Assembly (NCBI RefSeq): GCF_001570605.1
Contig: NZ_BBXG01000010.1
Span: 12,592-76,591 of the forward strand
Source: Herbidospora cretacea
Lineage (GTDB): Bacteria; Actinomycetota; Actinomycetes; Streptosporangiales; Streptosporangiaceae
DNA: 64,000 bases
Direction of reading: 5' to 3'
Shown here: positions 1 through 64,000 of the stretch, piece after piece
Layout: every line of letters begins with the position of its first letter
How positions within the stretch are numbered: position 1 is the stretch's first letter
The notes under the pieces: model-generated
The model's input: the letters and a program-made list of their open reading frames with translations, nothing else
Told to the model about the DNA's origin: nothing
The model's database searches: none
Made by a program: the position numbers and the translations under genes

Positions 1-75
1 CACCCCGGCCCCGCCCGCCGCCTCCGCATCCCGCCGTCTCCGGTGCCGACCGGCCGCGCCCGCCGCGACGCCGTC
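1..75 (+). repeat. Probable tail of a dispersed intergenic repeat, cut by the window edge
   Basis: The first bases (CACCCCGGCCCCGCCCGCCG) match what follows the conserved core in the other copies of this element at about 2147, 41147, 52700 and 61800. The core itself would lie just outside the window. The remainder up to the first gene at 201 shows no other gene. The match is by eye and in GC-rich DNA, so confidence is moderate. Confidence 0.4.
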
Positions 76-200
76 GGGAAAGTGGGCGCGAATAGGCAAT
101 ACGGTCCCACTGAGGCGACATACTCGGGCAAAACGGGGGGTTAGCCCCACCCCGGTCGCTCCATACCCCCGATGGCCTGGGCTTTGGCATCCTCAAGGGC

Positions 201-1493
201 ATGGTGGCGATTCGAGGACGGTTACGGGACCGGGTGCCCTTCGGGCCGTGGGGGCCGTTGGGGGTCGCCGTCGATCCGGCGACCTGGAAGGCGGTGCCCT
301 ACTTCATCGGGGCCCCCGTCGTCGGCACGGCCTGCTTGGTCGGCCTCGGTTTCGCGTTGCCGCTGTCGCTGGTGTTCGTCCTGCTCTGGGTCGGTCTGCC
401 GATGCTGGCGGTGCTGATCCTGGTCTGGCGGGGGATCGCCGTGGTGGAGCGCCGGTTCCTCCGGGCGACGCTCGGCGTCGACGTCCCCGACCCCTACCGG
501 CCCCGCCCCGAGGGCGGCCTCCACGCCCACCTGCGCTGGCTCTTCACCGACCTGGCCACCTGGAAGGACCTCGGCTACCTGCTGCTGCTGTGCCCGCTGG
601 GCCTGCTGGAGTTCGTCGTCGTCTTCGGCCTGTGGTCGCTGGGCCTCGAACTGCTCGGCCTCCCGCTCCCCATGGTCCTCAACGGCCGGGACATGACCTT
701 CTGGTTCGTCGACGTCTCGACCGTCCATGAAGCGGTGGTGGTCATGCTGTTCGGCGTGGTCTCCCTCTTCGCGGCGCTCTACGCCCTCAGGGGCCTCTCG
801 CTGGCCCACGCGTGGCTGGCCAGGGCACTCCTGGGCGCCGACGACCGCCGTCTCCTGCTGGCCCGCAACGAGGATCTGAGGACCAGCCGGGCCAGAGGCG
901 TCAACGCCGCCGAGGCCGAACGCCGCCGCATCGAACGCGACCTCCACGACGGCGCCCAGCAGCGCCTGCTGGCCGTCGCGCTGGACCTGGGCCGCGCCCA
1001 GACCAAGTTCGACGACGACCCCGAGCAGGCCAGAATGCTCGTCCAGAGCGCCGCGGCGGGGGCGAAGGCGGCGATCGGCGAGCTGCGGGACCTCGCGCGG
1101 GGCATCTACCCGGCCATCCTCACCGACCGGGGCCTCGACGCCGCCCTGAGCTCGCTGGCCGCCCGCGCGCCGGTGAGGGTCGAGGTGACCGTCGAGATCA
1201 CCGACCGCCCGCCGGCCGCGGTGGAGAGCATCGCCTACTTCGTCGTGGCCGAGGCGCTGACGAACATGGCCAAATACTCCCAGGCCACCGAGGCCCATGT
1301 CCGCGTCGGCCGGGCCGTCGGCCGGGTCGTCGTCGAGGTCGGCGACAACGGCGTCGGGGGAGCGGTGGTCCGCCCGGGAGGCGGACTCGACGGCCTGGCC
1401 GACCGCGCCGCCACGATCGACGGCGTCCTGGTCGTCGACAGCCCGCCCGGCGGCCCGACGACCGTCAGGGCCGAACTGCCCTGCGTATGGTGA
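201..1493 (+). CDS. Membrane-bound sensor histidine kinase (HisKA_3/NarL-type)
   Basis: A 430-residue two-component sensor. The N-terminal ~230 residues hold several hydrophobic segments, giving a membrane sensor domain with little outside the membrane. A dimerisation/phosphoacceptor motif follows (ERDLHDGAQQRL, His around residue 249), then a GHKL ATPase domain with the N-box (EALTNMAKYSQA) and a G-box (DNGVGG, GGLDGLADR). The stop overlaps the start region of the response regulator, so the two form one transcription unit. The signal sensed cannot be read from the sequence. The ATG at 201 is preceded by a weak AAGGG; the GTG at 204 is an alternative. Confidence 0.9.
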   Translation: MVAIRGRLRDRVPFGPWGPLGVAVDPATWKAVPYFIGAPVVGTACLVGLGFALPLSLVFVLLWVGLPMLAVLILVWRGIAVVERRFLRATLGVDVPDPYRPRPEGGLHAHLRWLFTDLATWKDLGYLLLLCPLGLLEFVVVFGLWSLGLELLGLPLPMVLNGRDMTFWFVDVSTVHEAVVVMLFGVVSLFAALYALRGLSLAHAWLARALLGADDRRLLLARNEDLRTSRARGVNAAEAERRRIERDLHDGAQQRLLAVALDLGRAQTKFDDDPEQARMLVQSAAAGAKAAIGELRDLARGIYPAILTDRGLDAALSSLAARAPVRVEVTVEITDRPPAAVESIAYFVVAEALTNMAKYSQATEAHVRVGRAVGRVVVEVGDNGVGGAVVRPGGGLDGLADRAATIDGVLVVDSPPGGPTTVRAELPCVW

Positions 1494-1498
1494 CGGGC

Positions 1499-2143
1499 AT
1501 GCGTGTCGTGATCGCCGAAGACTCGGTCCTGCTGCGCGAGGGCCTGGCCCGCCTGCTGGCCGACGGGGGCATCGAGACCGTCGCCGTAGTCGGTGACGGT
1601 CCCGCGCTGGTGGAGGCGGTCCGCGTCCACGACCCTGACCTGGCCGTCGTCGACGTGCGCATGCCGCCCTCCCACACCGACGAGGGCCTGCGCGCCGCCC
1701 TGACGATCAGACGCGAGAAGCCGGGATTCCCCATCCTGGTCCTGTCGCAGTATGTCGAGGAGCGCTACGCCACCGACCTCCTCGGCGCCGGCGCACAGGC
1801 CGTGGGCTACCTGCTCAAGGAGCGCGTGGCCGAGGTGACGGAATTCCTCGAAGCGGTCCGCCGCGTCGCCGCCGGAGGCGCGGTCATCGACCCCGACGTG
1901 GTCGTCCAGCTCCTGGGCCGCCGCAGACTCCCCAGCGACCGCCTCACCGCCCGCGAGACCGAAGTCCTCGGCCTGATGGCCGAAGGCCGCTCCAACAGCG
2001 CCATCGCGGCCCGCCTGACCGTGTCGGAGGGCGCGGTCGAGAAGCACATCTCCAGCATCTTCCTCAAACTCGGCCTCGACCCGGCCCCCGACGACCACCG
2101 CCGCGTCCTGGCCGTCCTCGCGTACCTGGGCCACCGGCAGTAA
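1499..2143 (+). CDS. Response regulator, NarL/LuxR family
   Basis: A 214-residue regulator and partner of the upstream kinase. The receiver domain has the acidic pocket (IAEDS), the phospho-acceptor Asp in VVDVRMPP and the conserved Lys in YLLKERV. A LuxR-type HTH follows (LTARETEVLGLMAEGRSN..IA..L..SEGAVEKHISSIFLKL). The chosen start, giving MRVVIAED, fits the family best. An ATG at 1487 in the same frame overlaps the kinase stop and would add four residues. The coding end lies directly against an intergenic repeat that begins about 4 bases later. Confidence 0.9.
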   Translation: MRVVIAEDSVLLREGLARLLADGGIETVAVVGDGPALVEAVRVHDPDLAVVDVRMPPSHTDEGLRAALTIRREKPGFPILVLSQYVEERYATDLLGAGAQAVGYLLKERVAEVTEFLEAVRRVAAGGAVIDPDVVVQLLGRRRLPSDRLTARETEVLGLMAEGRSNSAIAARLTVSEGAVEKHISSIFLKLGLDPAPDDHRRVLAVLAYLGHRQ

Positions 2144-2146
2144 AAG

Positions 2147-2252
2147 CTTTTTTCTTCCGTTACGGCTCCGCCTACTTCGGCACCGCCCGCCGTCTCCAGC
2201 CCCGCCGTAAGCGGCGCCAACCGCCCGCTGTCCCTCGCCACCGCAACGCCGG
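2147..2252 (+). repeat. Dispersed intergenic repeat, copy A
   Basis: It starts with AAAGCTTTTTTCTTCCGTTA and carries the core TCCGTTACGGCTCCGCC (2156-2172), followed by a GC-rich arm containing GGCGCCAACCGCCCGCT. The same order (AAAGCT, core, GGCGCCAACCGCCCGCT) recurs at 41147-41255, and core-bearing copies lie on the other strand near 52700 and 61800. It follows a regulator gene stop by a few bases. No open frame is conserved between copies, so it is probably non-coding. Confidence 0.7.
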
Positions 2253-2295
2253 AGGAAGCCAGCGTGAGATCGGCACCCCCAACGGGCACTTGGCC

Positions 2296-2571
2296 GGAAG
2301 CCAGCTCAGAGCGGCACTGTGACACCGCCCGTGGTGGGCGTGAGGTCGGCACCCCAAGGGCACCGGAAGCCAGCGCAGAGCGGCACTGTGACACCGCCCG
2401 TGGTCGGCGTGAGGCTGGCACGGCGGCCCCGCCGGTAGCCGGTGGGAGGTCGGGGCTCGACGTTGCTCGTGGTCGGCGTGAGATCGGCCCCGCCGCACCG
2501 CCGGAACCCAGTGGGAATTCGGCGCCGTGACGTCGCCTGTAGTTGGAGCGGAACCCACACCGCAGCGCTGT
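2296..2571 (+). repeat. Four tandem copies of a 69-bp repeat
   Basis: Units start at 2296, 2365, 2434 and 2503, exactly 69 bases apart, each opening with GGAAGCC, GGTAGCC or GGAACCC. The first two are nearly identical (shared AGAGCGGCACTGTGACACCG) and the third and fourth have diverged. Because 69 is divisible by three, several frames stay open across the array, but none has a convincing start, ribosome site or recognisable domain. I regard it as non-coding. Confidence 0.75.
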
Positions 2572-2576
2572 CGGAA

Positions 2577-2818
2577 GTTGGCGCGATCGGGCAACGGCCC
2601 ACCCGCCCGGGGGTGGCTCATCATCGCCGGGGTGGCCGACATTTCTGCTGCGCGCGCCCGGCCCCGTGGAAGCTCGCGCTGTGGCGTCCCGTAAGGGACT
2701 TCAGATGATCTGGAACAAGAAGCCTGCGCCGCGTCGCCATCAGAGTTTGGCGCGAACAGGCAACGGCCCACCCGCCCGGGGGTCGGCCCATCATCGTCGG
2801 GATGGCTGACATTTCTGC
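2577..2818 (+). repeat. Direct duplication of about 72 bp (2577-2648 and 2745-2818)
   Basis: Both copies read TTGGCGCGA, then GGCAACGGCCCACCCGCCCG, then CATCATCG, then GACATTTCTGC, with about 10 scattered differences. The start-to-start distance is 168 bases. Together with the adjoining 69-bp array this makes 2250-2820 a repeat-dense, apparently gene-free stretch. From 2820 to the terminator at 2889 nothing was recognised. Confidence 0.7.
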
Positions 2819-2888
2819 CCCGGGTGACCAAGCCCTGTGGAAAGTCGGCGCGGTCGCGTGCTGGGAGGACCTGAGGCGGGCGGGCGCA

Positions 2889-2920
2889 AAAAAGGGCGCC
2901 CCTTGCGGGACGCCCTTCTT
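2889..2920 (-). terminator. Rho-independent terminator of the secreted-protein gene at 2937
   Basis: Read on the minus strand, the stem AAGGGCGTCCCGC / GGGGCGCCCTT is followed by a run of six T, 20-50 bases after the gene's stop. This is the clearest U-tract terminator in the window. Confidence 0.8.
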
Positions 2921-2936
2921 GTTCAGCGGGGGGACG

Positions 2937-4037
2937 TCAGCGGACGTCGACCAGCTTGTAGGCCGAGAGCGACGAGTTCGTCGCGCTGGTGCCGGTGGCC
3001 TGGAGACGCCAGTAGCCGTCGTACTTGGGCTTGACGGTCTTGCTGTACTTGCCCGTCGAGTTGGCGCCCACGTAGCCGACGAACTTCCAGGTCTTGGTGC
3101 CCTTCTTCTTGAAGTAGAGCTTGAGGATCTTCTTCGACCAGGCGCCCCACTTGCTGGTGCCGCGGTAGACCTTGCCGTAGATCTTGACCGTCTTGCCCTT
3201 CTTCACCTTCGCGGGCGAGACGGCGATCGTGATCTTCGACTTGGCCTTGGCCTTGGAGCCGGGGCCGTTGACCGAGAAGCCCTTGACGAAGCTGTAGCTC
3301 TTCGAGCCGCGGGTCACGTTGACCTTGAGCTGCCAGCTGCCGGTCGGGGCCTGGTCGTCGAACGAGGCCGAGCCGTGGTAGCTGTCGTCGGCCTCGAGGC
3401 CGCTGTTCAGCGAGTAGTAGTCACCCGAGGAGACGTGCTCGAAGCGGACGCCGGTGAGCTTCTCGTCGCCGTACTTCTCCAGCTTGAAGTTGGCGAAGAC
3501 GTCGACGTCCGCGCCCTTCTTCAGCACGACGGGGTCGGGGTCGACGCTCGCGGAGTTCACCCGGGTCGCGGTGGCGACGGTGATCTCGTTCCAGGCCGTA
3601 GGCCAGGTCGGCGCTGCGGTGACGCCGTTCTCGGTCCAGGCGACCTGGTACTTCCACTTGCCCGGCTTGTCGCTCGACGAGACCGGGATGGAAGCGGCGA
3701 CGTCGAGGGAGGGAACAGGGGTGGGGGCCGGGGACGCGGGGATCGTGGGGATGTCGGCCGCGGTGCCCGCGTGGGCGGCGGACTCGGCCTCATCGGTCTT
3801 CAGGAAGCGGACGTGCACCTTGCCCGGCTTGTCGAAGCCGGCCGAGTAAGGCGAGTTCACCTTCACCTTGAACGGGATCTTGTCGCTGCCGCTCGGCGGG
3901 ATGAAGAGGTCGGTGAAACCCGTGCCGCTGGCTTCGACGGAACCGGCGAAGGCAGGCGCGGCGGCGACGACGGCACCGGTGGCGAAGAGCGCCGCCCCCG
4001 TTGCGGCCGCGACCATGAGCCGCAGGCTCTTACGCAT
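2937..4037 (-). CDS. Secreted protein of unknown function, tandem paralogue 1
   Basis: A 366-residue protein starting MRKSLRLMVAAATGAALF with a Sec signal peptide that probably ends after APAFA, around residue 31. The mature part has no catalytic motif I can recognise. It appears to be built from beta-sandwich-like stretches, and the last ~90 residues (KVKKGKTVKIYGKVYRG to YKLVDVR at the very end) are basic and rich in Lys, Tyr and Trp. It is clearly paralogous over its length to the next gene at 4181, most strongly in this C-terminal module. The start is chosen because AAAGGGG precedes this ATG at good spacing; an in-frame ATG further upstream lacks such a site. Function unknown; a surface or wall role is only a guess. 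Confidence 0.85.
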   Translation of the reverse strand: MRKSLRLMVAAATGAALFATGAVVAAAPAFAGSVEASGTGFTDLFIPPSGSDKIPFKVKVNSPYSAGFDKPGKVHVRFLKTDEAESAAHAGTAADIPTIPASPAPTPVPSLDVAASIPVSSSDKPGKWKYQVAWTENGVTAAPTWPTAWNEITVATATRVNSASVDPDPVVLKKGADVDVFANFKLEKYGDEKLTGVRFEHVSSGDYYSLNSGLEADDSYHGSASFDDQAPTGSWQLKVNVTRGSKSYSFVKGFSVNGPGSKAKAKSKITIAVSPAKVKKGKTVKIYGKVYRGTSKWGAWSKKILKLYFKKKGTKTWKFVGYVGANSTGKYSKTVKPKYDGYWRLQATGTSATNSSLSAYKLVDVR

Positions 4038-4098
4038 GTAGGGCCCCTTTACATGAGTCATATGGTGGGAGAAATGTGACTTGTGAGAATAACGTGAT

Positions 4099-4128
4099 AT
4101 GGGCCCACGTGCATGCACATGGGCCCAT
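4099..4128. promoter_or_regulatory. Near-perfect 30-nt palindrome
   Basis: Arms ATGGGCCCA (4099-4107) and TGGGCCCAT (4120-4128) flank the inner palindrome GTGCATGCAC (4109-4118). Only one symmetric position mismatches. It lies between the two paralogous secreted genes, about 60 bases upstream of the first and about 50 downstream of the second. It could be an operator for the 2937-4037 gene or an extra terminator; the absence of a T-run on either side favours an operator. Confidence 0.55.
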
Positions 4129-4140
4129 TCGTCACCCTGC

Positions 4141-4174
4141 ACGGCTTGCGCCAGGGGTTGATGGCGCGAGCCGT
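4141..4174 (-). terminator. Hairpin directly after the stop of the secreted-protein gene at 4181
   Basis: ACGGCTTGCGCCA pairs with TGGCGCGAGCCGT, a 13-bp stem with one wobble pair and an 8-nt loop. There is no U-tract, which is common for actinomycete terminators. Confidence 0.6.
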
Positions 4175-4180
4175 ACAGGA

Positions 4181-5317
4181 TCAGCGGACGTCGACGAGCT
4201 TGTACGGCGAGTACGAGGACTTCGTCGCGGAGGTGGCGGTGGCCGCCATCCGGTAGTAGCCGTCGTACTTGGGCTTGATCGTCTTGCTGTACTTCCCGGA
4301 GTTGTTGGCACCGACGTAGCCGACGAACTTCCAGCTCTTGGTGCCCTTCTTCTTGAAGTAGAGCTTGAGGACCTTCTTCTTCCAGGCGCCCCACGACTTA
4401 ACGCCGCGGTAGACCTTGCCGTAGACCTTGATCGACTTGCCCTTCTTCACCTTGGCAGGCGCGATGGACATCGTGATCTTCGACTTGGCCTTGGCCGCGG
4501 GTGCGGTCGTCTTGCTGACGGTGAAGCCCTTGGTGAAGGCGTAGGTCTTGCCGCCACGCGTGATCGTGAACTTGATCTGCCAGGCGCCGGCCGGAGCGTC
4601 GGTGCCCATCGTCACGAAGTTGTAGTAGCTCTTGTCGTCGCCCTCCAGGGAGGTGCCGAGCGAGTAGTACTCGCCGCTCGACGGGTGCAGGGCGCGCACC
4701 TGCTTGAGCGTCTCGCCGCCGAACTTCTCGATCGTCGCGCTGAAGCCGACGTCGGTCGCCGCCTTGAGGACGACGGGGTTCGGGTCGATGCGGACGTTCG
4801 ACACCCGGGTGGCCGCGGTGACCGCGAAGGTCTTGACGGCCTTCCAGCCGGTGGTCGGAGCGGTGGACGACGGGGTGGGAGTGGCCGTCGCGGCCAGGGT
4901 CTCCAGCGCGACCTCGAGCTGCCAGCGGTCACCGGGCTTGTCGTTGTTGAGCGCGTTGACCGTGCCGGTCACCTTGGAGGTGGCGGGGGGAGCGGTGGTC
5001 AGCTTCGGCAGCGCGTTGGCGGTGCCGAGGCGGTAGTTGACCGTGACGCCCGCGCCGGGGTTGTTGTCCGGCGTGACGCGGACCCAGACCTTGTACCGGG
5101 GCAGCCACTCGTTGCCGACCTTCTGGTACGCGTTCTCGAGGTCGAAGGAGAACGGGATCGTGTCCTGGCTGACCGGCGGGATGAACGTGTCTGCCAGTGC
5201 GACGTTGGTCACGTCGCCGTCGGCGGCGAGCGCGGGGGTTGCGGTAATGGCCGTACCGCTGGCGAAGAGTGCCACCCCGCAGGCGCCTGCAATCAGCAGT
5301 CGCAGGCCTTTCCTCAT
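4181..5317 (-). CDS. Secreted protein of unknown function, tandem paralogue 2
   Basis: A 378-residue protein starting MRKGLRLLIAGACGVALFAS with a Sec signal peptide, likely cleaved near ATPALA around residue 31. Its layout matches the 2937-4037 gene: similar leader, FIPP near the mature N-terminus (LADTFIPPVSQDTIPF here, LFIPPSGSDKIPF there), a Ser/Thr/Pro-rich stretch, a middle section with DPNPVVLK, and the C-terminal ~90 residues with WGAWKKKVLKLYFKKKGTK and YKLVDVR at the end. The pair probably arose by tandem duplication. Each gene has its own upstream gap and hairpin, so they may be separately transcribed. No enzymatic residues were recognised. Confidence 0.85.
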   Translation of the reverse strand: MRKGLRLLIAGACGVALFASGTAITATPALAADGDVTNVALADTFIPPVSQDTIPFSFDLENAYQKVGNEWLPRYKVWVRVTPDNNPGAGVTVNYRLGTANALPKLTTAPPATSKVTGTVNALNNDKPGDRWQLEVALETLAATATPTPSSTAPTTGWKAVKTFAVTAATRVSNVRIDPNPVVLKAATDVGFSATIEKFGGETLKQVRALHPSSGEYYSLGTSLEGDDKSYYNFVTMGTDAPAGAWQIKFTITRGGKTYAFTKGFTVSKTTAPAAKAKSKITMSIAPAKVKKGKSIKVYGKVYRGVKSWGAWKKKVLKLYFKKKGTKSWKFVGYVGANNSGKYSKTIKPKYDGYYRMAATATSATKSSYSPYKLVDVR

Positions 5318-5600
5318 CGAATCCCCAATCTGAGGTAATTTTGAGGGAAAAGCTCGGGTTTGAGCAGGGAGAGCCTAGTGGGGCCCCTGTGACCAGTCCA
5401 CATGCGCGGTGACCTTCTCACGGACTTCCCAGGCATCGTTCAGAGTCGGCCCCGGGAATGCGCGATGGCCTGGGAGGGTTCTCCGATCTGGCACACTGGT
5501 AGCCGAACCGTTGCGGTTCCGGTTCCCGCCCCCTGGTTCTCAAGCGGAGATCCAGGCTGACAGAGCGACCCGGCGACCGCGCCCCGGAGAGGAAAAGGGT

Positions 5601-5819
5601 ATGAAGGCCGACATCCACCCCACGTACACCGTCACCAATGTGACGTGTTCGTGCGGTAACACGTTCACCACGCGCAGCACCGCCAAGAACGGCACGATCC
5701 ACGCCGACGTCTGCTCCGCGTGCCACCCGTTCTACACGGGCAAGCAGAAGATCCTCGACACGGGCGGCCGCGTGGCGCGCTTCGAGGCCCGGTTCGGCAA
5801 GAAGCCCGCGGGCAAGTAG
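5601..5819 (+). CDS. rpmE: 50S ribosomal protein L31
   Basis: 72 residues, the normal length for the zinc-binding form of L31. The zinc-ligand cysteines are visible in TCSCGN and [13 protein letters not shown]31 sits at the subunit interface in the central protuberance. The start follows GGAGAGGAAAAGG. It lies directly upstream of prfA, a common actinobacterial order. The 280 bases upstream hold no other gene that I can support. Confidence 0.97.
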
Positions 5820-5931
5820 CTCTTTCCCAGACGCCGGCTCGGAACCGTCCCCCTCACTCAGGTGGGCGCGCCCGGGTCGGCGTTCGTGGTGAAAGGGCCT
5901 ACTCGATTCGTCATTGCAGGAGGGACGCGCG

Positions 5932-6981
5932 GTGAACCTCGACGAGCTCATCAGCGAATACGCCGATCTCGAGCAGAAGCTCGCCGATCCGGCCGTGCAC
6001 GCCGACCAGGCGAAGGCCAGGCAGTTCGGGAAGCGTTACGCCCAGCTCACGCCGATCGTCGGCACCTACCGGGAACTCGGCCAGGTGCGCGACGACATCA
6101 AGGCCGCGCGCGAACTCGCCGGTGAGGACCCGTCGTTCGCCGACGAGGCGGCCGAGCTGGAGGCCCGCGTCCCCGCGCTGGAGGAACGGCTGCGTCACCT
6201 GCTGGTGCCCCGTGACCCCAACGACGACAAAGACATCATCATGGAGATCAAGGCGGGCGAGGGCGGCCAGGAGTCGATGCTCTTCGCCGGCGACCTCCTG
6301 CGCATGTACCTGCGCTTCTCCGAGCGGGCCGGCTACAAGGCCGAGATCATCGACGCGCAGTACTCCGACCTGGGCGGATACAAGGACGTCACGGTCGCCA
6401 TCAAGGGGCGCGACGGCGCCTGGGGGCGGCTGAAGTTCGAGGGCGGCGTCCACCGGGTGCAGCGGGTGCCCGCGACCGAGTCGCAGGGGCGCATCCACAC
6501 CTCGGCCGCCGGGGTGCTCGTCTACCCCGAGGCCGAGGAGGTCGACGTCCAGATCGACCCCAACGACCTGCGGATCGACGTCTACCGCTCCAGCGGTCCC
6601 GGTGGCCAGAGCGTCAACACCACCGACTCGGCGGTGCGCATCACCCACGTCCCGACGGGCGTCGTGGTGTCGTGCCAGAACGAGAAGAGCCAGCTCCAGA
6701 ACAAGGAGTCGGCGATGCGCATCCTCCGCGCGCGGCTGCAGGCCATCGCCGAGGAAGAGGCCAACGCCGCCGCGATGGCCGAGCGCAAGTCGCAGGTGAG
6801 AACAGTGGACCGGTCCGAGCGGGTGCGCACCTACAACTATCCCGAGAACCGGATCTCCGACCACCGCGTCGGGTTCAAGGCCTACAACCTCGACCAGGTC
6901 CTCGACGGCGACCTCGACGCGGTCATCCAGGCCCTGCTCGACGCCGAACTGGCAGAGAAGCTCGCCGCCGCGTCCACCTGA
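5932..6981 (+). CDS. prfA: Peptide chain release factor 1
   Basis: A 349-residue class I release factor reading UAA and UAG. The codon-recognition tripeptide PAT is at residues 180-182 ([10 protein letters not shown]), which separates RF1 from RF2, and the catalytic GGQ is at 224-226 ([10 protein letters not shown]). The start is the GTG at 5932, behind GCAGGAGGGA; a TTG at 5914 overlaps that site and is unlikely. PrmC, which methylates the GGQ glutamine, is encoded immediately downstream. Confidence 0.97.
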
Positions 6982-6985
6982 GCCG

Positions 6986-7840
6986 ATGACCTTCCTCCTG
7001 GACGAGATAGCGCTGGCCACCGCCCGGCTCGCCGAGGCAGGTGTGCCGTCGCCGCGCGCCGACGCCGAGGAGATCGCGGCGTTCGTCCACGGCGTGACGC
7101 GCGGCACCCTCCACACGGTCAAGGACTCCGAGTTCGACGCCCTCTTCTGGGAGGGCGTCTCCAGGAGGGAGTCGCGCGAGCCGCTGCAGCACATCACCGG
7201 CCGCGCCTTCTTCCGCTACCTGTCGCTCGAGGTCGGCCCCGGGGTGTTCATCCCCCGGCCGGAGACCGAGGTCGTCGTCGGCTGGGCCATCGACCGCCTC
7301 AACGAGATGGACGTCGCCTCCCCGATCGTGGTCGACCTCGGCACCGGCTCAGGCGCGATCGCGCTGTCGATCGCCCAGGAGGTCGCGCTCGCGCAGGTCC
7401 ACGCCGTGGAGATCGACCCGGCGGCCTACCGCTGGGCCAAGCGCAACATCCTCGAACACGGCCAGGGCCGAACCTCCCTCCACCCGGAGGACCTGTCCGA
7501 CTGCCTGCCCGAGCTCGAAGGCCAGGTCGACCTGGTCATCAGCAACCCCCCTTACATTCCGCCGGGGGCGGTGCCGCGCGACCCCGAGGTGCGCGACTAC
7601 GATCCCCGCCGGGCCCTGTTCGGTTCGGGTGACGACGGCCTCGGGGAGGTCCGGGCGGTCGAGCGCACGGCCGCGCGCCTGCTGCGGCCCGGCGGCCTGG
7701 TCGCGGTGGAACACGCCGATGAGCAGGGCAACGCGGTCTACTGGTTGTTCTCGGAGGACAACGGCTGGCGCGACGCCCGCCTCCGTCAGGATCTGACCGG
7801 CCGCGACCGTTTCGTGACGGCCAAGTTCGGCCTGGAGTGA
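6986..7840 (+). CDS. prmC: Release factor glutamine methyltransferase
   Basis: 284 residues, the usual length. It transfers a methyl group from SAM to the Gln of the GGQ loop of release factors. Visible are the SAM-binding DLGTGSGAIA (residues 117-126) and the NPPY active-site motif (187-190). It begins 4 bases after the prfA stop, so it is co-transcribed with its substrate's gene. Confidence 0.95.
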   Translation: MTFLLDEIALATARLAEAGVPSPRADAEEIAAFVHGVTRGTLHTVKDSEFDALFWEGVSRRESREPLQHITGRAFFRYLSLEVGPGVFIPRPETEVVVGWAIDRLNEMDVASPIVVDLGTGSGAIALSIAQEVALAQVHAVEIDPAAYRWAKRNILEHGQGRTSLHPEDLSDCLPELEGQVDLVISNPPYIPPGAVPRDPEVRDYDPRRALFGSGDDGLGEVRAVERTAARLLRPGGLVAVEHADEQGNAVYWLFSEDNGWRDARLRQDLTGRDRFVTAKFGLE

Positions 7841-7853
7841 CAAGGGAGTTCAC

Positions 7854-8501
7854 ATGACCCGCCGATACCTCTGTTCCAACCCCGGCGAGCGCGAGTCGGG
7901 CCTCATCGACGCCGCGTCGGTCATCAGAGCCGGCGACCTGATCGTCCTCCCGACCGACACGGTCTACGGCATCGGCGCCGACGCCTTCACGCCCTCGGCC
8001 GTCTCGGCCCTGCTGACGGCGAAGGGCCGCGGCTCCGACATGCCCGTCCCGGTCCTCGTCGGGACGGTCCGGGCCGCCGGGGCGCTCACCGAGTCGCTCG
8101 GCCCGCACGGCCAGGACCTCATCGACGCCTTCTGGCCCGGCCCGCTGACTCTCATCTTCAAGGCCAACCGGTCGCTCCAGTGGGACCTCGGCGAGACCAA
8201 GGGCACCGTCGCCATCCGCATGCCGCTCCACCAGGTCGCCCTCGACCTGCTCAAGGAGACCGGCCCGATGGCCGTCTCCAGCGCCAACCGCACGGGCAAC
8301 CCGCCCGCCACCACGGCGGCCGAGGCCGAGGAGCAGCTCGGCCAGTCGGTGGCCGTCTATCTCGACGCCGGACCCTGCGCCGACAACACCCCGTCGACGA
8401 TCCTCGACCTGACCGCCTCGGTGCCCCGCGTGCTGCGCAAGGGCGGCATTCCGGTCGAGAAACTCCGCGGCGTCGTGGGCTATCTGGCGACCGAGGACTA
8501 G
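7854..8501 (+). CDS. tsaC: L-threonylcarbamoyladenylate synthase (TsaC/Sua5/YrdC family)
   Basis: 215 residues. It makes threonylcarbamoyl-AMP from threonine, bicarbonate and ATP for t6A37 tRNA modification. Typical family sequence is seen in VLPTDTVYGIGADAF, the KGR segment, the FWPGPLTLI block and SSANRTGNPPATT. The size fits a single YrdC domain without the longer Sua5 extension. It follows prmC by 13 bases with an AAGGGAG site. In many actinobacteria this gene is followed directly by wecA; here two extra genes intervene. Confidence 0.93.
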   Translation: MTRRYLCSNPGERESGLIDAASVIRAGDLIVLPTDTVYGIGADAFTPSAVSALLTAKGRGSDMPVPVLVGTVRAAGALTESLGPHGQDLIDAFWPGPLTLIFKANRSLQWDLGETKGTVAIRMPLHQVALDLLKETGPMAVSSANRTGNPPATTAAEAEEQLGQSVAVYLDAGPCADNTPSTILDLTASVPRVLRKGGIPVEKLRGVVGYLATED

Positions 8502-8587
8502 ATCCATACCGTCTGGCTATCGCGCCAGACGGGCCCGGGTGCCGAGGCCTAGCGTGAGTGAGGTTTTCGACCCCGGGAGGCCCTCGC

Positions 8588-11500
8588 ATGCCCAAGATCG
8601 ACGGGATGGACCCCAAGCTGGTCCGCGATCTCCTCGCCGAGCTGCGAGGCGCGGCCAAGCAGATGGAGGCCATCGAGGCCAGGGTGACCACCACGGTCCG
8701 CAACGCGGGCGTCCCCGCCGCGGTGACCTACCGCCCCTCGGCGGTGGCCGATGCCATCGCCGAGATGGACAAGGATGTCACCGCCCGCCTGGCCCTGCTG
8801 GAGAAGCGCGAACGCGACCCGAACGCGCGTCCGACCCCGACGGGCAACGAGCCCCCCAAGCCCTCCGGCGGCACCGAACCCCCGAAGCCCACGACCGGCG
8901 ACACGGACCCCCCCAAGCCGACCTCAGGCGGCTCGGAGCCCTCGAAGCCGACGTCGGGCGACACCGACCCTCCGAAGCAGACGTCGGGCGATTCCGACCC
9001 CCCGAAGAAGAGCACCGAGGAAACCGCTCCTCCCAAGAAGAGCGATGAGGAGAGCACGCCTCCGAAGAAGAGTGACGAGGAGGGCGCTGCTCCGAAGAAG
9101 GCCGACGACGAGAGCGCGCCGCCCAAGAAGAGCGACGAGGAGAGCACGCCTCCGAAGAAGAGCGATGAGGAGGGCGCTGCTCCGAAGAAGGCCGACGACG
9201 AGAGCGCGCCGCCCAAGAAGAGCGACGAGGAGAGCACGCCTCCGAAGAAGAGTGAAGGCGAGTCTCCGGCTCCGCAGAAGGAGCCGATCGACACACCGAA
9301 GAAGGACCATCCCGACGACATCGACCAGACCCGGGGACGGGTCGAGATCAACGTCGATGGCACCAAGGTGGTCACCTACCCGCTCAACCTGCCCGACGAC
9401 CTGCGGCTCGACAACGACCTGGACACTGTCCGGCCTGTCGACATGCCTGGTCAGTCCGCCGGTACGCCCTCCTCCAGCGGCCCCCAGCCCGATGGCAAAC
9501 CTGGTTACGTCGAGCCCCTGGAGCCGACGGTCAAACAGCCCGCGCCGCAGCCCGGCCTGGATCCGGGCGACCCCATGGGCGCCTATGTCGGGACTCCGGC
9601 CGACAACCTGACCGAAGACCCCTTCCTCAAGAACAACCCGGCTTCGCAGCCCGCCCCCCAGCCGGGCCTGGCTCCCGGCGATCCCATGGGTGCCTATGTC
9701 GGGACTCCGGCCGACAACGTCACCGAGGATCCCTACCTCAAGGGCAACCCCGTCTCGCAGCCCGCCCCCCAGCCCGGCCTGGCACCGGGCGACCCCATGG
9801 GCGCATACGTGGGAACCCCTGCCGACAACGTGACCGAAGACCCCTATCTCAAGCACAACCCGGTCACCCAGCCCGCACCGCAGCCCGGCCTGGCACCAGG
9901 TGACCCGATGGGCGCCTATGTCGGGACCCCGGCCGACAACGTGACCGAAGACCCCTTCCTTCAGGGCACCCCGGCCGGGACATCCGGGGATGCGCCGGGC
10001 AACCCGACGAACACGCTGCCCGAGGACACGGTCCTCATCACTGCCTCGGACTCGGCCGTCGCCCCGCAGATCCAGGCGGAAGTGCCGACAGCGGCCGGCG
10101 AGGCCGTCGACCCCAGGGCCCTGGCCGCCGCCCAGCCCGGCGACGTGCTGTCGGCCCCGGCCAACCAGATCTCCGACCAGGCCCTCGGCACCCTGCTCAA
10201 CCACGACGACCAGATCGCCCCTCAGAACATGCCAACGGTCACCGACACGGGCGTGGGCGCACCCCAGGGCGCTGACGGCAACCCCACCGCGACAAGCGGC
10301 AACCCGTCTGCGGCCGACGGCACCCAGCCCAGCGGCCATGCCCATCCCGGCGGAACCTCCGAGTCCGGCGCGAACTCGCAAACTGGCGGCCACTCACAGC
10401 CCGGCGGGAGCTCCGAGGTTGGTGCGAACTCCCACGCAGGTGGTAACGCGCAGGCCGGGGGCCACTCTCAGCCCGGCGGGACCTCCGAGTCGGGTGCGAA
10501 CTCCCACGCAGGTGGCAACGCGCAGGCCGGGGGGCACTCTCAGCCTGGCGGGACCTCCGAGTCCGGTGTGAACTCCCAGGCCGGTAGCAACCCTCAGTCC
10601 GGTGGCGACAGTGGCTACCGGCAGACCGGGAACGCGGGCATTCCCAACGGTCCGCTGACCGGAAGCGAGGGAAACCCCGGCAACTCGCAGGGTGGCAACG
10701 ACGGTCAGTGCGGCCCGCAGGGCGGTGACAAGCCGGCGGCCAATGGTGCGAACGCCGGTCACCACGGGCTCTCCGCTGGTTCGGCCACCGGCCAGAGCGG
10801 GCTCGTGACCGGTCCGACCATGGCCCACTACGGCCCCGCCGGCATGTCGGCAGATGGTCAAGCCGGTTCGGGTTTCGCCAACTACACCGGTGACGGCGGT
10901 CAGGGTGGCTCCGCCGGTCAGGCCGGTGCTGACATCGATCCCCGCAGGCTGGCCGCGGAGCAGCCCGGAGACGTCCTCTCGGCTCCCGCGAACCAGATCT
11001 CCGATCAAGCCCTCGGTGCCCTGCTGAACTTCGACGACCGGATCGCACCACAGGACATGCCGTCGATGACGACAGGTGGTGCGGGTTCGGAGGGCGGGGC
11101 GGGACACGGGCCCTCGGGCAGTGGTTCAGACCAATCCGCGTCAGCTTCCCAATCCGGATCCGCCGGACAGGAAGGCACCGAGGTCGACCCCCGGAAGCTG
11201 GCCGCCGAACAGCCTGGCGATGTCCTCTCCGCCCAGGTCAGCCCCATTTCCGACCAGGCGCTCGGCGCCCTGTTGAACTTCGACGACCGGATCGCGCCGC
11301 AGGACATGCCGTCCATGACGACGGGCGGTTCGGGTTCTGAGGGCGGGCCGGGGCAGGGGCCGTCGCCAAGTGGTTCAGACCAATCCTCCGGCGGTCGGAG
11401 CGGTGCCGATGTCGATCCCCGGAGGCTGGCCGCCGAGCAGCCCGGCGATGTCCTGTCCGTTCCGGCCGACCCCGCGTCCGACGAGGCCATCGCCGCGCTG

Positions 11501-11644
11501 ATCAAGAACCACGCCCAGATCGAGCCCATGGACATGCCCAGTGTCTCCGTACCGGAAGGGAAGTGGGGCACCGGTGAGTGGGTGCCCATGGACGTCGGGC
11601 CCGACGGTCCCTCCGGGTCCGTTCCTCCTGGTCAGCCCGCTTAA
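8588..11644 (+). CDS. Giant disordered multi-repeat protein
   Basis: 1018 residues with no signal peptide and no membrane segment. Residues 1-85 look helical (MDPKLVRDLLAELRGAAKQM; RPSAVADAIAEMDKD), resembling the N-terminal helical parts of ESX-type proteins. Four repeat families follow: acidic/Lys 10-residue units PPKKSDEES in a 90-bp DNA period (about residues 135-220); four 37-residue units with PGDPMGAYVGTPADN (about 315-465); Gly/Ser/His-rich 24-residue units around GGHSQPGGTSES (about 580-670); and four dispersed ~45-residue units with QPGDVLSAPANQISDQALG and IAPQDMPSM (from about 505, 780, 865 and 940). The start follows GGGAGG. The stop codon abuts the ribosome site of the next gene, so the two are coupled. 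A non-classical or type VII export route is a hypothesis only. Confidence 0.85.
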   Translation: MPKIDGMDPKLVRDLLAELRGAAKQMEAIEARVTTTVRNAGVPAAVTYRPSAVADAIAEMDKDVTARLALLEKRERDPNARPTPTGNEPPKPSGGTEPPKPTTGDTDPPKPTSGGSEPSKPTSGDTDPPKQTSGDSDPPKKSTEETAPPKKSDEESTPPKKSDEEGAAPKKADDESAPPKKSDEESTPPKKSDEEGAAPKKADDESAPPKKSDEESTPPKKSEGESPAPQKEPIDTPKKDHPDDIDQTRGRVEINVDGTKVVTYPLNLPDDLRLDNDLDTVRPVDMPGQSAGTPSSSGPQPDGKPGYVEPLEPTVKQPAPQPGLDPGDPMGAYVGTPADNLTEDPFLKNNPASQPAPQPGLAPGDPMGAYVGTPADNVTEDPYLKGNPVSQPAPQPGLAPGDPMGAYVGTPADNVTEDPYLKHNPVTQPAPQPGLAPGDPMGAYVGTPADNVTEDPFLQGTPAGTSGDAPGNPTNTLPEDTVLITASDSAVAPQIQAEVPTAAGEAVDPRALAAAQPGDVLSAPANQISDQALGTLLNHDDQIAPQNMPTVTDTGVGAPQGADGNPTATSGNPSAADGTQPSGHAHPGGTSESGANSQTGGHSQPGGSSEVGANSHAGGNAQAGGHSQPGGTSESGANSHAGGNAQAGGHSQPGGTSESGVNSQAGSNPQSGGDSGYRQTGNAGIPNGPLTGSEGNPGNSQGGNDGQCGPQGGDKPAANGANAGHHGLSAGSATGQSGLVTGPTMAHYGPAGMSADGQAGSGFANYTGDGGQGGSAGQAGADIDPRRLAAEQPGDVLSAPANQISDQALGALLNFDDRIAPQDMPSMTTGGAGSEGGAGHGPSGSGSDQSASASQSGSAGQEGTEVDPRKLAAEQPGDVLSAQVSPISDQALGALLNFDDRIAPQDMPSMTTGGSGSEGGPGQGPSPSGSDQSSGGRSGADVDPRRLAAEQPGDVLSVPADPASDEAIAALIKNHAQIEPMDMPSVSVPEGKWGTGEWVPMDVGPDGPSGSVPPGQPA
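9051..9250 (+). repeat. 90-bp tandem repeat inside the giant protein gene
   Basis: The sequence AGAGCACGCCTCCGAAGAAG recurs at 9051, 9141 and 9231. Within each 90-bp unit, 30-bp subunits encode 10-residue P-K-K-S/A-D-E/D modules. Near identity at the DNA level points to recent expansion or ongoing homogenisation. Confidence 0.85.
9537..9965 (+). repeat. Four 111-bp repeats encoding 37-residue units
   Basis: The GDPMGAYVG codons recur every 111 bases, the first two ATG triplets being at 9575 and 9686. Each unit reads QPAPQPGL.PGDPMGAYVG then TPADN.TEDP.L and an Asn-Pro linker. Confidence 0.85.
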
Positions 11645-11656
11645 GGAGATGCGATC

Positions 11657-12043
11657 GTGAGTTATGCCGACCCGCCCGCGCCCCGGGCGTTGCAGTTGGG
11701 GGAGACGCCGCCCGCGGCGAGCGGGAACACCCTGCTCATTCCGGACGGGCAGCCGACGGCCTGGGTGTTCAATCCCGAATACCAGCGGCTGGTCGACCTG
11801 TGGAAGCAGGTCATGCCGGAGATGGAGCGGATCACGAAGCTGCTGGAGCAGCCGTACACGATGGCTCGGAGTGCCGAGACGTGGGACGCGCCGGTGGCGA
11901 AGCGGTACGTCGAGCAGATCTCCGAGTGGCGGACCCGCATCGGGCTCTACCGGCAGGCGGTGCTGACGGCGATCAGCGACGAGGCGGCTGACACGCCCCG
12001 GTGGGTGCCGAGCAATGCGGGCGCGCCGCACGCCTACTCCTGA
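11657..12043 (+). CDS. Small WXG100-like protein, partner of the giant repeat protein
   Basis: 128 residues, soluble, no signal peptide. The second half is predicted helix-turn-helix in shape: VDLWKQVMPEMERITKLLEQ, then TWDAPVAKRYVEQISEWRTR, then RQAVLTAISDEA. The turn with Trp-Asp-Ala recalls the WxG turn of ESX secretion targets, but the Gly is missing and the protein is longer than the usual ~100 residues. The GTG start is preceded by AAGGAG (11643-11648), which overlaps the TAA of the giant protein gene, so the pair is translationally coupled. Family assignment is tentative. Confidence 0.7.
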   Translation: MSYADPPAPRALQLGETPPAASGNTLLIPDGQPTAWVFNPEYQRLVDLWKQVMPEMERITKLLEQPYTMARSAETWDAPVAKRYVEQISEWRTRIGLYRQAVLTAISDEAADTPRWVPSNAGAPHAYS

Positions 12044-12100
12044 ACCTGCGCTAGCGTCGGAGCCGTCTCGACTGGTCCGTTGATCCGGGAAACTGGTGCC

Positions 12101-13264
12101 GTGCGCGAATATTTCTTCGTGGGCCTTGTGACGGCCGTTGTCACCTACCTGCTGGTGCCTCCGGTCCGGGCCTTCGCGCTGCGCATCGGCGCCGCTCCCG
12201 AGGTCAGGGAGCGCGACGTGCACAAGGTGCCGACGCCCCGGCTGGGGGGCCTGGCGATGTTCGGCGGCATGGCCGCCGGGCTGCTGGCCGCCTCCCACCT
12301 GCCCTGGGTCGGTTCCGCGCTGTCGCTCGAACAGTCGGGTCAGACCACGAGCGCGCTGCTCGCCGCCGGCGGGCTGATCGTGGTGACCGGCTTCCTCGAC
12401 GACTGGCTGGGGATGGACGCCCTGGTCAAGCTGGGCGGCCAGATCGCCGCCGGGGGCCTGCTGTTCTACTACGGAGTGTCACTGCGGTCGCTGCCGCTGC
12501 CCGAGAGCATGGGCGGCAACGTCTTCCTCGACCTGAACCTCCAGGCCGTGATGACGATCCTGGTCGTGGTGGTCGCCATCAACGCGGTCAACTTCGTCGA
12601 CGGGCTCGACGGCCTGGCGGCCGGCATCGTCGGCATCGCGGCCCTGGCCACATTGGTCTACTCCATGGTCCTGTCGCAGGACCAGCAGCAGACGCGCATC
12701 AACCTGACGGCGGTGGTCGCGGCCCTGCTGGTCGGGATGTGCCTGGGCTTCCTGCCCCACAACTTCAACCCGGCCAAGATCTTCATGGGTGACACCGGCT
12801 CGATGCTGATCGGGCTGGTGCTGGCCACGTCGCTGGTGACCATCACCTCGTCGGTGCCGACGACCGCGCTCGACGTGAACCGGTTCGCGCTGGTCCTGCC
12901 GCTGCTGCCGCTGGCGGTGGTCGTGCTGCCGCTCACCGACCTCGTCATGGCGGTGATCCGGCGCACGAGCGCGGGGCTGTCGCCGTTCGCGCCCGACCGG
13001 GGGCACCTGCACCACCGGCTGCTCGACATCGGCCACTCCCACCGGCGGAGCGTCCTGATCATGTACGCGTGGACGTTCATCTTCGCGTTCACGATCGTCG
13101 GGCTGTCCCTCGAAGGGGTGCCACTCATCCTGTTCCCGCTGATCAGCGTCGTCGCGATCGCGGTGCTGCTGGTGCTGTCGAGGCCCAAGGGGCGCAAGGG
13201 CGTCCACGCCGTGGGCCGTCCCGACGAGCCGACGGCGAACCACTCCCGTGCGACAACTGGGTGA
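12101..13264 (+). CDS. wecA: Undecaprenyl-phosphate GlcNAc-1-phosphate transferase family (WecA/TagO/Rfe)
   Basis: 387 residues, about 11 membrane segments. It transfers a sugar-1-phosphate from a UDP-sugar to a polyprenyl phosphate at the inner membrane face, the first step of wall polymer or arabinogalactan-type linker synthesis. Catalytic motifs are visible: NFVDGLDGLAAG, KIFMGDTGSM and HLHHRLLDIGHSHRR. The length is normal. GTG at 12101 gives the expected short N-terminus before the first helix. The position immediately before the atp operon matches the mycobacterial rfe (Rv1302). Which sugar it uses cannot be said from the sequence. Confidence 0.9.
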   Translation: MREYFFVGLVTAVVTYLLVPPVRAFALRIGAAPEVRERDVHKVPTPRLGGLAMFGGMAAGLLAASHLPWVGSALSLEQSGQTTSALLAAGGLIVVTGFLDDWLGMDALVKLGGQIAAGGLLFYYGVSLRSLPLPESMGGNVFLDLNLQAVMTILVVVVAINAVNFVDGLDGLAAGIVGIAALATLVYSMVLSQDQQQTRINLTAVVAALLVGMCLGFLPHNFNPAKIFMGDTGSMLIGLVLATSLVTITSSVPTTALDVNRFALVLPLLPLAVVVLPLTDLVMAVIRRTSAGLSPFAPDRGHLHHRLLDIGHSHRRSVLIMYAWTFIFAFTIVGLSLEGVPLILFPLISVVAIAVLLVLSRPKGRKGVHAVGRPDEPTANHSRATTG

Positions 13265-13382
13265 ATTCGCCGCGAAAAGCCAGGTAAAGCCCGTGACGTG
13301 GAGCTTGTGATAGCTTTCACTAACAGCAACCCGTAGCCTGGGCGAAGCAAACGCTCGGTTGACAACATGTTCTGGAGTCGTG

Positions 13383-13802
13383 ATGCAGGCCAACGACGTG
13401 CGCGTTCTCAAGGGCGCCGCCGTGCCAACGGTGGCGGTCGGGCTGATCGCCGTCATCGTCACGGCGATCCTCGCCGGATTCGAGGGCGCTCTCGGCTCCG
13501 TCATCGGGCTGGTCCTGGTGGCCGTCTTCTTCACCGTCGGGCTGTTCGTGGTCACCTGGGCGGGCCGGATCTCGCCGATGGCCATGTTCGCCGCGGCGGT
13601 TTTGAGTTATCTCGTCAAGGTGATCGCTATCATGATCACCCTTAGGGCATTCGAGACGACCACCGTCTTCGACCCCAAAGCGTTCGCTTGGAGTGTGATC
13701 GTCCTCACCGTCGTGTGGACCTTCGGCGAGATGCGGGGCTTCATGAAGCTGAAGCTCCTGTACGTCGAACCAGACTCCAAAGTTCCCGGTCAGGGGAACT
13801 GA
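13383..13802 (+). CDS. atpI: AtpI-like ATP synthase accessory membrane protein
   Basis: 139 residues with four hydrophobic segments and a conserved-looking N-terminus (NDVRVLKGAAVPTVAVG) and C-terminus (FDPKAFAWSVIV, KLKLLYVEPD). The pattern matches the small atpI product that opens streptomycete atp operons and the Rv1303-type protein of mycobacteria. It may help assemble the c-ring or supply Mg2+, by analogy only. An AT-richer gap of 118 bases separates it from wecA and probably carries the atp promoter; I could not fix the -35/-10 boxes. Confidence 0.75.
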   Translation: MQANDVRVLKGAAVPTVAVGLIAVIVTAILAGFEGALGSVIGLVLVAVFFTVGLFVVTWAGRISPMAMFAAAVLSYLVKVIAIMITLRAFETTTVFDPKAFAWSVIVLTVVWTFGEMRGFMKLKLLYVEPDSKVPGQGN

Positions 13803-13853
13803 TGGGGTCCGATATGACTAGTCCTTGCGGTGCCTGCTATCGTCGTGCCCGCG

Positions 13854-14069
13854 ATGAGCGAGAAGCAGCGCAGGCCCGAGGACGACGGCCGCGACTTCGC
13901 CGACGCCGCCTGGTCAGTACCGAGCTATTTGCTGTCGGGAATGCTGTTTTGGGGTGGCCTCGGCTGGTTGCTGAGCCATTGGACGGGCGTGCACGCGTTC
14001 ATCCCCATAGGTGTGGTTATCGGGGTCGGCCTGGCCTGCTGGCTGGTCTACCTCAAGCACGGCCGCTGA
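13854..14069 (+). CDS. AtpZ/AtpI-family small membrane protein
   Basis: 71 residues with two membrane helices (VPSYLLSGMLFWGGLGWLL and FIPIGVVIGVGLACWLVYL) after a charged N-terminus (MSEKQRRPEDDGRDFAD). Two-helix proteins of this kind are found next to atpB in many bacteria and are linked to assembly of the Fo sector. It sits between atpI and atpB. A GTG upstream at 13830 would lengthen it by eight residues. Confidence 0.7.
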   Translation: MSEKQRRPEDDGRDFADAAWSVPSYLLSGMLFWGGLGWLLSHWTGVHAFIPIGVVIGVGLACWLVYLKHGR

Positions 14070-14130
14070 ACGCGCCCGCACATGCTCTGATTCTTCCAAT
14101 GATGGTCCACGACGTTGAAGGGAACGCCGC

Positions 14131-14925
14131 GTGACTACGCTGACGCTCCTCGCCGCTGACGGAGAATTCCAGGCTCCCGGGCCGGAGATCTTCAATTTCC
14201 CCCCTCTCTACGCGGGGGCGCCCGAATGGCTCAACAAGCCCGCCATTCTGGCGGTCGTGGGAGCCCTGATCGTCTGTGTGTTCGCCTGGACCGCTTTCGC
14301 CAAGCCGAAGCTGGTGCCGCGCGGCGTTCAGAACATCGGTGAATACGGCTACACGTTCGTCCGCGACCAGTGCGCCCGCCCGTTCCTGGGCAAGGACGCC
14401 GAGCGCTGGATGCCGTTGCTGCTCTCGATCTTCCTGCTGATCCTGCTGTGGAACTTCTTCGGTGTGATCCCGGTTCTGCAGCTGCCGGTGAACTCGCACA
14501 TCGCGTTCCCGATCATCTTCGCGGTCACCGTCTACGTGATCAAGATCTACCTGGGCATCAAGCACCAGGGCGGCATCGGCTACTTCAAGAACATGATGTT
14601 CCCGCCCGGTCTGCCCAAGGCCGTCTACGTCCTGATGGCGCCGCTGGAGCTCATCTCGAACCTCGTTCTCGCGCCGTTCACCCACGCGGTCCGACTGTTC
14701 GCGAACATGTTCGCCGGCCACCTCATCCTGGCCTTCTTCGCGAGCGTCGGCTTCCACTTCCTCTTCGAGCAGCTCACCCCGCTTGGTGCGCCGCTCGGCC
14801 TCGTGGGTTTCGTCATGACGACGATCATGACCGGCTTCGAGATCTTCATCCAGTTCCTGCAGGCGTTCCTCTTCACGATGCTGGCCGCGATGTACATCGG
14901 CGGCTCGCTGCACGCGGACCACTGA
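14131..14925 (+). CDS. atpB: ATP synthase Fo subunit a
   Basis: 264 residues, polytopic membrane protein that forms the proton half-channels. The essential Arg is in the helix LAPFTHAVRLFANMFAGHLI, and the following helices contain the usual polar residues. The GTG start is preceded by GAAGGGAA. First structural gene of the ATP synthase operon. Confidence 0.97.
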   Translation: MTTLTLLAADGEFQAPGPEIFNFPPLYAGAPEWLNKPAILAVVGALIVCVFAWTAFAKPKLVPRGVQNIGEYGYTFVRDQCARPFLGKDAERWMPLLLSIFLLILLWNFFGVIPVLQLPVNSHIAFPIIFAVTVYVIKIYLGIKHQGGIGYFKNMMFPPGLPKAVYVLMAPLELISNLVLAPFTHAVRLFANMFAGHLILAFFASVGFHFLFEQLTPLGAPLGLVGFVMTTIMTGFEIFIQFLQAFLFTMLAAMYIGGSLHADH

Positions 14926-14953
14926 ACCACCACTGACGTGACCAGACCGGTGA

Positions 14954-15217
<264 letters not shown>

Positions 15218-15249
15218 CGAGTTCACCCATCTGACGGAAGGCTGCGCCC

Positions 15250-15795
15250 ATGACACTGGCAGCTACGCTCCTGGCGGCGGAGGAGAACAACCCGCTCATC
15301 CCGCACACCTATGAGCTGGTCATCGGTGGTCTCGCGTTCCTGCTCGTCTTCATCGTCGTCGGTAAGATCCTTACCCCGCGCATCCAGAAGACGCTGGCCG
15401 AGCGCACCGAGGCCATCGAAGGCGGCATCCAGAAGGCGGAGGACGCCCAGGCCGAGGCCCAGGCAACTCTTCAGCAGTACCGCGACCAGCTGAGCGAGGC
15501 CCGCCAGGAGGCCGCCCGCCTCCGGGAGGAAGCTCGCGAGCAGGGCGCGCAGATCAAGGCCGAACTCCGCGAGGAGGCGCAGGCCGAGGCCCGTCGCATC
15601 GTCGAGGCCGCCCACGCCCAGATCGAGGCCGACAAGGCGCAGGCGCTCGCGCAGCTGCGCGCCGAGATCGGCCGCCTGTCGACCGACCTCGCCGGCCGCA
15701 TCGTCGGCGAGTCGCTGGAGGACGAGGCGCGCCAGCGCCGCGTCGTCGACCGGTTCCTCGATGAGCTTGAGGGCTCCGGCACGGCGGTCCGCTGA
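15250..15795 (+). CDS. atpF: ATP synthase Fo subunit b
   Basis: 181 residues. One N-terminal membrane helix (LVIGGLAFLLVFIVVGKIL) is followed by a long charged coiled coil, rich in Ala, Glu, Gln and Arg, that forms the peripheral stalk. The stop codon overlaps the ATG of atpH (TGATG), indicating translational coupling. It is a separate b subunit and is not the b-delta fusion seen in mycobacteria. Confidence 0.96.
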   Translation: MTLAATLLAAEENNPLIPHTYELVIGGLAFLLVFIVVGKILTPRIQKTLAERTEAIEGGIQKAEDAQAEAQATLQQYRDQLSEARQEAARLREEAREQGAQIKAELREEAQAEARRIVEAAHAQIEADKAQALAQLRAEIGRLSTDLAGRIVGESLEDEARQRRVVDRFLDELEGSGTAVR

Positions 15796-16598
15796 TGCGT
15801 GGCCTGAGCAGGACCTCTCTCATCGAGGTCGAGGAGCGCTTCAACAGCGTGGCCGGGTCGGCCGACCTGGGCACGCTGGCCGACGAGCTCTTCGCGGTGG
15901 CCGCGCTGTTCGACCGGGAGCCCGGCCTGCGCCGTTCGCTCTCCGACCCGTCGCGCCCCGCCGCGCAGAAGGCGCAGACCATCCGCGCCCTCCTGCAGGG
16001 CAAGGTGTCGGCCGAGGCGCTGGAGACGACGGTCGCCGTGGTCGAGGCCAAGTGGTCGCGCTCCGGTGACCTGGCCGACGCCGTGGAGCGGCTCGGTGTG
16101 ATCGCGGCCGCGAGCGAGGCAGAGGGGGCCGGCCGTCTCGACGACGTCGAAGACGAGCTGTTCCGCTTCGGCCGGATCCTCGCGGCCAACCCCGATCTGC
16201 GCCGCGCGCTGGCCGACCCGGCCGCGACCGGCAAGGCCTCACTGCTGTCGGACCTGCTCGGGGCCAAGGTCGCGCCGACCACCCTGCGCCTCGTCTCCCA
16301 GGTCGCCGCACACCCGCGCGGACGTAGCCTGGAACGAGGCCTGGAGGAGTTCGGCCGCCTCGTCGCCCTTCAGCGGCAGCGTCTGGTGGCGGTCGTCACC
16401 AGCGCGGTGCTGCTGTCCGACGCGCAGAAGCAGCGCCTGGCCACCTGGCTGCGGGCCACCTACGGCCGAGACGTCCACCTGAACGTTGAGGTGGACCCGA
16501 AGGTGCTCGGTGGGTTCTCGATCAAGATCGGGGACGAGATCATCGACACCACCATCGCCGCACGTATTGAAGAAGTCCGCCGCCGGTTGGCCGGCTAG
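15795..16598 (+). CDS. atpH: ATP synthase F1 subunit delta
   Basis: 267 residues, longer than the enterobacterial delta (~177) but normal for streptomycete-type delta, which has an additional N-terminal helical region. The OSCP/delta C-terminal signature is visible in [20 protein letters not shown] and [18 protein letters not shown]. It links F1 to the peripheral stalk. Confidence 0.95.
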
Positions 16599-16620
16599 GC
16601 GAATAGGGAGACAGGAAGAG

Positions 16621-18270
16621 ATGGCGGAGCTGACGATCCGGCCGGACGAGATCCGGGACGCGCTTGAGCGCTTCGTCCAGGCGTACGAGCCGGAAGGCGC
16701 GGCACGTGAGGAGATCGGGACCGTCGTCGACTGTGGCGACGGTATCGCCCATGTCTCCGGCCTTCCCTCGACGATGGCGAACGAGCTGCTCGAGTTCGAG
16801 GACGGCACGCGTGGCCTGGCACTGAACCTGGACGTCCGGGAGATCGGTGTCGTTATTCTGGGCGACTTCAGCAAGGTGGAGGAGGGCCAGCAGGTGCGCC
16901 GCACCGGCCAGGTCCTCTCCGTCCCGGTGGGCGACGGCTTCATGGGCCGCGTGGTCGACCCCCTGGGCAACCCCCTTGACGGCAAGGGCGCGATCGAGGC
17001 CGAGGGCCGTCGTGCCCTCGAGACCCAGGCGCCGTCGGTCGTCCAGCGGCAGCCCGTGAAGCAGCCGCTGCAGACCGGCCTCAAGGCGATCGACGCGATG
17101 ACCCCGATCGGCCGTGGCCAGCGACAGCTGATCATCGGCGACCGTGGCACCGGCAAGACGGCCATCGCGGTCGACACGATCCTCAACCAGAAGGAGAACT
17201 GGCTCTCCGGCGACCCGGACAAGCAGGTCCGCTGCGTCTACGTCGCCGTCGGCCAGAAGGGCTCCACGATCGCCCAGGTGAAGGGCCGCCTCGAAGAGGC
17301 CGGCGCGATGGAGTACACCACCATCGTGGCCGCTCCGGCGTCCGACGCCGCGGGCTTCAAGTACCTCGCCCCCTACACCGGTTCGGCCATCGGCCAGCAC
17401 TGGATGTACCAGGGCAAGCACGTCCTCATCATCTTCGACGACCTGACCAAGCAGGCCGACGCCTACCGCGCCGTCTCGCTGCTGCTGCGTCGTCCGCCGG
17501 GCCGTGAGGCGTTCCCCGGCGACGTCTTCTACTTGCACTCACGTCTGCTCGAGCGCTGCGCCAAGCTCTCGGCCGACATGGGCGGCGGCTCGATGACCGG
17601 TCTGCCGATCATCGAGACCAAGGGCAACGACGTGTCGGCGTTCATCCCGACCAACGTCATCTCGATCACCGACGGCCAGTGCTTCCTGGAGACCGACCTG
17701 TTCAACGCCGGCGTCCGCCCGGCGATCAACGTCGGTGTCTCGGTCTCCCGAGTCGGTGGCTCGGCGCAGATCAAGGCGATGCGCAAGGTCGCCGGCACGC
17801 TCCGGCTGTCCCTGTCGCAGTACCGTGACCTGGAGGCGTTCGCCGCCTTCGCGTCCGACCTCGACGCCGCCTCCCGCGCCCAGCTCGACCGTGGCGCCCG
17901 GCTCGTCGAGCTGCTCAAGCAGCCGCAGTTCTCGCCGTTCCCGGCCGAGAAGCAGGTCGTCTCGGTGTGGGCGGGTACCTCCGGCGAGCTCGACGAGGTT
18001 CCTCTGGAAGACGTCCGCCGCTTCGAGTCGGAGTTCCTCGACTACGTCGGCAGCACCCAGAAGGGCGTCTTCGACGGCATCCGCGAGAGCGGCGAGCTGT
18101 CCGACGACACCGTCACCGTGCTGAAGGACTCGATCACCGAGTTCAAGAAGGGCTTCACCACCTCGTCCGGTGACCTGCTGGTCAAGGACGAGCCGGTGGC
18201 CCCGCTCGGTGCCGACGAGGTCGGCCAGGAGAAGATCGTCAAGCACGTGCGGAAGCCGGAGGCGAAGTAG
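16621..18270 (+). CDS. atpA: ATP synthase F1 subunit alpha
   Basis: 549 residues, the slightly long actinobacterial form with an extended C-terminus ending [12 protein letters not shown]. The Walker A motif GDRGTGKT is at 173-180. The non-catalytic site sequence and the alpha signature ([14 protein letters not shown]) are present. The ATG at 16621 follows an AGGGAGACAGGAAGAG ribosome site and is chosen over an in-frame upstream ATG inside atpH. Confidence 0.98.
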
Positions 18271-18273
18271 CCG

Positions 18274-20617
<2,344 letters not shown>

Positions 20618-20627
20618 TCGTGCGGCG

Positions 20628-20653
20628 CCGGCGCGGCCTCCGGGCCGCGCCGG
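20628..20653 (+). terminator. Perfect 11-bp hairpin between atpD and atpC
   Basis: CCGGCGCGGCC (20628-20638) pairs with GGCCGCGCCGG (20643-20653) around a 4-nt loop. There is no long U-tract. It lies 10 bases after the atpD stop and just before the atpC ribosome site, so it may act as an attenuator or an mRNA-stabilising element and need not be a full stop. Confidence 0.7.
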
Positions 20654-20671
20654 TGTTCTTGGAGGGAAGAG

Positions 20672-21073
20672 ATGGCAAAGCTGCAGGTGGGCGTGGTCTC
20701 ACCGGAGCGTGAGATCTGGTCTGGCGAAGCCGACATGGTGATTGCCAAGACCGTCGAGGGCGAGATCGGTATTATGCCGAATCACGCGCCCGTTATCGGC
20801 GTCCTCGTCGAGGGTGGCGTGCTGCGCGTCAAGCGTGACGGCGCCAACGACCTGGTCGCCGCCGTACACGGCGGCTTCATCTCGGTCGCCGCCAACGAGG
20901 TGTCCATCCTCGCCGAAGCGGCCGAGCTCGGTTCCGAGGTCGACGTGGCCGCGGCGAAGGACGCGCTCCAGCGGGCCCAGGCCGCGATCGAGGCCAGTCA
21001 GGACGACGCGGACGCCCAGTTGGAAGCCAAGCGCAACACGGCCCGCCTCCGGGCGGCCGGCGAAGAGGTCTGA
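20672..21073 (+). CDS. atpC: ATP synthase F1 subunit epsilon
   Basis: 133 residues. The N-terminal beta-sandwich (VSPEREIWSGEADMVIAKTVEGEIGIMPNH in part) is complete, and a helical C-terminal hairpin follows (ALQRAQAAIEASQDDADAQLEAKR). A GGAGGGAAGAG ribosome site precedes the ATG. It probably restrains wasteful ATP hydrolysis, as in other bacteria. Confidence 0.96.
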   Translation: MAKLQVGVVSPEREIWSGEADMVIAKTVEGEIGIMPNHAPVIGVLVEGGVLRVKRDGANDLVAAVHGGFISVAANEVSILAEAAELGSEVDVAAAKDALQRAQAAIEASQDDADAQLEAKRNTARLRAAGEEV

Positions 21074-21094
21074 GTTCCAGAAGGAGGGGCAGCG

Positions 21095-21475
21095 GTGGAG
21101 CTACTACTCATAGGGTTGGCTCTGCTCGCTGTCCTGTTCTGTATTCGTGTCGTCGCCCTGGCCTCGCGCCGGGGGACGGTCATCTGTCACGTACGGACCG
21201 GGACCGGGAAATGGCAGAGCGGGGTAGCCCGCTACGCCGGAGGAGAGCTCCACTGGGTCCCTCTCGCCGGAATCCGTCTGAGGCCGCGCCACGCAATCGC
21301 GAGGCGCGGCCTTGTCGTTTCCCGGCGTCGCCCCCTGGAAGCGGGGGAGGGCCCCCAGGGCCACTGGATGGTCGAGGCCGGCGCGGTCAGCCTGGCCATG
21401 AGCGAAGACGCCCTGACGGGCTTCCTGGCCTGGCTGGAGTCAGCCCCGCCCAGCGCCCACCTCGACGCCGTCTGA
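21095..21475 (+). CDS. DUF2550 membrane-anchored protein (Rv1312-like)
   Basis: 126 residues: one N-terminal membrane helix (LLLIGLALLAVLFCIRVVAL), then a small basic domain with WVPLAGIRLRPRHAI and a conserved-looking end (ALTGFLAWLESAPP). Genes of this family close many actinobacterial atp operons. Function unknown. Its last 36 bases overlap, on the opposite strand, the end of the fused sigma factor gene; the protein itself looks full length. GTG start behind AAGGAGG. Confidence 0.85.
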   Translation: MELLLIGLALLAVLFCIRVVALASRRGTVICHVRTGTGKWQSGVARYAGGELHWVPLAGIRLRPRHAIARRGLVVSRRRPLEAGEGPQGHWMVEAGAVSLAMSEDALTGFLAWLESAPPSAHLDAV

Positions 21476-23362
21476 GCGCAGGGCGCGCAGGGTGCGTCCG
21501 GTGGCCTGCTTGAACAGGTGCTCGGCGCGCTCGTAGGACAGCCGTCGCCGCCCGGTGTCGGGGCACAGGTCCTTCTCCGCCGGTCGGCGGGCGGGCGCGG
21601 GACGCCGGTCGGAGAGGAACAGCGGCCCCCGGGTGCGGCCGGCGACCAGTTCGGGCAGCAGCCGGGCCGTCCGGGACCGCCAGGAGACGCCGGTGCGCGA
21701 GCGGCGGTCGTCCAGGTCGAGGTCGTCGACGTCGAGCGCCAGCACCCGGCTCACCGGCGCGGCCGATTCGTGCAGCAGGCACCACAGCACCCGTTCCCGC
21801 AGCGCCACCCCGGGCCGGTCCCACGGCGGCTCTCCCTGGAGCGCCGGTCTCCGGACGGGCGGCGGCTGCTCGCGGCGTCGCAGGTCACCGGTGAGGCCGG
21901 GCCCCTGCGCCCACGCGGAGAACGAGCCGATCGCGGCCAGATGGCGGTTCCAGGTCCGGGCCGCCGTCGCGCCCCACGCTGTCGTCGCCGCCCGGCCCAC
22001 CTCGGCGGCGGTCACCGTCGCGAGCGGCGTCCGCGCGCCGAGGGCCACGCACAGGCGGTGCAGCGTCTGGCCGTAGGACCGCGCGGTCGACGGCGTGAGA
22101 CCGGCCAGGAACTCCCCGACCGCCTCGCCCAGCAGGACGCCCGCGTGGTCGTCGGGCGGGATCCGGTCGGCGCGCCGTTCGAGGAAGGCCCGTTCGGCCG
22201 CGTTGTCAGTGAGCTGAGCGGCCCGCAGGAACTCCCCGCGCGCCTCACCGTGCCTGCCGAGACGGAGCAGCAGGTCGGCGCGGACGCCCGGGAGCAGGTG
22301 GTAGTTCCGCAGCGCGGGGTCGGCGGTCAGGCCGTCGGCCAGGTCGAGCCCGGCCTGCGGCCCGTACGCCATGCCGACCGCCACGGCCTGGTTGAGCCGG
22401 ACGACCGGGGTCGGGGTCAGCCGCACGAGGATCTCGTAGAGCGAGGCGATCTGCCCCCAGTCGGTCTCCTCGGCGGTGGGCGCCTGCGCGTGGCAGACGG
22501 CGATGGCGGCCTGCACGAGGTAGGGGCCGGGCGGGCCGCCGATCTCGCGGGCGCGCAGCATCGCGGTGAAGCCCCGGCGGATCCGGAGCCGGTCCCAGCG
22601 GCCCCTGTTCTGCTCGTGCAGCGGGATGGGCTCGCCCGAAGGGCCGGTGCGGGCGTCGGCGCGGGAGGTCTGGATCTCCATCAGGGCCAGCAGCCCCAGC
22701 ACCTCCGGCTCCGGCGCGAGCTCGGCCAGCGTGCCGCCCAGGCGGAGCGCCTCCAGAGCCAGGTGCGGGCGCATCAGGTCGTCGCCGGACGCCGCCGAGT
22801 ATCCCTCGTTGAAGATCAGGTAGATGACCTCCAGCACCGACCCGAGGCGGTCGGCCGTCTCGGGTGGGCCGGGCAGCTCGAAGTCCACCCGGTGGTCGGC
22901 GAGGATGCGTCTGGCGTCGGCGACGCGCCGGGCGACGACCTGCTCGCCGGTGAGGAAGGCGCGGGCGATCTCCGCCGTGCTGAGCCCGCCCACCAGCTTC
23001 AGGGTGAGGGCGACCCGCGCCGGTGGCGGCAGCACCGGGTGACACGACAGGAACATCAGCCGCAGCGTGTCGTCCTGCGTGTCCTCCTGCGCGGGCTCCT
23101 CGCCGTCGCGCAGGTCGTGCGCCATCTGCTCGTGGGTGCGGTCGTGCCGCCGCTCCCGCCGGACGTGGTCGACGGCGCGGCGCCTGGCCACCGCCATCAG
23201 CCAGGCGCCGGGATTGTCGGGCACGCCCTCGCCGGGCCACTGTTCCATGGCGGCGACGAGGGCGTCCTGGGCGAACTCCTCGGCCAGGCCGACGTCGCGG
23301 ACGACCCGCATCAGCCCGGCGATGATCTTCGCCGACTCCAGTCTCCAGACGGCCTCGATCAC
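21440..23362 (-). CDS. ECF sigma factor fused to a truncated tyrosine-recombinase domain
   Basis: 640 residues. Residues 1 to about 400 are a full ECF sigma factor of the long YCII-associated type: region 2 (FAQDALVAAMEQWP, NPGAWLMAVARRRAVDHVRR), region 4 (LTLKLVGGLSTAEIARAFL) and the ~200-residue helical extension (LEVIYLIFNEGYSA, LNQAVAVGMAYGP). From about 410 on, a tyrosine-recombinase-like sequence follows: a core-binding part (STARSYGQTLHRLCVALG) and a catalytic start (HESAAPVSRVLALDVDDL, GPLFLSDRRPAPARRP, SYERAEHLFKQATGRTLRALR). The catalytic Arg of the usual A-R-A-S-E context appears replaced, the expected His of HxxR reads Arg, and the protein ends there, so box II and the nucleophilic Tyr are absent. 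The tail is translated from the strand opposite the DUF2550 gene end. The sigma part is probably functional and the recombinase part is probably dead. Confidence 0.8.
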   Translation of the reverse strand: MIEAVWRLESAKIIAGLMRVVRDVGLAEEFAQDALVAAMEQWPGEGVPDNPGAWLMAVARRRAVDHVRRERRHDRTHEQMAHDLRDGEEPAQEDTQDDTLRLMFLSCHPVLPPPARVALTLKLVGGLSTAEIARAFLTGEQVVARRVADARRILADHRVDFELPGPPETADRLGSVLEVIYLIFNEGYSAASGDDLMRPHLALEALRLGGTLAELAPEPEVLGLLALMEIQTSRADARTGPSGEPIPLHEQNRGRWDRLRIRRGFTAMLRAREIGGPPGPYLVQAAIAVCHAQAPTAEETDWGQIASLYEILVRLTPTPVVRLNQAVAVGMAYGPQAGLDLADGLTADPALRNYHLLPGVRADLLLRLGRHGEARGEFLRAAQLTDNAAERAFLERRADRIPPDDHAGVLLGEAVGEFLAGLTPSTARSYGQTLHRLCVALGARTPLATVTAAEVGRAATTAWGATAARTWNRHLAAIGSFSAWAQGPGLTGDLRRREQPPPVRRPALQGEPPWDRPGVALRERVLWCLLHESAAPVSRVLALDVDDLDLDDRRSRTGVSWRSRTARLLPELVAGRTRGPLFLSDRRPAPARRPAEKDLCPDTGRRRLSYERAEHLFKQATGRTLRALRSDGVEVGAGRG

Positions 23363-23682
23363 AGGACCCTGCGGATCTCACTCACCCCGTCGCCGACGAC
23401 GCGGCGGAACCGGCGGGTCAGCTCCAGCACCTCCTCCTCGGAGGTCACCTCCACCAGGGCGAACCCGACGGCGGCCTCCTTGGCCTCGGTGAACGGCCCG
23501 TCGGTGACCGTGGTCTCGCCGCCGGCCGAGGTCATCCGGAGGCCGCCCGGCTCCAGCCCGCCGGTGGCCAGCAGGATCCCCTTGGCGCTCATCTCCTCGA
23601 TGAAGGCGCCCATCTCGGCGAAGAGCCTCTCGTCGGGGGCGGGGGTGTTCTCGTCGGCCAGGCTCAGCAGCAGGTAGCGCAT
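23359..23682 (-). CDS. YCII-related (DGPF-domain) protein
   Basis: 107 residues, starting MRYLLLSLADENTPAPDERL, with the DGPF motif (VTDGPFTEAKEAAVGFALVEV). Such proteins are encoded next to long ECF sigma factors and are thought to sense or modulate them. The stop overlaps the start of the sigma gene by 4 bases (ATGA), so they are co-translated. The ATG at 23682 has an AGGGAGAGA site; upstream in-frame codons have none. Confidence 0.9.
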   Translation of the reverse strand: MRYLLLSLADENTPAPDERLFAEMGAFIEEMSAKGILLATGGLEPGGLRMTSAGGETTVTDGPFTEAKEAAVGFALVEVTSEEEVLELTRRFRRVVGDGVSEIRRVL

Positions 23683-23816
23683 CTCGGGTCTCTCCCTTGT
23701 CCGTTCGTTGTCTCTGCCCTCACGTCGATCGGCGGATGTGACAGGGAACCGGGTCATTCCCTGTCATATCGCATCTTCGACGTCTGGGGCGAAGGCATCG
23801 AACCGAAAGGCCCACC

Positions 23817-24473
23817 ATGACCGTCACCACTCGCACCCTGCTCCTCTGCGCCGCCGTCGCCGGGCCGCTCTGGTCGGCGGTGTCGCTGGCCCAGGCCGCG
23901 ACCCGCGAGGGCTTCGACCTGACCCGCCACCCGCTCAGCCTGCTCAGCACCGGATCGCCCGGCTGGGTGCAGATCGCGAACTTCGTGGTCGCCGGGCTCC
24001 TGATGCTCGCCGGAGCGGCCGGATTCCGCCGTGTGACGGACGGCGCGTGGCTGCCCCGGCTGGTCGGCGTCTCCGGCCTGGGCATGATCGCCGCCGGGGT
24101 CCTGGTCATGGAACCGGGCGACGGCTTCCCGGCGGGAACCCCGGCCGGGCCGGGCACCCTCGGGGTGAGCGGCATCGGCCACATGGCCGCCGGGTCGATC
24201 ACCTTCGCCGCCCTCATCGCCGCCTGCTACGTGCTCGGACGACGGTTCTCCCGTGCGGGGGACCGCGGTTCCGCCCTCGCCTCCCGTGTCGCCGGGACCG
24301 CCCTGCTCGCCGGGAACCTCTGGGCGATGAGCGGCGGGAAGGCGGGTTCGCTGACCCTCGCCGTCGGCGCGATCAGCGCGATGCTCTGGATCTCCTGGGT
24401 GGCCTGGGCCGCCGCCCGTGGGCTCAGCGGGTCCCGCCCGGCTTCCACAGGATCTCCGCGCCGTCGGAGCTGA
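23817..24473 (+). CDS. DUF998 integral membrane protein
   Basis: 218 residues with about six hydrophobic segments; the N-terminal part GFDLTRHPLSLLSTGSPGWVQ is the characteristic DUF998 loop. Function unknown. It diverges from the YCII/sigma operon with 134 bases between starts, so it could be a target or sensor of that sigma factor (inference from position). Its last 50 bases overlap the end of the convergent adenosyltransferase gene. Confidence 0.85.
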   Translation: MTVTTRTLLLCAAVAGPLWSAVSLAQAATREGFDLTRHPLSLLSTGSPGWVQIANFVVAGLLMLAGAAGFRRVTDGAWLPRLVGVSGLGMIAAGVLVMEPGDGFPAGTPAGPGTLGVSGIGHMAAGSITFAALIAACYVLGRRFSRAGDRGSALASRVAGTALLAGNLWAMSGGKAGSLTLAVGAISAMLWISWVAWAAARGLSGSRPASTGSPRRRS

Positions 24474-25011
24474 TCCGGCACAGGATGAACAGCAGGTCGC
24501 TCAAGCGGTTGAGGTAGGTGGCCGTCAGCGGGTTCATGTCGCCGTGGATCTCCAGCGCCGCCCACGTCGACCGTTCGGCCCGGCGGGTGACGGTCCGGGC
24601 CACGTGGAGCAGGGCGGTGCCGGGGGAGCCGCCCGGGAGGATGAACGACCGCAGGGGCTTCAGGCGGGTGTTGAACTCGTCGCACCGCGATTCCAGCCAC
24701 TCCACGTAGGACGCGTCGACGCGCAGCGGGGGGAACTCCGGGTCGTCGACGATCGGGGTGCACAGGTCGGCGCCCACGTCGAACAGCTCGTTCTGGACGC
24801 GCAGCAGCACCGCGCCGATGTCCTCGGGCAGGCCGCCCATCGCCAGGGCCACGCCGATGGCCGCGTTGGCCTCGTCCACGTCGGCGTAGGCGGCCAGGCG
24901 CGGGTCGGTCTTGGCGGTGCGGCTCATGTCGCCGAGCGCGGTCGTGCCGTCGTCCCCGGTCCTGGTGTAGATCTTCGAGAGCACCACGGGCTGGTCGTTG
25001 TCACGCGTCAT
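24424..25011 (-). CDS. Cob(I)yrinic acid a,c-diamide adenosyltransferase (PduO type)
   Basis: 195 residues from the ATG at 25011. It makes adenosylcobalamin from cob(I)alamin and ATP. Family motifs: TRTGDDGTTALGDMSR (ATP-binding N-terminus) and RRAERSTWAALE with NPLTATYLNRLSDLLF. The product is the cofactor of the mutase encoded at 51012. An in-frame ATG at 25029 would add six residues; neither start has a strong ribosome site, so the N-terminus is uncertain. Confidence 0.93.
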   Translation of the reverse strand: MTRDNDQPVVLSKIYTRTGDDGTTALGDMSRTAKTDPRLAAYADVDEANAAIGVALAMGGLPEDIGAVLLRVQNELFDVGADLCTPIVDDPEFPPLRVDASYVEWLESRCDEFNTRLKPLRSFILPGGSPGTALLHVARTVTRRAERSTWAALEIHGDMNPLTATYLNRLSDLLFILCRISSDGAEILWKPGGTR

Positions 25012-25123
25012 GGCGACAAGCGTAGCCATGTGGCAAATGTCATACCGATCGGCTGCGGAATCCCCGGCGAGCCGCTGATTTCCACGTCTACGCACCATGT
25101 CCCGGTAAAGCGAGGATAAGGGC

Positions 25124-26002
25124 ATGTTGGAGATCAGGGGTTTGCGCAAGACATTCGGGGCCGGCAAGGTCGCCCTCGACGGGGTGAGCTTCGCGGTCCC
25201 GGCCGGCCAGATGTTCGGCTTCGTGGGGGCCAACGGGGCCGGCAAGACGACGACGATGCGGATCGTCATGAAGGTCCTCACCGCCGACGAGGGCGAGGTG
25301 CTCTGGAACGGGCGCCCGCTCACCTTCACCGAGCGGCGGACCTTCGGCTACATGCCGGAGGAGCGCGGGCTCTACCAGAAGATGCGCGTCGGGGAGCAGA
25401 TCGACTACTTCGGCCGCCTCCACGGCATGGACGCCGCGGCGGTGGTCAAGGCGCGTGAGGCGCTCGTCGAGCGGCTCGGCCTGGCCGCCCGCGTCGGCGA
25501 CGCCGTCGAGTCGCTCTCCCTGGGCAACCAGCAGCGCGTGCAGCTCGCGGTCGCCCTCATCCACGACCCCGAGCTGCTCATCCTCGACGAGCCGTTCTCG
25601 GGGCTCGACCCGATCGCGGTCGACGCGCTGGCCGAGGTGCTGCACGAGCGGGCCCGGGGCGGGGTGCCGGTGATCTTCTCCAGCCACCAGCTCGAACTGG
25701 TCGAGCGGCTCTGCGACGCGGTCGGGATCGTGTCGGCCGGGCGCATGGTGGCCAGCGGCACCGTCGACGAACTGCGCGACGCGGAGGCGCGGCGGCTGCG
25801 GGTCGTCGTCCGGGACGCGAAGCCGGGCTGGGCCGACGGGCTGGCCGGGGAGCTGAGCAAGGACGGCGACCGTGACGTGCTGACGGTCGCCGGGGGCGAT
25901 GACCAGGCCGTGCTCAGGAAGGCCGCCGAGGCCGGGCACGTCGAGTTCTTCGGGGTGGAGCGCCCCACGCTGGTCGAGATCTTCAGGGAGGCAGTGGCAT
26001 GA
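25124..26002 (+). CDS. ABC transporter ATP-binding protein (NatA-like)
   Basis: 292 residues. Walker A GANGAGKT at 35-42, signature LSLGNQQRVQLA (a NatA-type variant of LSGGQ), Walker B LLILDEPFSGLDP, and switch His in SSHQLELVE. A C-terminal ~70-residue extension follows. The stop overlaps the permease start (ATGA). The substrate may be a peptide, drug or Na+; the sequence does not tell. Confidence 0.92.
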   Translation: MLEIRGLRKTFGAGKVALDGVSFAVPAGQMFGFVGANGAGKTTTMRIVMKVLTADEGEVLWNGRPLTFTERRTFGYMPEERGLYQKMRVGEQIDYFGRLHGMDAAAVVKAREALVERLGLAARVGDAVESLSLGNQQRVQLAVALIHDPELLILDEPFSGLDPIAVDALAEVLHERARGGVPVIFSSHQLELVERLCDAVGIVSAGRMVASGTVDELRDAEARRLRVVVRDAKPGWADGLAGELSKDGDRDVLTVAGGDDQAVLRKAAEAGHVEFFGVERPTLVEIFREAVA

Positions 26003-27108
26003 GCGGTCTGTGGCTGGTGGCCAAGCGGGAGATCAGCACCCAGGTCAGGACCCGGGCGTTCGTGATCAGCCTCGTCATCTCGGCGGTGCTCGTCGGGGGC
26101 ATCGCGTTCGCGCCCAAGCTGTTCGGCGGGCCCGACGAGTACAACCTCGGGCGCGTGGGCGGGCAGGAGCTGCCCCTCCAGTCCCTCGCCCCCGACGCGA
26201 AGATCACCTGGAAGGCCTTCCCCGACGAGAAGGCGGCCACCGCGGCGGTGCTCGACGGCGACGTCGACGTCGCCGTCGTCGACTCCGCCCGCGTGCTGAC
26301 CAACGGGGAGATCGACAGCGAGCTCGGGCTGCTGCTCCAGAGCGCCAACCGCGAGGCGCAGATCGGCGCCGCCGGGGTGACCGTGACGCCGCTCCAGATG
26401 CAGTCGGTCGGCGCGGACACCCGGTATGAGGGGGCGCGGCGGGGGATCTCGACCGTGCTCGTGCTGCTGCTGTTCTTCATGATCATCGGTTCGGTGATGA
26501 TCGTCGCGATGGGCGTGGTCGAGGAGAAGGGCAGCCGGATCGTGGAGATCCTGCTCATCTCGGTCCGGCCCTGGCAGCTACTCGGCGGCAAGATCTTCGG
26601 CCTGGGCGTCGTCGGGTTCATCAACCTGGCGGTGGTGCTGGCCGCCGGCCTCACCGGGGCGTTCCTCTCCGGCTTCTCCGCCGACTTCCCGCCCGGCATG
26701 GCCGGGATCGTGGTGAGCGCGCTGCTCTGGTGGGTGCTCGGCTACGCCTTCTTCGCCGCCCTCGCCGGGTCGCTCGCCTCGCTGGTGTCGCGGCAGGAGG
26801 AGGTCGGCAACGTGCTGCAGCCGATGATGCTGCTGTTCATGATCTCGTACGGTGTCTCGTTCTTCGCCTCCGCCAGCCCCGACCACCCGGTGGCCGAGAT
26901 CCTCTCCTTCGTGCCGCCGTTCTCCTCGATGGTCATGCCGGTGCGGGTGGCCGCCTCCGAGGTGGCCCTGTGGGAGATCCTGCTGTCGGGAGCCCTCATG
27001 GTGGTCGCGGTCGCGGCCGTGCTGATGATGGGCGGGCGCATCTACGAGCGGGCGGTGCTGCGGACCGGTAAGCGGCTGAAGATCACCGAGGTTCTCCGCA
27101 CGAAGTGA
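25999..27108 (+). CDS. ABC-2 type permease (NatB-like)
   Basis: 369 residues: one N-terminal membrane helix, a ~120-residue extracytoplasmic domain, then a block of five or more helices (starting GISTVLVLLLFFMIIGSVMI) with the EEKGSRIVEILLISVRPWQLLGGK motif typical of NatB/YhaP-like permeases. It forms an exporter with the ATPase just upstream. A two-component system follows 20 bases later and probably regulates it. Confidence 0.9.
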   Translation: MSGLWLVAKREISTQVRTRAFVISLVISAVLVGGIAFAPKLFGGPDEYNLGRVGGQELPLQSLAPDAKITWKAFPDEKAATAAVLDGDVDVAVVDSARVLTNGEIDSELGLLLQSANREAQIGAAGVTVTPLQMQSVGADTRYEGARRGISTVLVLLLFFMIIGSVMIVAMGVVEEKGSRIVEILLISVRPWQLLGGKIFGLGVVGFINLAVVLAAGLTGAFLSGFSADFPPGMAGIVVSALLWWVLGYAFFAALAGSLASLVSRQEEVGNVLQPMMLLFMISYGVSFFASASPDHPVAEILSFVPPFSSMVMPVRVAASEVALWEILLSGALMVVAVAAVLMMGGRIYERAVLRTGKRLKITEVLRTK

Positions 27109-27127
27109 CACCTAAGATGGGCTGGCG

Positions 27128-28312
27128 ATGATGGACAAAGGGATCAAAAGAGCCCGGCGGGTGGTCCGGTTCACGCTCAACACGACGCTTGGGCTGGTCT
27201 GGCTCTTCGCCGCCCTCGGCATGGTCGCCAACCCTGGTGTCCAGCCGGTCACGGTGTGGCGGCTCGTCCCCGGGCTGATCCTGCTCCTCGCGTTCAGTTT
27301 CCTGTTCCTGCGGGTCACCAGGAACATCCTCGAACGGCGTTACCCCAGGGGCGAGATCGTCACCATGGGTGTGATCGCGATCGTGCTGGCCGTCATGAGC
27401 GCGGGCCCCGCGGCCTGGTGGAGCTTCACCTCCTACGCCTGGCTGTCGATCGCGGCGGTGGGGGTGCGGCGGCGCACCGCGGTGTTCCAGGCGCTCGGGA
27501 CCTTCGCGGTGATGGCGCCGCTGAGCTACTGGGGCCTCGTCCAGACGCTGCCCGGGGCCGACACGGCCACCCTCGTCGGCGTCATGGTCGGCGTCGTGTT
27601 CTACAGCGCGCTCATGTCCTCGTTCCTGCCCTGGACCAACCGTCTGTGGGTGTGGATGTGGCGGGTCGCCGAGGAGGCCCACGAGGGTCGCGAGGCGCAG
27701 GCCCGGCTCGCGGTCGCCGAGGAGCGGCTGCGGTTCGCCCGTGACCTGCACGACCTGGTCGGCCACCAGCTCTCGGCCATCGCGGTCAAGAGCGAACTGG
27801 CCGTCCGGCTCGCCGGGGAGACGCCGGCGAGCGAGGAGATGGCCGAGGTGCGGGCGCTGGCCCGGACCGCCCTGCGCGAGCTGCGCGAGGCGGTCAAGGG
27901 CTACCGGGAACTCGACCTGACCGCCGAGCTCGCCAGCGTGCGCGGCGTGCTGGAGGCGGCCGGGATCACCTGCCGCCTGATGCTGCCCTACCGCGACGCC
28001 CCCGGCGACACCGCCCCGGTGTTCGCCTGGGTGGTCCGCGAGGCCGTCACCAACGTGCTGCGCCACAGCAACGCCACCACCTGCGACATCACCCTGCGGC
28101 TCACCCCGGGGGAGACGATCCTCGAGGTGCGCAACAACGGCGTCAGGAAGGACGCCGGCAAGGACGACGGGGGCAGCGGCCTGGCCGGGCTGGCCGAGCG
28201 GCTCGGCGCCGTCGGCGGCAGCCTGACGGCCGAGCCCGACGGGAAGGGCGGGTTCCTGCTCCGCGCCTGCGCGCCCTCGGCCGCGAAGCCGGTCCTGGTG
28301 GCCCAGCCGTGA
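27128..28312 (+). CDS. Sensor histidine kinase (DesK/NarX-type)
   Basis: 394 residues. About five or six membrane helices (residues 15-165) with almost no external domain, then FARDLHDLVGHQLSAIAVKSELA carrying the phospho-acceptor His, and a GHKL ATPase domain (REAVTNVLRHSNATTC; GSGLAGLAERLGAVGG). The architecture suggests sensing within the membrane or through the adjacent exporter. The last codons overlap the response regulator start. Confidence 0.92.
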   Translation: MMDKGIKRARRVVRFTLNTTLGLVWLFAALGMVANPGVQPVTVWRLVPGLILLLAFSFLFLRVTRNILERRYPRGEIVTMGVIAIVLAVMSAGPAAWWSFTSYAWLSIAAVGVRRRTAVFQALGTFAVMAPLSYWGLVQTLPGADTATLVGVMVGVVFYSALMSSFLPWTNRLWVWMWRVAEEAHEGREAQARLAVAEERLRFARDLHDLVGHQLSAIAVKSELAVRLAGETPASEEMAEVRALARTALRELREAVKGYRELDLTAELASVRGVLEAAGITCRLMLPYRDAPGDTAPVFAWVVREAVTNVLRHSNATTCDITLRLTPGETILEVRNNGVRKDAGKDDGGSGLAGLAERLGAVGGSLTAEPDGKGGFLLRACAPSAAKPVLVAQP

Positions 28313-28902
28313 TCAGGGTCCTGCTGGCCGACGACGAGCACCTCATCCGGCAGGCCATCGCCACCCTGCTCGGACTGGAGCCCGACATCACGGTCGTGTC
28401 CCAGGTCGCCCGGGGCAATCTCGTGGCCGCCGCGGTCGCCGAGCACGCGCCCGACGTGCTCGTGCTCGACGTCGAGATGCCCGGCCTCGACGGACTGAGC
28501 GTCGCCGAGTCGCTGCCCGGCCAGGCGATGCTGATCCTGACCAGCTTCGGCCGCCCCGGCTACCTGCGCCGCGCGCTGGCGGCCGGGGTGCGGGGGTTCG
28601 TGCCGAAAGACGCCTCCGCCGATGAACTGGCCGCCGCCATCCGGAAGGTGCACGCCGGCGGCCGCTACCTCGATCCCGAGATGGCCGCCTCGGCCATGAT
28701 GGCCGGGGAGTCGCCGCTGACCGACCGTGAGCGGGACGCGCTCGCGCTGGCCGCCTCGGGCGCGTCGGTCAGTGAGATCGCCGCGTCGCTGCACCTCAGC
28801 GAGGGCACGGTGCGCAACTACCTGTCCAACGCGATCGCCAAGCTGGGCGCGGTCAACCGGATCGGGGCGATCCGGACGGCTCAGGACATGGGCTGGATCT
28901 GA
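28309..28902 (+). CDS. Response regulator, NarL/LuxR (DesR-like)
   Basis: 197 residues, GTG start inside the kinase end. Receiver pocket LLADDEH, phospho-acceptor VLDVEMPGLDG, conserved Lys in FVPKDAS; HTH with LTDRERDALALAASG and LSEGTVRNYLSNAIAKL. Last gene of the ABC/kinase/regulator unit. No terminator hairpin with a T-run is obvious in the 194 bases that follow, which otherwise look empty. Confidence 0.93.
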   Translation: MIRVLLADDEHLIRQAIATLLGLEPDITVVSQVARGNLVAAAVAEHAPDVLVLDVEMPGLDGLSVAESLPGQAMLILTSFGRPGYLRRALAAGVRGFVPKDASADELAAAIRKVHAGGRYLDPEMAASAMMAGESPLTDRERDALALAASGASVSEIAASLHLSEGTVRNYLSNAIAKLGAVNRIGAIRTAQDMGWI

Positions 28903-29096
28903 CGGGTCGTTCCCGGCTCCGCCCGGCTTGCTGTGTCATGGTGTGACTACGGAACGTGAACGCGTTTCGCCCGCTCCGGGGTGTCGATCCCGGTGTTCAC
29001 ATATTCGCGCTGTCCCCTGGCTCGCCGCCTCACAGGGTCTTCAGGTCAGGCTCTGCGGGCGGGCCAGGGGCCGGTGTCGGGGGTGAGTGTTGGGGG

Positions 29097-29705
29097 TCAG
29101 GTCTGGAACGACCGGCGGAAGACGTGCACGGCGGTGGCGACCAGCAGCTCCTTCTCCGGCCGGTCGTCGGACAGGACCCACTCGATGAGCAGTTCGGTGA
29201 GCGCCCCTATCAGCGCCAGGGCGAGCAGGTGGAGCTCGGCGGGTAACTCCTCCTGGAGCCCCTTGAGCGAGCTCTCGATCATGTTGGTGAACCCGGCGAC
29301 CGCCTTCTGCCGCGACCCCGACAGCACGTCGCCCGCGCGGCGCACCTCCAGGTGCATGATGCGGGCCCGGCGCACGTCCAGCGTCACGAACCGCACATAC
29401 TCGGTGATCCCGGCGACGATGCGCCCTTCCAGGGTGGGCGGGGCGTTCTCTATGGCGGCGCCGACCGCGCTCAGGGTGTCGTCGACGCAGCGCTCGTAGA
29501 CGGCGCGCATCAGCTCCTCGCGGCCCGCGAAGCACTCGTAGAACGCCCGGTTGGAGATGTGCGCGGTCGAGCAGAGCCGCTCGATCGTGGTCGCGTGGAA
29601 TCCGGGAGTGGCGAACAGGCCGTAAGCGGCCGTGATGAGCCGCTCCCGGCGATCGGCGACCCGTTCGGCCGCCGACATCCCCCGATATTCTCGTCCCGTC
29701 ACCAT
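29097..29705 (-). CDS. TetR-family transcriptional regulator
   Basis: 202 residues. The HTH is near residues 25-60 (AAYGLFATPGFHATTIERLCSTAHISNRAFYECFAGREEL), followed by an all-helical ligand-binding domain. The start at 29705 has GGCGAGGTGAG upstream; a later ATG at 29678 (MSAAERVADRRERL) would also fit. It stands alone between two ABC/two-component modules. The ligand is unknown. Confidence 0.88.
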   Translation of the reverse strand: MVTGREYRGMSAAERVADRRERLITAAYGLFATPGFHATTIERLCSTAHISNRAFYECFAGREELMRAVYERCVDDTLSAVGAAIENAPPTLEGRIVAGITEYVRFVTLDVRRARIMHLEVRRAGDVLSGSRQKAVAGFTNMIESSLKGLQEELPAELHLLALALIGALTELLIEWVLSDDRPEKELLVATAVHVFRRSFQT

Positions 29706-29815
29706 CTCACCTCGCCGTCCTGGCCCCCCAGAAGCCACCATTATGGACGCAAGATCTTTTTAACGGAAGTATCGGGAAAATAGCAGCTTTTATGCAACCT
29801 GGTTATCGGATGTCA

Positions 29816-30433
29816 CTAAAGCAGACCCCGATCCAGCGCCGTGGTGACGGCGGCGGTCCGGTCGGAGACACCCAGCTTGCCGAACACGCGCAGGAGATGG
29901 GTCTTCACGGTGGTCTCGCTGATGAACAACTCCCGCCCGATCTCCCCGTTGGTCAGTCCGCGCGCCACCAGAGACAGTACCTCCCTCTCGCGGGGGGACA
30001 GTGACTCGATTACGGGCGCCCGCATCCGCGTGACCAATCTGGTCGCCACACTCGGCGACAGCACCGTCTCGCCCCGGGCCGCCGCCTTGATCGCGCCCAG
30101 CAGGTCGGCCCGCGAGGTGTCCTTGAGCAGATAACCCGCCGCGCCCGCCTCGACGGCCCGCACGATGTCCTGGTCGGTCTCGTAGGTGGTCAGCACGATC
30201 ACCCGGGAACTTGGCTGACCTGCGAGGATGCGGCTCGTCGCGCCCACGCCGTCGCCGCCGGGCATGCGCAGGTCCATCAGCACGACGTCGGGCGTGAGCT
30301 CGCGGGCCCGCGCCACCGCCTCGTCGCCCGACCCGGCCTCGCCGACGACGGTGATGCCCTCGTGGCCGTCGATCATCCCGCGCAGGCCCTCGCGGACCAC
30401 GGGGTGATCGTCGACGATCATGAGCCGGATCAT
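29816..30433 (-). CDS. Response regulator, NarL/LuxR family
   Basis: 205 residues. Phospho-acceptor in VVLMDLRMPGGDG, Lys in YLLKDTS, HTH LSPREREVLSLVARGLTNGEIGRELFISETTVKTHLLRVFGKL. Fourth and last gene of the minus-strand operon ATPase, permease, kinase, regulator; its start overlaps the kinase stop (ATGA). Confidence 0.93.
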   Translation of the reverse strand: MIRLMIVDDHPVVREGLRGMIDGHEGITVVGEAGSGDEAVARARELTPDVVLMDLRMPGGDGVGATSRILAGQPSSRVIVLTTYETDQDIVRAVEAGAAGYLLKDTSRADLLGAIKAAARGETVLSPSVATRLVTRMRAPVIESLSPREREVLSLVARGLTNGEIGRELFISETTVKTHLLRVFGKLGVSDRTAAVTTALDRGLL

Positions 30434-31659
30434 TTCTCTCCCATCGGGAGCGTCACGTGCACCGACGCCCCTTCCCCCGGCGCGCTCACCACTTGGAGGA
30501 GCCCGCCCTGCTGTTCGATTCTGGCGCGCATGCCCCGCAGGCCGAACCCGGCGCCCGTGCTCGGGTCGAAGCCGGCTCCGTCGTCGCGGACCGTCAGCGT
30601 GACCTCGGCGGAGCCGTACCGGACTGAAACTTTCACGGAGCGGGCGGCGGCGTGCTTGCGCACGTTGGCCAGCGCCTCCTGGGCGGTCCTGATCAGCACC
30701 ACCTCGCTGCTCGGCGGGAGCTTGCGCGACTCGCCCTCGACCGTGTGGGACACCGCGACGCCGAGCTCCTCCGACAGCCGCAGCGAGAGCCTCCGCAGCG
30801 CGTCGTCGAGGGTGGATCCGTCGAGCGGCGCCGGGCTGAGCGCCGCGACCAGCGCGCGGGCCTCGGCCAGGTTCTCCCGGGCCGTCTGTACGGCCAGACC
30901 CAGATGCCGCGCCGGTTCACGCCCCGCCTGGGCCGCCTGGATGAGCATGATGATGCTGGTGAACCCCTGGGCGATGGTGTCGTGGATCTCCCCGGCCAGC
31001 CGCTCCCGCTCGGCCAGGGCGCCCTTCTCGGTCGACAGCCGGGCGACCTCCGCCTTGCTGGCCTCCAGCTGCCGGATGAGGTCGGCCCGCTCCGCGCTCT
31101 GGCGGATGATGCGGGTTATCCACGGCCCGAAGACCAGCGAGAAGGTGATCGCGATCAGAGTGGTGCCGGTGAACCGGACCAGGTCGGGGAACTCCAGGTC
31201 GGCCTGCCCGATGAACCAGGCCACCGGCGACACGTTGAGCAGCACCACCGTCGCGGCGGCCAGCCGCCCGCTGAGCAGCATGAACACCTGCGGGCACAGG
31301 GTGAACAGACCGAACGACGCGTTCGGCACGATCAGCGTCGCCGGGATGAACGCCAGGCAGAGGACGGCGACGTAGAGGATCGCCTGGGGGCTGTCCTCCT
31401 TGTCGCCGATGATCAGGCTCCGGCCCATGAGCAGGTAGGCCGCCGCGCACAGGAGCATCAGCCCGATGGTGACGGCCCGCTTCACGGGGGTCGCCTCCTC
31501 GTCGTACACGACGAAGAGCACGGCGGTCGTCCAGGCCAGGCCGAACAGGATCTCCCAGCCTCGGAAGGACTCCCAGGCGTTGGTCTCCTCGGGGAAGGCG
31601 GCCCGGACCTCGGGCCGCCTGCCCAGGAAGGCCCTCAGCTTTCGCCGCGGTTGGTCCAC
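30430..31659 (-). CDS. Sensor histidine kinase (HisKA_3)
   Basis: 409 residues. An N-terminal block of six or so membrane helices (ILFGLAWTTAVLFVVYDEE onward) is followed by a short coiled coil and the phospho-acceptor motif ERERLAGEIHDTIAQGFTSI, then GHKL ATPase motifs (RTAQEALANVRKHAAA, DDGAGFDP, GFGLRGMRARIEQQGG). The GTG at 31659 is my choice because a GGTGA lies at suitable spacing; it overlaps the permease end by 25 bases. The same frame stays open far upstream, but that part is shadow of the permease gene. Confidence 0.88.
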   Translation of the reverse strand: MDQPRRKLRAFLGRRPEVRAAFPEETNAWESFRGWEILFGLAWTTAVLFVVYDEEATPVKRAVTIGLMLLCAAAYLLMGRSLIIGDKEDSPQAILYVAVLCLAFIPATLIVPNASFGLFTLCPQVFMLLSGRLAAATVVLLNVSPVAWFIGQADLEFPDLVRFTGTTLIAITFSLVFGPWITRIIRQSAERADLIRQLEASKAEVARLSTEKGALAERERLAGEIHDTIAQGFTSIIMLIQAAQAGREPARHLGLAVQTARENLAEARALVAALSPAPLDGSTLDDALRRLSLRLSEELGVAVSHTVEGESRKLPPSSEVVLIRTAQEALANVRKHAAARSVKVSVRYGSAEVTLTVRDDGAGFDPSTGAGFGLRGMRARIEQQGGLLQVVSAPGEGASVHVTLPMGEK

Positions 31660-32432
31660 CGGAACGTCACCAGGCACAGCACCAGCCCGCCGACCAGCCA
31701 CAGCCCCAGCACCAGCGCCACCTTCGGCAGCTCGTAGGAGCCCGTCAGTTCCAGCGCCGCCCCCGCGTCGCCCAGGAACACCGACCGAAGGCCCTGGCAC
31801 ATCCACTTCAGCGGGAAGATCGCCGCGACGTTGTTCAGCCATGAGGGAAGCTCCGTGAAGGGGATGTAGACACCGGAGATGAACTGGAGCAGCACGTAGG
31901 GCATGGAGACCACCGCGGCGGCGCTCTTGGCGTTGCGCGGCAGGCTGCTGACCGCGATCCCCAGGAGGGCCGCACCGGCGAGGCCGAGCGTGAGCACCCA
32001 GACCAGTGTCGCCCATCGGCCGATATCGGTGGGTAGTTCCAGGTCGAACAGGAGCACCGCGACCGCCAGCAGCAGCGCCACCTCGATCGCCGCGAGCACC
32101 AGCGAGCTGACCAGCTTCCCGACGAAGTAGGCCGGGCGCGGCATCGGCGTGCCCGCCAGGCGCTTCAGCGTGCCGTCGTCGCGGTCGATGGCGATGCCGA
32201 TCGCGAGGTTCTGGAACGCCACGCCCATCACGCCGGCGCCGATCAGGCCGGCCGAGTAGAGCTGGGCGACCGTGATGCCGGTGCCCTCCAGGTCGCCCTC
32301 GAAGATCGAGCCGAACAGGACCAGCAGGATGATCGGGAAGGAGAAGGTGAAGATGACGGCGTCGCGCTGGCGGAAGAAGAGCTTGGTCTCCAGCGCCGCG
32401 CGGGCGAGGCCGATGTTCAGGGTGGCGGTCAT
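31635..32432 (-). CDS. ABC-2 type permease
   Basis: 265 residues, six membrane helices. Contains the DrrB/ABC-2 features DRDDGTLKRLAGTPMPRPAYFVGK and SGVYIPFTELPSWLNNVAAIFPL. Partner of the ATPase immediately upstream (ATGA overlap). Likely a drug, lipid or antibiotic exporter under control of the linked two-component system. Confidence 0.92.
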   Translation of the reverse strand: MTATLNIGLARAALETKLFFRQRDAVIFTFSFPIILLVLFGSIFEGDLEGTGITVAQLYSAGLIGAGVMGVAFQNLAIGIAIDRDDGTLKRLAGTPMPRPAYFVGKLVSSLVLAAIEVALLLAVAVLLFDLELPTDIGRWATLVWVLTLGLAGAALLGIAVSSLPRNAKSAAAVVSMPYVLLQFISGVYIPFTELPSWLNNVAAIFPLKWMCQGLRSVFLGDAGAALELTGSYELPKVALVLGLWLVGGLVLCLVTFRWTNRGES

Positions 32433-33259
32433 TCTGCGTCCCCGATCAGGTCCAGGTAGATGTCTTCGAGGGAGGGCCGCACGATCTGCAGGCCGGGGAT
32501 CTCGCCGTCGTACTTGTCGGCGAGGGTGCGCACCAGCGCGGTGGGGGTGTCGGTCTCGGCGTAGCCGTCGGCCCAGGTGACGCGGGCGCTGGCGGTGGCC
32601 CGCCCGCCCAGCGTCCGGGGGGTGCCCTCGGCGACGATGCGCCCCTTCGCGATGACCGCGACCCGGTCGGCGAGCGCCTCGGCCTCGTCGAGGTAGTGGG
32701 TGGTCAGCACGATCGTGGTGCCCTCGGCGGCCAGCGACCTGATGAGGTCCCAGAACTGCCGGCGGGCCTCGGGGTCGAAGCCGGTCGTGGGCTCGTCGAG
32801 GAAGACCAGTTCGGGGCGGCCCACGATGCCCAGGGCGACGTCGACCCGGCGGCGCTGGCCGCCGGAGAGCTGGCGGATGCGGGCCCCGGCCCTCTCGGTC
32901 AGCCCGACCTTGGCGATGACCTCGTCGGGGTCCTTGCTGTCGGGGTAGTAGCGGGCGAAGTGGCGGACCGTCTCGCGGACGGTGAGCTCGGCGGCGTCGT
33001 TGGCGGTCTGCAGCACGATGCCGACCCTGGCCCGCCACGCGCTCGTCGCCTGACCCGGGTCGACGCCGAGGACGGAGACCTCCCCGGCGTCGCGCTTGCG
33101 GTAGCCCTCCAGGATCTCCACCGTGGTGGACTTCCCGGCGCCGTTGGGGCCGAGGATGGCGAACACCTCGCCGGTGCGTATGTCGAGGTCCAGGCCCCCG
33201 ACGGCCTGGACCGCGCCGTAGCGCTTGGTCAGGCCGCGAACGTGGATCGCTGTCGTCAT
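32429..33259 (-). CDS. ABC transporter ATP-binding protein (DrrA-like)
   Basis: 276 residues. Walker A GPNGAGKS, signature LSGGQRRRVDVALG, Walker B LVFLDEPTTGFDP, switch His TTHYLDEAE; C-terminal ~70 residues as in DrrA/CcmA-type exporters. First gene of a four-gene minus-strand operon. An inverted repeat starts at its first codon and extends upstream. Confidence 0.93.
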   Translation of the reverse strand: MTTAIHVRGLTKRYGAVQAVGGLDLDIRTGEVFAILGPNGAGKSTTVEILEGYRKRDAGEVSVLGVDPGQATSAWRARVGIVLQTANDAAELTVRETVRHFARYYPDSKDPDEVIAKVGLTERAGARIRQLSGGQRRRVDVALGIVGRPELVFLDEPTTGFDPEARRQFWDLIRSLAAEGTTIVLTTHYLDEAEALADRVAVIAKGRIVAEGTPRTLGGRATASARVTWADGYAETDTPTALVRTLADKYDGEIPGLQIVRPSLEDIYLDLIGDAE

Positions 33260-33289
33260 GGATCAAATGTCGCGAAAATCCTTGATCCA
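33259..33289. promoter_or_regulatory. Inverted repeat at the start of the ABC/two-component operon
   Basis: TGGATCAA (33259-33266) and TTGATCCA (33282-33289) are perfect inverted halves separated by 15 bases. The inner half touches the ATG of the ATPase gene. A symmetric site at this place is a natural candidate for autoregulation by the operon's own response regulator, or for repression. Confidence 0.5.
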
Positions 33290-33316
33290 CGGGACCTACG
33301 ACCGATCGACTGTCCT

Positions 33317-33334
33317 GTCCTCCATTCGGAGGAC
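33317..33334 (-). terminator. Hairpin after the lipoprotein gene
   Basis: GTCCTCC and GGAGGAC form a 7-bp stem with the loop ATTC; outer CCGATC/GATCGG can extend it with a bulge. It lies 9 bases after the stop of the lipoprotein gene on the same strand. No U-tract. Confidence 0.5.
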
Positions 33335-33342
33335 GATCGGCG

Positions 33343-34026
33343 TCATCCGGCCAGAGGCTCCACCATGGAGCCGGGGTCGTTCACGAAGACCACGTCCACC
33401 GGGATGCTCCCCGCGCCGCCGCCCGCTTCGAGGGCGGCGTCTCTCAGCTCGGCCTCGTCGACGGTCGCGCCCTTCTCGATCGCGTAGGTGAGTCTGATCG
33501 AGTCGTCGTCGTGGTCGACTCGGCCGGTGCCCGCCCGAACGCCGGGGAAGGCCGAGACCGCCGCGAACATCTTCTCCATGATCTTGACGAGGGCGTCCGA
33601 GCCGAGCGGGGTTCCGTGTTGGACCTCGACGTCGTAGGGGGTGGCCCGGATCCGGTCGAGGAGCGCGCGGTCGGGCTCGCGCGTCAGCCGCAGCCACACG
33701 TCGGCCCGGCCGTCGTCGAGGTATCCCGAGCTGACGTAGAGGTCGGGCTGGTCGGTCGCCAGCTGCGAGACCAGGGCCTGGAAGGTGGCGGATCCCCGGT
33801 ACTTGTGGAGCAGGGTCTCCAGCTTCTCGCCCGACTGCTCGGCCGAGCGGGTGAGGTCCTGCAGTTCGGCCTTGGTCGGCTCGTCGGGGGCGGCCGTGCC
33901 GGTCACCACGAGCGTGGTGACCGGATAGTCGGCCGCCTCGACGCGGACCTCGCCGCCCGTGCCGGGGGTCGCGGTGCCGCAGGCGGCGAGCATCAGGGCG
34001 AGCAGCGGGGCCAGTCGTCTGGTCAT
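33343..34026 (-). CDS. Lipoprotein of unknown function
   Basis: 227 residues. Lipobox LMLAAC with the Cys at residue 16 after a short hydrophobic leader, so the protein should be lipid-anchored on the outer membrane face. The rest is soluble, mixed alpha/beta in appearance, with no catalytic motif that I recognise. It lies 14 bases downstream of nucS on the same strand and could be co-transcribed. Confidence 0.8.
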   Translation of the reverse strand: MTRRLAPLLALMLAACGTATPGTGGEVRVEAADYPVTTLVVTGTAAPDEPTKAELQDLTRSAEQSGEKLETLLHKYRGSATFQALVSQLATDQPDLYVSSGYLDDGRADVWLRLTREPDRALLDRIRATPYDVEVQHGTPLGSDALVKIMEKMFAAVSAFPGVRAGTGRVDHDDDSIRLTYAIEKGATVDEAELRDAALEAGGGAGSIPVDVVFVNDPGSMVEPLAG

Positions 34027-34040
34027 TCCCCTATGACGCG

Positions 34041-34703
34041 TCAGAAGAGCGTCGGGTTCTCCGGTTCGATGCCGCGCAGGCCGTCGTAGTCGAGGGTGAC
34101 GCAGTCGATGCCCCTGTCGTTGGCCAGGACCTTGGCCTGGGGCTTGATCTCCTGGGCGGCGAAGACGCCGCGGACCGGGGCGAGCAGGGGGTCGCGGTTC
34201 AGCAGTTCGAGGTAGCGGGTGAGCTGCTCGACGCCGTCGATCTCGCCCCTGCGCTTGATCTCGACGGCCACGGTCGCGCCCGACTGGTCGCGGCAGAGGA
34301 TGTCGACCGGGCCGATCGCGGTCATGTATTCGCGCCGCACCAGCGTGTAGCCCGCGCCGAGGGTGGTGATGTGTTCGGCCAGGAGCTCCTGGAGGTGGGC
34401 CTCCACGCCGTCTTTCTGCAGGCCGGGGTCGACGCCGAGCTCGTGCTTGGAGTCGTGCATGATCTCGTCCATCGTGAGGATCAGCTTCTCGCCGGTCTTG
34501 CTGTGGGTGACCGTCCAGGTGCCCTCGGCCTCACGGATCTTGCACGGTGGGTTCATCCAGTTGAGGGGCTTGAAGGCGCGGTCGTCGCAGTGGATCGACA
34601 CGCTGCCGTCGGCCTTGATGAGGATGAGCCTGGGCGCCATCGGCAGGTGTGCCGTCAGCCGCCCCACGTAATCCACGCTGCATCGCGCGATGACCAGCCG
34701 CAT
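34041..34703 (-). CDS. nucS: Mismatch-specific endonuclease NucS/EndoMS
   Basis: 220 residues, normal length. NucS cleaves both strands at mismatches and provides non-canonical mismatch repair in actinobacteria that lack MutS/MutL. An N-terminal dimerisation domain is followed by the RecB-like nuclease core with active-site residues in GPVDILCRD and [22 protein letters not shown]. No mutS or mutL lies in this window, which fits but does not prove their absence. Confidence 0.95.
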
Positions 34704-34760
34704 GCCCGAACCCTACCGGCGAACGGGCCTCTGGGAGACTGCGGTTCAGGAGGTGGTCGC

Positions 34761-35804
34761 GTGGAGACCGTTGGGGTCGCCGGGCTCGGCACGATGGGGG
34801 CGGGCATCGCCGAGGTCTTCGCCCGCGCGGGTCTGCGGGTCATCGGGGTGGAGGCCGACGAGGCGGCGCTGGCGCGCGGGCGCGGTCACCTGGAGGGCTC
34901 GACCGGCAGGGCGGTCGCCCGGGGCAAGCTGTCGCCCGGGGAGCGGGAGGCGATCCTCGGGCGGGTCACCCTGTCGGCCGACCGGGCGGCCTTCGCCGAG
35001 GCCGACCTGGTCGTCGAGGCGATCCCCGAGCTCATGGAGCTCAAGCTCCCGCTGTTCGCCGACCTCGACCGGATCTGCAAGCCGGAGGCGATCCTCGCGA
35101 CCAACACCTCCTCGCTGCCGGTCACCGAGATCGCGCTGCGCACCGGCCGGCCGGAGCGGGTCGTGGGGATGCACTTCTTCAACCCCGCGCCGGTCATGCG
35201 GCTCGTCGAGGTCGTCGGCACGGCCCGCAGCACCGTCACCGGAGAGGTCGCCGACCTCGCCCGCCGGATCGGCAAGCGCCCGGTGGTCGTCGGCGACCGG
35301 CCGGGGTTCGTGGTCAACCGCCTCCTGCTGGGCTACCTCAACCACGCCTGCCAGTTGCTCGATCAGAAAGCGGCGAGCAAGGAGGCGATCGACACCGCGA
35401 TGGTCGTCCAGGCCGGGCTCCCGATGGGACCCTTCGCCCTGCTCGACCTCATCGGGCTCGACACCGCCCTGGAGATCTGCGGCGTCCTCCACCGGGACGG
35501 CGGCGACCCGCGCCACGAACCGGCGAAGATCCTCACCGAGCTCGTCGGCAGGGGCCGGCTGGGCCGCAAGTCCGGCGGCGGCTTCCACGACGGCGAGCCG
35601 GAAGCGGAGGAGGGCTTCGACGCCATGGTCCTGCTGCGGCCCTACCTGGTGGACGCCATCGACATGTTCACCAGCGGCTACGCCTCCCAGGACGACATCG
35701 ACGAGGCCATGAAGCTGGGCTGCGGCTACCGTTCGGGGCCCTTCGAGACCATCGCCGCACTCCGGATGCGGTCGCTGGACAGTTTTCCCGAGCTGGAAGA
35801 ATAG
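34761..35804 (+). CDS. 3-hydroxyacyl-CoA (3-hydroxybutyryl-CoA) dehydrogenase
   Basis: 347 residues. The NAD-binding N-terminus VGVAGLGTMGAGIAEVFARAG is complete, with the family's HFFNPAPVMRLVEVV (catalytic His) and the conserved GDRPGFVVNRLL joining the two domains. A C-terminal ~60-residue extension (EEGFDAMVLLRPYLVDAIDMF) is longer than in the shortest members. The GTG start has CAGGAGGT upstream. It diverges from nucS over 57 bases. Likely role: beta-oxidation or butyrate/PHB-type metabolism. Confidence 0.93.
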   Translation: METVGVAGLGTMGAGIAEVFARAGLRVIGVEADEAALARGRGHLEGSTGRAVARGKLSPGEREAILGRVTLSADRAAFAEADLVVEAIPELMELKLPLFADLDRICKPEAILATNTSSLPVTEIALRTGRPERVVGMHFFNPAPVMRLVEVVGTARSTVTGEVADLARRIGKRPVVVGDRPGFVVNRLLLGYLNHACQLLDQKAASKEAIDTAMVVQAGLPMGPFALLDLIGLDTALEICGVLHRDGGDPRHEPAKILTELVGRGRLGRKSGGGFHDGEPEAEEGFDAMVLLRPYLVDAIDMFTSGYASQDDIDEAMKLGCGYRSGPFETIAALRMRSLDSFPELEE

Positions 35805-35809
35805 GACGT

Positions 35810-36103
35810 ATGAGCCCCCGCCGTGCCCGCCGAGCCGACGAGACCCCCAAAGGGCCGATCCGCCCCGCGGGGATCGACCGCGTCGAGGAGGCGGCCGACG
35901 GCGACTGGGTGGTCCGCACGGTCACCGGCGGCTCCGCCGACCGGCCCTACCGCTGCCCGGGATGTGACCAGGCGATCCGTCCGGGCATGCCCCACATCGT
36001 GAGCTGGCCCCACTGGGCCGGCGGCGAGGAGGAGCGCCGCCACTGGCACACCGCCTGCTGGCGCAACCGCCTCAACCGCGGCCCCGGCCGCACCCGCTAC
36101 TGA
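35810..36103 (+). CDS. Small putative zinc-binding protein
   Basis: 97 residues, basic, with RCPGCDQAIRPGMPH and, 20-odd residues on, RRHWHTACWRNR. The Cys-x2-Cys plus His-x3-Cys arrangement resembles a treble-clef or LIM-like zinc site. Short conserved proteins of this kind are widespread in actinomycetes without known function. It begins 5 bases after the dehydrogenase stop and is followed by a hydrolase gene, so an operon is likely. Confidence 0.75.
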   Translation: MSPRRARRADETPKGPIRPAGIDRVEEAADGDWVVRTVTGGSADRPYRCPGCDQAIRPGMPHIVSWPHWAGGEEERRHWHTACWRNRLNRGPGRTRY

Positions 36104-36119
36104 AGAGGAGACGACCACA

Positions 36120-36830
36120 GTGGAGATCCGGGCGTCGACGGTGCTTCCCGCCCGCCGCACCGACATCGAGCTGTACACCGCCGACGAGCTGACCCTGGTC
36201 GGCGAGGTGGCGGTGCCCGAGAACACGCCCCCCGTCGCCACCCTCGTCTGCCTCCACCCGCTGCCGACCCACGGCGGCATGATGGACAGCCACGTGCTGC
36301 GCAAGGCGTCGTTCCGGCTGCCCGCGCTGGCCGACGTCGCGGTGCTGCGCTTCAACACCCGGGGCACCTCCTCCGAGCGCGGCGCCTCCCAGGGCGAGTT
36401 CGAAGACGGCGTGGGGGAGCGGCTCGACGTCGCCGCCGCGCTGGAGTACGCCGAGTTCCACGACCTGCCCCGGCCGTGGCTGGTCGGGTGGTCGTTCGGC
36501 ACCGAGCTCGCGCTGCGGTGGGGGCGTGACCCGCTGGTCGAGGGCGCGATCCTGCTGTCGCCGCCGCTCAGGCGGGCCACCGACGCCGACCTCGACGCCT
36601 GGGCCGACTTCGGCAGGCCGCTGGTCGCGCTGGTGCCCGAGTTCGACGACTACCTGCGCCCCGCCGAGGCGGCCGAACGCTTCAAGCGGGTGCCGCAGGC
36701 CGAGGTCGTCGGGGTCGAGGGCGCCAAGCACCTGTGGGTGGGGGAGCCCTACGTCCGGATCGTGCTCGACCACATCGTCCAGCGGGTGAACCCGTCGGCG
36801 GCGCCGCTGCCGACGACGATCCCGGCTTGA
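36120..36830 (+). CDS. Alpha/beta-hydrolase fold protein
   Basis: 236 residues. The nucleophile elbow is GWSFGTE, with Ser near residue 125; LHPLPTHGGMMD near the N-terminus and the terminal EGAKHLWVGEP, with a His where the catalytic His is expected, complete the fold. The pattern is that of YdjC/COG2945-like hydrolases that act on small esters. Substrate unknown. GTG start behind GAAGAGGAG. Confidence 0.85.
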   Translation: MEIRASTVLPARRTDIELYTADELTLVGEVAVPENTPPVATLVCLHPLPTHGGMMDSHVLRKASFRLPALADVAVLRFNTRGTSSERGASQGEFEDGVGERLDVAAALEYAEFHDLPRPWLVGWSFGTELALRWGRDPLVEGAILLSPPLRRATDADLDAWADFGRPLVALVPEFDDYLRPAEAAERFKRVPQAEVVGVEGAKHLWVGEPYVRIVLDHIVQRVNPSAAPLPTTIPA

Positions 36831-36885
36831 TGCCGCGCCTGACAACCGGTGGTGACCCGGCGACAGACCGGGCTACGGTTGCGGG

Positions 36886-37644
36886 GTGAAGTTGCATACG
36901 CGCACGACCGGAACCGGCCCCCCGCTCGTGCTGCTGCACGGCTTCCCGCTGTCGTCGGCGATGTGGCTGGCCCAGCGGGAGGGCCTGTCGGGCGACCACC
37001 AGGTCATCACCCCTGACCTGCGCGGGTTCGGCGGTTCGCGGCTCGGCGACGACGAGCCCTCGATCGACGCGATGGCCGACGACGTGGCCGAGCTCCTCGA
37101 CACGCTGAGTCTCGACAAGGCGGTCGTCGGCGGCCTGTCGATGGGCGGCTACGTCACGATGGCGCTGGCCCGCCGCCACCCGTCGCGCCTTTCCGGGGTG
37201 ATCCTGGCCGACACGAAGGCGTCGCCCGACACCCCCGAGGCGGCGGCGAACCGCGAGGCCGTCGCGCGGCGGGTGCTCGACGGGGGAGACCTCCTCGACT
37301 CCGTCCCCAACCTGCTCGGCGCCACCTCGCTGGAGCGGCGCGGCATGGTCGTCGGCCGGGTGCGCGGCCTGGTCGGCGCGGCCCCGGCCCAGGCGTCGGC
37401 CTGGGCGCAGCGCGCGATGGCGGCCCGGCCCGACTCGTTCGACACCCTGCGCGCGCTGAGCGTGCCCGCGCTCGTCATCGTGGGCGACGAGGACAAGGTC
37501 ACCCCGGTCGCCGACGCCGAGGCGATGGCGAAGGCGCTGCCCGACGGCAGGCTGGTGGTGATCGGCCGGGCGGGTCACCTGTCGGCGATCGAGACCCCGG
37601 AGACCTTCAACCGCACGGTCTCGGCGTTCCTCAAGGAGCTCTGA
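36886..37644 (+). CDS. Alpha/beta-hydrolase (esterase or haloperoxidase-like)
   Basis: 252 residues. Oxyanion motif LLHGFPLSS, nucleophile elbow GGLSMGGYVTMALA, catalytic Asp in IVGDEDKVTP and His in GRAGHLSAIE. A complete triad. The family includes C-C bond hydrolases and cofactor-free perhydrolases; the substrate cannot be fixed. Its 3' end overlaps the convergent acetyltransferase gene by 14 bases. Confidence 0.9.
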   Translation: MKLHTRTTGTGPPLVLLHGFPLSSAMWLAQREGLSGDHQVITPDLRGFGGSRLGDDEPSIDAMADDVAELLDTLSLDKAVVGGLSMGGYVTMALARRHPSRLSGVILADTKASPDTPEAAANREAVARRVLDGGDLLDSVPNLLGATSLERRGMVVGRVRGLVGAAPAQASAWAQRAMAARPDSFDTLRALSVPALVIVGDEDKVTPVADAEAMAKALPDGRLVVIGRAGHLSAIETPETFNRTVSAFLKEL

Positions 37645-38167
37645 GCTCCAGCACCATGACGTCGGCGCGCATCGTGTCGGGGGCCGGACGGCAGGTGCCC
37701 GCCACTTTCCAGCCCCAATGTTCATAAATGTCGTGTGCGGCCGCCTCGGGAAGCGACAGTAATGTCGCATAAGGCTCATTCCGTCGCTTGAGCAATTCGG
37801 CGAGCAGACGTCTGCCGATTCCCCGGCCGCGATATTCGGCGCGCAGATTGAGTTCGATAACGGCGTATTTGGACGATTCGACGATCTCCGGCGGCCCGGG
37901 GGTCGTCTCGCCGCCCCACCAGCGGCCCGGCGGCATCGACAGGCCGAAGGCGAACCCCGCCAGGGTGGCGCCGTCTTCGACCGCGACGACCTCGAAGCCG
38001 GGCCGGTCGAGCTGGCCGCGGGTGCGTTCGCGGTAGCGGTCGGGGTGGTAGAGGGGGCCCGAGTCGTAGGGCGGTTCGGCCCGGATGAGGGTGTAGACGG
38101 CGGTGAAGTCGTCGTTGACGACGGCGGCCGCGTCGGGACCGGTCAGGTGGGTGAAGGTGACGTTCAC
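37631..38167 (-). CDS. GNAT-family acetyltransferase
   Basis: 178 residues. The acetyl-CoA binding motif A is seen in YAVIELNLRAEYRGRGIGRRLLAELLKRR, followed by IYEHWGWKVAGTCRP typical of the fold end. GTG start, overlapping the stop of the XRE regulator gene upstream by 4 bases, so it belongs to that transcript. The acceptor substrate is unknown. Confidence 0.88.
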   Translation of the reverse strand: MNVTFTHLTGPDAAAVVNDDFTAVYTLIRAEPPYDSGPLYHPDRYRERTRGQLDRPGFEVVAVEDGATLAGFAFGLSMPPGRWWGGETTPGPPEIVESSKYAVIELNLRAEYRGRGIGRRLLAELLKRRNEPYATLLSLPEAAAHDIYEHWGWKVAGTCRPAPDTMRADVMVLELRAP

Positions 38168-39369
38168 AGGATGCCTCCGCGTAAGCCGGCCAACCGGTCG
38201 CGGAAGGAGCGGACTGCCTCGTGTCCGGCGGGCGCCTGATCCGCGACCATAGCCGCCAGTTGCCCCACAAAACAGGAGTATCCGGTGGATTGTGTCGCGG
38301 CCAGCGCTTTCTCGGCGAGGGCGAGCCCGTCTTCGACCTGTCCGGCGCGCACGACCGTCATCGCCTCGTGCAGCCTGATCTGGGCGACCGGGCGGACCGT
38401 GCCGGGAGGATAGGCGGCGATGGCCTCCGCCTGGGCGGCGGCGGTGCCGGGGTGTCCGGCCAGCGTGTAGACGAGCGAGCGGCTGTGCAGCAGGCGGGTG
38501 ACCGGCCAGCCCTCGGCCGACGCGGCGTCGCGGGTGATCTCGTCGGGCAGCCGGTCGAAGACCCTGGCCTGCTCGTCGAGGTCGGCGTAGGCCGCCGGGA
38601 GGTCGCCCAGCAGCACGCGCGCGTGGGCCCGCGCGCCCAGTGCCCGCGCCCGCGCGATGGAGGGCCGGTCGCTCGCCAGGGCCTCGTCGGTCCGGGACAG
38701 CACCAGGCTGAGCGGCCTCCGTTCGTACAGGGCCTGAATGGCCTCCTGCGCGGAGACGAACGCGCGCATGTCGGCGCCCGCGTCGGCGGAGGCGCGGCGG
38801 GCGGCGGCCCACCAGCGGCGCGACTCGTGTTCGCGCCCGGCCCCGGCGAGGGCGTAGGCGAGCAGATAGAGCAGGCGGACGCGCACCCGGGCCCACGGCC
38901 GGAGGTCTCCCGTCACGTGGGGCAGCGCCGTCTCCAGGGCGAGGATGTCGGCCGAGAGCCGGCCGACCCCGTCGGTGGCGGGATGGGCGCCGACGCCGTG
39001 GGAGTGCTCCCAGGCCACCTCCTTCCAGAAGGCGAGGTCGGGGCCGCCCAGTCTGCGTTCGACCAGCATCCGGATGCGTTCCAGCCCGTCGGCCCCCGGA
39101 AGGGCTCCGGATGCGCTCCCCAGCACGATCCCGATCAGGCCGAGAGCCTCGCGTCGTTCCGTCGGACCCACCTCCACGTCGTGCAGCCTGATCAACTCTC
39201 CACAGGCTCCCAGGGCGGCGTCCAGCGCCGCGACCACCTGAGGACTCGGGATGTTCTTCCCGAATTCGAGGGCGGAGATGTAACTGGGAGAGCAGTTGGA
39301 CCGGCGGGCGAGGCCCCGGATGGAGAGATCGCCTCTCAGGCGGCGAAGCGCCTCTCCGAATGACTCCAT
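38164..39369 (-). CDS. XRE-family regulator with C-terminal helical-repeat domain
   Basis: About 401 residues. HTH at residues 5-55 (FGEALRRLRGDLSIRGLARRSNCSPSYISALEFGKNIPS), then a long all-helical region that looks like TPR-type repeats, as in large Streptomyces-type regulators. It is divergent from a small HATPase gene, a very common actinomycete pairing. Start: ATG at 39369, with GGGAG 11 bases before it; a GTG at 39378 would add three residues but is too close to that site. Confidence 0.85.
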   Translation of the reverse strand: MESFGEALRRLRGDLSIRGLARRSNCSPSYISALEFGKNIPSPQVVAALDAALGACGELIRLHDVEVGPTERREALGLIGIVLGSASGALPGADGLERIRMLVERRLGGPDLAFWKEVAWEHSHGVGAHPATDGVGRLSADILALETALPHVTGDLRPWARVRVRLLYLLAYALAGAGREHESRRWWAAARRASADAGADMRAFVSAQEAIQALYERRPLSLVLSRTDEALASDRPSIARARALGARAHARVLLGDLPAAYADLDEQARVFDRLPDEITRDAASAEGWPVTRLLHSRSLVYTLAGHPGTAAAQAEAIAAYPPGTVRPVAQIRLHEAMTVVRAGQVEDGLALAEKALAATQSTGYSCFVGQLAAMVADQAPAGHEAVRSFRDRLAGLRGGIL

Positions 39370-39562
39370 AGTGCGCACAGCTCCCTGCCGTCAGGGGGGA
39401 ACGCTGTCCTGCATTCGACGGGACACGACTGGACAGCCGATGAATGGACGCTGACTCCGAGTGTAGGGATGCTTACGCTCAGGAATCTGGCAAGCGGCGG
39501 AATGTAATTCTCGAGGTAAATGTCGTAAAAGAGAGCTCCGATCGGGCGGGCGGTATGCGCAC

Positions 39563-39958
39563 ATGGCACTCGAAGTCGCGACGCGATACGAACTGCTCCC
39601 CGCTCATCCGAGATCGGCCGCGCTCGCGCGTGACCGCGTCCGCGCGCTGCTCGCCGCCTGGGGTCTCGGCGATTTGGCGGGCGCGGCCGAACTGGTCACC
39701 GCGGAGCTGATCTCCAACGCGGTGAAGGTGAGCGAACCCGAAGGGCACGTCGCCCTGGGCGTCTACCGGGTGGCGGCGCAGGTGGTCATCGAGGTCTGGG
39801 ACGCCGAACGCGAGCCGCCCCGGCCCATGGACCCCGGCCCCGACGACATCGGCGGCCGGGGGCTGATGCTCGTGGCCGTGCTGACCCGGAGGTGGGGTTT
39901 CCGCCGGCCGGTCACGGGCGGCAAGGTGGTCTGGGCCGTGGTCGACGCGCCGATGTGA
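39563..39958 (+). CDS. RsbW/SpoIIAB-like ATP-binding (HATPase_c) protein
   Basis: 131 residues, a stand-alone GHKL ATPase fold: N-box AAELVTAELISNAVKVSE, G1 VWDAEREPPRP and G2 DIGGRGLMLVAVL. Proteins of this kind act as anti-sigma or serine-kinase-like regulators, often paired with an XRE gene and small effectors. No anti-sigma antagonist gene is adjacent. The 193-base gap to the divergent regulator must hold both promoters. Confidence 0.88.
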   Translation: MALEVATRYELLPAHPRSAALARDRVRALLAAWGLGDLAGAAELVTAELISNAVKVSEPEGHVALGVYRVAAQVVIEVWDAEREPPRPMDPGPDDIGGRGLMLVAVLTRRWGFRRPVTGGKVVWAVVDAPM

Positions 39959-40016
39959 GATCGGTCGCATTCGCGCCGGAAAAGTGACGCGGCCTCATGT
40001 CCGGCGGAAAAAAGAA

Positions 40017-40044
40017 CGGCCGGCGCCTCCCTCAACGCCGGCCG
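40017..40044 (+). terminator. Hairpin after the HATPase gene
   Basis: CGGCCGGCG (40017-40025) pairs perfectly with CGCCGGCCG (40036-40044), loop of 10. It is preceded by a run of six A, so on the opposite strand it would carry a U-tract, but there is no convergent gene there. It most likely ends the HATPase transcript. Confidence 0.6.
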
Positions 40045-40177
40045 CACTTGTCTTCCTCCCTCAAGGACCGGCGCCACCGGTCTGAAGACGTATCAACGAT
40101 GGCGTGAATTCCTTGTGGATTGCGCGAATTGTGGTGGCCGGTACCGGTCAGTGACCGGAATCTGCCAAGGTTGTCCC

Positions 40178-41125
40178 ATGTGGGAAGCCATTGGCTTGAG
40201 CTCCCTCGAAGAGCGTCTCTACCGGCTCCTCCTGCGTGACCCCAAGATCACGCCGGATGAGGCGGCGCGCCGCCTGGAATCCTCGCCGGACGCCGTCGAG
40301 GCCGCCTCGTCGCGTCTCCAGGAGACCGGCCTCATGGAGTCAGACCCGCTCTACGGGTTCCGGCCCGCCGACCCCCGGATGGCCATCGGCTCGGCGATCC
40401 GACGCCGCCGGGCCGAGCTCGACCGGCTCGCCGCCGAGGCCGAGGAACTGGCGACCGACTTCCAGGAGGGCCTGCTGCGGGCCGACCCGGGGCGGGTCAT
40501 CGAGGTCGTCGAGGGCGCCGCGGCGGCCGGGCGCAAGGTGGCCGAACTGCTCGCGGGGGCGCAGGAGGAGATCCTCGCCATCGACACCCCGCCCTACGCC
40601 ACCAGCGGCACCTCCATCGAGGCCGAGTCGTCCGCGCTGGCGCGCGGCGTCCGGGTCAGGGCGCTCTACTCCTCGCTGGTGCTCGACATCCCCAAGAAGC
40701 TCGACGAGATCCGCCAGGTCACCGCGCTGGGCGAGCAGGCCCGGGTGCTGGCCGAGGTGCCGATCAAACTCATCCTGGTCGACCGGTCCACCGCGCTGCT
40801 CCCCCTCACCGACCGGGAGGAAGGGGTCCGGTTCACCTCGGTCGTGGTCGGACGCAGCGCCCTCACCAACGCCCTCGTCGCCCTGTTCGAGACCCTGTGG
40901 CAGGAGGCCTCCCCCGTGTGGGGCAACGGGACGGGCGCGATCGACGGGGTCGACCAGCAGATCCTCGAACTGCTCGCCGTCGGCATGAAGGACGAGGCGA
41001 TCCTCCGCCAGCTCGGCATGTCCGAGCGCACCCTCCGCCGCCGCATCGCGACCCTCCTCAGCCGCCTGGGCGCGACCGGCCGCTTCCAGGCCGGGGTCCA
41101 GGCGGCCCGCAAGGGCTGGATCTAG
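40178..41125 (+). CDS. TrmB/LuxR-type transcriptional regulator
   Basis: 315 residues from the ATG at 40178 (MWEAIGLSSLEERLYRLLL). An N-terminal winged HTH of TrmB type is followed by a coiled-coil linker, a phospholipase-D-like middle domain (EILAIDTPPYATSG; RALYSSLVLDIPKK) and a C-terminal HTH (DEAILRQLGMSERTLRRRIATLLSRLGATGRFQ). An in-frame GTG at 40115 would add MDCANCGGRYRSVTGICQGC, a pattern of Cys-x2-Cys-x10-Cys-x2-Cys like a zinc ribbon. The ATG has AAGG upstream at good spacing, the GTG no clear site. Target genes unknown. Confidence 0.82.
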   Translation: MWEAIGLSSLEERLYRLLLRDPKITPDEAARRLESSPDAVEAASSRLQETGLMESDPLYGFRPADPRMAIGSAIRRRRAELDRLAAEAEELATDFQEGLLRADPGRVIEVVEGAAAAGRKVAELLAGAQEEILAIDTPPYATSGTSIEAESSALARGVRVRALYSSLVLDIPKKLDEIRQVTALGEQARVLAEVPIKLILVDRSTALLPLTDREEGVRFTSVVVGRSALTNALVALFETLWQEASPVWGNGTGAIDGVDQQILELLAVGMKDEAILRQLGMSERTLRRRIATLLSRLGATGRFQAGVQAARKGWI

Positions 41126-41146
41126 ACGTATCTCCGCGCACGGCCG

Positions 41147-41260
41147 AAAGCTCTTTTCTCCGTTACGGCTCCGCCTACCACGGCCCCGCCCGCCGCTCCC
41201 GCCCCGCACCGCAACCGGCGCCAACCGCCCGCTCCCGCCTCCCCCGCGACGCCGGGGGGA
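41147..41260 (+). repeat. Dispersed intergenic repeat, copy B
   Basis: AAAGCTCTTTTCTCCGTTAC followed by the rest of the core (41159-41175 TCCGTTACGGCTCCGCC) and GGCGCCAACCGCCCGCT (from about 41217), in the same order and spacing as copy A at 2147. As there, it follows a regulator gene by about 20 bases. Beyond it, up to 41320, only GC-rich sequence with no gene is seen. Confidence 0.75.
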
Positions 41261-41323
41261 GCGCGAGGGGGCGCAAGCCCTTTCGCACCGGGGGTTCGGG
41301 GGGTCGTCCCCCCGTGTGAAGCA

Positions 41324-41364
41324 AAAGCAGAGCCCGGCGGGGAAACCCCGCCGGGCTCTGCTTT
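41324..41364. terminator. Perfect 19-bp bidirectional terminator
   Basis: AAAGCAGAGCCCGGCGGGG (41324-41342) and its exact complement (41346-41364) flank an AAA loop. The A-rich start and TTT end give short U-tracts in both directions. It separates the convergent regulator gene (+) and the coiled-coil gene (-). The strongest hairpin in the window. Confidence 0.9.
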
Positions 41365-41397
41365 ATGTCCGTTCGCCCCGAGACCGATCCCTAGTGG

Positions 41398-42693
41398 CTA
41401 CTCCTGCCACCACTCCGCGTCGTCGTCGGCCTTGGCCGCGACCGGCTCGGGCGCCGGCTTCGGCGCGGGCTTGTGCTCCACCGGGGGTGCCGCCGACAGG
41501 GCGGGCTTGACCGGCGCGGCCACGACGGGCGCGGGCTCCGGCTCCATGCCCGGGAGGGCGGCGCCGCCGAGGAGCTGGCGGAGCTGGGCGAGGTGGCTGG
41601 TGATGCTGTCGCGCTGGCGGGTCAGCTCGTCGACCTGGCGCTGCATCGAGCTGCGGGTGCGCTCGGCCTCGTTCTTCGCGTCGGTCGTGATCGACTCGGC
41701 GCTCGTCTTGGCCTCGGCGACCAGCTGGTCGGCGTTCTTGCGGGCGTTGGCGAGCAGCTGCTTGGCGTGGGTGTCGGCCTCGCGCCGGGTCTGCTCGGCC
41801 TGCTGGGTGGCCTTGGTGGCGCGCTGCTCGGCGGTGGCCGCCCGCTGCTCGGCCTCGGCGACCAGCTTCTGGGTGTTGGCCTGCGCGGTGGCGTGGCGCT
41901 CGGCTTCCTGGCGCTCGGCGTCCTCGCGGCGGCTGGCGAGCTGGATCTCGAACTCGGCCTCGTCCTGGGCGCGCTTGGCCTCGGACTCCTCCAGGACCCG
42001 CTGGGCCTGGGCGCGCATCTCGTCGGCCTGGCGCTTGGCGGTCGTCAGGATCTCGTCGCGCTCGCGCTTGGTGCTGGCGCGGAGCTGGGCGACCTCACGC
42101 TCGGTGGTGGTGCGCAGCTTGGCGATCTCACGCTCGGCGTCGGCCCGCTTCTCGGCGACCTCGTGGTCGGCCGTGGCGCGCTGCTTGGCGACCTCGCGCT
42201 CGGTCGTGTTGGTCAGCTCGTCGGCCTCACGCTTGGCCGTGCCCCGGATCTCCTCGGCGTCGCGCTCGGCGGCCGTCCGCATCTCGTCGGCCTCGCGAGT
42301 GGCGAGGGCGCGCTTCTCGGCGGCCTCGTTCTCAGCGGCGGCCCGAGTGTCGGCGGCGTCGACCTTGGCGGCCGCCTTGATCTCGTTGGCCTCCGACCGT
42401 GCGGCCTGCACCAGCTCGGTGGCCTGCTCTTCCGCGAGACGAAGGAGCTGCTCGATCCGGGCGCCGAGGCCCGAATACGTCGGACGCTCCTGCTCCTGGA
42501 GCTGACGCTGCGAGTCGGACAAATCACGCTGAAGTGATCCGACCTGCTCACGCGCCTGCCGCAAATCAGTGTCGAGCTGCTTCAAGTGGTCGTGGACCTG
42601 GTGGCGGTCATAGCCACGGAGCACCACGTCGAATTCCCGAGAGGGAGCGTCTTCGAAGAAATTGTTCAGCTGGGCATCGATGTCGGACTGCAT
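41398..42693 (-). CDS. DivIVA/FilP/Scy-like coiled-coil cytoskeletal protein
   Basis: 431 residues. A DivIVA-like N-terminus ([23 protein letters not shown]) precedes a coiled coil of over 300 residues built of repeated heptads and 11-mers rich in Ala, Glu, Arg ([20 protein letters not shown] and variants), and a Pro/Ala tail ending DDDAEWWQE. In Streptomyces, FilP and Scy occupy the same place beside the epimerase and thiolase genes and organise polar growth. Intermediate in length between FilP (~310) and Scy (>1000), so I do not pick one symbol. Probably cytoplasmic and polar. Confidence 0.85.
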
Positions 42694-42882
42694 GAGGCTC
42701 GATCCTGGGTTGTCGAGACGGCTACACGGGCCGGACGGGGGGTTTCGGACATCCGAGGCGAGGAGCCCAATAGGGTGGGATCCACGTCCGGTGGAAGGCC
42801 AGCGTACTCCGAGCGTGCGCCGTTGGAGGCCTCCACGGACTTTCTGCGCGACTTGTTACGTATGAACCTTTCTTACGTTCCA

Positions 42883-43305
42883 TTACGCCCTCGGAGCCTC
42901 GACCAGCTCTGTCAGCACTCCTCCCACATCCTTGGGGTGGAGAAACGCGATAGAGGCACCCATAGAGCCGTGACGTGGGCGTTCATCAATCAGTCTGACG
43001 CCTTTTGCGGCGATTTCTGCCATGGACTTGGTGACGTCTTCCACTCCGTAACCGATGTGGTGTACGCCCTCGCCTCGTTTGGCCAGGAACTTGCCGACGG
43101 CCGTCTCCGGGCTCAGCGGTTCGAGCAGCTGCACGTAGCTCGTTCCACCCTCGCCGTCGGCCACGTGCAGCATGGCCTCGCGGACCCCCTGCGCCTCGTT
43201 GACCTCGCGGCTGACGACGACGAGACCGAAGGTCGACTCGTAGAACTCGATCTTCTCTTCCAGGTTGTGGCACGCGATGCCCACGTGGTCGATGCGCAGA
43301 AACAT
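42883..43305 (-). CDS. mce: Methylmalonyl-CoA epimerase
   Basis: 140 residues, the normal size. It interconverts (R)- and (S)-methylmalonyl-CoA. The vicinal-oxygen-chelate fold shows the metal ligands [17 protein letters not shown] (first His) and [12 protein letters not shown] (second His) with the Glu in [17 protein letters not shown] ribosome site. It diverges from a thiolase gene over 82 bases. The 190 bases between it and the coiled-coil gene show nothing else. Confidence 0.95.
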
Positions 43306-43387
43306 GCTGGGGCCCTCCTTGACTGTGCGTTCAAGACTGCTGGGTATGGTGACACCGTCGCCCCCATATCGCGTAGGAGGCCCTCCA

Positions 43388-44545
43388 ATGTCCGGTTCCG
43401 TCATCGTCGCCGGAGCTCGCACGCCCATCGGCCGCTTGCTCGGCGCCCTGTCAGGTCTGTCCGCCGTCGAGCTCGGCGGTGTCGCCATCAAGGCCGCCCT
43501 CGACCGGGCCGGCGTCGCCCCTGCCGACGTACAGTACGTGATCATGGGGCAGGTCCTCCAGGCCGGCGCGGGTCAGTTGCCCTCACGCCAGGCGGCCGTT
43601 AGGGGTGGCATTCCCATGTCGGTGCCGTCCTTGACGATCAACAAGGTGTGCCTGTCGGGCCTCGACGCCATCGCGCTCGCCGACCAGCTCATCCGGGCCG
43701 GGGAATTTGACATCGTCGTCGCCGGCGGCATGGAATCGATGTCCAACGCGCCGCACCTCCTGCCGGGTCTGCGCAAGGGCGTCAAATACGGCTCGGCCGA
43801 GATCCTCGACTCGATGGCGTTCGACGGGCTGACCGACGCCTACGACCAGATCGCCATGGGCGAGTCGACCGAGCGCCACAACGCCCGCCTCAAGATCTCG
43901 CGCGAGGACCAGGACGCCTACGCCGCCCGTTCCCACCAGCTCGCCGCCGCCGCCGTCAAGAACGGCGTGTTCGACGACGAGATCGTGGCCGTTGACGACG
44001 TCACCACCGACGAGGGCGTCCGCCCCGACACCACGGCCGAGAAGCTGGCCCGGCTGCGCCCCGCCTTCACCAAGGACGGCACCATCACCGCCGGTTCGTC
44101 GTCGCAGATCTCCGACGGCGCGTGCGCGGTCGTCGTCATGTCGAAGGCCAGGGCCGAGGAGCTGGGCCTGAGCTGGCTGGCCGAGATCGGCGCCCACGGC
44201 AACGTCGCGGGCCCCGACAACTCGCTGCAGTCGCAGCCCGCCAACGCCATCGCCCAGGCGCTCGGCAAGCAGGGACTGTCGGCCGCCGACCTCGACCTGG
44301 TCGAGATCAACGAGGCGTTCGCGCAGGTCGTGCTCCAGTCGGCCAAGGAGCTGGACATCTCCCTCGACAAGGTGAACGTCAACGGCGGCGGCATCGCCCT
44401 CGGTCACCCGATCGGCGCGTCGGGCGCCCGGATCGTGCTGGCGCTCGCCCACGAGCTGCGCCGCCGGGGCGGCGGGCGCGGCGCGGCGGGCCTGTGCGGC
44501 GGCGGCGGGCAGGGCGACGCCCTGATCATCAGCGTTCCCGCGTGA
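43388..44545 (+). CDS. Acetyl-CoA C-acetyltransferase (thiolase)
   Basis: 385 residues. Active-site Cys in [11 protein letters not shown] (about residue 89), then [18 protein letters not shown] with the catalytic His and [11 protein letters not shown] with the second Cys. Biosynthetic-type thiolase likely making acetoacetyl-CoA, or acting in beta-oxidation. The stop overlaps the next start (GTGA), so it is co-translated with the MeaB-type GTPase. Confidence 0.94.
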
Positions 44546-45468
44546 GAGAGCTCGCCGACCGGGCGCGCGCCGGCGACACCCGTGCCGTCGCGCGCCTCAT
44601 CTCCCTGGTCGAGAGCGGGTCGGACGCGCAGCTCCGCGAGGCCGCGGCGCTGCTGAGGGCACCGGGTCGCGCCCGCGTGATCGGCCTGACCGGCTCGCCG
44701 GGCGTCGGCAAGTCGACCTCGACGGCGGCCCTGGTCAAGGCGCTGCGGGCGCGGGGCGAGCGGGTGGGCGTGCTGGCCGTCGACCCGTCGTCGCCGTTCA
44801 CCGGCGGCGCGCTGCTCGGCGACCGGGTGCGCATGCAGGACCACGCGCTCGACGACGGCGTCTACATCCGGTCGATGGCCACCCGGGGCCACCTCGGCGG
44901 GCTGTCGTGGGCGGTGCCCCAGGCGCTGCGCGTCCTGGACGCGGCCGCCTTCGACGTCGTGCTCGTCGAGACCGTCGGGGTCGGCCAGGCCGAGGTGGAC
45001 GTCCGCGACCTCGCCGACACCACCGTCGTGCTGCTGGCCCCCGGCATGGGCGACGGGGTGCAGGCCGCCAAGGCGGGCATCCTGGAGATCGCCGACGTGT
45101 TCGTCGTGAACAAGGCCGACCGCGACGGGGCCCAGTCGACCGTGCGCGACCTGCGCAGCATGATCGCGCTGGGCGGCGCGGCGTGGCGGCCCCCGGTGGT
45201 GCCGACGGTGGCCGTCCGCGACGAGGGGATCGGCGACCTGCTGAAGGCGCTCGACGACCACGCCCGTCATCTGGACGTAACGGGGGAGGGCAGGTCCCGG
45301 CGTCTCGCCCGGGCCCGCGACGAGATCCAGGCCGTCGCCCTGCGCGCGCTGCGTCACAGATTCGGTCATCCGGCCCGTGACCTGCGGCTAGACCGTCTCG
45401 CTCAACACGTCTTGGACGGACTTGCCGACCCTTATACTGCGGCTGACGATCTGATCGCCGACCTGTGA
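44542..45468 (+). CDS. meaB: MeaB/ArgK-type GTPase, chaperone of a B12-dependent mutase
   Basis: 308 residues. Walker A GSPGVGKS at 51-58, then [18 protein letters not shown], switch-type [13 protein letters not shown], Walker [16 protein letters not shown] and NKAD base motif ([10 protein letters not shown]). MeaB-type proteins gate loading of adenosylcobalamin into methylmalonyl- or isobutyryl-CoA mutase and protect the enzyme. The C-terminal dimerisation arm seems intact. The client mutase could be the one encoded at 51012 or a methylmalonyl-CoA mutase outside this window. Confidence 0.92.
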
Positions 45469-45533
45469 CCGACTTCGGCGTTTCCCAGTCGAAGTTCACC
45501 CCCGATTAACTTGGTGTGCCTACGGTGCCAGCC

Positions 45534-46427
45534 ATGAAGTGGAAGCAAGTGGTCAATACGACCCTTGAGGGCGTAACCGGGTATTCGATCCAGCGCCAGA
45601 AGTTGCCCTCGCGGCCGGCTCCGCCGCCGAAGCCGATGACCCCCGCGCTGCCGGCGCGTCTTGAGGGCGATGTGGCCCGGCCCCCGGCCGATCTTGAGTC
45701 TGACCGGCTGCTGCGCGCGCCGGTGTTCATCCTCTCGCCGCCCCGGTCGGGGTCGACCTTGCTGCGGGCGATGATGAACAGCCACTCCCAGTTGCACTCG
45801 CCTATTGAGACCCACTTCCGCCGTATATCCACCAATTTGAACACCGAGCCGGTGCGCCAGGCGGTCGTGGCGCTCGGCCACAACCAGAGCGACGTCGAAC
45901 ACCTGCTGTGGGACCGGCTGCTGCACCGCGAGCTCATCCGCTCGGGCAAGCCGACGCTGGTGGAGAAGACCCCGAGCAACGTGTTCGCCTGGAAGCGCCT
46001 GTCGGTCTGCTGGCCCGACGCGCGGTTCGTCTTCCTGCTCCGCCACCCGCTCTCGATCGCCCGCTCGTGGCACGAGGCCGACCCGGTCAAGCGGCCGATG
46101 CACGAAGCGGTGCGCCACACCTTCCAGTACATGAAGTACCTGGAGGAGGCGCGCCACCGCCTGCCGGGCCACGAGATCAGCTACGAGAAGCTGACCACCG
46201 ACCCCGAGAACGAACTGCGCGCGCTGTGCGCCACCCTGCGCATCCCGTTCGAGGAGGCGATGCTCGACTACGGCCGCCACAACAAGCCGACCGACTTCAC
46301 CAAGGGCATCGGCGACTGGCGCGACAAGATCCAGACCGGGAAGGTCCAGCCCGGCCGCGCCCTCCCCGCCCCCGAGGAGGTCCCGGAGATGCTCCGGGAC
46401 GTCGCCGAGAAGTGGGGCTACATCTAG
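45534..46427 (+). CDS. Sulfotransferase-family protein
   Basis: 297 residues. The PAPS 5'-phosphosulfate loop is FILSPPRSGSTLLRAMM and the 3'-phosphate-binding region is around ARFVFLLRHPLSIARSWHE. No signal peptide, so cytosolic. The acceptor is unknown and could be a glycolipid, sugar or small metabolite. Start ATG at 45534; a GTG at 45516 would add six residues. Its end overlaps the convergent DUF4230 gene by 4 bases. Confidence 0.85.
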   Translation: MKWKQVVNTTLEGVTGYSIQRQKLPSRPAPPPKPMTPALPARLEGDVARPPADLESDRLLRAPVFILSPPRSGSTLLRAMMNSHSQLHSPIETHFRRISTNLNTEPVRQAVVALGHNQSDVEHLLWDRLLHRELIRSGKPTLVEKTPSNVFAWKRLSVCWPDARFVFLLRHPLSIARSWHEADPVKRPMHEAVRHTFQYMKYLEEARHRLPGHEISYEKLTTDPENELRALCATLRIPFEEAMLDYGRHNKPTDFTKGIGDWRDKIQTGKVQPGRALPAPEEVPEMLRDVAEKWGYI

Positions 46428-47107
46428 GGCTCGGCCCCGTAGTTCACCGTGACGTTGGTGAAGCCGAGCGCCTTCATCATGCCCTCGATGGCCGACTTGG
46501 TGTTCTGGTCGGCGCGGTTGCGCAGGTCGCTGGCGGTCGCCGCTTCGGTGATCTTCTTCTCGGCCAGCAGATAGAGCTCGTTCTGGCTGGGCGGGTTCGA
46601 CGACAGGAAGTCCTGGGCGCGGTCGATGAGGCCGCGCTCCTGGGCGTAGACGTAGGAGCGGCTGTTGTCGAGGCTGGGCTTCTCCAACTCGGCGTGCGGG
46701 AGGGTCACCGTCACCGACTTGCGGTCTTCCGAGACGGTGATGGCGTCGCCGGTGAGGCCGCCGAACTCGACGTAGGCGTCGACCGTGCCGGCGCCGACGA
46801 ACAGGGTGCGGCTGCCCTTGATGGCGTCGGGCAGGTACGCCGCGTCCTTCTCCAGGTCGACGATGACCTGGAAGTTCCCGGTCGCGGCCTGGTAGCGGCT
46901 CATGTTCTGGATCGACTGGAGCAGCGCGGGCTGGCTGCGGTCGATGGACTGTTCCCCGAAGGGGTCGAGCCACGTCCAGGCCAGCCGGCCGCCCACCACG
47001 AGGAGGAGCGCGGCGAACAGCAGCCCGGCGAGCCAGCGCCAGGCGCGGCGGGGGCCACGCCTCACGGGGGCAGGCTGCGAGAGCGGTGCGCGAGTCTGTC
47101 CGGTCAC
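46424..47107 (-). CDS. DUF4230 membrane-anchored protein
   Basis: 227 residues. One N-terminal membrane helix (WLAGLLFAALLLVVGGRLAWTW) and a soluble, outward-facing domain with MSRYQAATGNFQVIVDLEKD and DNSRSYVYAQERGLIDRAQDF, both characteristic of DUF4230. Function unknown. It lies downstream of a larger membrane protein gene on the same strand. Confidence 0.85.
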   Translation of the reverse strand: MTGQTRAPLSQPAPVRRGPRRAWRWLAGLLFAALLLVVGGRLAWTWLDPFGEQSIDRSQPALLQSIQNMSRYQAATGNFQVIVDLEKDAAYLPDAIKGSRTLFVGAGTVDAYVEFGGLTGDAITVSEDRKSVTVTLPHAELEKPSLDNSRSYVYAQERGLIDRAQDFLSSNPPSQNELYLLAEKKITEAATASDLRNRADQNTKSAIEGMMKALGFTNVTVNYGAEP

Positions 47108-47138
47108 GGTGTCACATCTTCCCGCAAACCCCGCCGTT

Positions 47139-48416
47139 TCACCTCGCTTGCGGGCCAGACATGACGGTAGGACTCGGAACCGGATGGGTGTACGCCGACG
47201 CGCCGAAGTGGGCCGCCTGCAACCGGCAGTTGGCGAAGTCGGCGTAGTACATGCGCAGCCACTCGCGGCGCTGCTGTTCGGTCAGCACCGCGAACCAGGC
47301 CGACGCGGTCTGGTGTTCGGGGTAGTCGCCCGGCGGCAGCGGCTCGCCGCGCAGCCAGGCCAGCACGATCTCGCGGTAGCCCGCGCCGCGCTGCGCGGGA
47401 CACGGATGGGACAGACGCTCGACGAACTCGCGCGCGGCCCGGTCGGCGTAGCCGGCGCCGAGGTCGTCGACATGGATGGGGACCACACCGCTCCCCAGCG
47501 TCCCGTCGGTCTTGCGTGAGTGCTGTTCGACCCGGTTGAACGCGGCCGGGGTGCCGCTCAGCCGGGCGGCGATGCCGGTGAAGGCGGTGCCGAGTTCGGG
47601 CAGGCCCTCCTTCATGCCGGGGTGGACGCACACCGTGATCGGCCAGTCCTGGCACGAGTAGGCCACCTGACCCGGATGGGTGCGGTGGTCGGCGACCAGC
47701 CGGGCGACCCCGACCCCGGCGGCGAGCACCGACAGCATCGCGGCGGCCAGCGCCAGCGAATGGCGGGTCACCGCGGCCATCCAGCCCATGAGCAGCGCCA
47801 GGCTGAGACCCAGCAGCCACAGGGTCTGGTCGATGAACGCGGTGGCGCTCAGCCCCTCGAACAGGTCGTAGGGCTCCCGGGTCCCGGGGGCCAGGCGGTC
47901 GGCCCAGGTCGTGCGGCCGGAGATCCAGGCGAAGACCGCGTAGACGGTGAAGCCGGCCAGCATCGGGGTGATCGGATAGGGCACCAGCCAGCCGATGAGC
48001 CAGCCGAGGACGACGTACAGCACCAGGCCCGCCGCCCCCATGGCCAGGCCGCTGGGCAGCAGCCGGCCCGCCTGCTCGTCGGTGACCGCCCGCAGCGACA
48101 GCACCAGCATGGTCGCGCCGAATGAGCCGACCACGACCGCGAGGATCGCCAGCGGCGCCTTCAGCACCCGCCAGCCCTCGGGACGGTTCTTCACGCGGCG
48201 CTTGCGCACCGCCACCCAGGCCGCGAACGCGCACGCCACCGGCCCGGTCAGCCGGACCGAGCCGATCACCGCCAGCACGATGTTGTCCCAGGCCATCACG
48301 CCGGGGATGAGCACCGTCCAGGCCGTCACCAGACCGAGGGCGAGCAGCACGGTGACCGTCACGACCGCGCTCTGCTTCAGCTCCTCGCGTGACACGCCCC
48401 TGTGCTCACGCCCCAT
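47139..48416 (-). CDS. Membrane protein of unknown function with a large C-terminal domain
   Basis: 425 residues. Six or so membrane helices cover residues 15-255, then about 170 residues outside the hydrophobic core, starting HPGQVAYSCQDWPITVCVHP and containing two Cys that could form a disulfide, then GAGYREIVLAWLRGEPLPPG and ending PVPSPTVMSGPQAR. No domain recognised. Actinomycete-specific membrane proteins of this kind are often linked to ABC systems, but none is adjacent. The ATG at 48416 reads MGREHRGV and has AGGGGG-like bases before it. Confidence 0.7.
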   Translation of the reverse strand: MGREHRGVSREELKQSAVVTVTVLLALGLVTAWTVLIPGVMAWDNIVLAVIGSVRLTGPVACAFAAWVAVRKRRVKNRPEGWRVLKAPLAILAVVVGSFGATMLVLSLRAVTDEQAGRLLPSGLAMGAAGLVLYVVLGWLIGWLVPYPITPMLAGFTVYAVFAWISGRTTWADRLAPGTREPYDLFEGLSATAFIDQTLWLLGLSLALLMGWMAAVTRHSLALAAAMLSVLAAGVGVARLVADHRTHPGQVAYSCQDWPITVCVHPGMKEGLPELGTAFTGIAARLSGTPAAFNRVEQHSRKTDGTLGSGVVPIHVDDLGAGYADRAAREFVERLSHPCPAQRGAGYREIVLAWLRGEPLPPGDYPEHQTASAWFAVLTEQQRREWLRMYYADFANCRLQAAHFGASAYTHPVPSPTVMSGPQAR

Positions 48417-48551
48417 GTAGGACCCCCCGTCCGAACCCCGATAACCATAACGGAGCGTAATGTTTGGGGGGTGCTTCTTCAGGTCAAGGACTGAGTTTGG
48501 TCACGGTGCGTGAAGTCCCAAACCGGACTATCCCCGCGCTACGGTAGGCGC

Positions 48552-49076
48552 GTGCCCCTCAACCTGCCGTTCGACCCCATCGAGCGCGCCGCCGAGACGT
48601 GGCGGGAGCGGTTCGGTCCGTCGTCCGCCATGGCCGCGGTCACCTCGATCATGAGAGCCCACCAGATCCTGATCGCGCAACTGGACGCGCTGCTCAAGCC
48701 CTATGACTTGACCTTCGCCCGCTACGAGGCACTCGTCCTGCTGACCTTCAGCCGGACCGGTTCCCTGCCGCTGTCCAAGATCGGGGAGCGGCTCATGGTC
48801 CACCCGACGAGCGTGACCAACACCGTCGACCGCTTGGAGAAGGCCGGCCTGGTCAGGCGCATGCGCAACCCCCACGACGGGCGCGGCGTCCTCGCCGAGA
48901 TCACCGAGGCCGGGCGCGCGGCCGTCAGGGGAGCCACCGCCGACCTGATGGGGGCCGACTTCGGTCTCGGCATGTACGACGACACCGCCCTCAAGGAGAT
49001 GTTCGACAACCTGCGGACCCTGCGGGTCTCGGCCGGCGACTTCCACCCCGACGGCGAAGGACCCGCCTCGCGGTAG
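48552..49076 (+). CDS. MarR-family transcriptional regulator
   Basis: 174 residues. Starts PLNLPFDPIERAAETWRERFG, a common opening of actinomycete members, then the winged HTH (LSKIGERLMVHPTSVTNTVDRLEKAGLVRRMRNPHDGRG in part) with the wing motif DGRG. Its target is not obvious. GTG at 48552 chosen on homology of the opening; an in-frame start further upstream would add about 14 basic residues. Confidence 0.9.
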   Translation: MPLNLPFDPIERAAETWRERFGPSSAMAAVTSIMRAHQILIAQLDALLKPYDLTFARYEALVLLTFSRTGSLPLSKIGERLMVHPTSVTNTVDRLEKAGLVRRMRNPHDGRGVLAEITEAGRAAVRGATADLMGADFGLGMYDDTALKEMFDNLRTLRVSAGDFHPDGEGPASR

Positions 49077-49106
49077 CGAGACGGGCCCCGTGGTCGTCCG
49101 ATCGGG

Positions 49107-50846
49107 CTAGTGGCCCACGGCCTTGAGCGCGTTCACGATGCCGGAACCGTAGAAGCCGTTCCGGAAGGTGTTGCCCTCGCAGGTGTGCGACGCGGTGACG
49201 GTGGCACCGGCCGGCGTGATGCGGGTGTAGTTGTACACGCCGCCGGGCGGGCACGGCGTCTTGACCGCGGTCGCCTTGAGGCGGGCCTCCACCTGGTCGG
49301 GGTCGAGGCCGAAGCCGCCGCCCCAGGTCGGGCGGCCGTACTTGCTGACGATCAGGGCGGCGACGCCCGCCGCGCGCGGCGAGGCCATCGAGGTGCCCTG
49401 GAGGTACTGGTAGTAGGCGCAGGTCGTGCCCTTGCAGTCCTTCACCACGTACTCGACGGTCGGGTCGCCGTTCTCGTCGATCTCCCCGTTGGCGCGGGCC
49501 AGCGACTCGGGGTAGGCCGACAGGGTCGCCCGGGTGATGTCACGGGTGTTGCCGGGCGTGTCGTAGACGTCGCCGCCGGGGGCCGCGACGTCGATGTACC
49601 CGTTGCCGTAGCTGGAGTAGTACGACTTGCGCTTGCTGATGCCCGTCGAGGAGACGGAGATCACGTGCTCGCCCTCGCCCGGAAGCGAGATGCAGCTCGG
49701 CGGGATGGTCCGGTCGTAGGCCACCTCGCCCGGCTCGCTGGCGAAGTCGGGGCTGCCCGAGTCGACGTTGGTCTTGGTGTAGTCGATCGCCTCGTTGCCG
49801 GCCGCGCCCACCAGGGTGACGCCCTTGCGGTGCGCGTAGTTCAGCGCCCGCTGGGTGGCCTTGATGATGGTCGCCTGCTCCGCGCGGGCGGCGGGGGAGT
49901 CGGCCGGGTTGTCGACGCAGTTGAAGAGCCACGGGTCGATGTAGTAGCTCATGTTGACGACGTCGACGCCGATGTCGCCGGCGTAGGTGAGCGCGTCGAC
50001 CGAGGGCTGCAGGAAGAAGTAGCCCGAGTCCTGGCCGGCCCGGATGTTGACGATCGTCACGTTCGGGGCCACGCCCGCGATGCCCAGCTTGTTCAGCGGC
50101 GAGGCGATCGACGAGGCGACGTGGGTGCCGTGACCGTCCTCGTCGACGTTGGCCGGGTCGCTGCACGACTGGTCCGGCTCGTCCTCACACGGACCGTCGA
50201 TCACGTCGCCGTTGGCGTCGACCGGGACGTCGGTGGTGAAGTTGCGGCTCAGCCGGTTGCTGAAGTTCGGGGCGATGTCGGGGTGGGTGCCGTCGACGCC
50301 GGTGTCGAGGATGCCGACGAGGACCCGCTTGTCGCCGGTCTCGTACTTGTGCGCCTCGTTGGCCTTCATCTGGTCGAGGTCCCACTGGGCCTCGTCGAGC
50401 GGCTCGGCGGAGGGCTTCTTGCCCCACTTTATGCCGAGCGGGCCCTGCCCGTGGCCGCGGCCGTCCTTCTCGACGGCGCGGGACTCGACGGCCTTCTTGA
50501 GCGCGGCCTTGGCGCGCGCGTTGACCGCGGGGGCATGGCCGATCGCCCGGTTGTGGGCGACCCCCTCGATCAGCGGGCTCGCCGTGACGGCCGTCGCGAA
50601 AGCGGCGTTGCCGCTGGTCACCGTGGCGACGCCGACGGCGGTGTTGACCTTGACGATGGAGCCGCCGGCCGCCTGGACGGCCTTCTGGGCCTGGGCGGGA
50701 TCGGCGCCTTCCTTGTAAAGGACGACGTACTCACTAGTGGTGTCGGCCGCGACGGCTGGGGCCTGAGCCTGCGCCGTCGCTGCGGGCGCCGCCAGCGCCG
50801 CTGCGGCTAACACCACGGCGGACGCGATGACGATGCTGCGCTTCAC
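49107..50846 (-). CDS. Secreted subtilisin-like serine protease (S8)
   Basis: 579 residues. Sec signal peptide (VKRSIVIASAVVLAAAALAA), an inhibitor-I9-type propeptide (EYVVLYKEGADPAQAQKAVQAAGG) and the catalytic domain. Triad: Asp181 (ILDTGVDGTHPD), His239 (DGHGTHVAS), Ser486 (GTSMASPRAAG); oxyanion Asn351 (AAGNEA). The start is the GTG at 50846: GGAGG is 5 bases upstream of it, whereas the GTG at 50852 overlaps that site. Paired cysteines in the insertions suggest disulfides. Likely a secreted or wall-associated protease. Confidence 0.93.
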   Translation of the reverse strand: MKRSIVIASAVVLAAAALAAPAATAQAQAPAVAADTTSEYVVLYKEGADPAQAQKAVQAAGGSIVKVNTAVGVATVTSGNAAFATAVTASPLIEGVAHNRAIGHAPAVNARAKAALKKAVESRAVEKDGRGHGQGPLGIKWGKKPSAEPLDEAQWDLDQMKANEAHKYETGDKRVLVGILDTGVDGTHPDIAPNFSNRLSRNFTTDVPVDANGDVIDGPCEDEPDQSCSDPANVDEDGHGTHVASSIASPLNKLGIAGVAPNVTIVNIRAGQDSGYFFLQPSVDALTYAGDIGVDVVNMSYYIDPWLFNCVDNPADSPAARAEQATIIKATQRALNYAHRKGVTLVGAAGNEAIDYTKTNVDSGSPDFASEPGEVAYDRTIPPSCISLPGEGEHVISVSSTGISKRKSYYSSYGNGYIDVAAPGGDVYDTPGNTRDITRATLSAYPESLARANGEIDENGDPTVEYVVKDCKGTTCAYYQYLQGTSMASPRAAGVAALIVSKYGRPTWGGGFGLDPDQVEARLKATAVKTPCPPGGVYNYTRITPAGATVTASHTCEGNTFRNGFYGSGIVNALKAVGH

Positions 50847-51011
50847 TGCCACCTCCCTGTAGGCAGATTGGGACGACGCTCATATTTGGTGATTGACGGG
50901 CTGTGTCATAGCCCTGTTGAAATTCGCTACCAAGGTGTGACATTGCGGTGTTGATCTCTCCAACTGTGGCGATAACTAGTAGGACGTCCTAGTATCTGGG
51001 CGGGAGGTCAC

Positions 51012-52673
51012 ATGGACGAGATCAACTCCGGCCGGGCACGCTGGCAGGCCAGGTTCGACGCCGCGCCGAAACGCGACCGCGAGTTCCGCACCCTGTCGGG
51101 GCTGCCGGTCGACCCGGTCTACGGGCCCACCGCGCCTGATCCGAGGTTCGGGCGCATCGGCTGGCCGGGGGAGTTCCCCTTCACCCGGGGCCTCCACCCG
51201 ACCGGCTACCGGGGGCGGCCCTGGACCATCCGCCAGTTCGCCGGCTTCGGCAACGCCAGGCAGACCAATGAGCGTTACAAGATGATCCTCGGCGCGGGCG
51301 GCGGCGGCCTGTCGGTCGCCTTCGACATGCCGACCCTGATGGGCCGCGACTCCGACGACGCCCGCTCGCTCGGCGAGGTCGGCCACTGCGGCGTCGCGAT
51401 CGACAGCGCCCTCGACATGGACCTGCTCTTCGACGGCATCCCGCTGGGCGAGGTGACGACGTCGATGACCATCAGCGGCCCGGCGGTGCCGATCTTCTGC
51501 ATGTACGTGGTGGCGGCCGAACGCCAGGGCGTCCCGGCCCGCGCCCTCAACGGGACCCTGCAGACCGACATCTTCAAGGAGTACATCGCGCAGAAGGAGT
51601 GGCTGTTCGCCCCCGAGCCCCACCTGCGCCTCATCGGCGACCTGATGGAGTACTGCGCCGCCGAGATCCCCGCCTACAAGCCGCTGTCGGTCTCCGGCTA
51701 CCACATCCGCGAGGCCGGTTCCACGGCGGCGCAGGAGCTCGCCTTCACCCTCGCCGACGGGTTCGGCTACGTGGAGCTGGGCCTGTCGCGGGGGCTCGAC
51801 GTCGACGTGTTCGCCCCCGGCCTGTCGTTCTTCTTCGACGCCCACGTCGACTTCTTCGAGGAGATCGCCAAGTTCCGGGCCGCCCGCCGCATCTGGGCGC
51901 GCTGGATGCGCGACGTCTACGGCGCCAAGACCGACAAGGCCCAGTGGCTGCGCTTCCACACCCAGACCGCCGGGGTGTCGCTGACCGCGCAGCAGCCCGA
52001 CAACAACATCGTCCGGACCGCCATCGAGGCCTTGGCCGCCGTGCTCGGGGGGACGCAGTCGCTCCACACCAACGCCCTCGACGAGGTGCTGGCCCTCCCG
52101 TCGGCCAAGGCGGCCGAGATCGCGCTGCGCACCCAGCAGGTGATCATGGAGGAGACCGAGGTCGTCAACGTGGCCGACCCGCTCGGCGGCTCCTGGTACG
52201 TCGAGGCGCTGACCGACCGCCTGGAGGAGGAGGCCGAGGCGATCTTCGCGAAGATCCGCCGGATGGGGCCCGACGGGACCATGACCGGGGGCATCCTGCG
52301 GGGGATCGAGGACGGGTGGTTCATGTCGGAGATCGCCGAGGCGGCCTTCGACTACCAGCGCAAGCTCGAGAAAGGCGAGAAGAAGATCGTCGGGGTCAAC
52401 TGCCACACCGCCACCACCGAGGAGCCGCTGGAGATCCTGCGGATCAGCCACGAGGTGGAGAAGGAGCAGAACCGGGTGCTCGCCGCCCGGCGGTCCTCCC
52501 GTGACCAGGCGGCGGTCGACGCCTCCCTGCGCGAGCTCGTCGAGGTGGCGCGGGGGACCGGGAACATGGTGCCGCCGATGATCGAGTGCGCCCGGCGCGA
52601 GGCCACGCTCGGCGAGATCTGCGACGTCCTGCGGGACGAGTGGGGGACCTACACCGAACCGCCCCGCTTCTAG
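51012..52673 (+). CDS. icmA: Isobutyryl-CoA mutase large subunit-like (B12-dependent acyl-CoA mutase)
   Basis: 553 residues, only the TIM-barrel substrate-binding domain; the B12-binding domain is missing, as in the two-subunit IcmA/IcmB enzyme. Two residues that set substrate use are readable: Phe76 in TIRQFAGFG, where methylmalonyl-CoA mutase has Tyr, and Gln194 in FKEYIAQKEWLF, where it has Arg. Both match the isobutyryl-CoA type, so I favour conversion of isobutyryl-CoA to n-butyryl-CoA. The small subunit gene is not in the window. Related mutases with other substrates remain possible. Confidence 0.85.
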   Translation: MDEINSGRARWQARFDAAPKRDREFRTLSGLPVDPVYGPTAPDPRFGRIGWPGEFPFTRGLHPTGYRGRPWTIRQFAGFGNARQTNERYKMILGAGGGGLSVAFDMPTLMGRDSDDARSLGEVGHCGVAIDSALDMDLLFDGIPLGEVTTSMTISGPAVPIFCMYVVAAERQGVPARALNGTLQTDIFKEYIAQKEWLFAPEPHLRLIGDLMEYCAAEIPAYKPLSVSGYHIREAGSTAAQELAFTLADGFGYVELGLSRGLDVDVFAPGLSFFFDAHVDFFEEIAKFRAARRIWARWMRDVYGAKTDKAQWLRFHTQTAGVSLTAQQPDNNIVRTAIEALAAVLGGTQSLHTNALDEVLALPSAKAAEIALRTQQVIMEETEVVNVADPLGGSWYVEALTDRLEEEAEAIFAKIRRMGPDGTMTGGILRGIEDGWFMSEIAEAAFDYQRKLEKGEKKIVGVNCHTATTEEPLEILRISHEVEKEQNRVLAARRSSRDQAAVDASLRELVEVARGTGNMVPPMIECARREATLGEICDVLRDEWGTYTEPPRF

Positions 52674-52699
52674 TCGTCGCGGCGGGGACTCCAGCGGCC

Positions 52700-52775
52700 C
52701 TGGGCGCCATGGCAGGCGGGCGCCCGGGGCGGCGGGAGGAGGCCGGGGCAGGCGGAGCCGTAACGGAAAGAAAGA
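52700..52775 (-). repeat. Dispersed intergenic repeat, copy C (minus orientation)
   Basis: GGCGGAGCCGTAACGGA (52751-52767) is the reverse complement of the conserved core, followed by AAGAAAG in place of the T/C-rich lead of copies A and B. Towards lower coordinates the arm is GC-rich and diverged. Confidence 0.65.
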
Positions 52776-52834
52776 ATCCCGGGTTGATCGGGGTGGGGAG
52801 TGGGGGCCCTCGCCGATACGGCAGGATTGGGCTT

Positions 52835-53767
52835 ATGGCAGCGGACTTTTCTCGACCAGGATCGCTCTATGGGGCCATCGATCTCGGCGCCCGTAAGCAG
52901 GCCCTCGACGCGCAGGCCCGGCGGGAGGCCGCCGCGCAGAACCCGGCCGCCCCCGGAGCGGCGCCGGAGATCATCGACGCGAACGCCGCGACGTTCACGG
53001 CCGAGGTCGTGGAACGCTCGATGGGGGTGCCGATCGTCGTCGAGGCGACGGTGCCGCGCGCCGCGCAGGTGCAGGAGTTCAGCCGCGCGCTGGAGCAGCT
53101 CGCCGCCGAGGCCAAGGGCGCCTGGCTGCTGGCCCGGGTCGACGTCGAGGCCAACCCCGAACTGGCCCAGGCGCTGCGGATGCGCGCCATCCCCACCGTC
53201 TACCTGGCCTTCCAGGGGCAGCTCATGCCGCTGTTCGAGGGCCCGCTGTCCGAGCCGCAGCTCCGCCAGGCCATCGCCCAGGTCTTCGAGCAGCTCGGCG
53301 TCGCGCTGCCGCCGCCCGGTGAGGGCGACGAGGAGACCCCGCAGGAACCGGCCGTCGACCCCGACCTGCTGGCCGCCGACATGGCCATCGAAGACGGCGA
53401 CCTCGACGCCGCCGCCCAGGCCTTCCAGCGGCTGCTCGCCCGCCAGCCCGGCAACGAAGAGGCCAAGATCGGCCTGGCCGGGGTCGGCCTGCTCAGCCGC
53501 ACCCTCGACCTCGACCCCTCCGACGTGCTGGCCCGCGCCGCCCAGTCGCCCGCCGACGTCGCCCTCCAGACCCAGGCCGCCGACGTCGAACTCCTCGGCG
53601 GTCAGGTCGACGAGGCCTTCAACCGGCTCATCGCGCTGATCCGCAAGACCGCCGGAGACGACCGCGACAAGGCCCGCGTCCATCTCCTCAGCCTGTTCGA
53701 GACCCTGCCCGCCGACGACCCCGCGGTGGCCAAGGCACGACGAGGGCTCGCCTCGGCGCTCTTCTGA
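52835..53767 (+). CDS. Thioredoxin-fold/TPR protein (YbbN-like) lacking the redox cysteines
   Basis: 310 residues. The N-terminal thioredoxin-like domain (VPIVVEATVPRAAQVQEFSRALEQLAAE; AQALRMRAIPTVYLAFQGQL with cis-Pro) is followed by a TPR-like helical domain (DLLAADMAIEDGDLDAAAQAFQRLLARQPGNEEAK). Where thioredoxins carry Trp-Cys-x-x-Cys this protein reads VPRAAQ, so it cannot do dithiol exchange. YbbN/CnoX proteins act as co-chaperones or holdases, a role that can be independent of cysteines. Confidence 0.88.
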   Translation: MAADFSRPGSLYGAIDLGARKQALDAQARREAAAQNPAAPGAAPEIIDANAATFTAEVVERSMGVPIVVEATVPRAAQVQEFSRALEQLAAEAKGAWLLARVDVEANPELAQALRMRAIPTVYLAFQGQLMPLFEGPLSEPQLRQAIAQVFEQLGVALPPPGEGDEETPQEPAVDPDLLAADMAIEDGDLDAAAQAFQRLLARQPGNEEAKIGLAGVGLLSRTLDLDPSDVLARAAQSPADVALQTQAADVELLGGQVDEAFNRLIALIRKTAGDDRDKARVHLLSLFETLPADDPAVAKARRGLASALF

Positions 53768-53837
53768 TCCGGGCATATCACCTGCTGGATGGTGGCACGA
53801 TTGGACCCACACCCAATGCGCAAAGGAGCGGGTTGAC

Positions 53838-55247
53838 GTGGCTACCGTGCCCAGCGTGTCCTATTCGATCACCGTCCGTCTGGAAGTGCCCGCGGGGGGC
53901 AAGGCGGTGAGCCAGCTCACCCACGCGGTCGAGAACGCCGGGGGCATCGTCACCGCCCTCGACGTGACCAACGCCGGACACGAGAAGCTGCGCATCGACG
54001 TCACCTGCGCCGCGCGCGACACCGACCACGCCCAGGCGATCGTCGACCGCCTGGGCGAGGTCGAGGGCGTGGCCATCCACAAGGTCTCCGACCGGACCTT
54101 CCTGATGCACCTCGGCGGCAAGATCGAGATGAAGTCGAAGGTCCCGCTCCGGAACCGCGACGACCTCTCGATGGCCTACACCCCCGGCGTGGCCCGCGTC
54201 TCGATGGCGATCGCCCGCAACCCCGAAGACGCCCGCCGCCTGACCATCAAGCGCAACTCGGTCGCCGTCGTGACCGACGGCTCGGCCGTCCTGGGCCTGG
54301 GCAACATTGGCCCCGCCGCCGCGCTGCCCGTGATGGAGGGCAAGGCCGCCCTCTTCAAGCGGTTCGCCGGCATCGACGCCTGGCCCATCTGCCTCGACAC
54401 CCAGGACGCCGACCAGATCGTCGAGATCGTCCGGGCCATCTCGCCCGGCTTCGGCGGCATCAACCTGGAGGACATCTCGGCGCCCCGCTGCTTCGAGATC
54501 GAGCGCCGTCTGCGCGAACTCGTCGACATCCCCGTCTTCCACGACGACCAGCACGGCACCGCGATCGTCGTGCTGGCCGCGCTGACCAACGCGCTGCGCG
54601 TCGTCCGCAAGGAACTGTCCGACGTCCGCATCACGCTGGCCGGCGCCGGCGCGGCCGGGACGGCGGTCCTGCGCCTGCTGCTCGCCGCCGGGGCGCGGAA
54701 CGTCATCGTGTGCGACTACCTGGGCGCGGTCCACCTGGGCCGCGACGACCTCGACGACTCGCTGCGCTGGATCGCCGAGCACACCAACGCCGACGGCTAC
54801 TGCGAAGACCTGCGCGGCGCGGTCAAGGGCGCCGACGTCTTCATCGGCGTGTCCGCGCCGGGCATCCTCAACGGCGACGACATCGCGACGATGAACTCCG
54901 ACGCGGTGGTCTTCGCCCTGGCCAACCCCGAGCCCGAGGTGTCACCCGACGACGCCCGCGAGCACGCCGCCGTCGTGGCGACCGGCCGGTCCGACTACCC
55001 CAACCAGATCAACAACGTGCTGGCCTTCCCGGGGGTGTTCCGGGGGCTGCTCGACGCCCAGGCCAACGGGGTGACCCAGGAGATGCTCCTGGCCGCGGCC
55101 CATGCCCTGGCGGCGGTCGTCTCGCCGGAGGAGCTCGGCCCGAACTACATCGTGCCCAGCGTCTTCCACCCTGACGTGGCGGGTGCCGTCGCGGCGGCGG
55201 TCCGTGAGTCGGCGGGCGGCAAGGCCAGAGGCTTCACCGAGGCCTGA
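53838..55247 (+). CDS. NAD(P)-dependent malic enzyme with N-terminal ACT domain
   Basis: 469 residues. Oxidative decarboxylation of malate to pyruvate. An ACT regulatory domain (ITVRLEVPAGGKAVSQLTHAVENAGG) covers residues 8-85. The catalytic part has the malate/metal site NLEDISAPRCFEIERRLRE and HDDQHGTAIVVLAAL, and the dinucleotide fold LAGAGAAGTAVLRLLLAAGA. The ACT domain suggests allosteric control by an amino acid or other small ligand. GTG start behind AAAGGAG. Confidence 0.93.
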   Translation: MATVPSVSYSITVRLEVPAGGKAVSQLTHAVENAGGIVTALDVTNAGHEKLRIDVTCAARDTDHAQAIVDRLGEVEGVAIHKVSDRTFLMHLGGKIEMKSKVPLRNRDDLSMAYTPGVARVSMAIARNPEDARRLTIKRNSVAVVTDGSAVLGLGNIGPAAALPVMEGKAALFKRFAGIDAWPICLDTQDADQIVEIVRAISPGFGGINLEDISAPRCFEIERRLRELVDIPVFHDDQHGTAIVVLAALTNALRVVRKELSDVRITLAGAGAAGTAVLRLLLAAGARNVIVCDYLGAVHLGRDDLDDSLRWIAEHTNADGYCEDLRGAVKGADVFIGVSAPGILNGDDIATMNSDAVVFALANPEPEVSPDDAREHAAVVATGRSDYPNQINNVLAFPGVFRGLLDAQANGVTQEMLLAAAHALAAVVSPEELGPNYIVPSVFHPDVAGAVAAAVRESAGGKARGFTEA

Positions 55248-55266
55248 TCCTCTGTACGTGACGGGG

Positions 55267-55339
55267 GCGGTGCCGCGCGAAGCCCGGCACCGCGACCGAT
55301 CACGGGATTCGGCTCGGTCCGGTTGTCCGGGCCGAGCCG
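55267..55339 (+). terminator. Two tandem hairpins after the malic enzyme gene
   Basis: GCGGTGCCG/CGGCACCGC (55267-55293) and CGGCTCGG/CCGAGCCG (55310-55339) stand one after the other. The second is followed by CTTCGGTTTTC, a weak U-tract. A double terminator insulates the plus-strand gene from the convergent surface protein gene. Confidence 0.7.
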
Positions 55340-55390
55340 CTTCGGTTTTCTCCCGGCACGTTGACGCGCGTGCCATGGCCGTGGTTCGTT

Positions 55391-56629
55391 CTAGCGGCGG
55401 GTCATCGGGAACGTGTGGCGGGGCCACACGCGGGCGAGCCACCACAAGACGCCGCCCATGATGACCAGGCCGCCCGCCGTGGCGACCTTGCCCCACAGGT
55501 CGGCGGGCGGGCCGGTGAAGGGGAGCGTGTCCGCGTCGTGAAGGCGGTCGCGGTTCCACCAGCCGATGCCCTCGGCCTCGCCCCAACCCTCTGCCGGCCC
55601 GTGGCCGGGGCCGTGGTCCTCCTCGCGGTCCCACCAGTTGCGGCCGTTGCCGTCGCCCCACCAGCCGCCGCCGTGGTCTCCGTGGTGGTCGCGGTAGTGG
55701 TCGCCGTGGCGGTGGTGGTCGTTGTCCCACCAGCCGCGCTCCTCGCGGTCCCACCAACCTCCGCCGTGGTCCCCATGGTGGTCGCCGTGATGGTCGTGGT
55801 GGTGCCAGCCGTCGCCGTGGTGGCCTTCCCTGTGCTCGTGGCGACCGCTGAGGACCTCGCCCCACCTGCCGAAGTCGAAGATGCCGCGGTGCTCGCCCTT
55901 CTCCTGGTGGTCGGAGTGGTTCTGGCCCCATTTGCCGAAGTCGAACAGGCCCCCGCGCTCGCCCTGTTCCTCTTGGTGGCCGGGCTGGTTCTGGCCCCAT
56001 TTGCCGAAGTCGAACAGGCCCCCGCGCTCGCCCTGCTCCTCCTGGCGGTCAGGCTGGTTCTGGCTCCACCTGCTGGGATCGAACAGGCCCCCGCGTTCGC
56101 CCTGTTCCTCTTGCCGGCCGGACTGGTTCTGATCCCCCTTGCCGGAGTCGAACAGGCCGCCGCGCTCGCCCTGCTCCTCCTGGCGGTCAGGCTGGTTCTG
56201 GCTCCACCTGCCGAAGTCGAAGATGCCGTGGTGGACGTCTTCGGCGCCCTCGTCGTTCTTCTTCTGGAGGCTCGCCGTCCGGGTGGACGCCTCGCAGGCG
56301 TCGATCCAGCGTTCGGAGACCTGCTCCGCGCCGCCGAAGACCTTGAGACGGGCGCTGCGGGTGATCCGGACCGACTCCTGCGTGGTCATGCTCGCCTCGG
56401 CGCGGCCCCGGGCCATGACGTCGCCGTCGCGGTAGAGGGTGTACTCGTGGGGGGCGGCCCCCTGGTTGACGATGGTGACCGTCACGTCGCCGGAGGCACA
56501 GTCGATCTTCCCGTATCTCACCTGGAGCGGAGGCGGGGCCGCGAGCGCCTCCGCGGGCAGCAGCAGCGCCGCCGCCATCGGTGTGGCCAGCAGGGCGAAC
56601 GCCCTGCGTGCCGTCGTCCTGTGTCCCAC
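55391..56629 (-). CDS. Sortase-type (LPFTG) repeat- and His-rich surface protein
   Basis: 412 residues. Sec signal peptide (FALLATPMAAALLLPAEALA), a small N-terminal domain with two Cys (KIDCASGD; WIDACEAS), then six 23-residue repeats around FDFGKWGQNQP..QEEQGERGG (residues 135-260), a region very rich in His, Asp, Gly and Trp (263-340: HHGDGWHHHDHHGDHHGDHG) and a cell-wall sorting signal: LPFTG at 369-373, a hydrophobic stretch and a basic tail. The design says exported, covalently wall-linked and probably metal-binding. GTG start behind GGAGGGGGA. Function unknown; no sortase gene is in the window. Confidence 0.85.
   Translation of the reverse strand: MGHRTTARRAFALLATPMAAALLLPAEALAAPPPLQVRYGKIDCASGDVTVTIVNQGAAPHEYTLYRDGDVMARGRAEASMTTQESVRITRSARLKVFGGAEQVSERWIDACEASTRTASLQKKNDEGAEDVHHGIFDFGRWSQNQPDRQEEQGERGGLFDSGKGDQNQSGRQEEQGERGGLFDPSRWSQNQPDRQEEQGERGGLFDFGKWGQNQPGHQEEQGERGGLFDFGKWGQNHSDHQEKGEHRGIFDFGRWGEVLSGRHEHREGHHGDGWHHHDHHGDHHGDHGGGWWDREERGWWDNDHHRHGDHYRDHHGDHGGGWWGDGNGRNWWDREEDHGPGHGPAEGWGEAEGIGWWNRDRLHDADTLPFTGPPADLWGKVATAGGLVIMGGVLWWLARVWPRHTFPMTRR
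55840..56230 (-). repeat. 69-bp DNA repeats within the LPFTG protein gene
   Basis: Six units of 69 bases encode the 23-residue FDFGKWGQN repeat; units 4 and 5 are the closest to each other. The opposite strand is also fully open here, which is a by-product of codon composition. Confidence 0.8.
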
Positions 56630-56751
56630 GGGTCCCCCTCCACCAAGATCCTTCTGGTACGGAGAGTTCCCATGTCCCTCGATTTCGTAACACAGAGTAA
56701 CGGGGTGGGGTGACGTGCGCGAATCGGCCTTCCTGTCGCATCATGGAGGGT

Positions 56752-57330
56752 ATGGCGGAGTCGATCTACGTCGGTGGGCTACTTGTGGCGACGCCACTGC
56801 TCGACGACCCGAACTTCCGGCGTAGTGTCGTGCTCGTCCTGGAGCACGACGAAGACGGCGGCACGCTCGGCGTGGTGATCAACAGACCGAGCGACATCAG
56901 CGTCACCTCTGTCCTCCCCACCTGGGATCCCCTGGTGACCGGTCCGTCGGTGCTGTTCGAGGGCGGCCCCGTCCAGACCGACAGCGCCCTGGCTCTGGCC
57001 GTCGTCATGAGCGGCGCCGAACCCCTCGGCTGGCGCCGCCTCCACACGGGACGGCGGGGCGTCAGCCGCCTCGGCACCGTCGACCTCGACGCGCCCCCGG
57101 AGATCCTGGCGGGGGAGATATCCCAGATGCGGATCTTCGCCGGGTACGCGGGCTGGACCCAGGGACAGCTGTCGGGCGAGATCGCCCAGGGAGCCTGGTA
57201 CATCGTGGACTCGGAACCGGGAGACACCTTCCACCCGAACCCGGGCTCCCTGTGGCGCACGGTGCTCCGCCGCCAACCGGGCGAACTGGCCTTCGTGGCC
57301 AGCTATCCCGACGACCCGTCCCAGAACTGA
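56752..57330 (+). CDS. UPF0301/AlgH family protein
   Basis: 192 residues. The family opening YVGGLLVATPLLDDPNFRRSVVLVLEHDEDGGTLGVVINRP is unmistakable, and the FEGGPVQTD and FAGYAGWTQGQLSGEI blocks follow in order. Molecular function is unsettled (AlgH was named from Pseudomonas alginate regulation). Start ATG at 56752; an ATG at 56743 adds three residues and cannot be excluded. Confidence 0.92.
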   Translation: MAESIYVGGLLVATPLLDDPNFRRSVVLVLEHDEDGGTLGVVINRPSDISVTSVLPTWDPLVTGPSVLFEGGPVQTDSALALAVVMSGAEPLGWRRLHTGRRGVSRLGTVDLDAPPEILAGEISQMRIFAGYAGWTQGQLSGEIAQGAWYIVDSEPGDTFHPNPGSLWRTVLRRQPGELAFVASYPDDPSQN

Positions 57331-57332
57331 CG

Positions 57333-57348
57333 CGCCGCCCCGGCGGCG
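57333..57348. terminator. Short GC hairpin between convergent genes
   Basis: CGCCGCC and GGCGGCG form an inverted repeat with almost no loop, placed between the AlgH-family stop (+) and the lectin stop (-), which are 19 bases apart. It may serve both. Confidence 0.4.
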
Positions 57349-57349
57349 A

Positions 57350-57880
57350 TCAGGTGGGCCAGAACCACTGCGGTGACGCCCACACCTGATTGGCGCCCTC
57401 GTAGCAGCTGTACTGCACCGCCTCGCCGAAGTCCGCGGTGCTGTAGTTGAGGATCTCCAGGCACTTGAGGCTGTGCTGGTTGCGCAGCATCATCCTGTTG
57501 TTCGGCTGGCCGGGGCCGACCGTGACCTGGACGAGCTCCCATTTCTGGTTGGCTCCGCCGTGGCAGGTGAACTGCGTGACGGTCGCGAAGTCGGCGGTGC
57601 TCCAGCCCAGGACGTCCAGGCACTTCCCGCTGTGGACGTTGACCAGCGTCTGCCACCCTCCACCGGCCGCCACGATGTTCCACTTCTGGTTGTTCCCCGC
57701 ATGGCATGTGTACTGGCCGACGGCGGCGAGGTCGGCCAGGCTCGAATAGGCCACTTCAAGGCACTTGGCGCTGTGCAGGTTGCCGAAGGTGAACGACGTG
57801 GCGGCCCGGGCGGGCAGGGCGGGGATCAGCAGCAGGGCGGCGGCGGCAAGCACAGCCAGGGCGCGTTTCGACGGACGCAT
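57350..57880 (-). CDS. Secreted ricin-B-type (beta-trefoil) lectin domain protein
   Basis: 176 residues. Sec signal peptide (ALAVLAAAALLLIPALPARA), then a single beta-trefoil: three repeats each with a Cys-Leu-x-V/I strand (AKCLEVAY, GKCLDVLG, LKCLEILN), a paired Cys and the QxW motif (NNQKW, ANQKW, ANQVW). Likely binds carbohydrate. No enzymatic domain is attached, which is unusual since such modules often accompany glycosidases. Confidence 0.93.
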   Translation of the reverse strand: MRPSKRALAVLAAAALLLIPALPARAATSFTFGNLHSAKCLEVAYSSLADLAAVGQYTCHAGNNQKWNIVAAGGGWQTLVNVHSGKCLDVLGWSTADFATVTQFTCHGGANQKWELVQVTVGPGQPNNRMMLRNQHSLKCLEILNYSTADFGEAVQYSCYEGANQVWASPQWFWPT

Positions 57881-58037
57881 CTTCTGCCTTTCGACGTGAC
57901 CGGCATGACGTCTTCAGGTGCATAGGAAGAGCCGTACGCGTGGATTATCAGCCGGTCCCCGCCTGTTTTCCATGGCCGCGTCAGCTTCCGGACACGGCGA
58001 TGTGCCGCGAGGGGCGCGAGCCCCTTCGCGGCCCGGG

Positions 58038-58643
58038 TCACCCGTCCCAGCCTGGCGCCATCACCTCGTCGACCAGGGCGAAGGTCTCCTCCAGGCGTTG
58101 GGTCATGCCGTCGAGGTCGCTCAGTTCCTCCAGGGTGCAGTTCTCGAAGCCGACCCTGATCGTGCTCGTGAAGGTCGCCGTCACGAACTGGCTGCGCAGG
58201 TCGTCGACGCCGCGCCGGCGGGCCACCTCTTCTAAGATCCGCTGTTCGTTGGCCATCATCAGGCGCATCTGGCCCGCGAAGATCATCGGGCTGGCCTCGA
58301 CCACCTGACGGGCCTTGATGAAACGCTGCCGGTCCTCCGGCTCGCCCTCCCGCAGCAGGGCCACCGCGCCCCGCATGGCCTGGGCGAGGGCCGCAAACGG
58401 GGACTCGGATGCGGGACGGACGTGGAGCTCCGATAGAAATACGTCCTGGGCGTCGGCGGCGGGTGCCAGCGCCACTTCCTCCTTTGAACCGAAGTAGCGG
58501 AAGAACGTGCGGGGCGACACGTCGACCGCCGCTGCGATCTGGTCGATCGTCGTCGCCTCGTAACCCTGCGCCAGGAACAGGTCGAGGGCGGCGTCGATGA
58601 GCGCGACGCGCGTCTTGGCCTTCTTGCGCTCACGCAGACCCAT
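58038..58643 (-). CDS. TetR-family regulator of the adjacent MFS exporter
   Basis: 201 residues. HTH ALDLFLAQGYEATTIDQIAAAVDVSPRTFFRYFGSKEEV, then a helical ligand-binding domain. Divergent from the transporter gene with 133 bases between, so it most probably represses it. ATG at 58643 behind GAGGAGGTG; a GTG at 58652 overlaps that site. The 157 bases between it and the lectin gene hold nothing else that I can support. Confidence 0.9.
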   Translation of the reverse strand: MGLRERKKAKTRVALIDAALDLFLAQGYEATTIDQIAAAVDVSPRTFFRYFGSKEEVALAPAADAQDVFLSELHVRPASESPFAALAQAMRGAVALLREGEPEDRQRFIKARQVVEASPMIFAGQMRLMMANEQRILEEVARRRGVDDLRSQFVTATFTSTIRVGFENCTLEELSDLDGMTQRLEETFALVDEVMAPGWDG

Positions 58644-58711
58644 CGCTGTCACCTCCTCGAAACATGTCGTTCACCAGCTGCCGTTTGTCAGGGTATGTCG
58701 GATAAAACAGT

Positions 58712-58740
58712 TTGTCATCTGTCATGGGCTGACATAATCT
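58712..58740 (+). promoter_or_regulatory. Candidate promoter and TetR operator for the MFS exporter
   Basis: The perfect inverted repeat TGTCA-TGGGC-TGACA (58720-58734) lies in the spacer of a promoter-like pair TTGTCA (58712-58717) and TAATCT (58735-58740), 17 bases apart. A repressor bound here would block the polymerase. A further TTTGTCA at 58684 and TATGTC nearby may be extra half-sites. The function is inferred from position and symmetry. Confidence 0.6.
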
Positions 58741-58776
58741 ACGTCGCGTTGACTTTCTATTGGGGGAGAACCTGTC

Positions 58777-60342
58777 ATGTCCCAGACCACTTCCATGCCG
58801 AAGGAGGTTCAGGAGGACGCCGCCCCGGCCCGGCCATGGCTGACCCTGCTGGCCGTCTCCCTCGGCGTGATCATGGTGATGCTCGACGGCACCGTCGTCG
58901 CCATCGCCAACCCCGTCATCCAGGCGGAGCTCAACGCATCCCTCGCCGACATCCAGTGGGTGACCAGCGGATATCTGCTGGCCTTGGCGGTCTTCCTCAT
59001 CACCGCCGGCAAGCTCGGTGACATCTTCGGCCACAAGCGCATCTTCCTGATCGGCGTCGTCGGCTTCGCGCTGACCTCGCTCGCCATCGGTCTCACCTCC
59101 TCGATCGGTCCCCTGATCGCCTTCCGCGTGCTCCAGGGTCTCTTCGGCGCGCTGCTCCAGCCCGCCGCGCTGGCGCTGCTGCGCATGGCCTTCCCCGGTG
59201 ACCGCCTGAACATGGCCATGGGCGCATGGGGTGGCATCATCGGCCTGTCGTCGGCGGCCGGCCCGATCGTGGGCGGCCTGCTGGTCGAACACGTCAGCTG
59301 GCAGTCGGTGTTCTTCGTCAACGTGCCGGTCGGCGTCATCGCCCTCGCCGTGGGCTGGTGGGCGCTGCGCGAGAGCAAGGCGGTGTTCCTCTCCAAGGTC
59401 GACTGGCTGGGCGTCGTGTTCTTGTCGATCATGATGTTCTCGCTGGTGTGGGCGATCATCAAGGCCCCCGAGTGGGGCTGGGGCGACACCGGCACGCTGA
59501 TCTCCCTCGGCATCGCGATCGTGTTCCTCGCCGCGTTCCTCTGGTGGCAGACCCGGGTCCGCGAGCCCCTGGTCCCGCTGGGCCTGTTCCGCAACGTCTC
59601 TTTCTCCGTCGGCACGACGCTGATGATCCTCACCGCGTTCTCGATGTTCGGCGCGATGTTCTTCCTGACCTTCTTCTTCCAGGGCGTCCACGGGCTCTCG
59701 CCGCTGGAGTCGGGCCTGCGCATGCTGCCGATGAGCGCGGGCATGATCGTCGCCTCGCCGCTGGCCGGAGTGCTGATCGGCAAGCTCGGGCCGCGCGTCA
59801 TGATCTCGGGCGGCATGCTCATCACCGCCGTCGCGATGTTCCTGATGTCGCGCCTGTCGATCGACGCGACGTTCCTCGACAGCGCCATCCCCTTCGTGCT
59901 GCTGGCCTTCGGCCTGTCGCCGGTCTTCGTCGGCGCCACCGAGATCATCGTGGGCAACGCCCCCGAGGAGCTGTCGGGTGTCGCGGGCGGCCTCCAGCAG
60001 TCGGCCATGCAGGTCGGCGGCGCGCTGGGCACCGCGATCCTCGGCGCGATCGTCTCGGCGAAGGTCGCCTCCGTGTACGAGAGCTACCTCGGCCCCGTGG
60101 CCCAGGCGATTCCGCCGGGTGACCTCGAACTGCTCAAGGAGGGCGCCTCCTACGGCGCCGCCCCCCAGGGCCTGCCCGAGCAGATCGCCGGCGCGGTGAC
60201 CAACGCCTCCCACTCCTCGTTCATGGACGGCCTCCACCTCGGCTTCGAGGTGAGCGCCGGCGTGGCGGTCTTCGCGGCGGTCATCGCCCTGCTGGTGCGG
60301 GCGGGCCGCAAGACCGAGGGCGCGGCGGTCCACATCGGCTGA
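58777..60342 (+). CDS. MFS multidrug exporter, DHA2 (14-helix, QacA/EmrB) type
   Basis: 521 residues, about 14 membrane helices. Family features: LDGTVVAIANPVIQAEL in helix 1, GKLGDIFGHKRIF (motif A), GLSSAAGPIVGGLLVEHVSW (motif C of antiporters) and FFVNVPVGVIAL. Proton-driven export of drugs or an endogenous metabolite, under a TetR-type regulator encoded divergently. Confidence 0.93.
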   Translation: MSQTTSMPKEVQEDAAPARPWLTLLAVSLGVIMVMLDGTVVAIANPVIQAELNASLADIQWVTSGYLLALAVFLITAGKLGDIFGHKRIFLIGVVGFALTSLAIGLTSSIGPLIAFRVLQGLFGALLQPAALALLRMAFPGDRLNMAMGAWGGIIGLSSAAGPIVGGLLVEHVSWQSVFFVNVPVGVIALAVGWWALRESKAVFLSKVDWLGVVFLSIMMFSLVWAIIKAPEWGWGDTGTLISLGIAIVFLAAFLWWQTRVREPLVPLGLFRNVSFSVGTTLMILTAFSMFGAMFFLTFFFQGVHGLSPLESGLRMLPMSAGMIVASPLAGVLIGKLGPRVMISGGMLITAVAMFLMSRLSIDATFLDSAIPFVLLAFGLSPVFVGATEIIVGNAPEELSGVAGGLQQSAMQVGGALGTAILGAIVSAKVASVYESYLGPVAQAIPPGDLELLKEGASYGAAPQGLPEQIAGAVTNASHSSFMDGLHLGFEVSAGVAVFAAVIALLVRAGRKTEGAAVHIG

Positions 60343-60356
60343 CCCCGAAACGCGCC

Positions 60357-60393
60357 CCGGCGGCTCCCGTCCCTTGGTGGCGGGGGCCGCCGG
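60357..60393 (+). terminator. Hairpin after the MFS gene
   Basis: CCGGCGGC (60357-60364) pairs with GCCGCCGG (60386-60393); CCCG/CGGG inside can extend it. Followed by TGTTTGT, a weak U-tract. It separates the exporter from the DUF3039 gene. Confidence 0.6.
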
Positions 60394-60412
60394 TGTTTGT
60401 AGACTCGCGTGG

Positions 60413-60676
60413 GTGAGCAGTACGAAAATTCTTCCCGACCAGAAGACCGAGGTCGTCCCGCGCACGTCACACGGCGGCGACGGCGACCATGAGCGGTTCA
60501 GCCACTACGCCGACCGCAACAAGGTCACCGAGAGCTACATCACGGGTGCGCCGGTGCGGGCGATCTGCGGCAAGGTGTGGGTGCCCAGCCGCGACCCGAA
60601 GAAGTATCCCGTCTGCCCCGAGTGCAAGGAGATCTACGAGGGTCTCCCCAAGGGCGAGTCGGGCGACGACAAGTGA
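60413..60676 (+). CDS. DUF3039 small zinc-binding-like protein
   Basis: 87 residues. The C-terminal half APVRAICGKVWVPSRDPKKYPVCPECKEIYEGL is the DUF3039 signature: one Cys, then Cys-x2-Cys, which with the preceding His-rich part (HERFSHYADRNK) could hold a zinc. Widely conserved single gene in actinobacteria with unknown function. GTG at 60413. Confidence 0.88.
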   Translation: MSSTKILPDQKTEVVPRTSHGGDGDHERFSHYADRNKVTESYITGAPVRAICGKVWVPSRDPKKYPVCPECKEIYEGLPKGESGDDK

Positions 60677-60757
60677 CGGGTGTCACTACCTCTTGATCGA
60701 CTCCGATGCGGCTAGCGTTCGAACTCTGGTCCGGACCGGTCGCATCGGGGGAAACGA

Positions 60758-61771
60758 ATGGCCCGGCGTGTTCTCGCCGTCTCTTTGGCATGCCTGCTCT
60801 CCTGGGCGGCCACACCCGCCGAAGGCGCCTCACGCGGGCACGGCCATGGGCACGGGCACGACCACGACTGCCCGGCGCCGGAGCGCACGTCAGGCCGGGC
60901 CGAGCCCCGCCCGCTGAGCGCCACCGAGCTCGCCCAGATGAACGCGGCCCTGCGCAACCACCCCGGGCCGATCCCCGCGACGGTGACCGTGCCGCTGTGG
61001 ATCCACGTGCTCACCGACGGCCTCGTCGGAGCGCCCGACGCGGCGGTCCGCGAGCAGGTGAACGTGCTCAACCGCGCCTACGCGGGCGGCTACGGCGGCG
61101 CCGACACGGGCGTGCGGTTCGCGCTGCGCGGCATCACCCGCACCGACAACCGCGACTGGTTCCGCAACCCGCTCGGCCTGGAAGACCCCATGAAGTCGCA
61201 GCTGCGCCGGGGCGGCTCGGAGACTCTCAACCTGTACGTCTCCCAGCTCGGCGAACTGGTTCTGGGCTACGCGACCTATCCGAACTGGTACACCGGCAAC
61301 CCCCGCCACGACGGCGTGGTGATCGACTGGCGGACCCTGCCCGGCGGCGCGCTGCGCAACTTCAACTTCGGCTTCACCGGCGTCCACGAGATCGGCCACT
61401 GGCTGGGCCTCGTCCACACCTTCGAGAACGGCTGCACCGAACCGGGCGACTCCGTCGACGACACCCCCTACCAGGCCACGCCGACCGAGGGCTGCCCCGA
61501 GCGGCGCGACTCCTGCACGGCGCCCGGTGAGGACCCGATCCACAACTTCATGGACTACGCCCACGACCGCTGCATGAACCAGTTCACCGCCGGACAGGGC
61601 CTGCGGATGCGGCAGGCCTGGGTGACCTACCGGGGCGGCCTGGCGGCCACCCAGACCCGCTCGGGCGGGACCGCCGGTCTCCTCGGCACCCAGTCGGGCC
61701 AGACCCCGTTCGCGCCGCCCCGCCCGGGGGACCTGACGGGTTCGCTGTTCCTGCCGCGCGGGCGCGGCTGA
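60758..61771 (+). CDS. Secreted zinc metalloprotease (M43, pappalysin-like)
   Basis: 337 residues. Sec signal peptide (VLAVSLACLLSWAATPAEG), followed by an unusual His-rich run GHGHGHGHDHD at residues 28-37 just after the cleavage site. Catalytic motif HEIGHWLGLVH at 210-220 (third ligand His), with the Met-turn in NFMDYAHDRC. Cys pairs around GCTEPGDSVDD and GCPERRDSC suggest disulfides. Likely a secreted processing or nutritional protease. Confidence 0.93.
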   Translation: MARRVLAVSLACLLSWAATPAEGASRGHGHGHGHDHDCPAPERTSGRAEPRPLSATELAQMNAALRNHPGPIPATVTVPLWIHVLTDGLVGAPDAAVREQVNVLNRAYAGGYGGADTGVRFALRGITRTDNRDWFRNPLGLEDPMKSQLRRGGSETLNLYVSQLGELVLGYATYPNWYTGNPRHDGVVIDWRTLPGGALRNFNFGFTGVHEIGHWLGLVHTFENGCTEPGDSVDDTPYQATPTEGCPERRDSCTAPGEDPIHNFMDYAHDRCMNQFTAGQGLRMRQAWVTYRGGLAATQTRSGGTAGLLGTQSGQTPFAPPRPGDLTGSLFLPRGRG

Positions 61772-61796
61772 GGGCGTCCGGGTGCGTCAGCCCCGC

Positions 61797-61885
61797 GCGA
61801 CCGGTTGGCGCCGGATACGGCGAGGACCGCAGACGGCGGTCGGCGCCGGGGTGGGCGGAGCCGTAACGGAGAAGAGTTCTTCGCC
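61797..61885 (-). repeat. Dispersed intergenic repeat, copy D (minus orientation)
   Basis: GGCGGAGCCGTAACGGAGAA (from 61855) is the reverse complement of the core with its pyrimidine-rich lead, and the arm towards 61797 contains the reverse complement of GGCGCCAACCGGT, as in copies A and B. The copy lies between the metalloprotease gene and the next membrane protein gene. Confidence 0.7.
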
Positions 61886-61946
61886 CTGATACCGAATGGC
61901 TGATCTTTGTTGACGGCTGGGGCTCCGGCGTGGCTGACTTGGCGGC

Positions 61947-62609
61947 ATGGATGAGCGGAGGGTCTGGCCGCCCACCGCCGACGCGGGACAGGACGACCTG
62001 CCGCCGTCCGCCCGCTGGTACGGCACCCCCGCCCCGCCTCCGCGCCGCATCCCGCGCCGGTACCGCCGCCTCCTCGCCATCGCGCTCACGTCGCTGGGCG
62101 CGGGTCTCGTCGTCGGCGGGGTCGTCTTCCTGGTGGTGAACCGCCCGGCCGCGCCGGTCGAGACGGTTCTGGTCACCGACGACCTGGCCGACCTGAGCTA
62201 CCCGCTGCCGCCCGGCTGGCACGAGGGCACGCTGGCGCCGGTCACCGGGTTCACCTCGGTCGCGGGCAGCGGCGACCGGGCCGCCGTGATGGCCCGGCCG
62301 GGGGAGAAGCTCGACGCGGCCGATCCGCGTCCCGCGCTGCTCAAGCTCGCCAAGACCTACTCGCAGCTGCTGCTGCACGGCGACACCGTCGACGTCGTCG
62401 ACGACGAGAAGGTCGCGACCGGCGGGCGCACCGGCCACACCTACGCGGTCAGGGCCTCCTACCGCGACGTGGTGAACCAGCCGGCCTTCCTGCGGGTGAC
62501 CGTGCTGACCGCGCCGGAAGGGCGCAGCGTCGTGCTGCTGGGCCTCGCGCACCCCGACGACCCGGCCTCCCGGCGTGAGATAGACACGATCATGGCGGGC
62601 GCGCGATAG
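61947..62609 (+). CDS. Single-pass membrane protein of unknown function
   Basis: 220 residues. A Pro/Arg-rich cytosolic N-terminus (~45 residues), one membrane helix (LLAIALTSLGAGLVVGGVVFLVV) and a ~150-residue outward domain that resembles LpqN/DUF-type lipoprotein folds (LSYPLPPGWHEGTLAP; GHTYAVRASYRDVVNQPAFLRVTVL). No active site recognised. It ends 130 bases before the helicase gene. Confidence 0.75.
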   Translation: MDERRVWPPTADAGQDDLPPSARWYGTPAPPPRRIPRRYRRLLAIALTSLGAGLVVGGVVFLVVNRPAAPVETVLVTDDLADLSYPLPPGWHEGTLAPVTGFTSVAGSGDRAAVMARPGEKLDAADPRPALLKLAKTYSQLLLHGDTVDVVDDEKVATGGRTGHTYAVRASYRDVVNQPAFLRVTVLTAPEGRSVVLLGLAHPDDPASRREIDTIMAGAR

Positions 62610-62738
62610 CACTTACCAGGCACGATGGCGAGGATCTCGCGGCCTCGGCACGTCTTGTCGGTCGGTCCGACTACTCTGAGGCCACGTGAGGGGAACCGAT
62701 AGATACGGCAATGTCCGAGTGACCGGCGGGAGGCGCGC

Positions 62739-64000
62739 GTGAGCACGTCGGCCGCGTCCCACCTGTCGCCGTCATATCCCGACCGCGCGGCCTGGGGCAC
62801 CGCCCCGAAGTTGCGCGCGTGGCAGCAGGAGGCGTTCGACCTCTACTTCACCCGCGAGCCGCGCGACTTCCTGACCGTCGCGACGCCGGGCGCCGGCAAG
62901 ACGACCTACGCGCTGCGCATCGCCAGCGAACTGCTGAGCAGAGGCGTCATCAAGGCCATCACGATCGTGACGCCCACCGAACACCTGAAGCGTCAGTGGG
63001 CCGACGCCGCGGGCCGGGTCGGCATCGGCATCGACCCCGAGTTCAAGAACAGCCAGGGCGCCACCTCGCGCGACTACACGGGTGTCGCGGTGACCTACGC
63101 CCAGGTGGCGATGCATCCCGCGCTCCACCGCGCCCGCACCGAGTCGCGCCGCACGCTCGTCATCTTCGACGAGATCCACCACGCCGGCGACGCCAAGTCG
63201 TGGGGCGACGGCGTGCGCGAGGCGTTCGAACCGGCGACCCGGCGGCTGCAGCTGACCGGCACCCCGTTCCGCTCCGACGACAACCCGATCCCGTTCGTCG
63301 GCTACACCGAAGACGCCGAGGGCGCGCTGCGCAGCGTCTCCGACTACAGCTACGGCTACGGCCCGGCGCTGGCCGACGGGGTCGTCCGCCCGGTCATCTT
63401 CCTGGCCTACAGCGGCGAGATGAAGTGGCGCACCCGCGCCGGCGACGAGATCACCGCCACCCTCGGCACCCCGCTGACCAAAGACCAGCTCGGCCAGGCC
63501 TGGCGGGCCGCCCTCGACCCGAAGGGCGACTGGATCCGCCAGGTCATCCAGGCCGCCGACCGCCGCCTGACGGAGGTCCGCCGGGGCATGCCCGACGCGG
63601 GCGGCCTCATCATCGCCACCGACCACGAAGCCGCCCGCGCCTACGCCAAGCACCTGCGCGCGGTGACCGGCGAGGGCGCGACAGTCGTGCTGTCCGACGA
63701 TCCCGGGGCGTCGGCGAAGATCAAGGAGTTCGGCGCCTCGCAGCAGCGGTGGCTCGTGGCGGTCCGCATGGTGTCCGAGGGCGTCGACATCCCGCGCCTG
63801 GCCGTCGGCATCTACGCCACCAGCATCTCGACGCCGCTGTTCTTCGCGCAGGCCATCGGGCGTTTCGTCCGCATGCGCAAACGGGGCGAGACGGCGTCGG
63901 TGTTCGTGCCGTCGGTGCCGCTGCTGCTCAACTTCGCCGCCGAGATGGAGGCCGAGCGCGACCACGTCCTGAACCGCAAGCGCGACGAAGACGGCCTCGA
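62739..64000 (+). CDS. DEAD/DEAH-box helicase, start only (runs off the window)
   Basis: The first 420 codons are present. GTG start behind GGGAGG. Walker A ATPGAGKTT at 48-56, Walker B/DEAH-type VIFDEIHHAGDAKSW with DEIH at 144-147, motif III QLTGTPFRSDD and helicase C-terminal motifs (VRMVSEGVDIPRLAVGIYA; FFAQAIGRFVRM). A superfamily 2 helicase of the UvrB/RecG-like or restriction-type group. Nucleic acid target and C-terminus cannot be judged from this fragment. Confidence 0.9.
   Translation, partial: MSTSAASHLSPSYPDRAAWGTAPKLRAWQQEAFDLYFTREPRDFLTVATPGAGKTTYALRIASELLSRGVIKAITIVTPTEHLKRQWADAAGRVGIGIDPEFKNSQGATSRDYTGVAVTYAQVAMHPALHRARTESRRTLVIFDEIHHAGDAKSWGDGVREAFEPATRRLQLTGTPFRSDDNPIPFVGYTEDAEGALRSVSDYSYGYGPALADGVVRPVIFLAYSGEMKWRTRAGDEITATLGTPLTKDQLGQAWRAALDPKGDWIRQVIQAADRRLTEVRRGMPDAGGLIIATDHEAARAYAKHLRAVTGEGATVVLSDDPGASAKIKEFGASQQRWLVAVRMVSEGVDIPRLAVGIYATSISTPLFFAQAIGRFVRMRKRGETASVFVPSVPLLLNFAAEMEAERDHVLNRKRDEDGL

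Follow-up and report, generated by a model that had tools for sequence, protein, structure and literature searches.

Sigma factors read their promoters through regions 2 and 4, and the promoters of the ECF42 group combine a TGTCGA-type −35 element with a CGA/TC-type −10 element. Members of this group, e.g., Sven_0747, carry sigma regions 2 and 4, a C-terminal extension of the DUF6596/TPR type and a neighboring YCII gene, as described in the accessible part of a review of ECF sigma factors (PMC8999054). Regulatory C-terminal fusions are also covered there for ECF41 and similar sigma factors; those extensions bind ligands or proteins (SnoaL-like, TPR, WD40-like) and are not DNA-recognition modules, and the words “integrase” and “recombinase” do not occur in the main text (PMC8999054). 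A tyrosine-recombinase fold without recombinase function is found in MrpR (YopR), the master repressor of prophage SPbeta, which acts as a sequence-specific regulator according to the available sections of its description (PMC10516654). No description of a sigma factor fused to a recombinase was found in text searches of the literature, the coverage of which excluded most subscription papers.

We analyzed a stretch of 64,000 nucleotides from Herbidospora cretacea (the window) containing a locus which has the ECF42 domains and the neighboring YCII gene named above, but in which the fusion adds a tyrosine-recombinase domain of about 230 residues and a half-site operator (Table 1). Judged from its sequence, the gene probably (roughly 80%) encodes an autoregulatory ECF42-type sigma factor in which an extinct tyrosine recombinase has been exapted as a DNA-recognition module. 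The ORF starts with GTG and encodes 640 amino acids without an internal stop. Its two parts were recognized by Pfam and through homologs, and the upstream gene is a YCII gene by Pfam; the original prediction, a YCII-linked ECF sigma factor in frame with tyrosine-recombinase-like sequence, was correct in both respects. As in the ECF42 group, Pfam detected regions 2 and 4 but no region 3, and the YCII gene directly adjoins the sigma gene; a TPR_2 match is weak (E 0.12, below its cut-off). The window's promoter, however, keeps a −10-like TCGACG but has no TGTCGA −35 element, and therefore ECF42 membership is claimed by descent and domains only.

Table 1. Features of the fused locus, with positions in the window.
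Feature	Position	Strand	Basis
Fused gene: ECF42-type sigma factor and truncated, catalytically dead tyrosine-recombinase domain	21440..23362	−	ORF, Pfam, homologs
Sigma-70 region 2 (Sigma70_r2), residues 16-72	23147..23317	−	Pfam
Sigma-70 region 4 (Sigma70_r4_2), residues 102-152	22907..23059	−	Pfam
DUF6596, ECF42-type C-terminal extension, residues 172-271	22550..22849	−	Pfam, E 1.8e-32
Recombinase-like domain, residues 409-640	21443..22138	−	Pfam, AlphaFold, Foldseek, catalytic residues
Asp149, at the position of the sigma-4 Arg of unfused relatives	codon 22916-22918	−	Helix comparison
Ser429 (domain residue 21, core-binding part), covaries with half-site base 3	codon 22076-22078	−	
YCII gene, first in operon; stop overlaps sigma gene start	23359..23682	−	Pfam, sequence
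TCGACG, −10-like element for YCII-sigma, 7 nt past half-site	23723..23728	−	Sequence, conservation
Half-site TTCCCTGTCACAT, exact copy, YCII-sigma side, at −35 position	23736..23748	−	Sequence search
8-bp spacer separating the two half-sites	23749-23756		
Half-site TTCCCTGTCATAT, one mismatch, DUF998 side	23757..23769	+	Sequence search
TCGACG, −10-like element for DUF998, 7 nt past half-site	23777..23782	+	Sequence, conservation
DUF998 (PF06197) gene, divergent; predicted second target	23817..24473	+	Pfam

The recombinase-like domain comprises the core-binding (SAM-like) part of such an enzyme and the first part of its catalytic domain, ending at box II. A domain search of the C-terminal residues, which had been suggested as a check, matched the last 240 residues alone with Phage_int_SAM_1 just over the cut-off (23.7 vs 22.3 bits). 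Recombinase matches for the C-terminal part of the fused protein in NCBIfam and PHROGs were weak only, and a sequence profile search of solved structures returned one chance-level match and no recombinase. The AlphaFold model of the domain is confident (pLDDT 91.3), and all 50 Foldseek matches listed are tyrosine recombinases except MrpR and SroF, with an E-value of 0.001 or less in six of 93 matches and TM-scores by query length of 0.32–0.67. As modeled, the domain has the tyrosine-recombinase fold, consisting of the core-binding and a truncated catalytic domain. It shares this fold with MrpR, a weak Foldseek match at rank 50; however, MrpR is a standalone repressor with a full catalytic domain and keeps Tyr304 and Lys169, as stated in the accessible text (PMC10516654), whereas the domain in the window breaks off at box II and is joined to a sigma factor.

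At the catalytic positions, the window has Pro for Arg-I, a gap for Lys, Arg and Arg at His/Arg-II, and neither His/Trp-III nor Tyr, which is not the equipment of an active tyrosine recombinase. The individual readings made beforehand (AAPVSR at the Arg-I site, Arg for the His of HxxR, no Tyr) agree with this. Among 89 distinct fused domains, to which 120 fused ORFs were collapsed, Arg-I is kept in 4, Lys in 0, His-II in 9 and Tyr in 1. The nearest relatives found, standalone actinobacterial tyrosine recombinases (L103, L142–L152 and relatives on plasmids), have, in part, the half-site in common with the fused domain but differ in being unfused and largely intact: among 19 standalones (21 “other” rows minus the frame-broken fusions L056 and L153), Arg-I is present in 15, Lys in 17, His-II in 17 and Tyr in 19, and 14 keep all six catalytic residues.

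The original prediction left two explanations, a deletion that had removed the end of an integrase, or co-option of the DNA-binding part of the recombinase; it described the recombinase as decaying and its end as set by the DUF2550 gene. Catalytic residues are indeed lost, the 3′ tails of fused genes vary past box II, and in a few members the reading frame is broken (L056, L153, probably also L083 and L108), as expected of a deletion product or a slowly decaying remnant without function. Nevertheless, near-full-length homologs of the fused protein were found in 12 of the 60 genomes searched, its own included, namely in all seven of the genus and in one each from five other genera; one homolog (G006) has its own stop inside the matched range, at box II. 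The whole fusion lies in a single frame in 76 of the 80 best named relatives, which span about 30 genera, six families and four orders; two more have a partial sigma part, and the remaining two are the frame-broken L056 and the standalone L103. The fused architecture is far beyond chance. In a tree of the sigma part, fused rows form one side of a branch (value 99). The codon-level test proposed earlier gave a median pN/pS of 0.41 for the fused domain within the genus, i.e., purifying selection (dS 0.25 in the sigma part vs 0.53 in the recombinase-like domain), and the domain, which is modeled with confidence, has invariant scaffold residues. This conservation refutes a remnant as a general account, and we give that explanation next to no chance. 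“Decaying” is therefore not an apt description. A missed stop near 22140 or an assembly artifact was rejected in the same general sense, as the reading frame continues through the junction in all 12 aligned sequences, that of the window among them. A decay or deletion peculiar to this locus, at the boundary with DUF2550, was likewise rejected, there being homologs elsewhere: relatives end at, or shortly past, the same box-II position as the window, and just one of the 80 named loci has atp/DUF2550 genes as neighbors, so DUF2550 does not set the end point.

The alternative of co-option is supported, and is extended by a putative DNA target in the cassette's own promoter region. A 13-bp half-site, TTCCCTGTCACAT, is found in two inverted copies in the region that separates DUF998 from the divergently oriented YCII-sigma genes; a DUF998 gene is present in 60 of the 80 best named loci. 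With at most two mismatches, the half-site occurs in 78 of the 80 best named loci, and with at most one in none of the 18 ECF42 loci that show no visible fusion, a set that includes two loci (L014, L023) in which the contig ends directly past the sigma part and a fusion is possible. Across 341 family genomes, counted from a list of 150 sites and, beyond it, a per-genome table, the exact half-site was found in 76 of 88 genomes for which a fused or close relative was listed vs 25 of 253 others (Fisher p 1e-40, ignoring kinship between genomes), while the reversed pattern used as a control gave two matches in total. Relatives were scored for eight candidates per genome and at least one fusion was missed (G224, visible in L202), so some of the 253 other genomes hold fusions. 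In the window's own genome, two half-sites with at most one mismatch equal the two of the reversed-pattern control, and 11 of 100 shuffles of the window reach two matches at two mismatches; consequently, the sites there stand out solely by their place and orientation. A pattern of two exact half-sites, found in 1 of 37 genomes, proved too strict because one half is often mismatched. Half-sites also occur apart from the fused gene. In S. saharense, they accompany YCII-DUF998 on a different contig, and an unfused ECF42 gene (L199, sharing 41% identity with the sigma factor of the window) has an inverted pair upstream and may be a target. Among 20 distant places, hand-picked out of 56 distant sites, nine had no recognizable partner gene.

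The same half-site, in exact form, adjoins 8 of the 19 standalone relatives, and no sigma, YCII or DUF998 matches were found in the 7.7–8.7 kb loci of these half-site-bearing standalones; it is absent at L147, L148 and L154–L158. Several standalones have two inverted copies of it separated by a 7-bp spacer, and such a pair belongs to the standalone relative from Actinomadura sp. J1-007. One could suppose that the pair is a live recombination site at which the cassette or its promoter is moved or inverted, worked in trans by an intact relative and only regulated by the fused domain. The pair geometry resembles a recombinase core site, relatives of the domain are also found on plasmids, and the ECF42 gene of L206 is interrupted by about 5 kb of sequence, one junction of which has a core-type pair close by. 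However, spacers at fused loci are 8 bp in 46 of 62 and range from 4 to 55 (among the 79 named loci other than L103, 17 gave no inverted pair), whereas of the 18 core-type pairs located elsewhere than in fused cassettes, 17 have a spacer of 7, a sample taking in four places without a recognized recombinase (L195, L197, L198, L210) and five with recombinase fragments only (L194, L196, L201, L206, L213). Furthermore, a search of the window's genome at E 0.001 gave no second relative of the domain. A live site is, accordingly, highly improbable.

In fused loci, YCGACG follows the half-site at a distance of 7–8 nt on the sigma side in 55 of 62 and on the DUF998 side in 49 of 62. Upstream of ECF42 loci without a visible fusion, TGTCGA-N-TCGAC is present in 14 of 18. 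Fused loci were sorted first by promoter layout, and the resulting classes then grouped together on trees, for which 38 of the 62 rows of clade A were used. In clade A, to which the window belongs, the half-site occupies the −35 position and starts about 20 nt ahead of TTCGAC; in the basal group B it starts 41–52 nt upstream of a TGTCGA −35 element in the five loci where one was found, and a pattern search found no canonical promoter in the other 12 of 17. The Arg of the sigma-4 recognition helix is kept in 19 of 19 unfused and 17 of 17 group B rows but in 2 of 62 clade A rows, in comparisons (as for the trees) without L056, L083, L108 and 24 further fused rows of unclassed promoter, 9 of which have the Arg. 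Clade A has, in contrast to the ECF42 group, lost both the TGTCGA −35 element and the sigma-4 Arg; being a single clade, it may have lost both in one event.

The position of the half-site in clade A would also suit a reading by sigma region 4 as a changed −35 element, or by some other protein, with the domain serving dimerization or regulation, and region 4 is altered in the same clade, as adaptation to a new −35 element would predict. We consider this unlikely, since the same 13-mer adjoins standalone recombinases near which no sigma gene was seen, lies well upstream of the −35 element in the five group B loci where one was found, and, in fused proteins, covaries at base 3 with residue 21 of the recombinase domain. 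All 10 fused proteins with Ala21 go with an A at base 3; those with Ser21 go with C in 81 cases, A in 4 (L229, L230, L231, L234), both in 4 and C/G in 1. The pattern goes back to about four base changes and two residue changes. A sign test, confined to loci with half-sites of one kind, has three independent pairs and cannot reach significance. Standalones break the rule (Ser goes with TTA in L159, and Ala with TTC in L160 and L161).

Reading by the recombinase domain itself would be MrpR-like DNA binding without recombination, as predicted from half-site distribution and covariation. The domain would have kept site-specific binding and lost its chemistry, with Arg-I, the Lys hairpin, box III, Tyr and the C-terminal end gone. 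As the putative recombinase site lies in the control region of the same cluster, the dead enzyme, carried in this fused form by many soil actinobacteria, probably guides the sigma factor to its own genes. It would bind the half-site and bring RNA polymerase to the DUF998 and YCII-sigma promoters, both presumably driven by this sigma factor, while region 2 would read TCGACG 7–8 nt downstream; a signal could possibly enter via the DUF6596/TPR-type part and YCII. In group B, the half-sites would act from the place of an activator site, upstream of a normal ECF42-type promoter where one was found. In clade A, the recombinase domain probably took over much of the −35 recognition. We lean slightly toward a complete version of this hand-over, in which −35 reading passed from region 4 to the captured dead recombinase and specificity now lies in a lox-like half-site plus the −10 element. 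With the same modest preference, living species may preserve its steps: in L100, the half-site lies upstream of an intact promoter and the recombinase is nearly complete, in the rest of group B the half-site is still upstream and the recombinase truncated, and clade A would be the last step.

If this is true, the family has a sigma factor with an on-board, long and highly specific DNA module derived from a recombinase, giving it a near-private promoter, and its members would form a series of intermediates leading from a DNA-cutting enzyme to a regulator. The findings further suggest that a search beside living cousins can reveal the binding sites of recombinases that are extinct, and such sigma factors may offer orthogonal promoters for synthetic biology.

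The original prediction of a sigma factor running without a stop into a recombinase-like sequence was borne out by a single 640-residue open reading frame with Pfam matches for both parts. Residues 1 to about 400 form a DUF6596-bearing ECF sigma factor, encoded downstream of YCII, which is the make-up given for group ECF42 in excerpts of PMC8999054. The C-terminal ~230 residues match the SAM-like N-terminal domain of phage integrases. AlphaFold modeled this domain alone with a mean pLDDT of 91.3 and a pTM of 0.70 (full-length fused protein: 87.1 and 0.66). Foldseek searches with the domain model gave modest scores (E ≤0.001 in 6 of 93 matches); among the best 50 of the 93, all were tyrosine recombinases except MrpR and SroF.

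Coordinates of the features discussed
Feature	Position	Strand	Description
Fused open reading frame	21440-23362	minus	640 residues, no stop inside
Half-site copies, window	23736-23748 and 23757-23769		inverted pair inside a 32-nt imperfect palindrome
Fused gene of L100	L100:2654-4858		sigma factor plus near-complete recombinase; Sphaerisporangium MAG; within group B
ECF42 sigma gene of L206	L206 (G199:C50:15600-27200), about 3460-8434		seemingly split by about 5 kb
Core-type pair of L206	3533-3565		7-bp spacer, near one junction
Lone half-site of L206	8108		
Domain relative, hit H12 (Streptomyces)	NZ_CP108089.1:100738-101388		plasmid; covered by a feature whose sole annotation is sigma-70 family sigma factor

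The recombinase part had been called decaying. It is not a one-off remnant: the fusion recurs in Herbidospora, in other genera and in four orders. Near-full-length matches (60 genomes, including the window's own) occurred in 7/7 Herbidospora genomes and once each in five other genera. A scan of one genome per species (84,980 species) yielded 166 relatives, and the best 80 of them serve as the named loci; the survey for the same fusion thereby succeeded, as sigma factor and recombinase domain were whole and in a single frame in 76 of these 80. Two further loci hold a partial sigma factor only (L083, L108), L056 is a frame-broken fusion and L103 is a standalone recombinase. Excluding L103, the 79 named loci cover 30 named genera, six families and four orders. 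Among 394 genomes drawn from the class, 15 had a strong match, which in 14 lay within a reading frame longer than 600 residues. The fusions end at box II or within some 40 residues beyond. A deletion junction with the DUF2550 gene had also been proposed; this idea falls because that neighbor is peculiar to the locus, with atp/DUF2550 genes near the fusion in 1/80 named loci. The plasmid hit H12 (see table) is a separate observation, given which the fusion may also be carried on plasmids.

The reported absence of catalytic residues was confirmed across 89 distinct fused domains, compared with 19 standalone relatives (two frame-broken fusions excluded). Arg-I is present in 4/89 fused vs 15/19 standalone domains, Lys in 0/89 (hairpin deleted) vs 17/19, box-II His in 9/89 vs 17/19, box-II Arg in 46/89 (Lys instead in 31) vs 18/19, and Tyr in 1/89 (L100 only) vs 19/19. 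Decay also failed the codon-level selection test: within Herbidospora (21 pairs), the median pN/pS is 0.41 for the recombinase-like domain and 0.32 for the sigma part, and third-position GC is about equal in both parts (three loci compared). Judged by these sequence data, the chemistry of the fused recombinase appears dead and its scaffold living. Separately, the standalones L145, L147, L148 and L152 have lost Arg-I and partly Lys or box-II His while keeping Tyr; they appear to be a second, unfused line losing catalysis.

In the cassette, DUF998 (PF06197; 60/80 named loci) is divergent from YCII (76/80) and the sigma gene, and their intergenic region holds the 13-bp half-site TTCCCTGTCACAT as an inverted pair. 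Copy number alone is not striking in the window, as 11 of 100 shuffles attain two matches at two mismatches. Nevertheless, 78/80 named loci have the half-site at ≤2 mismatches. At ≤1 mismatch it was found in 0/18 ECF42 loci without visible fusion (a count including L014 and L023, whose contigs end after the sigma part), and one of them has a 2-mismatch copy. The exact half-site adjoins 8/19 standalone relatives; L149 and L159-L161 have a copy with 1-2 mismatches nearby, and L147, L148 and L154-L158 have none. The 7.7-8.7 kb loci of the eight standalones with an exact half-site gave no match to sigma, YCII or DUF998. The core of our argument is that the common factor at half-sites is the recombinase, not the sigma factor.

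In the window's 8.28-Mb genome, both half-sites at ≤1 mismatch are the cassette pair; a reversed-pattern control also gave two, so that only place and orientation count there. Across 341 family genomes, the exact half-site was found in 101, with two control hits overall. It occurs in 76/88 genomes for which a fused or close relative is listed vs 25/253 others (Fisher p 1e-40 by hand count, kinship ignored), where the 253 are not all fusion-free, as the relatives' search missed at least one fusion (G224). Of 150 half-sites listed, 94 are upstream of a listed relative, no more than 4 kb away. Twenty of the remaining places, hand-picked rather than random, were opened: four are near recombinase fragments, one near another fusion, four by DUF998 or YCII-DUF998 (possibly extra targets), one by an unfused ECF42 gene (L199) and one at a split ECF42 gene (L206); nine had no recognized neighbor gene. 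The fused gene of Streptosporangium saharense (L043) is without adjacent YCII, DUF998 or half-site, and both exact half-sites of the genome are at YCII-DUF998 on a different contig. Here the half-site seems to accompany the target, not the sigma gene. The L199 sigma factor (G241:C33) is 41% identical to that of the window and has a pair with an 8-bp spacer ~1.1 kb upstream; its genome also holds a fused sigma factor, and L199 is possibly part of a sigma cascade. The split at L206 (see table) may reflect insertion, into the sigma gene, of an integrative element belonging to the standalone-recombinase type.

The pair spacer in 62 fused loci is 8 bp in 46, 9 in nine and 4-55 in the rest. Away from fused cassettes, 17 of 18 core-type pairs have a 7-bp spacer and one has 6; recombinase is absent or fragmentary at nine of these loci. 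A constant spacer suits strand exchange, and looser spacing suits binding alone. YCGACG follows the half-site after 7-8 nt in 55/62 fused loci on the sigma side and 49/62 on the DUF998 side. Upstream of ECF42 genes without visible fusion, TGTCGA-N-TCGAC is present in 14/18 loci; in clade A, which includes the window, TGTCGA is lost and the half-site is in its place. In the basal group B, a canonical promoter was found in five loci, and there TGTCGA is preceded by a half-site that starts 41, 41, 41, 43 and 52 nt before it; no such promoter was found in the other 12/17. Further copies were observed in two settings, in each with spacing classes about one helical turn apart. Standalone recombinases and fragments (L142, L143, L149, L151, L160, L161, L194, L201, L213) have a third copy, in some cases with 1-2 mismatches, at a distance of 77-78 or 89 bp from the pair copy of the same orientation, and group B tandems (L012, L066, L100, L214-L222, L225, L229, L231, L232) are spaced by 17-18 or 27 bp.

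Two covariations between protein and DNA were seen. The recognition helix of sigma-4 keeps the Arg of IVRAK in 19/19 unfused, 17/17 group B and 2/62 clade A rows; within clade A, only L011, L061, L065 and L087 have Arg or Lys there. Arg is also present in 9 of the 24 fused rows that lack a promoter class. The second concerns half-site base 3, where Ala at residue 21 of the fused domain goes with TTA in 10/10 proteins, and those with Ser21 and a site (n = 90) have TTC in 81, TTA in four, both in four and C/G in one; among the four with TTA and Ser21, three (L229, L231, L234) have a Lys nearby, at residue 24. In a first scan (6 vs 63 rows), residue 21 was the sole column without overlap between the base groups. 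The tree requires four changes of half-site base 3 and two of residue 21; independent pairs are concordant and none opposed, but three pairs are too few for significance. Distant standalones break the rule (L159, TTA with Ser; L160 and L161, TTC with Ala).

In the sigma tree (74 rows, with 38/62 clade A rows taken in), fused rows fall on one side of a branch (99*) and split into A (98*), which holds the window, and B (99*). In the recombinase tree, A forms one branch (100/99*) and the standalones another (98/98*), with B as a grade between. The recombinase part of L100 has box II, His and Tyr and is without the Lys hairpin; L100 is possibly a living intermediate, or else a re-acquisition.

We consider it somewhat better than an even bet (about 0.55) that -35 recognition was handed over to the recombinase domain. 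More generally, the domain probably binds one half-site per sigma factor and so places the holoenzyme on both divergent promoters. Recombinase protomers such as Cre and Int hold each other via their C-terminal part, and its loss would abolish both catalysis and these contacts. The protein may be switched through its TPR-type part or YCII (excerpts of PMC8999054). A literature text search, with key subscription papers outside its reach, turned up no recombinase domain on a sigma factor. ECF42 extensions are described as TPR-type (PMC8999054, in excerpt). For regulators derived from a recombinase fold, MrpR of SPbeta is the precedent, and the authors of that work propose that recruitment of this kind could occur more widely (PMC10516654, in excerpt). 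In these actinobacteria, the fused protein would drive its own operon together with DUF998.
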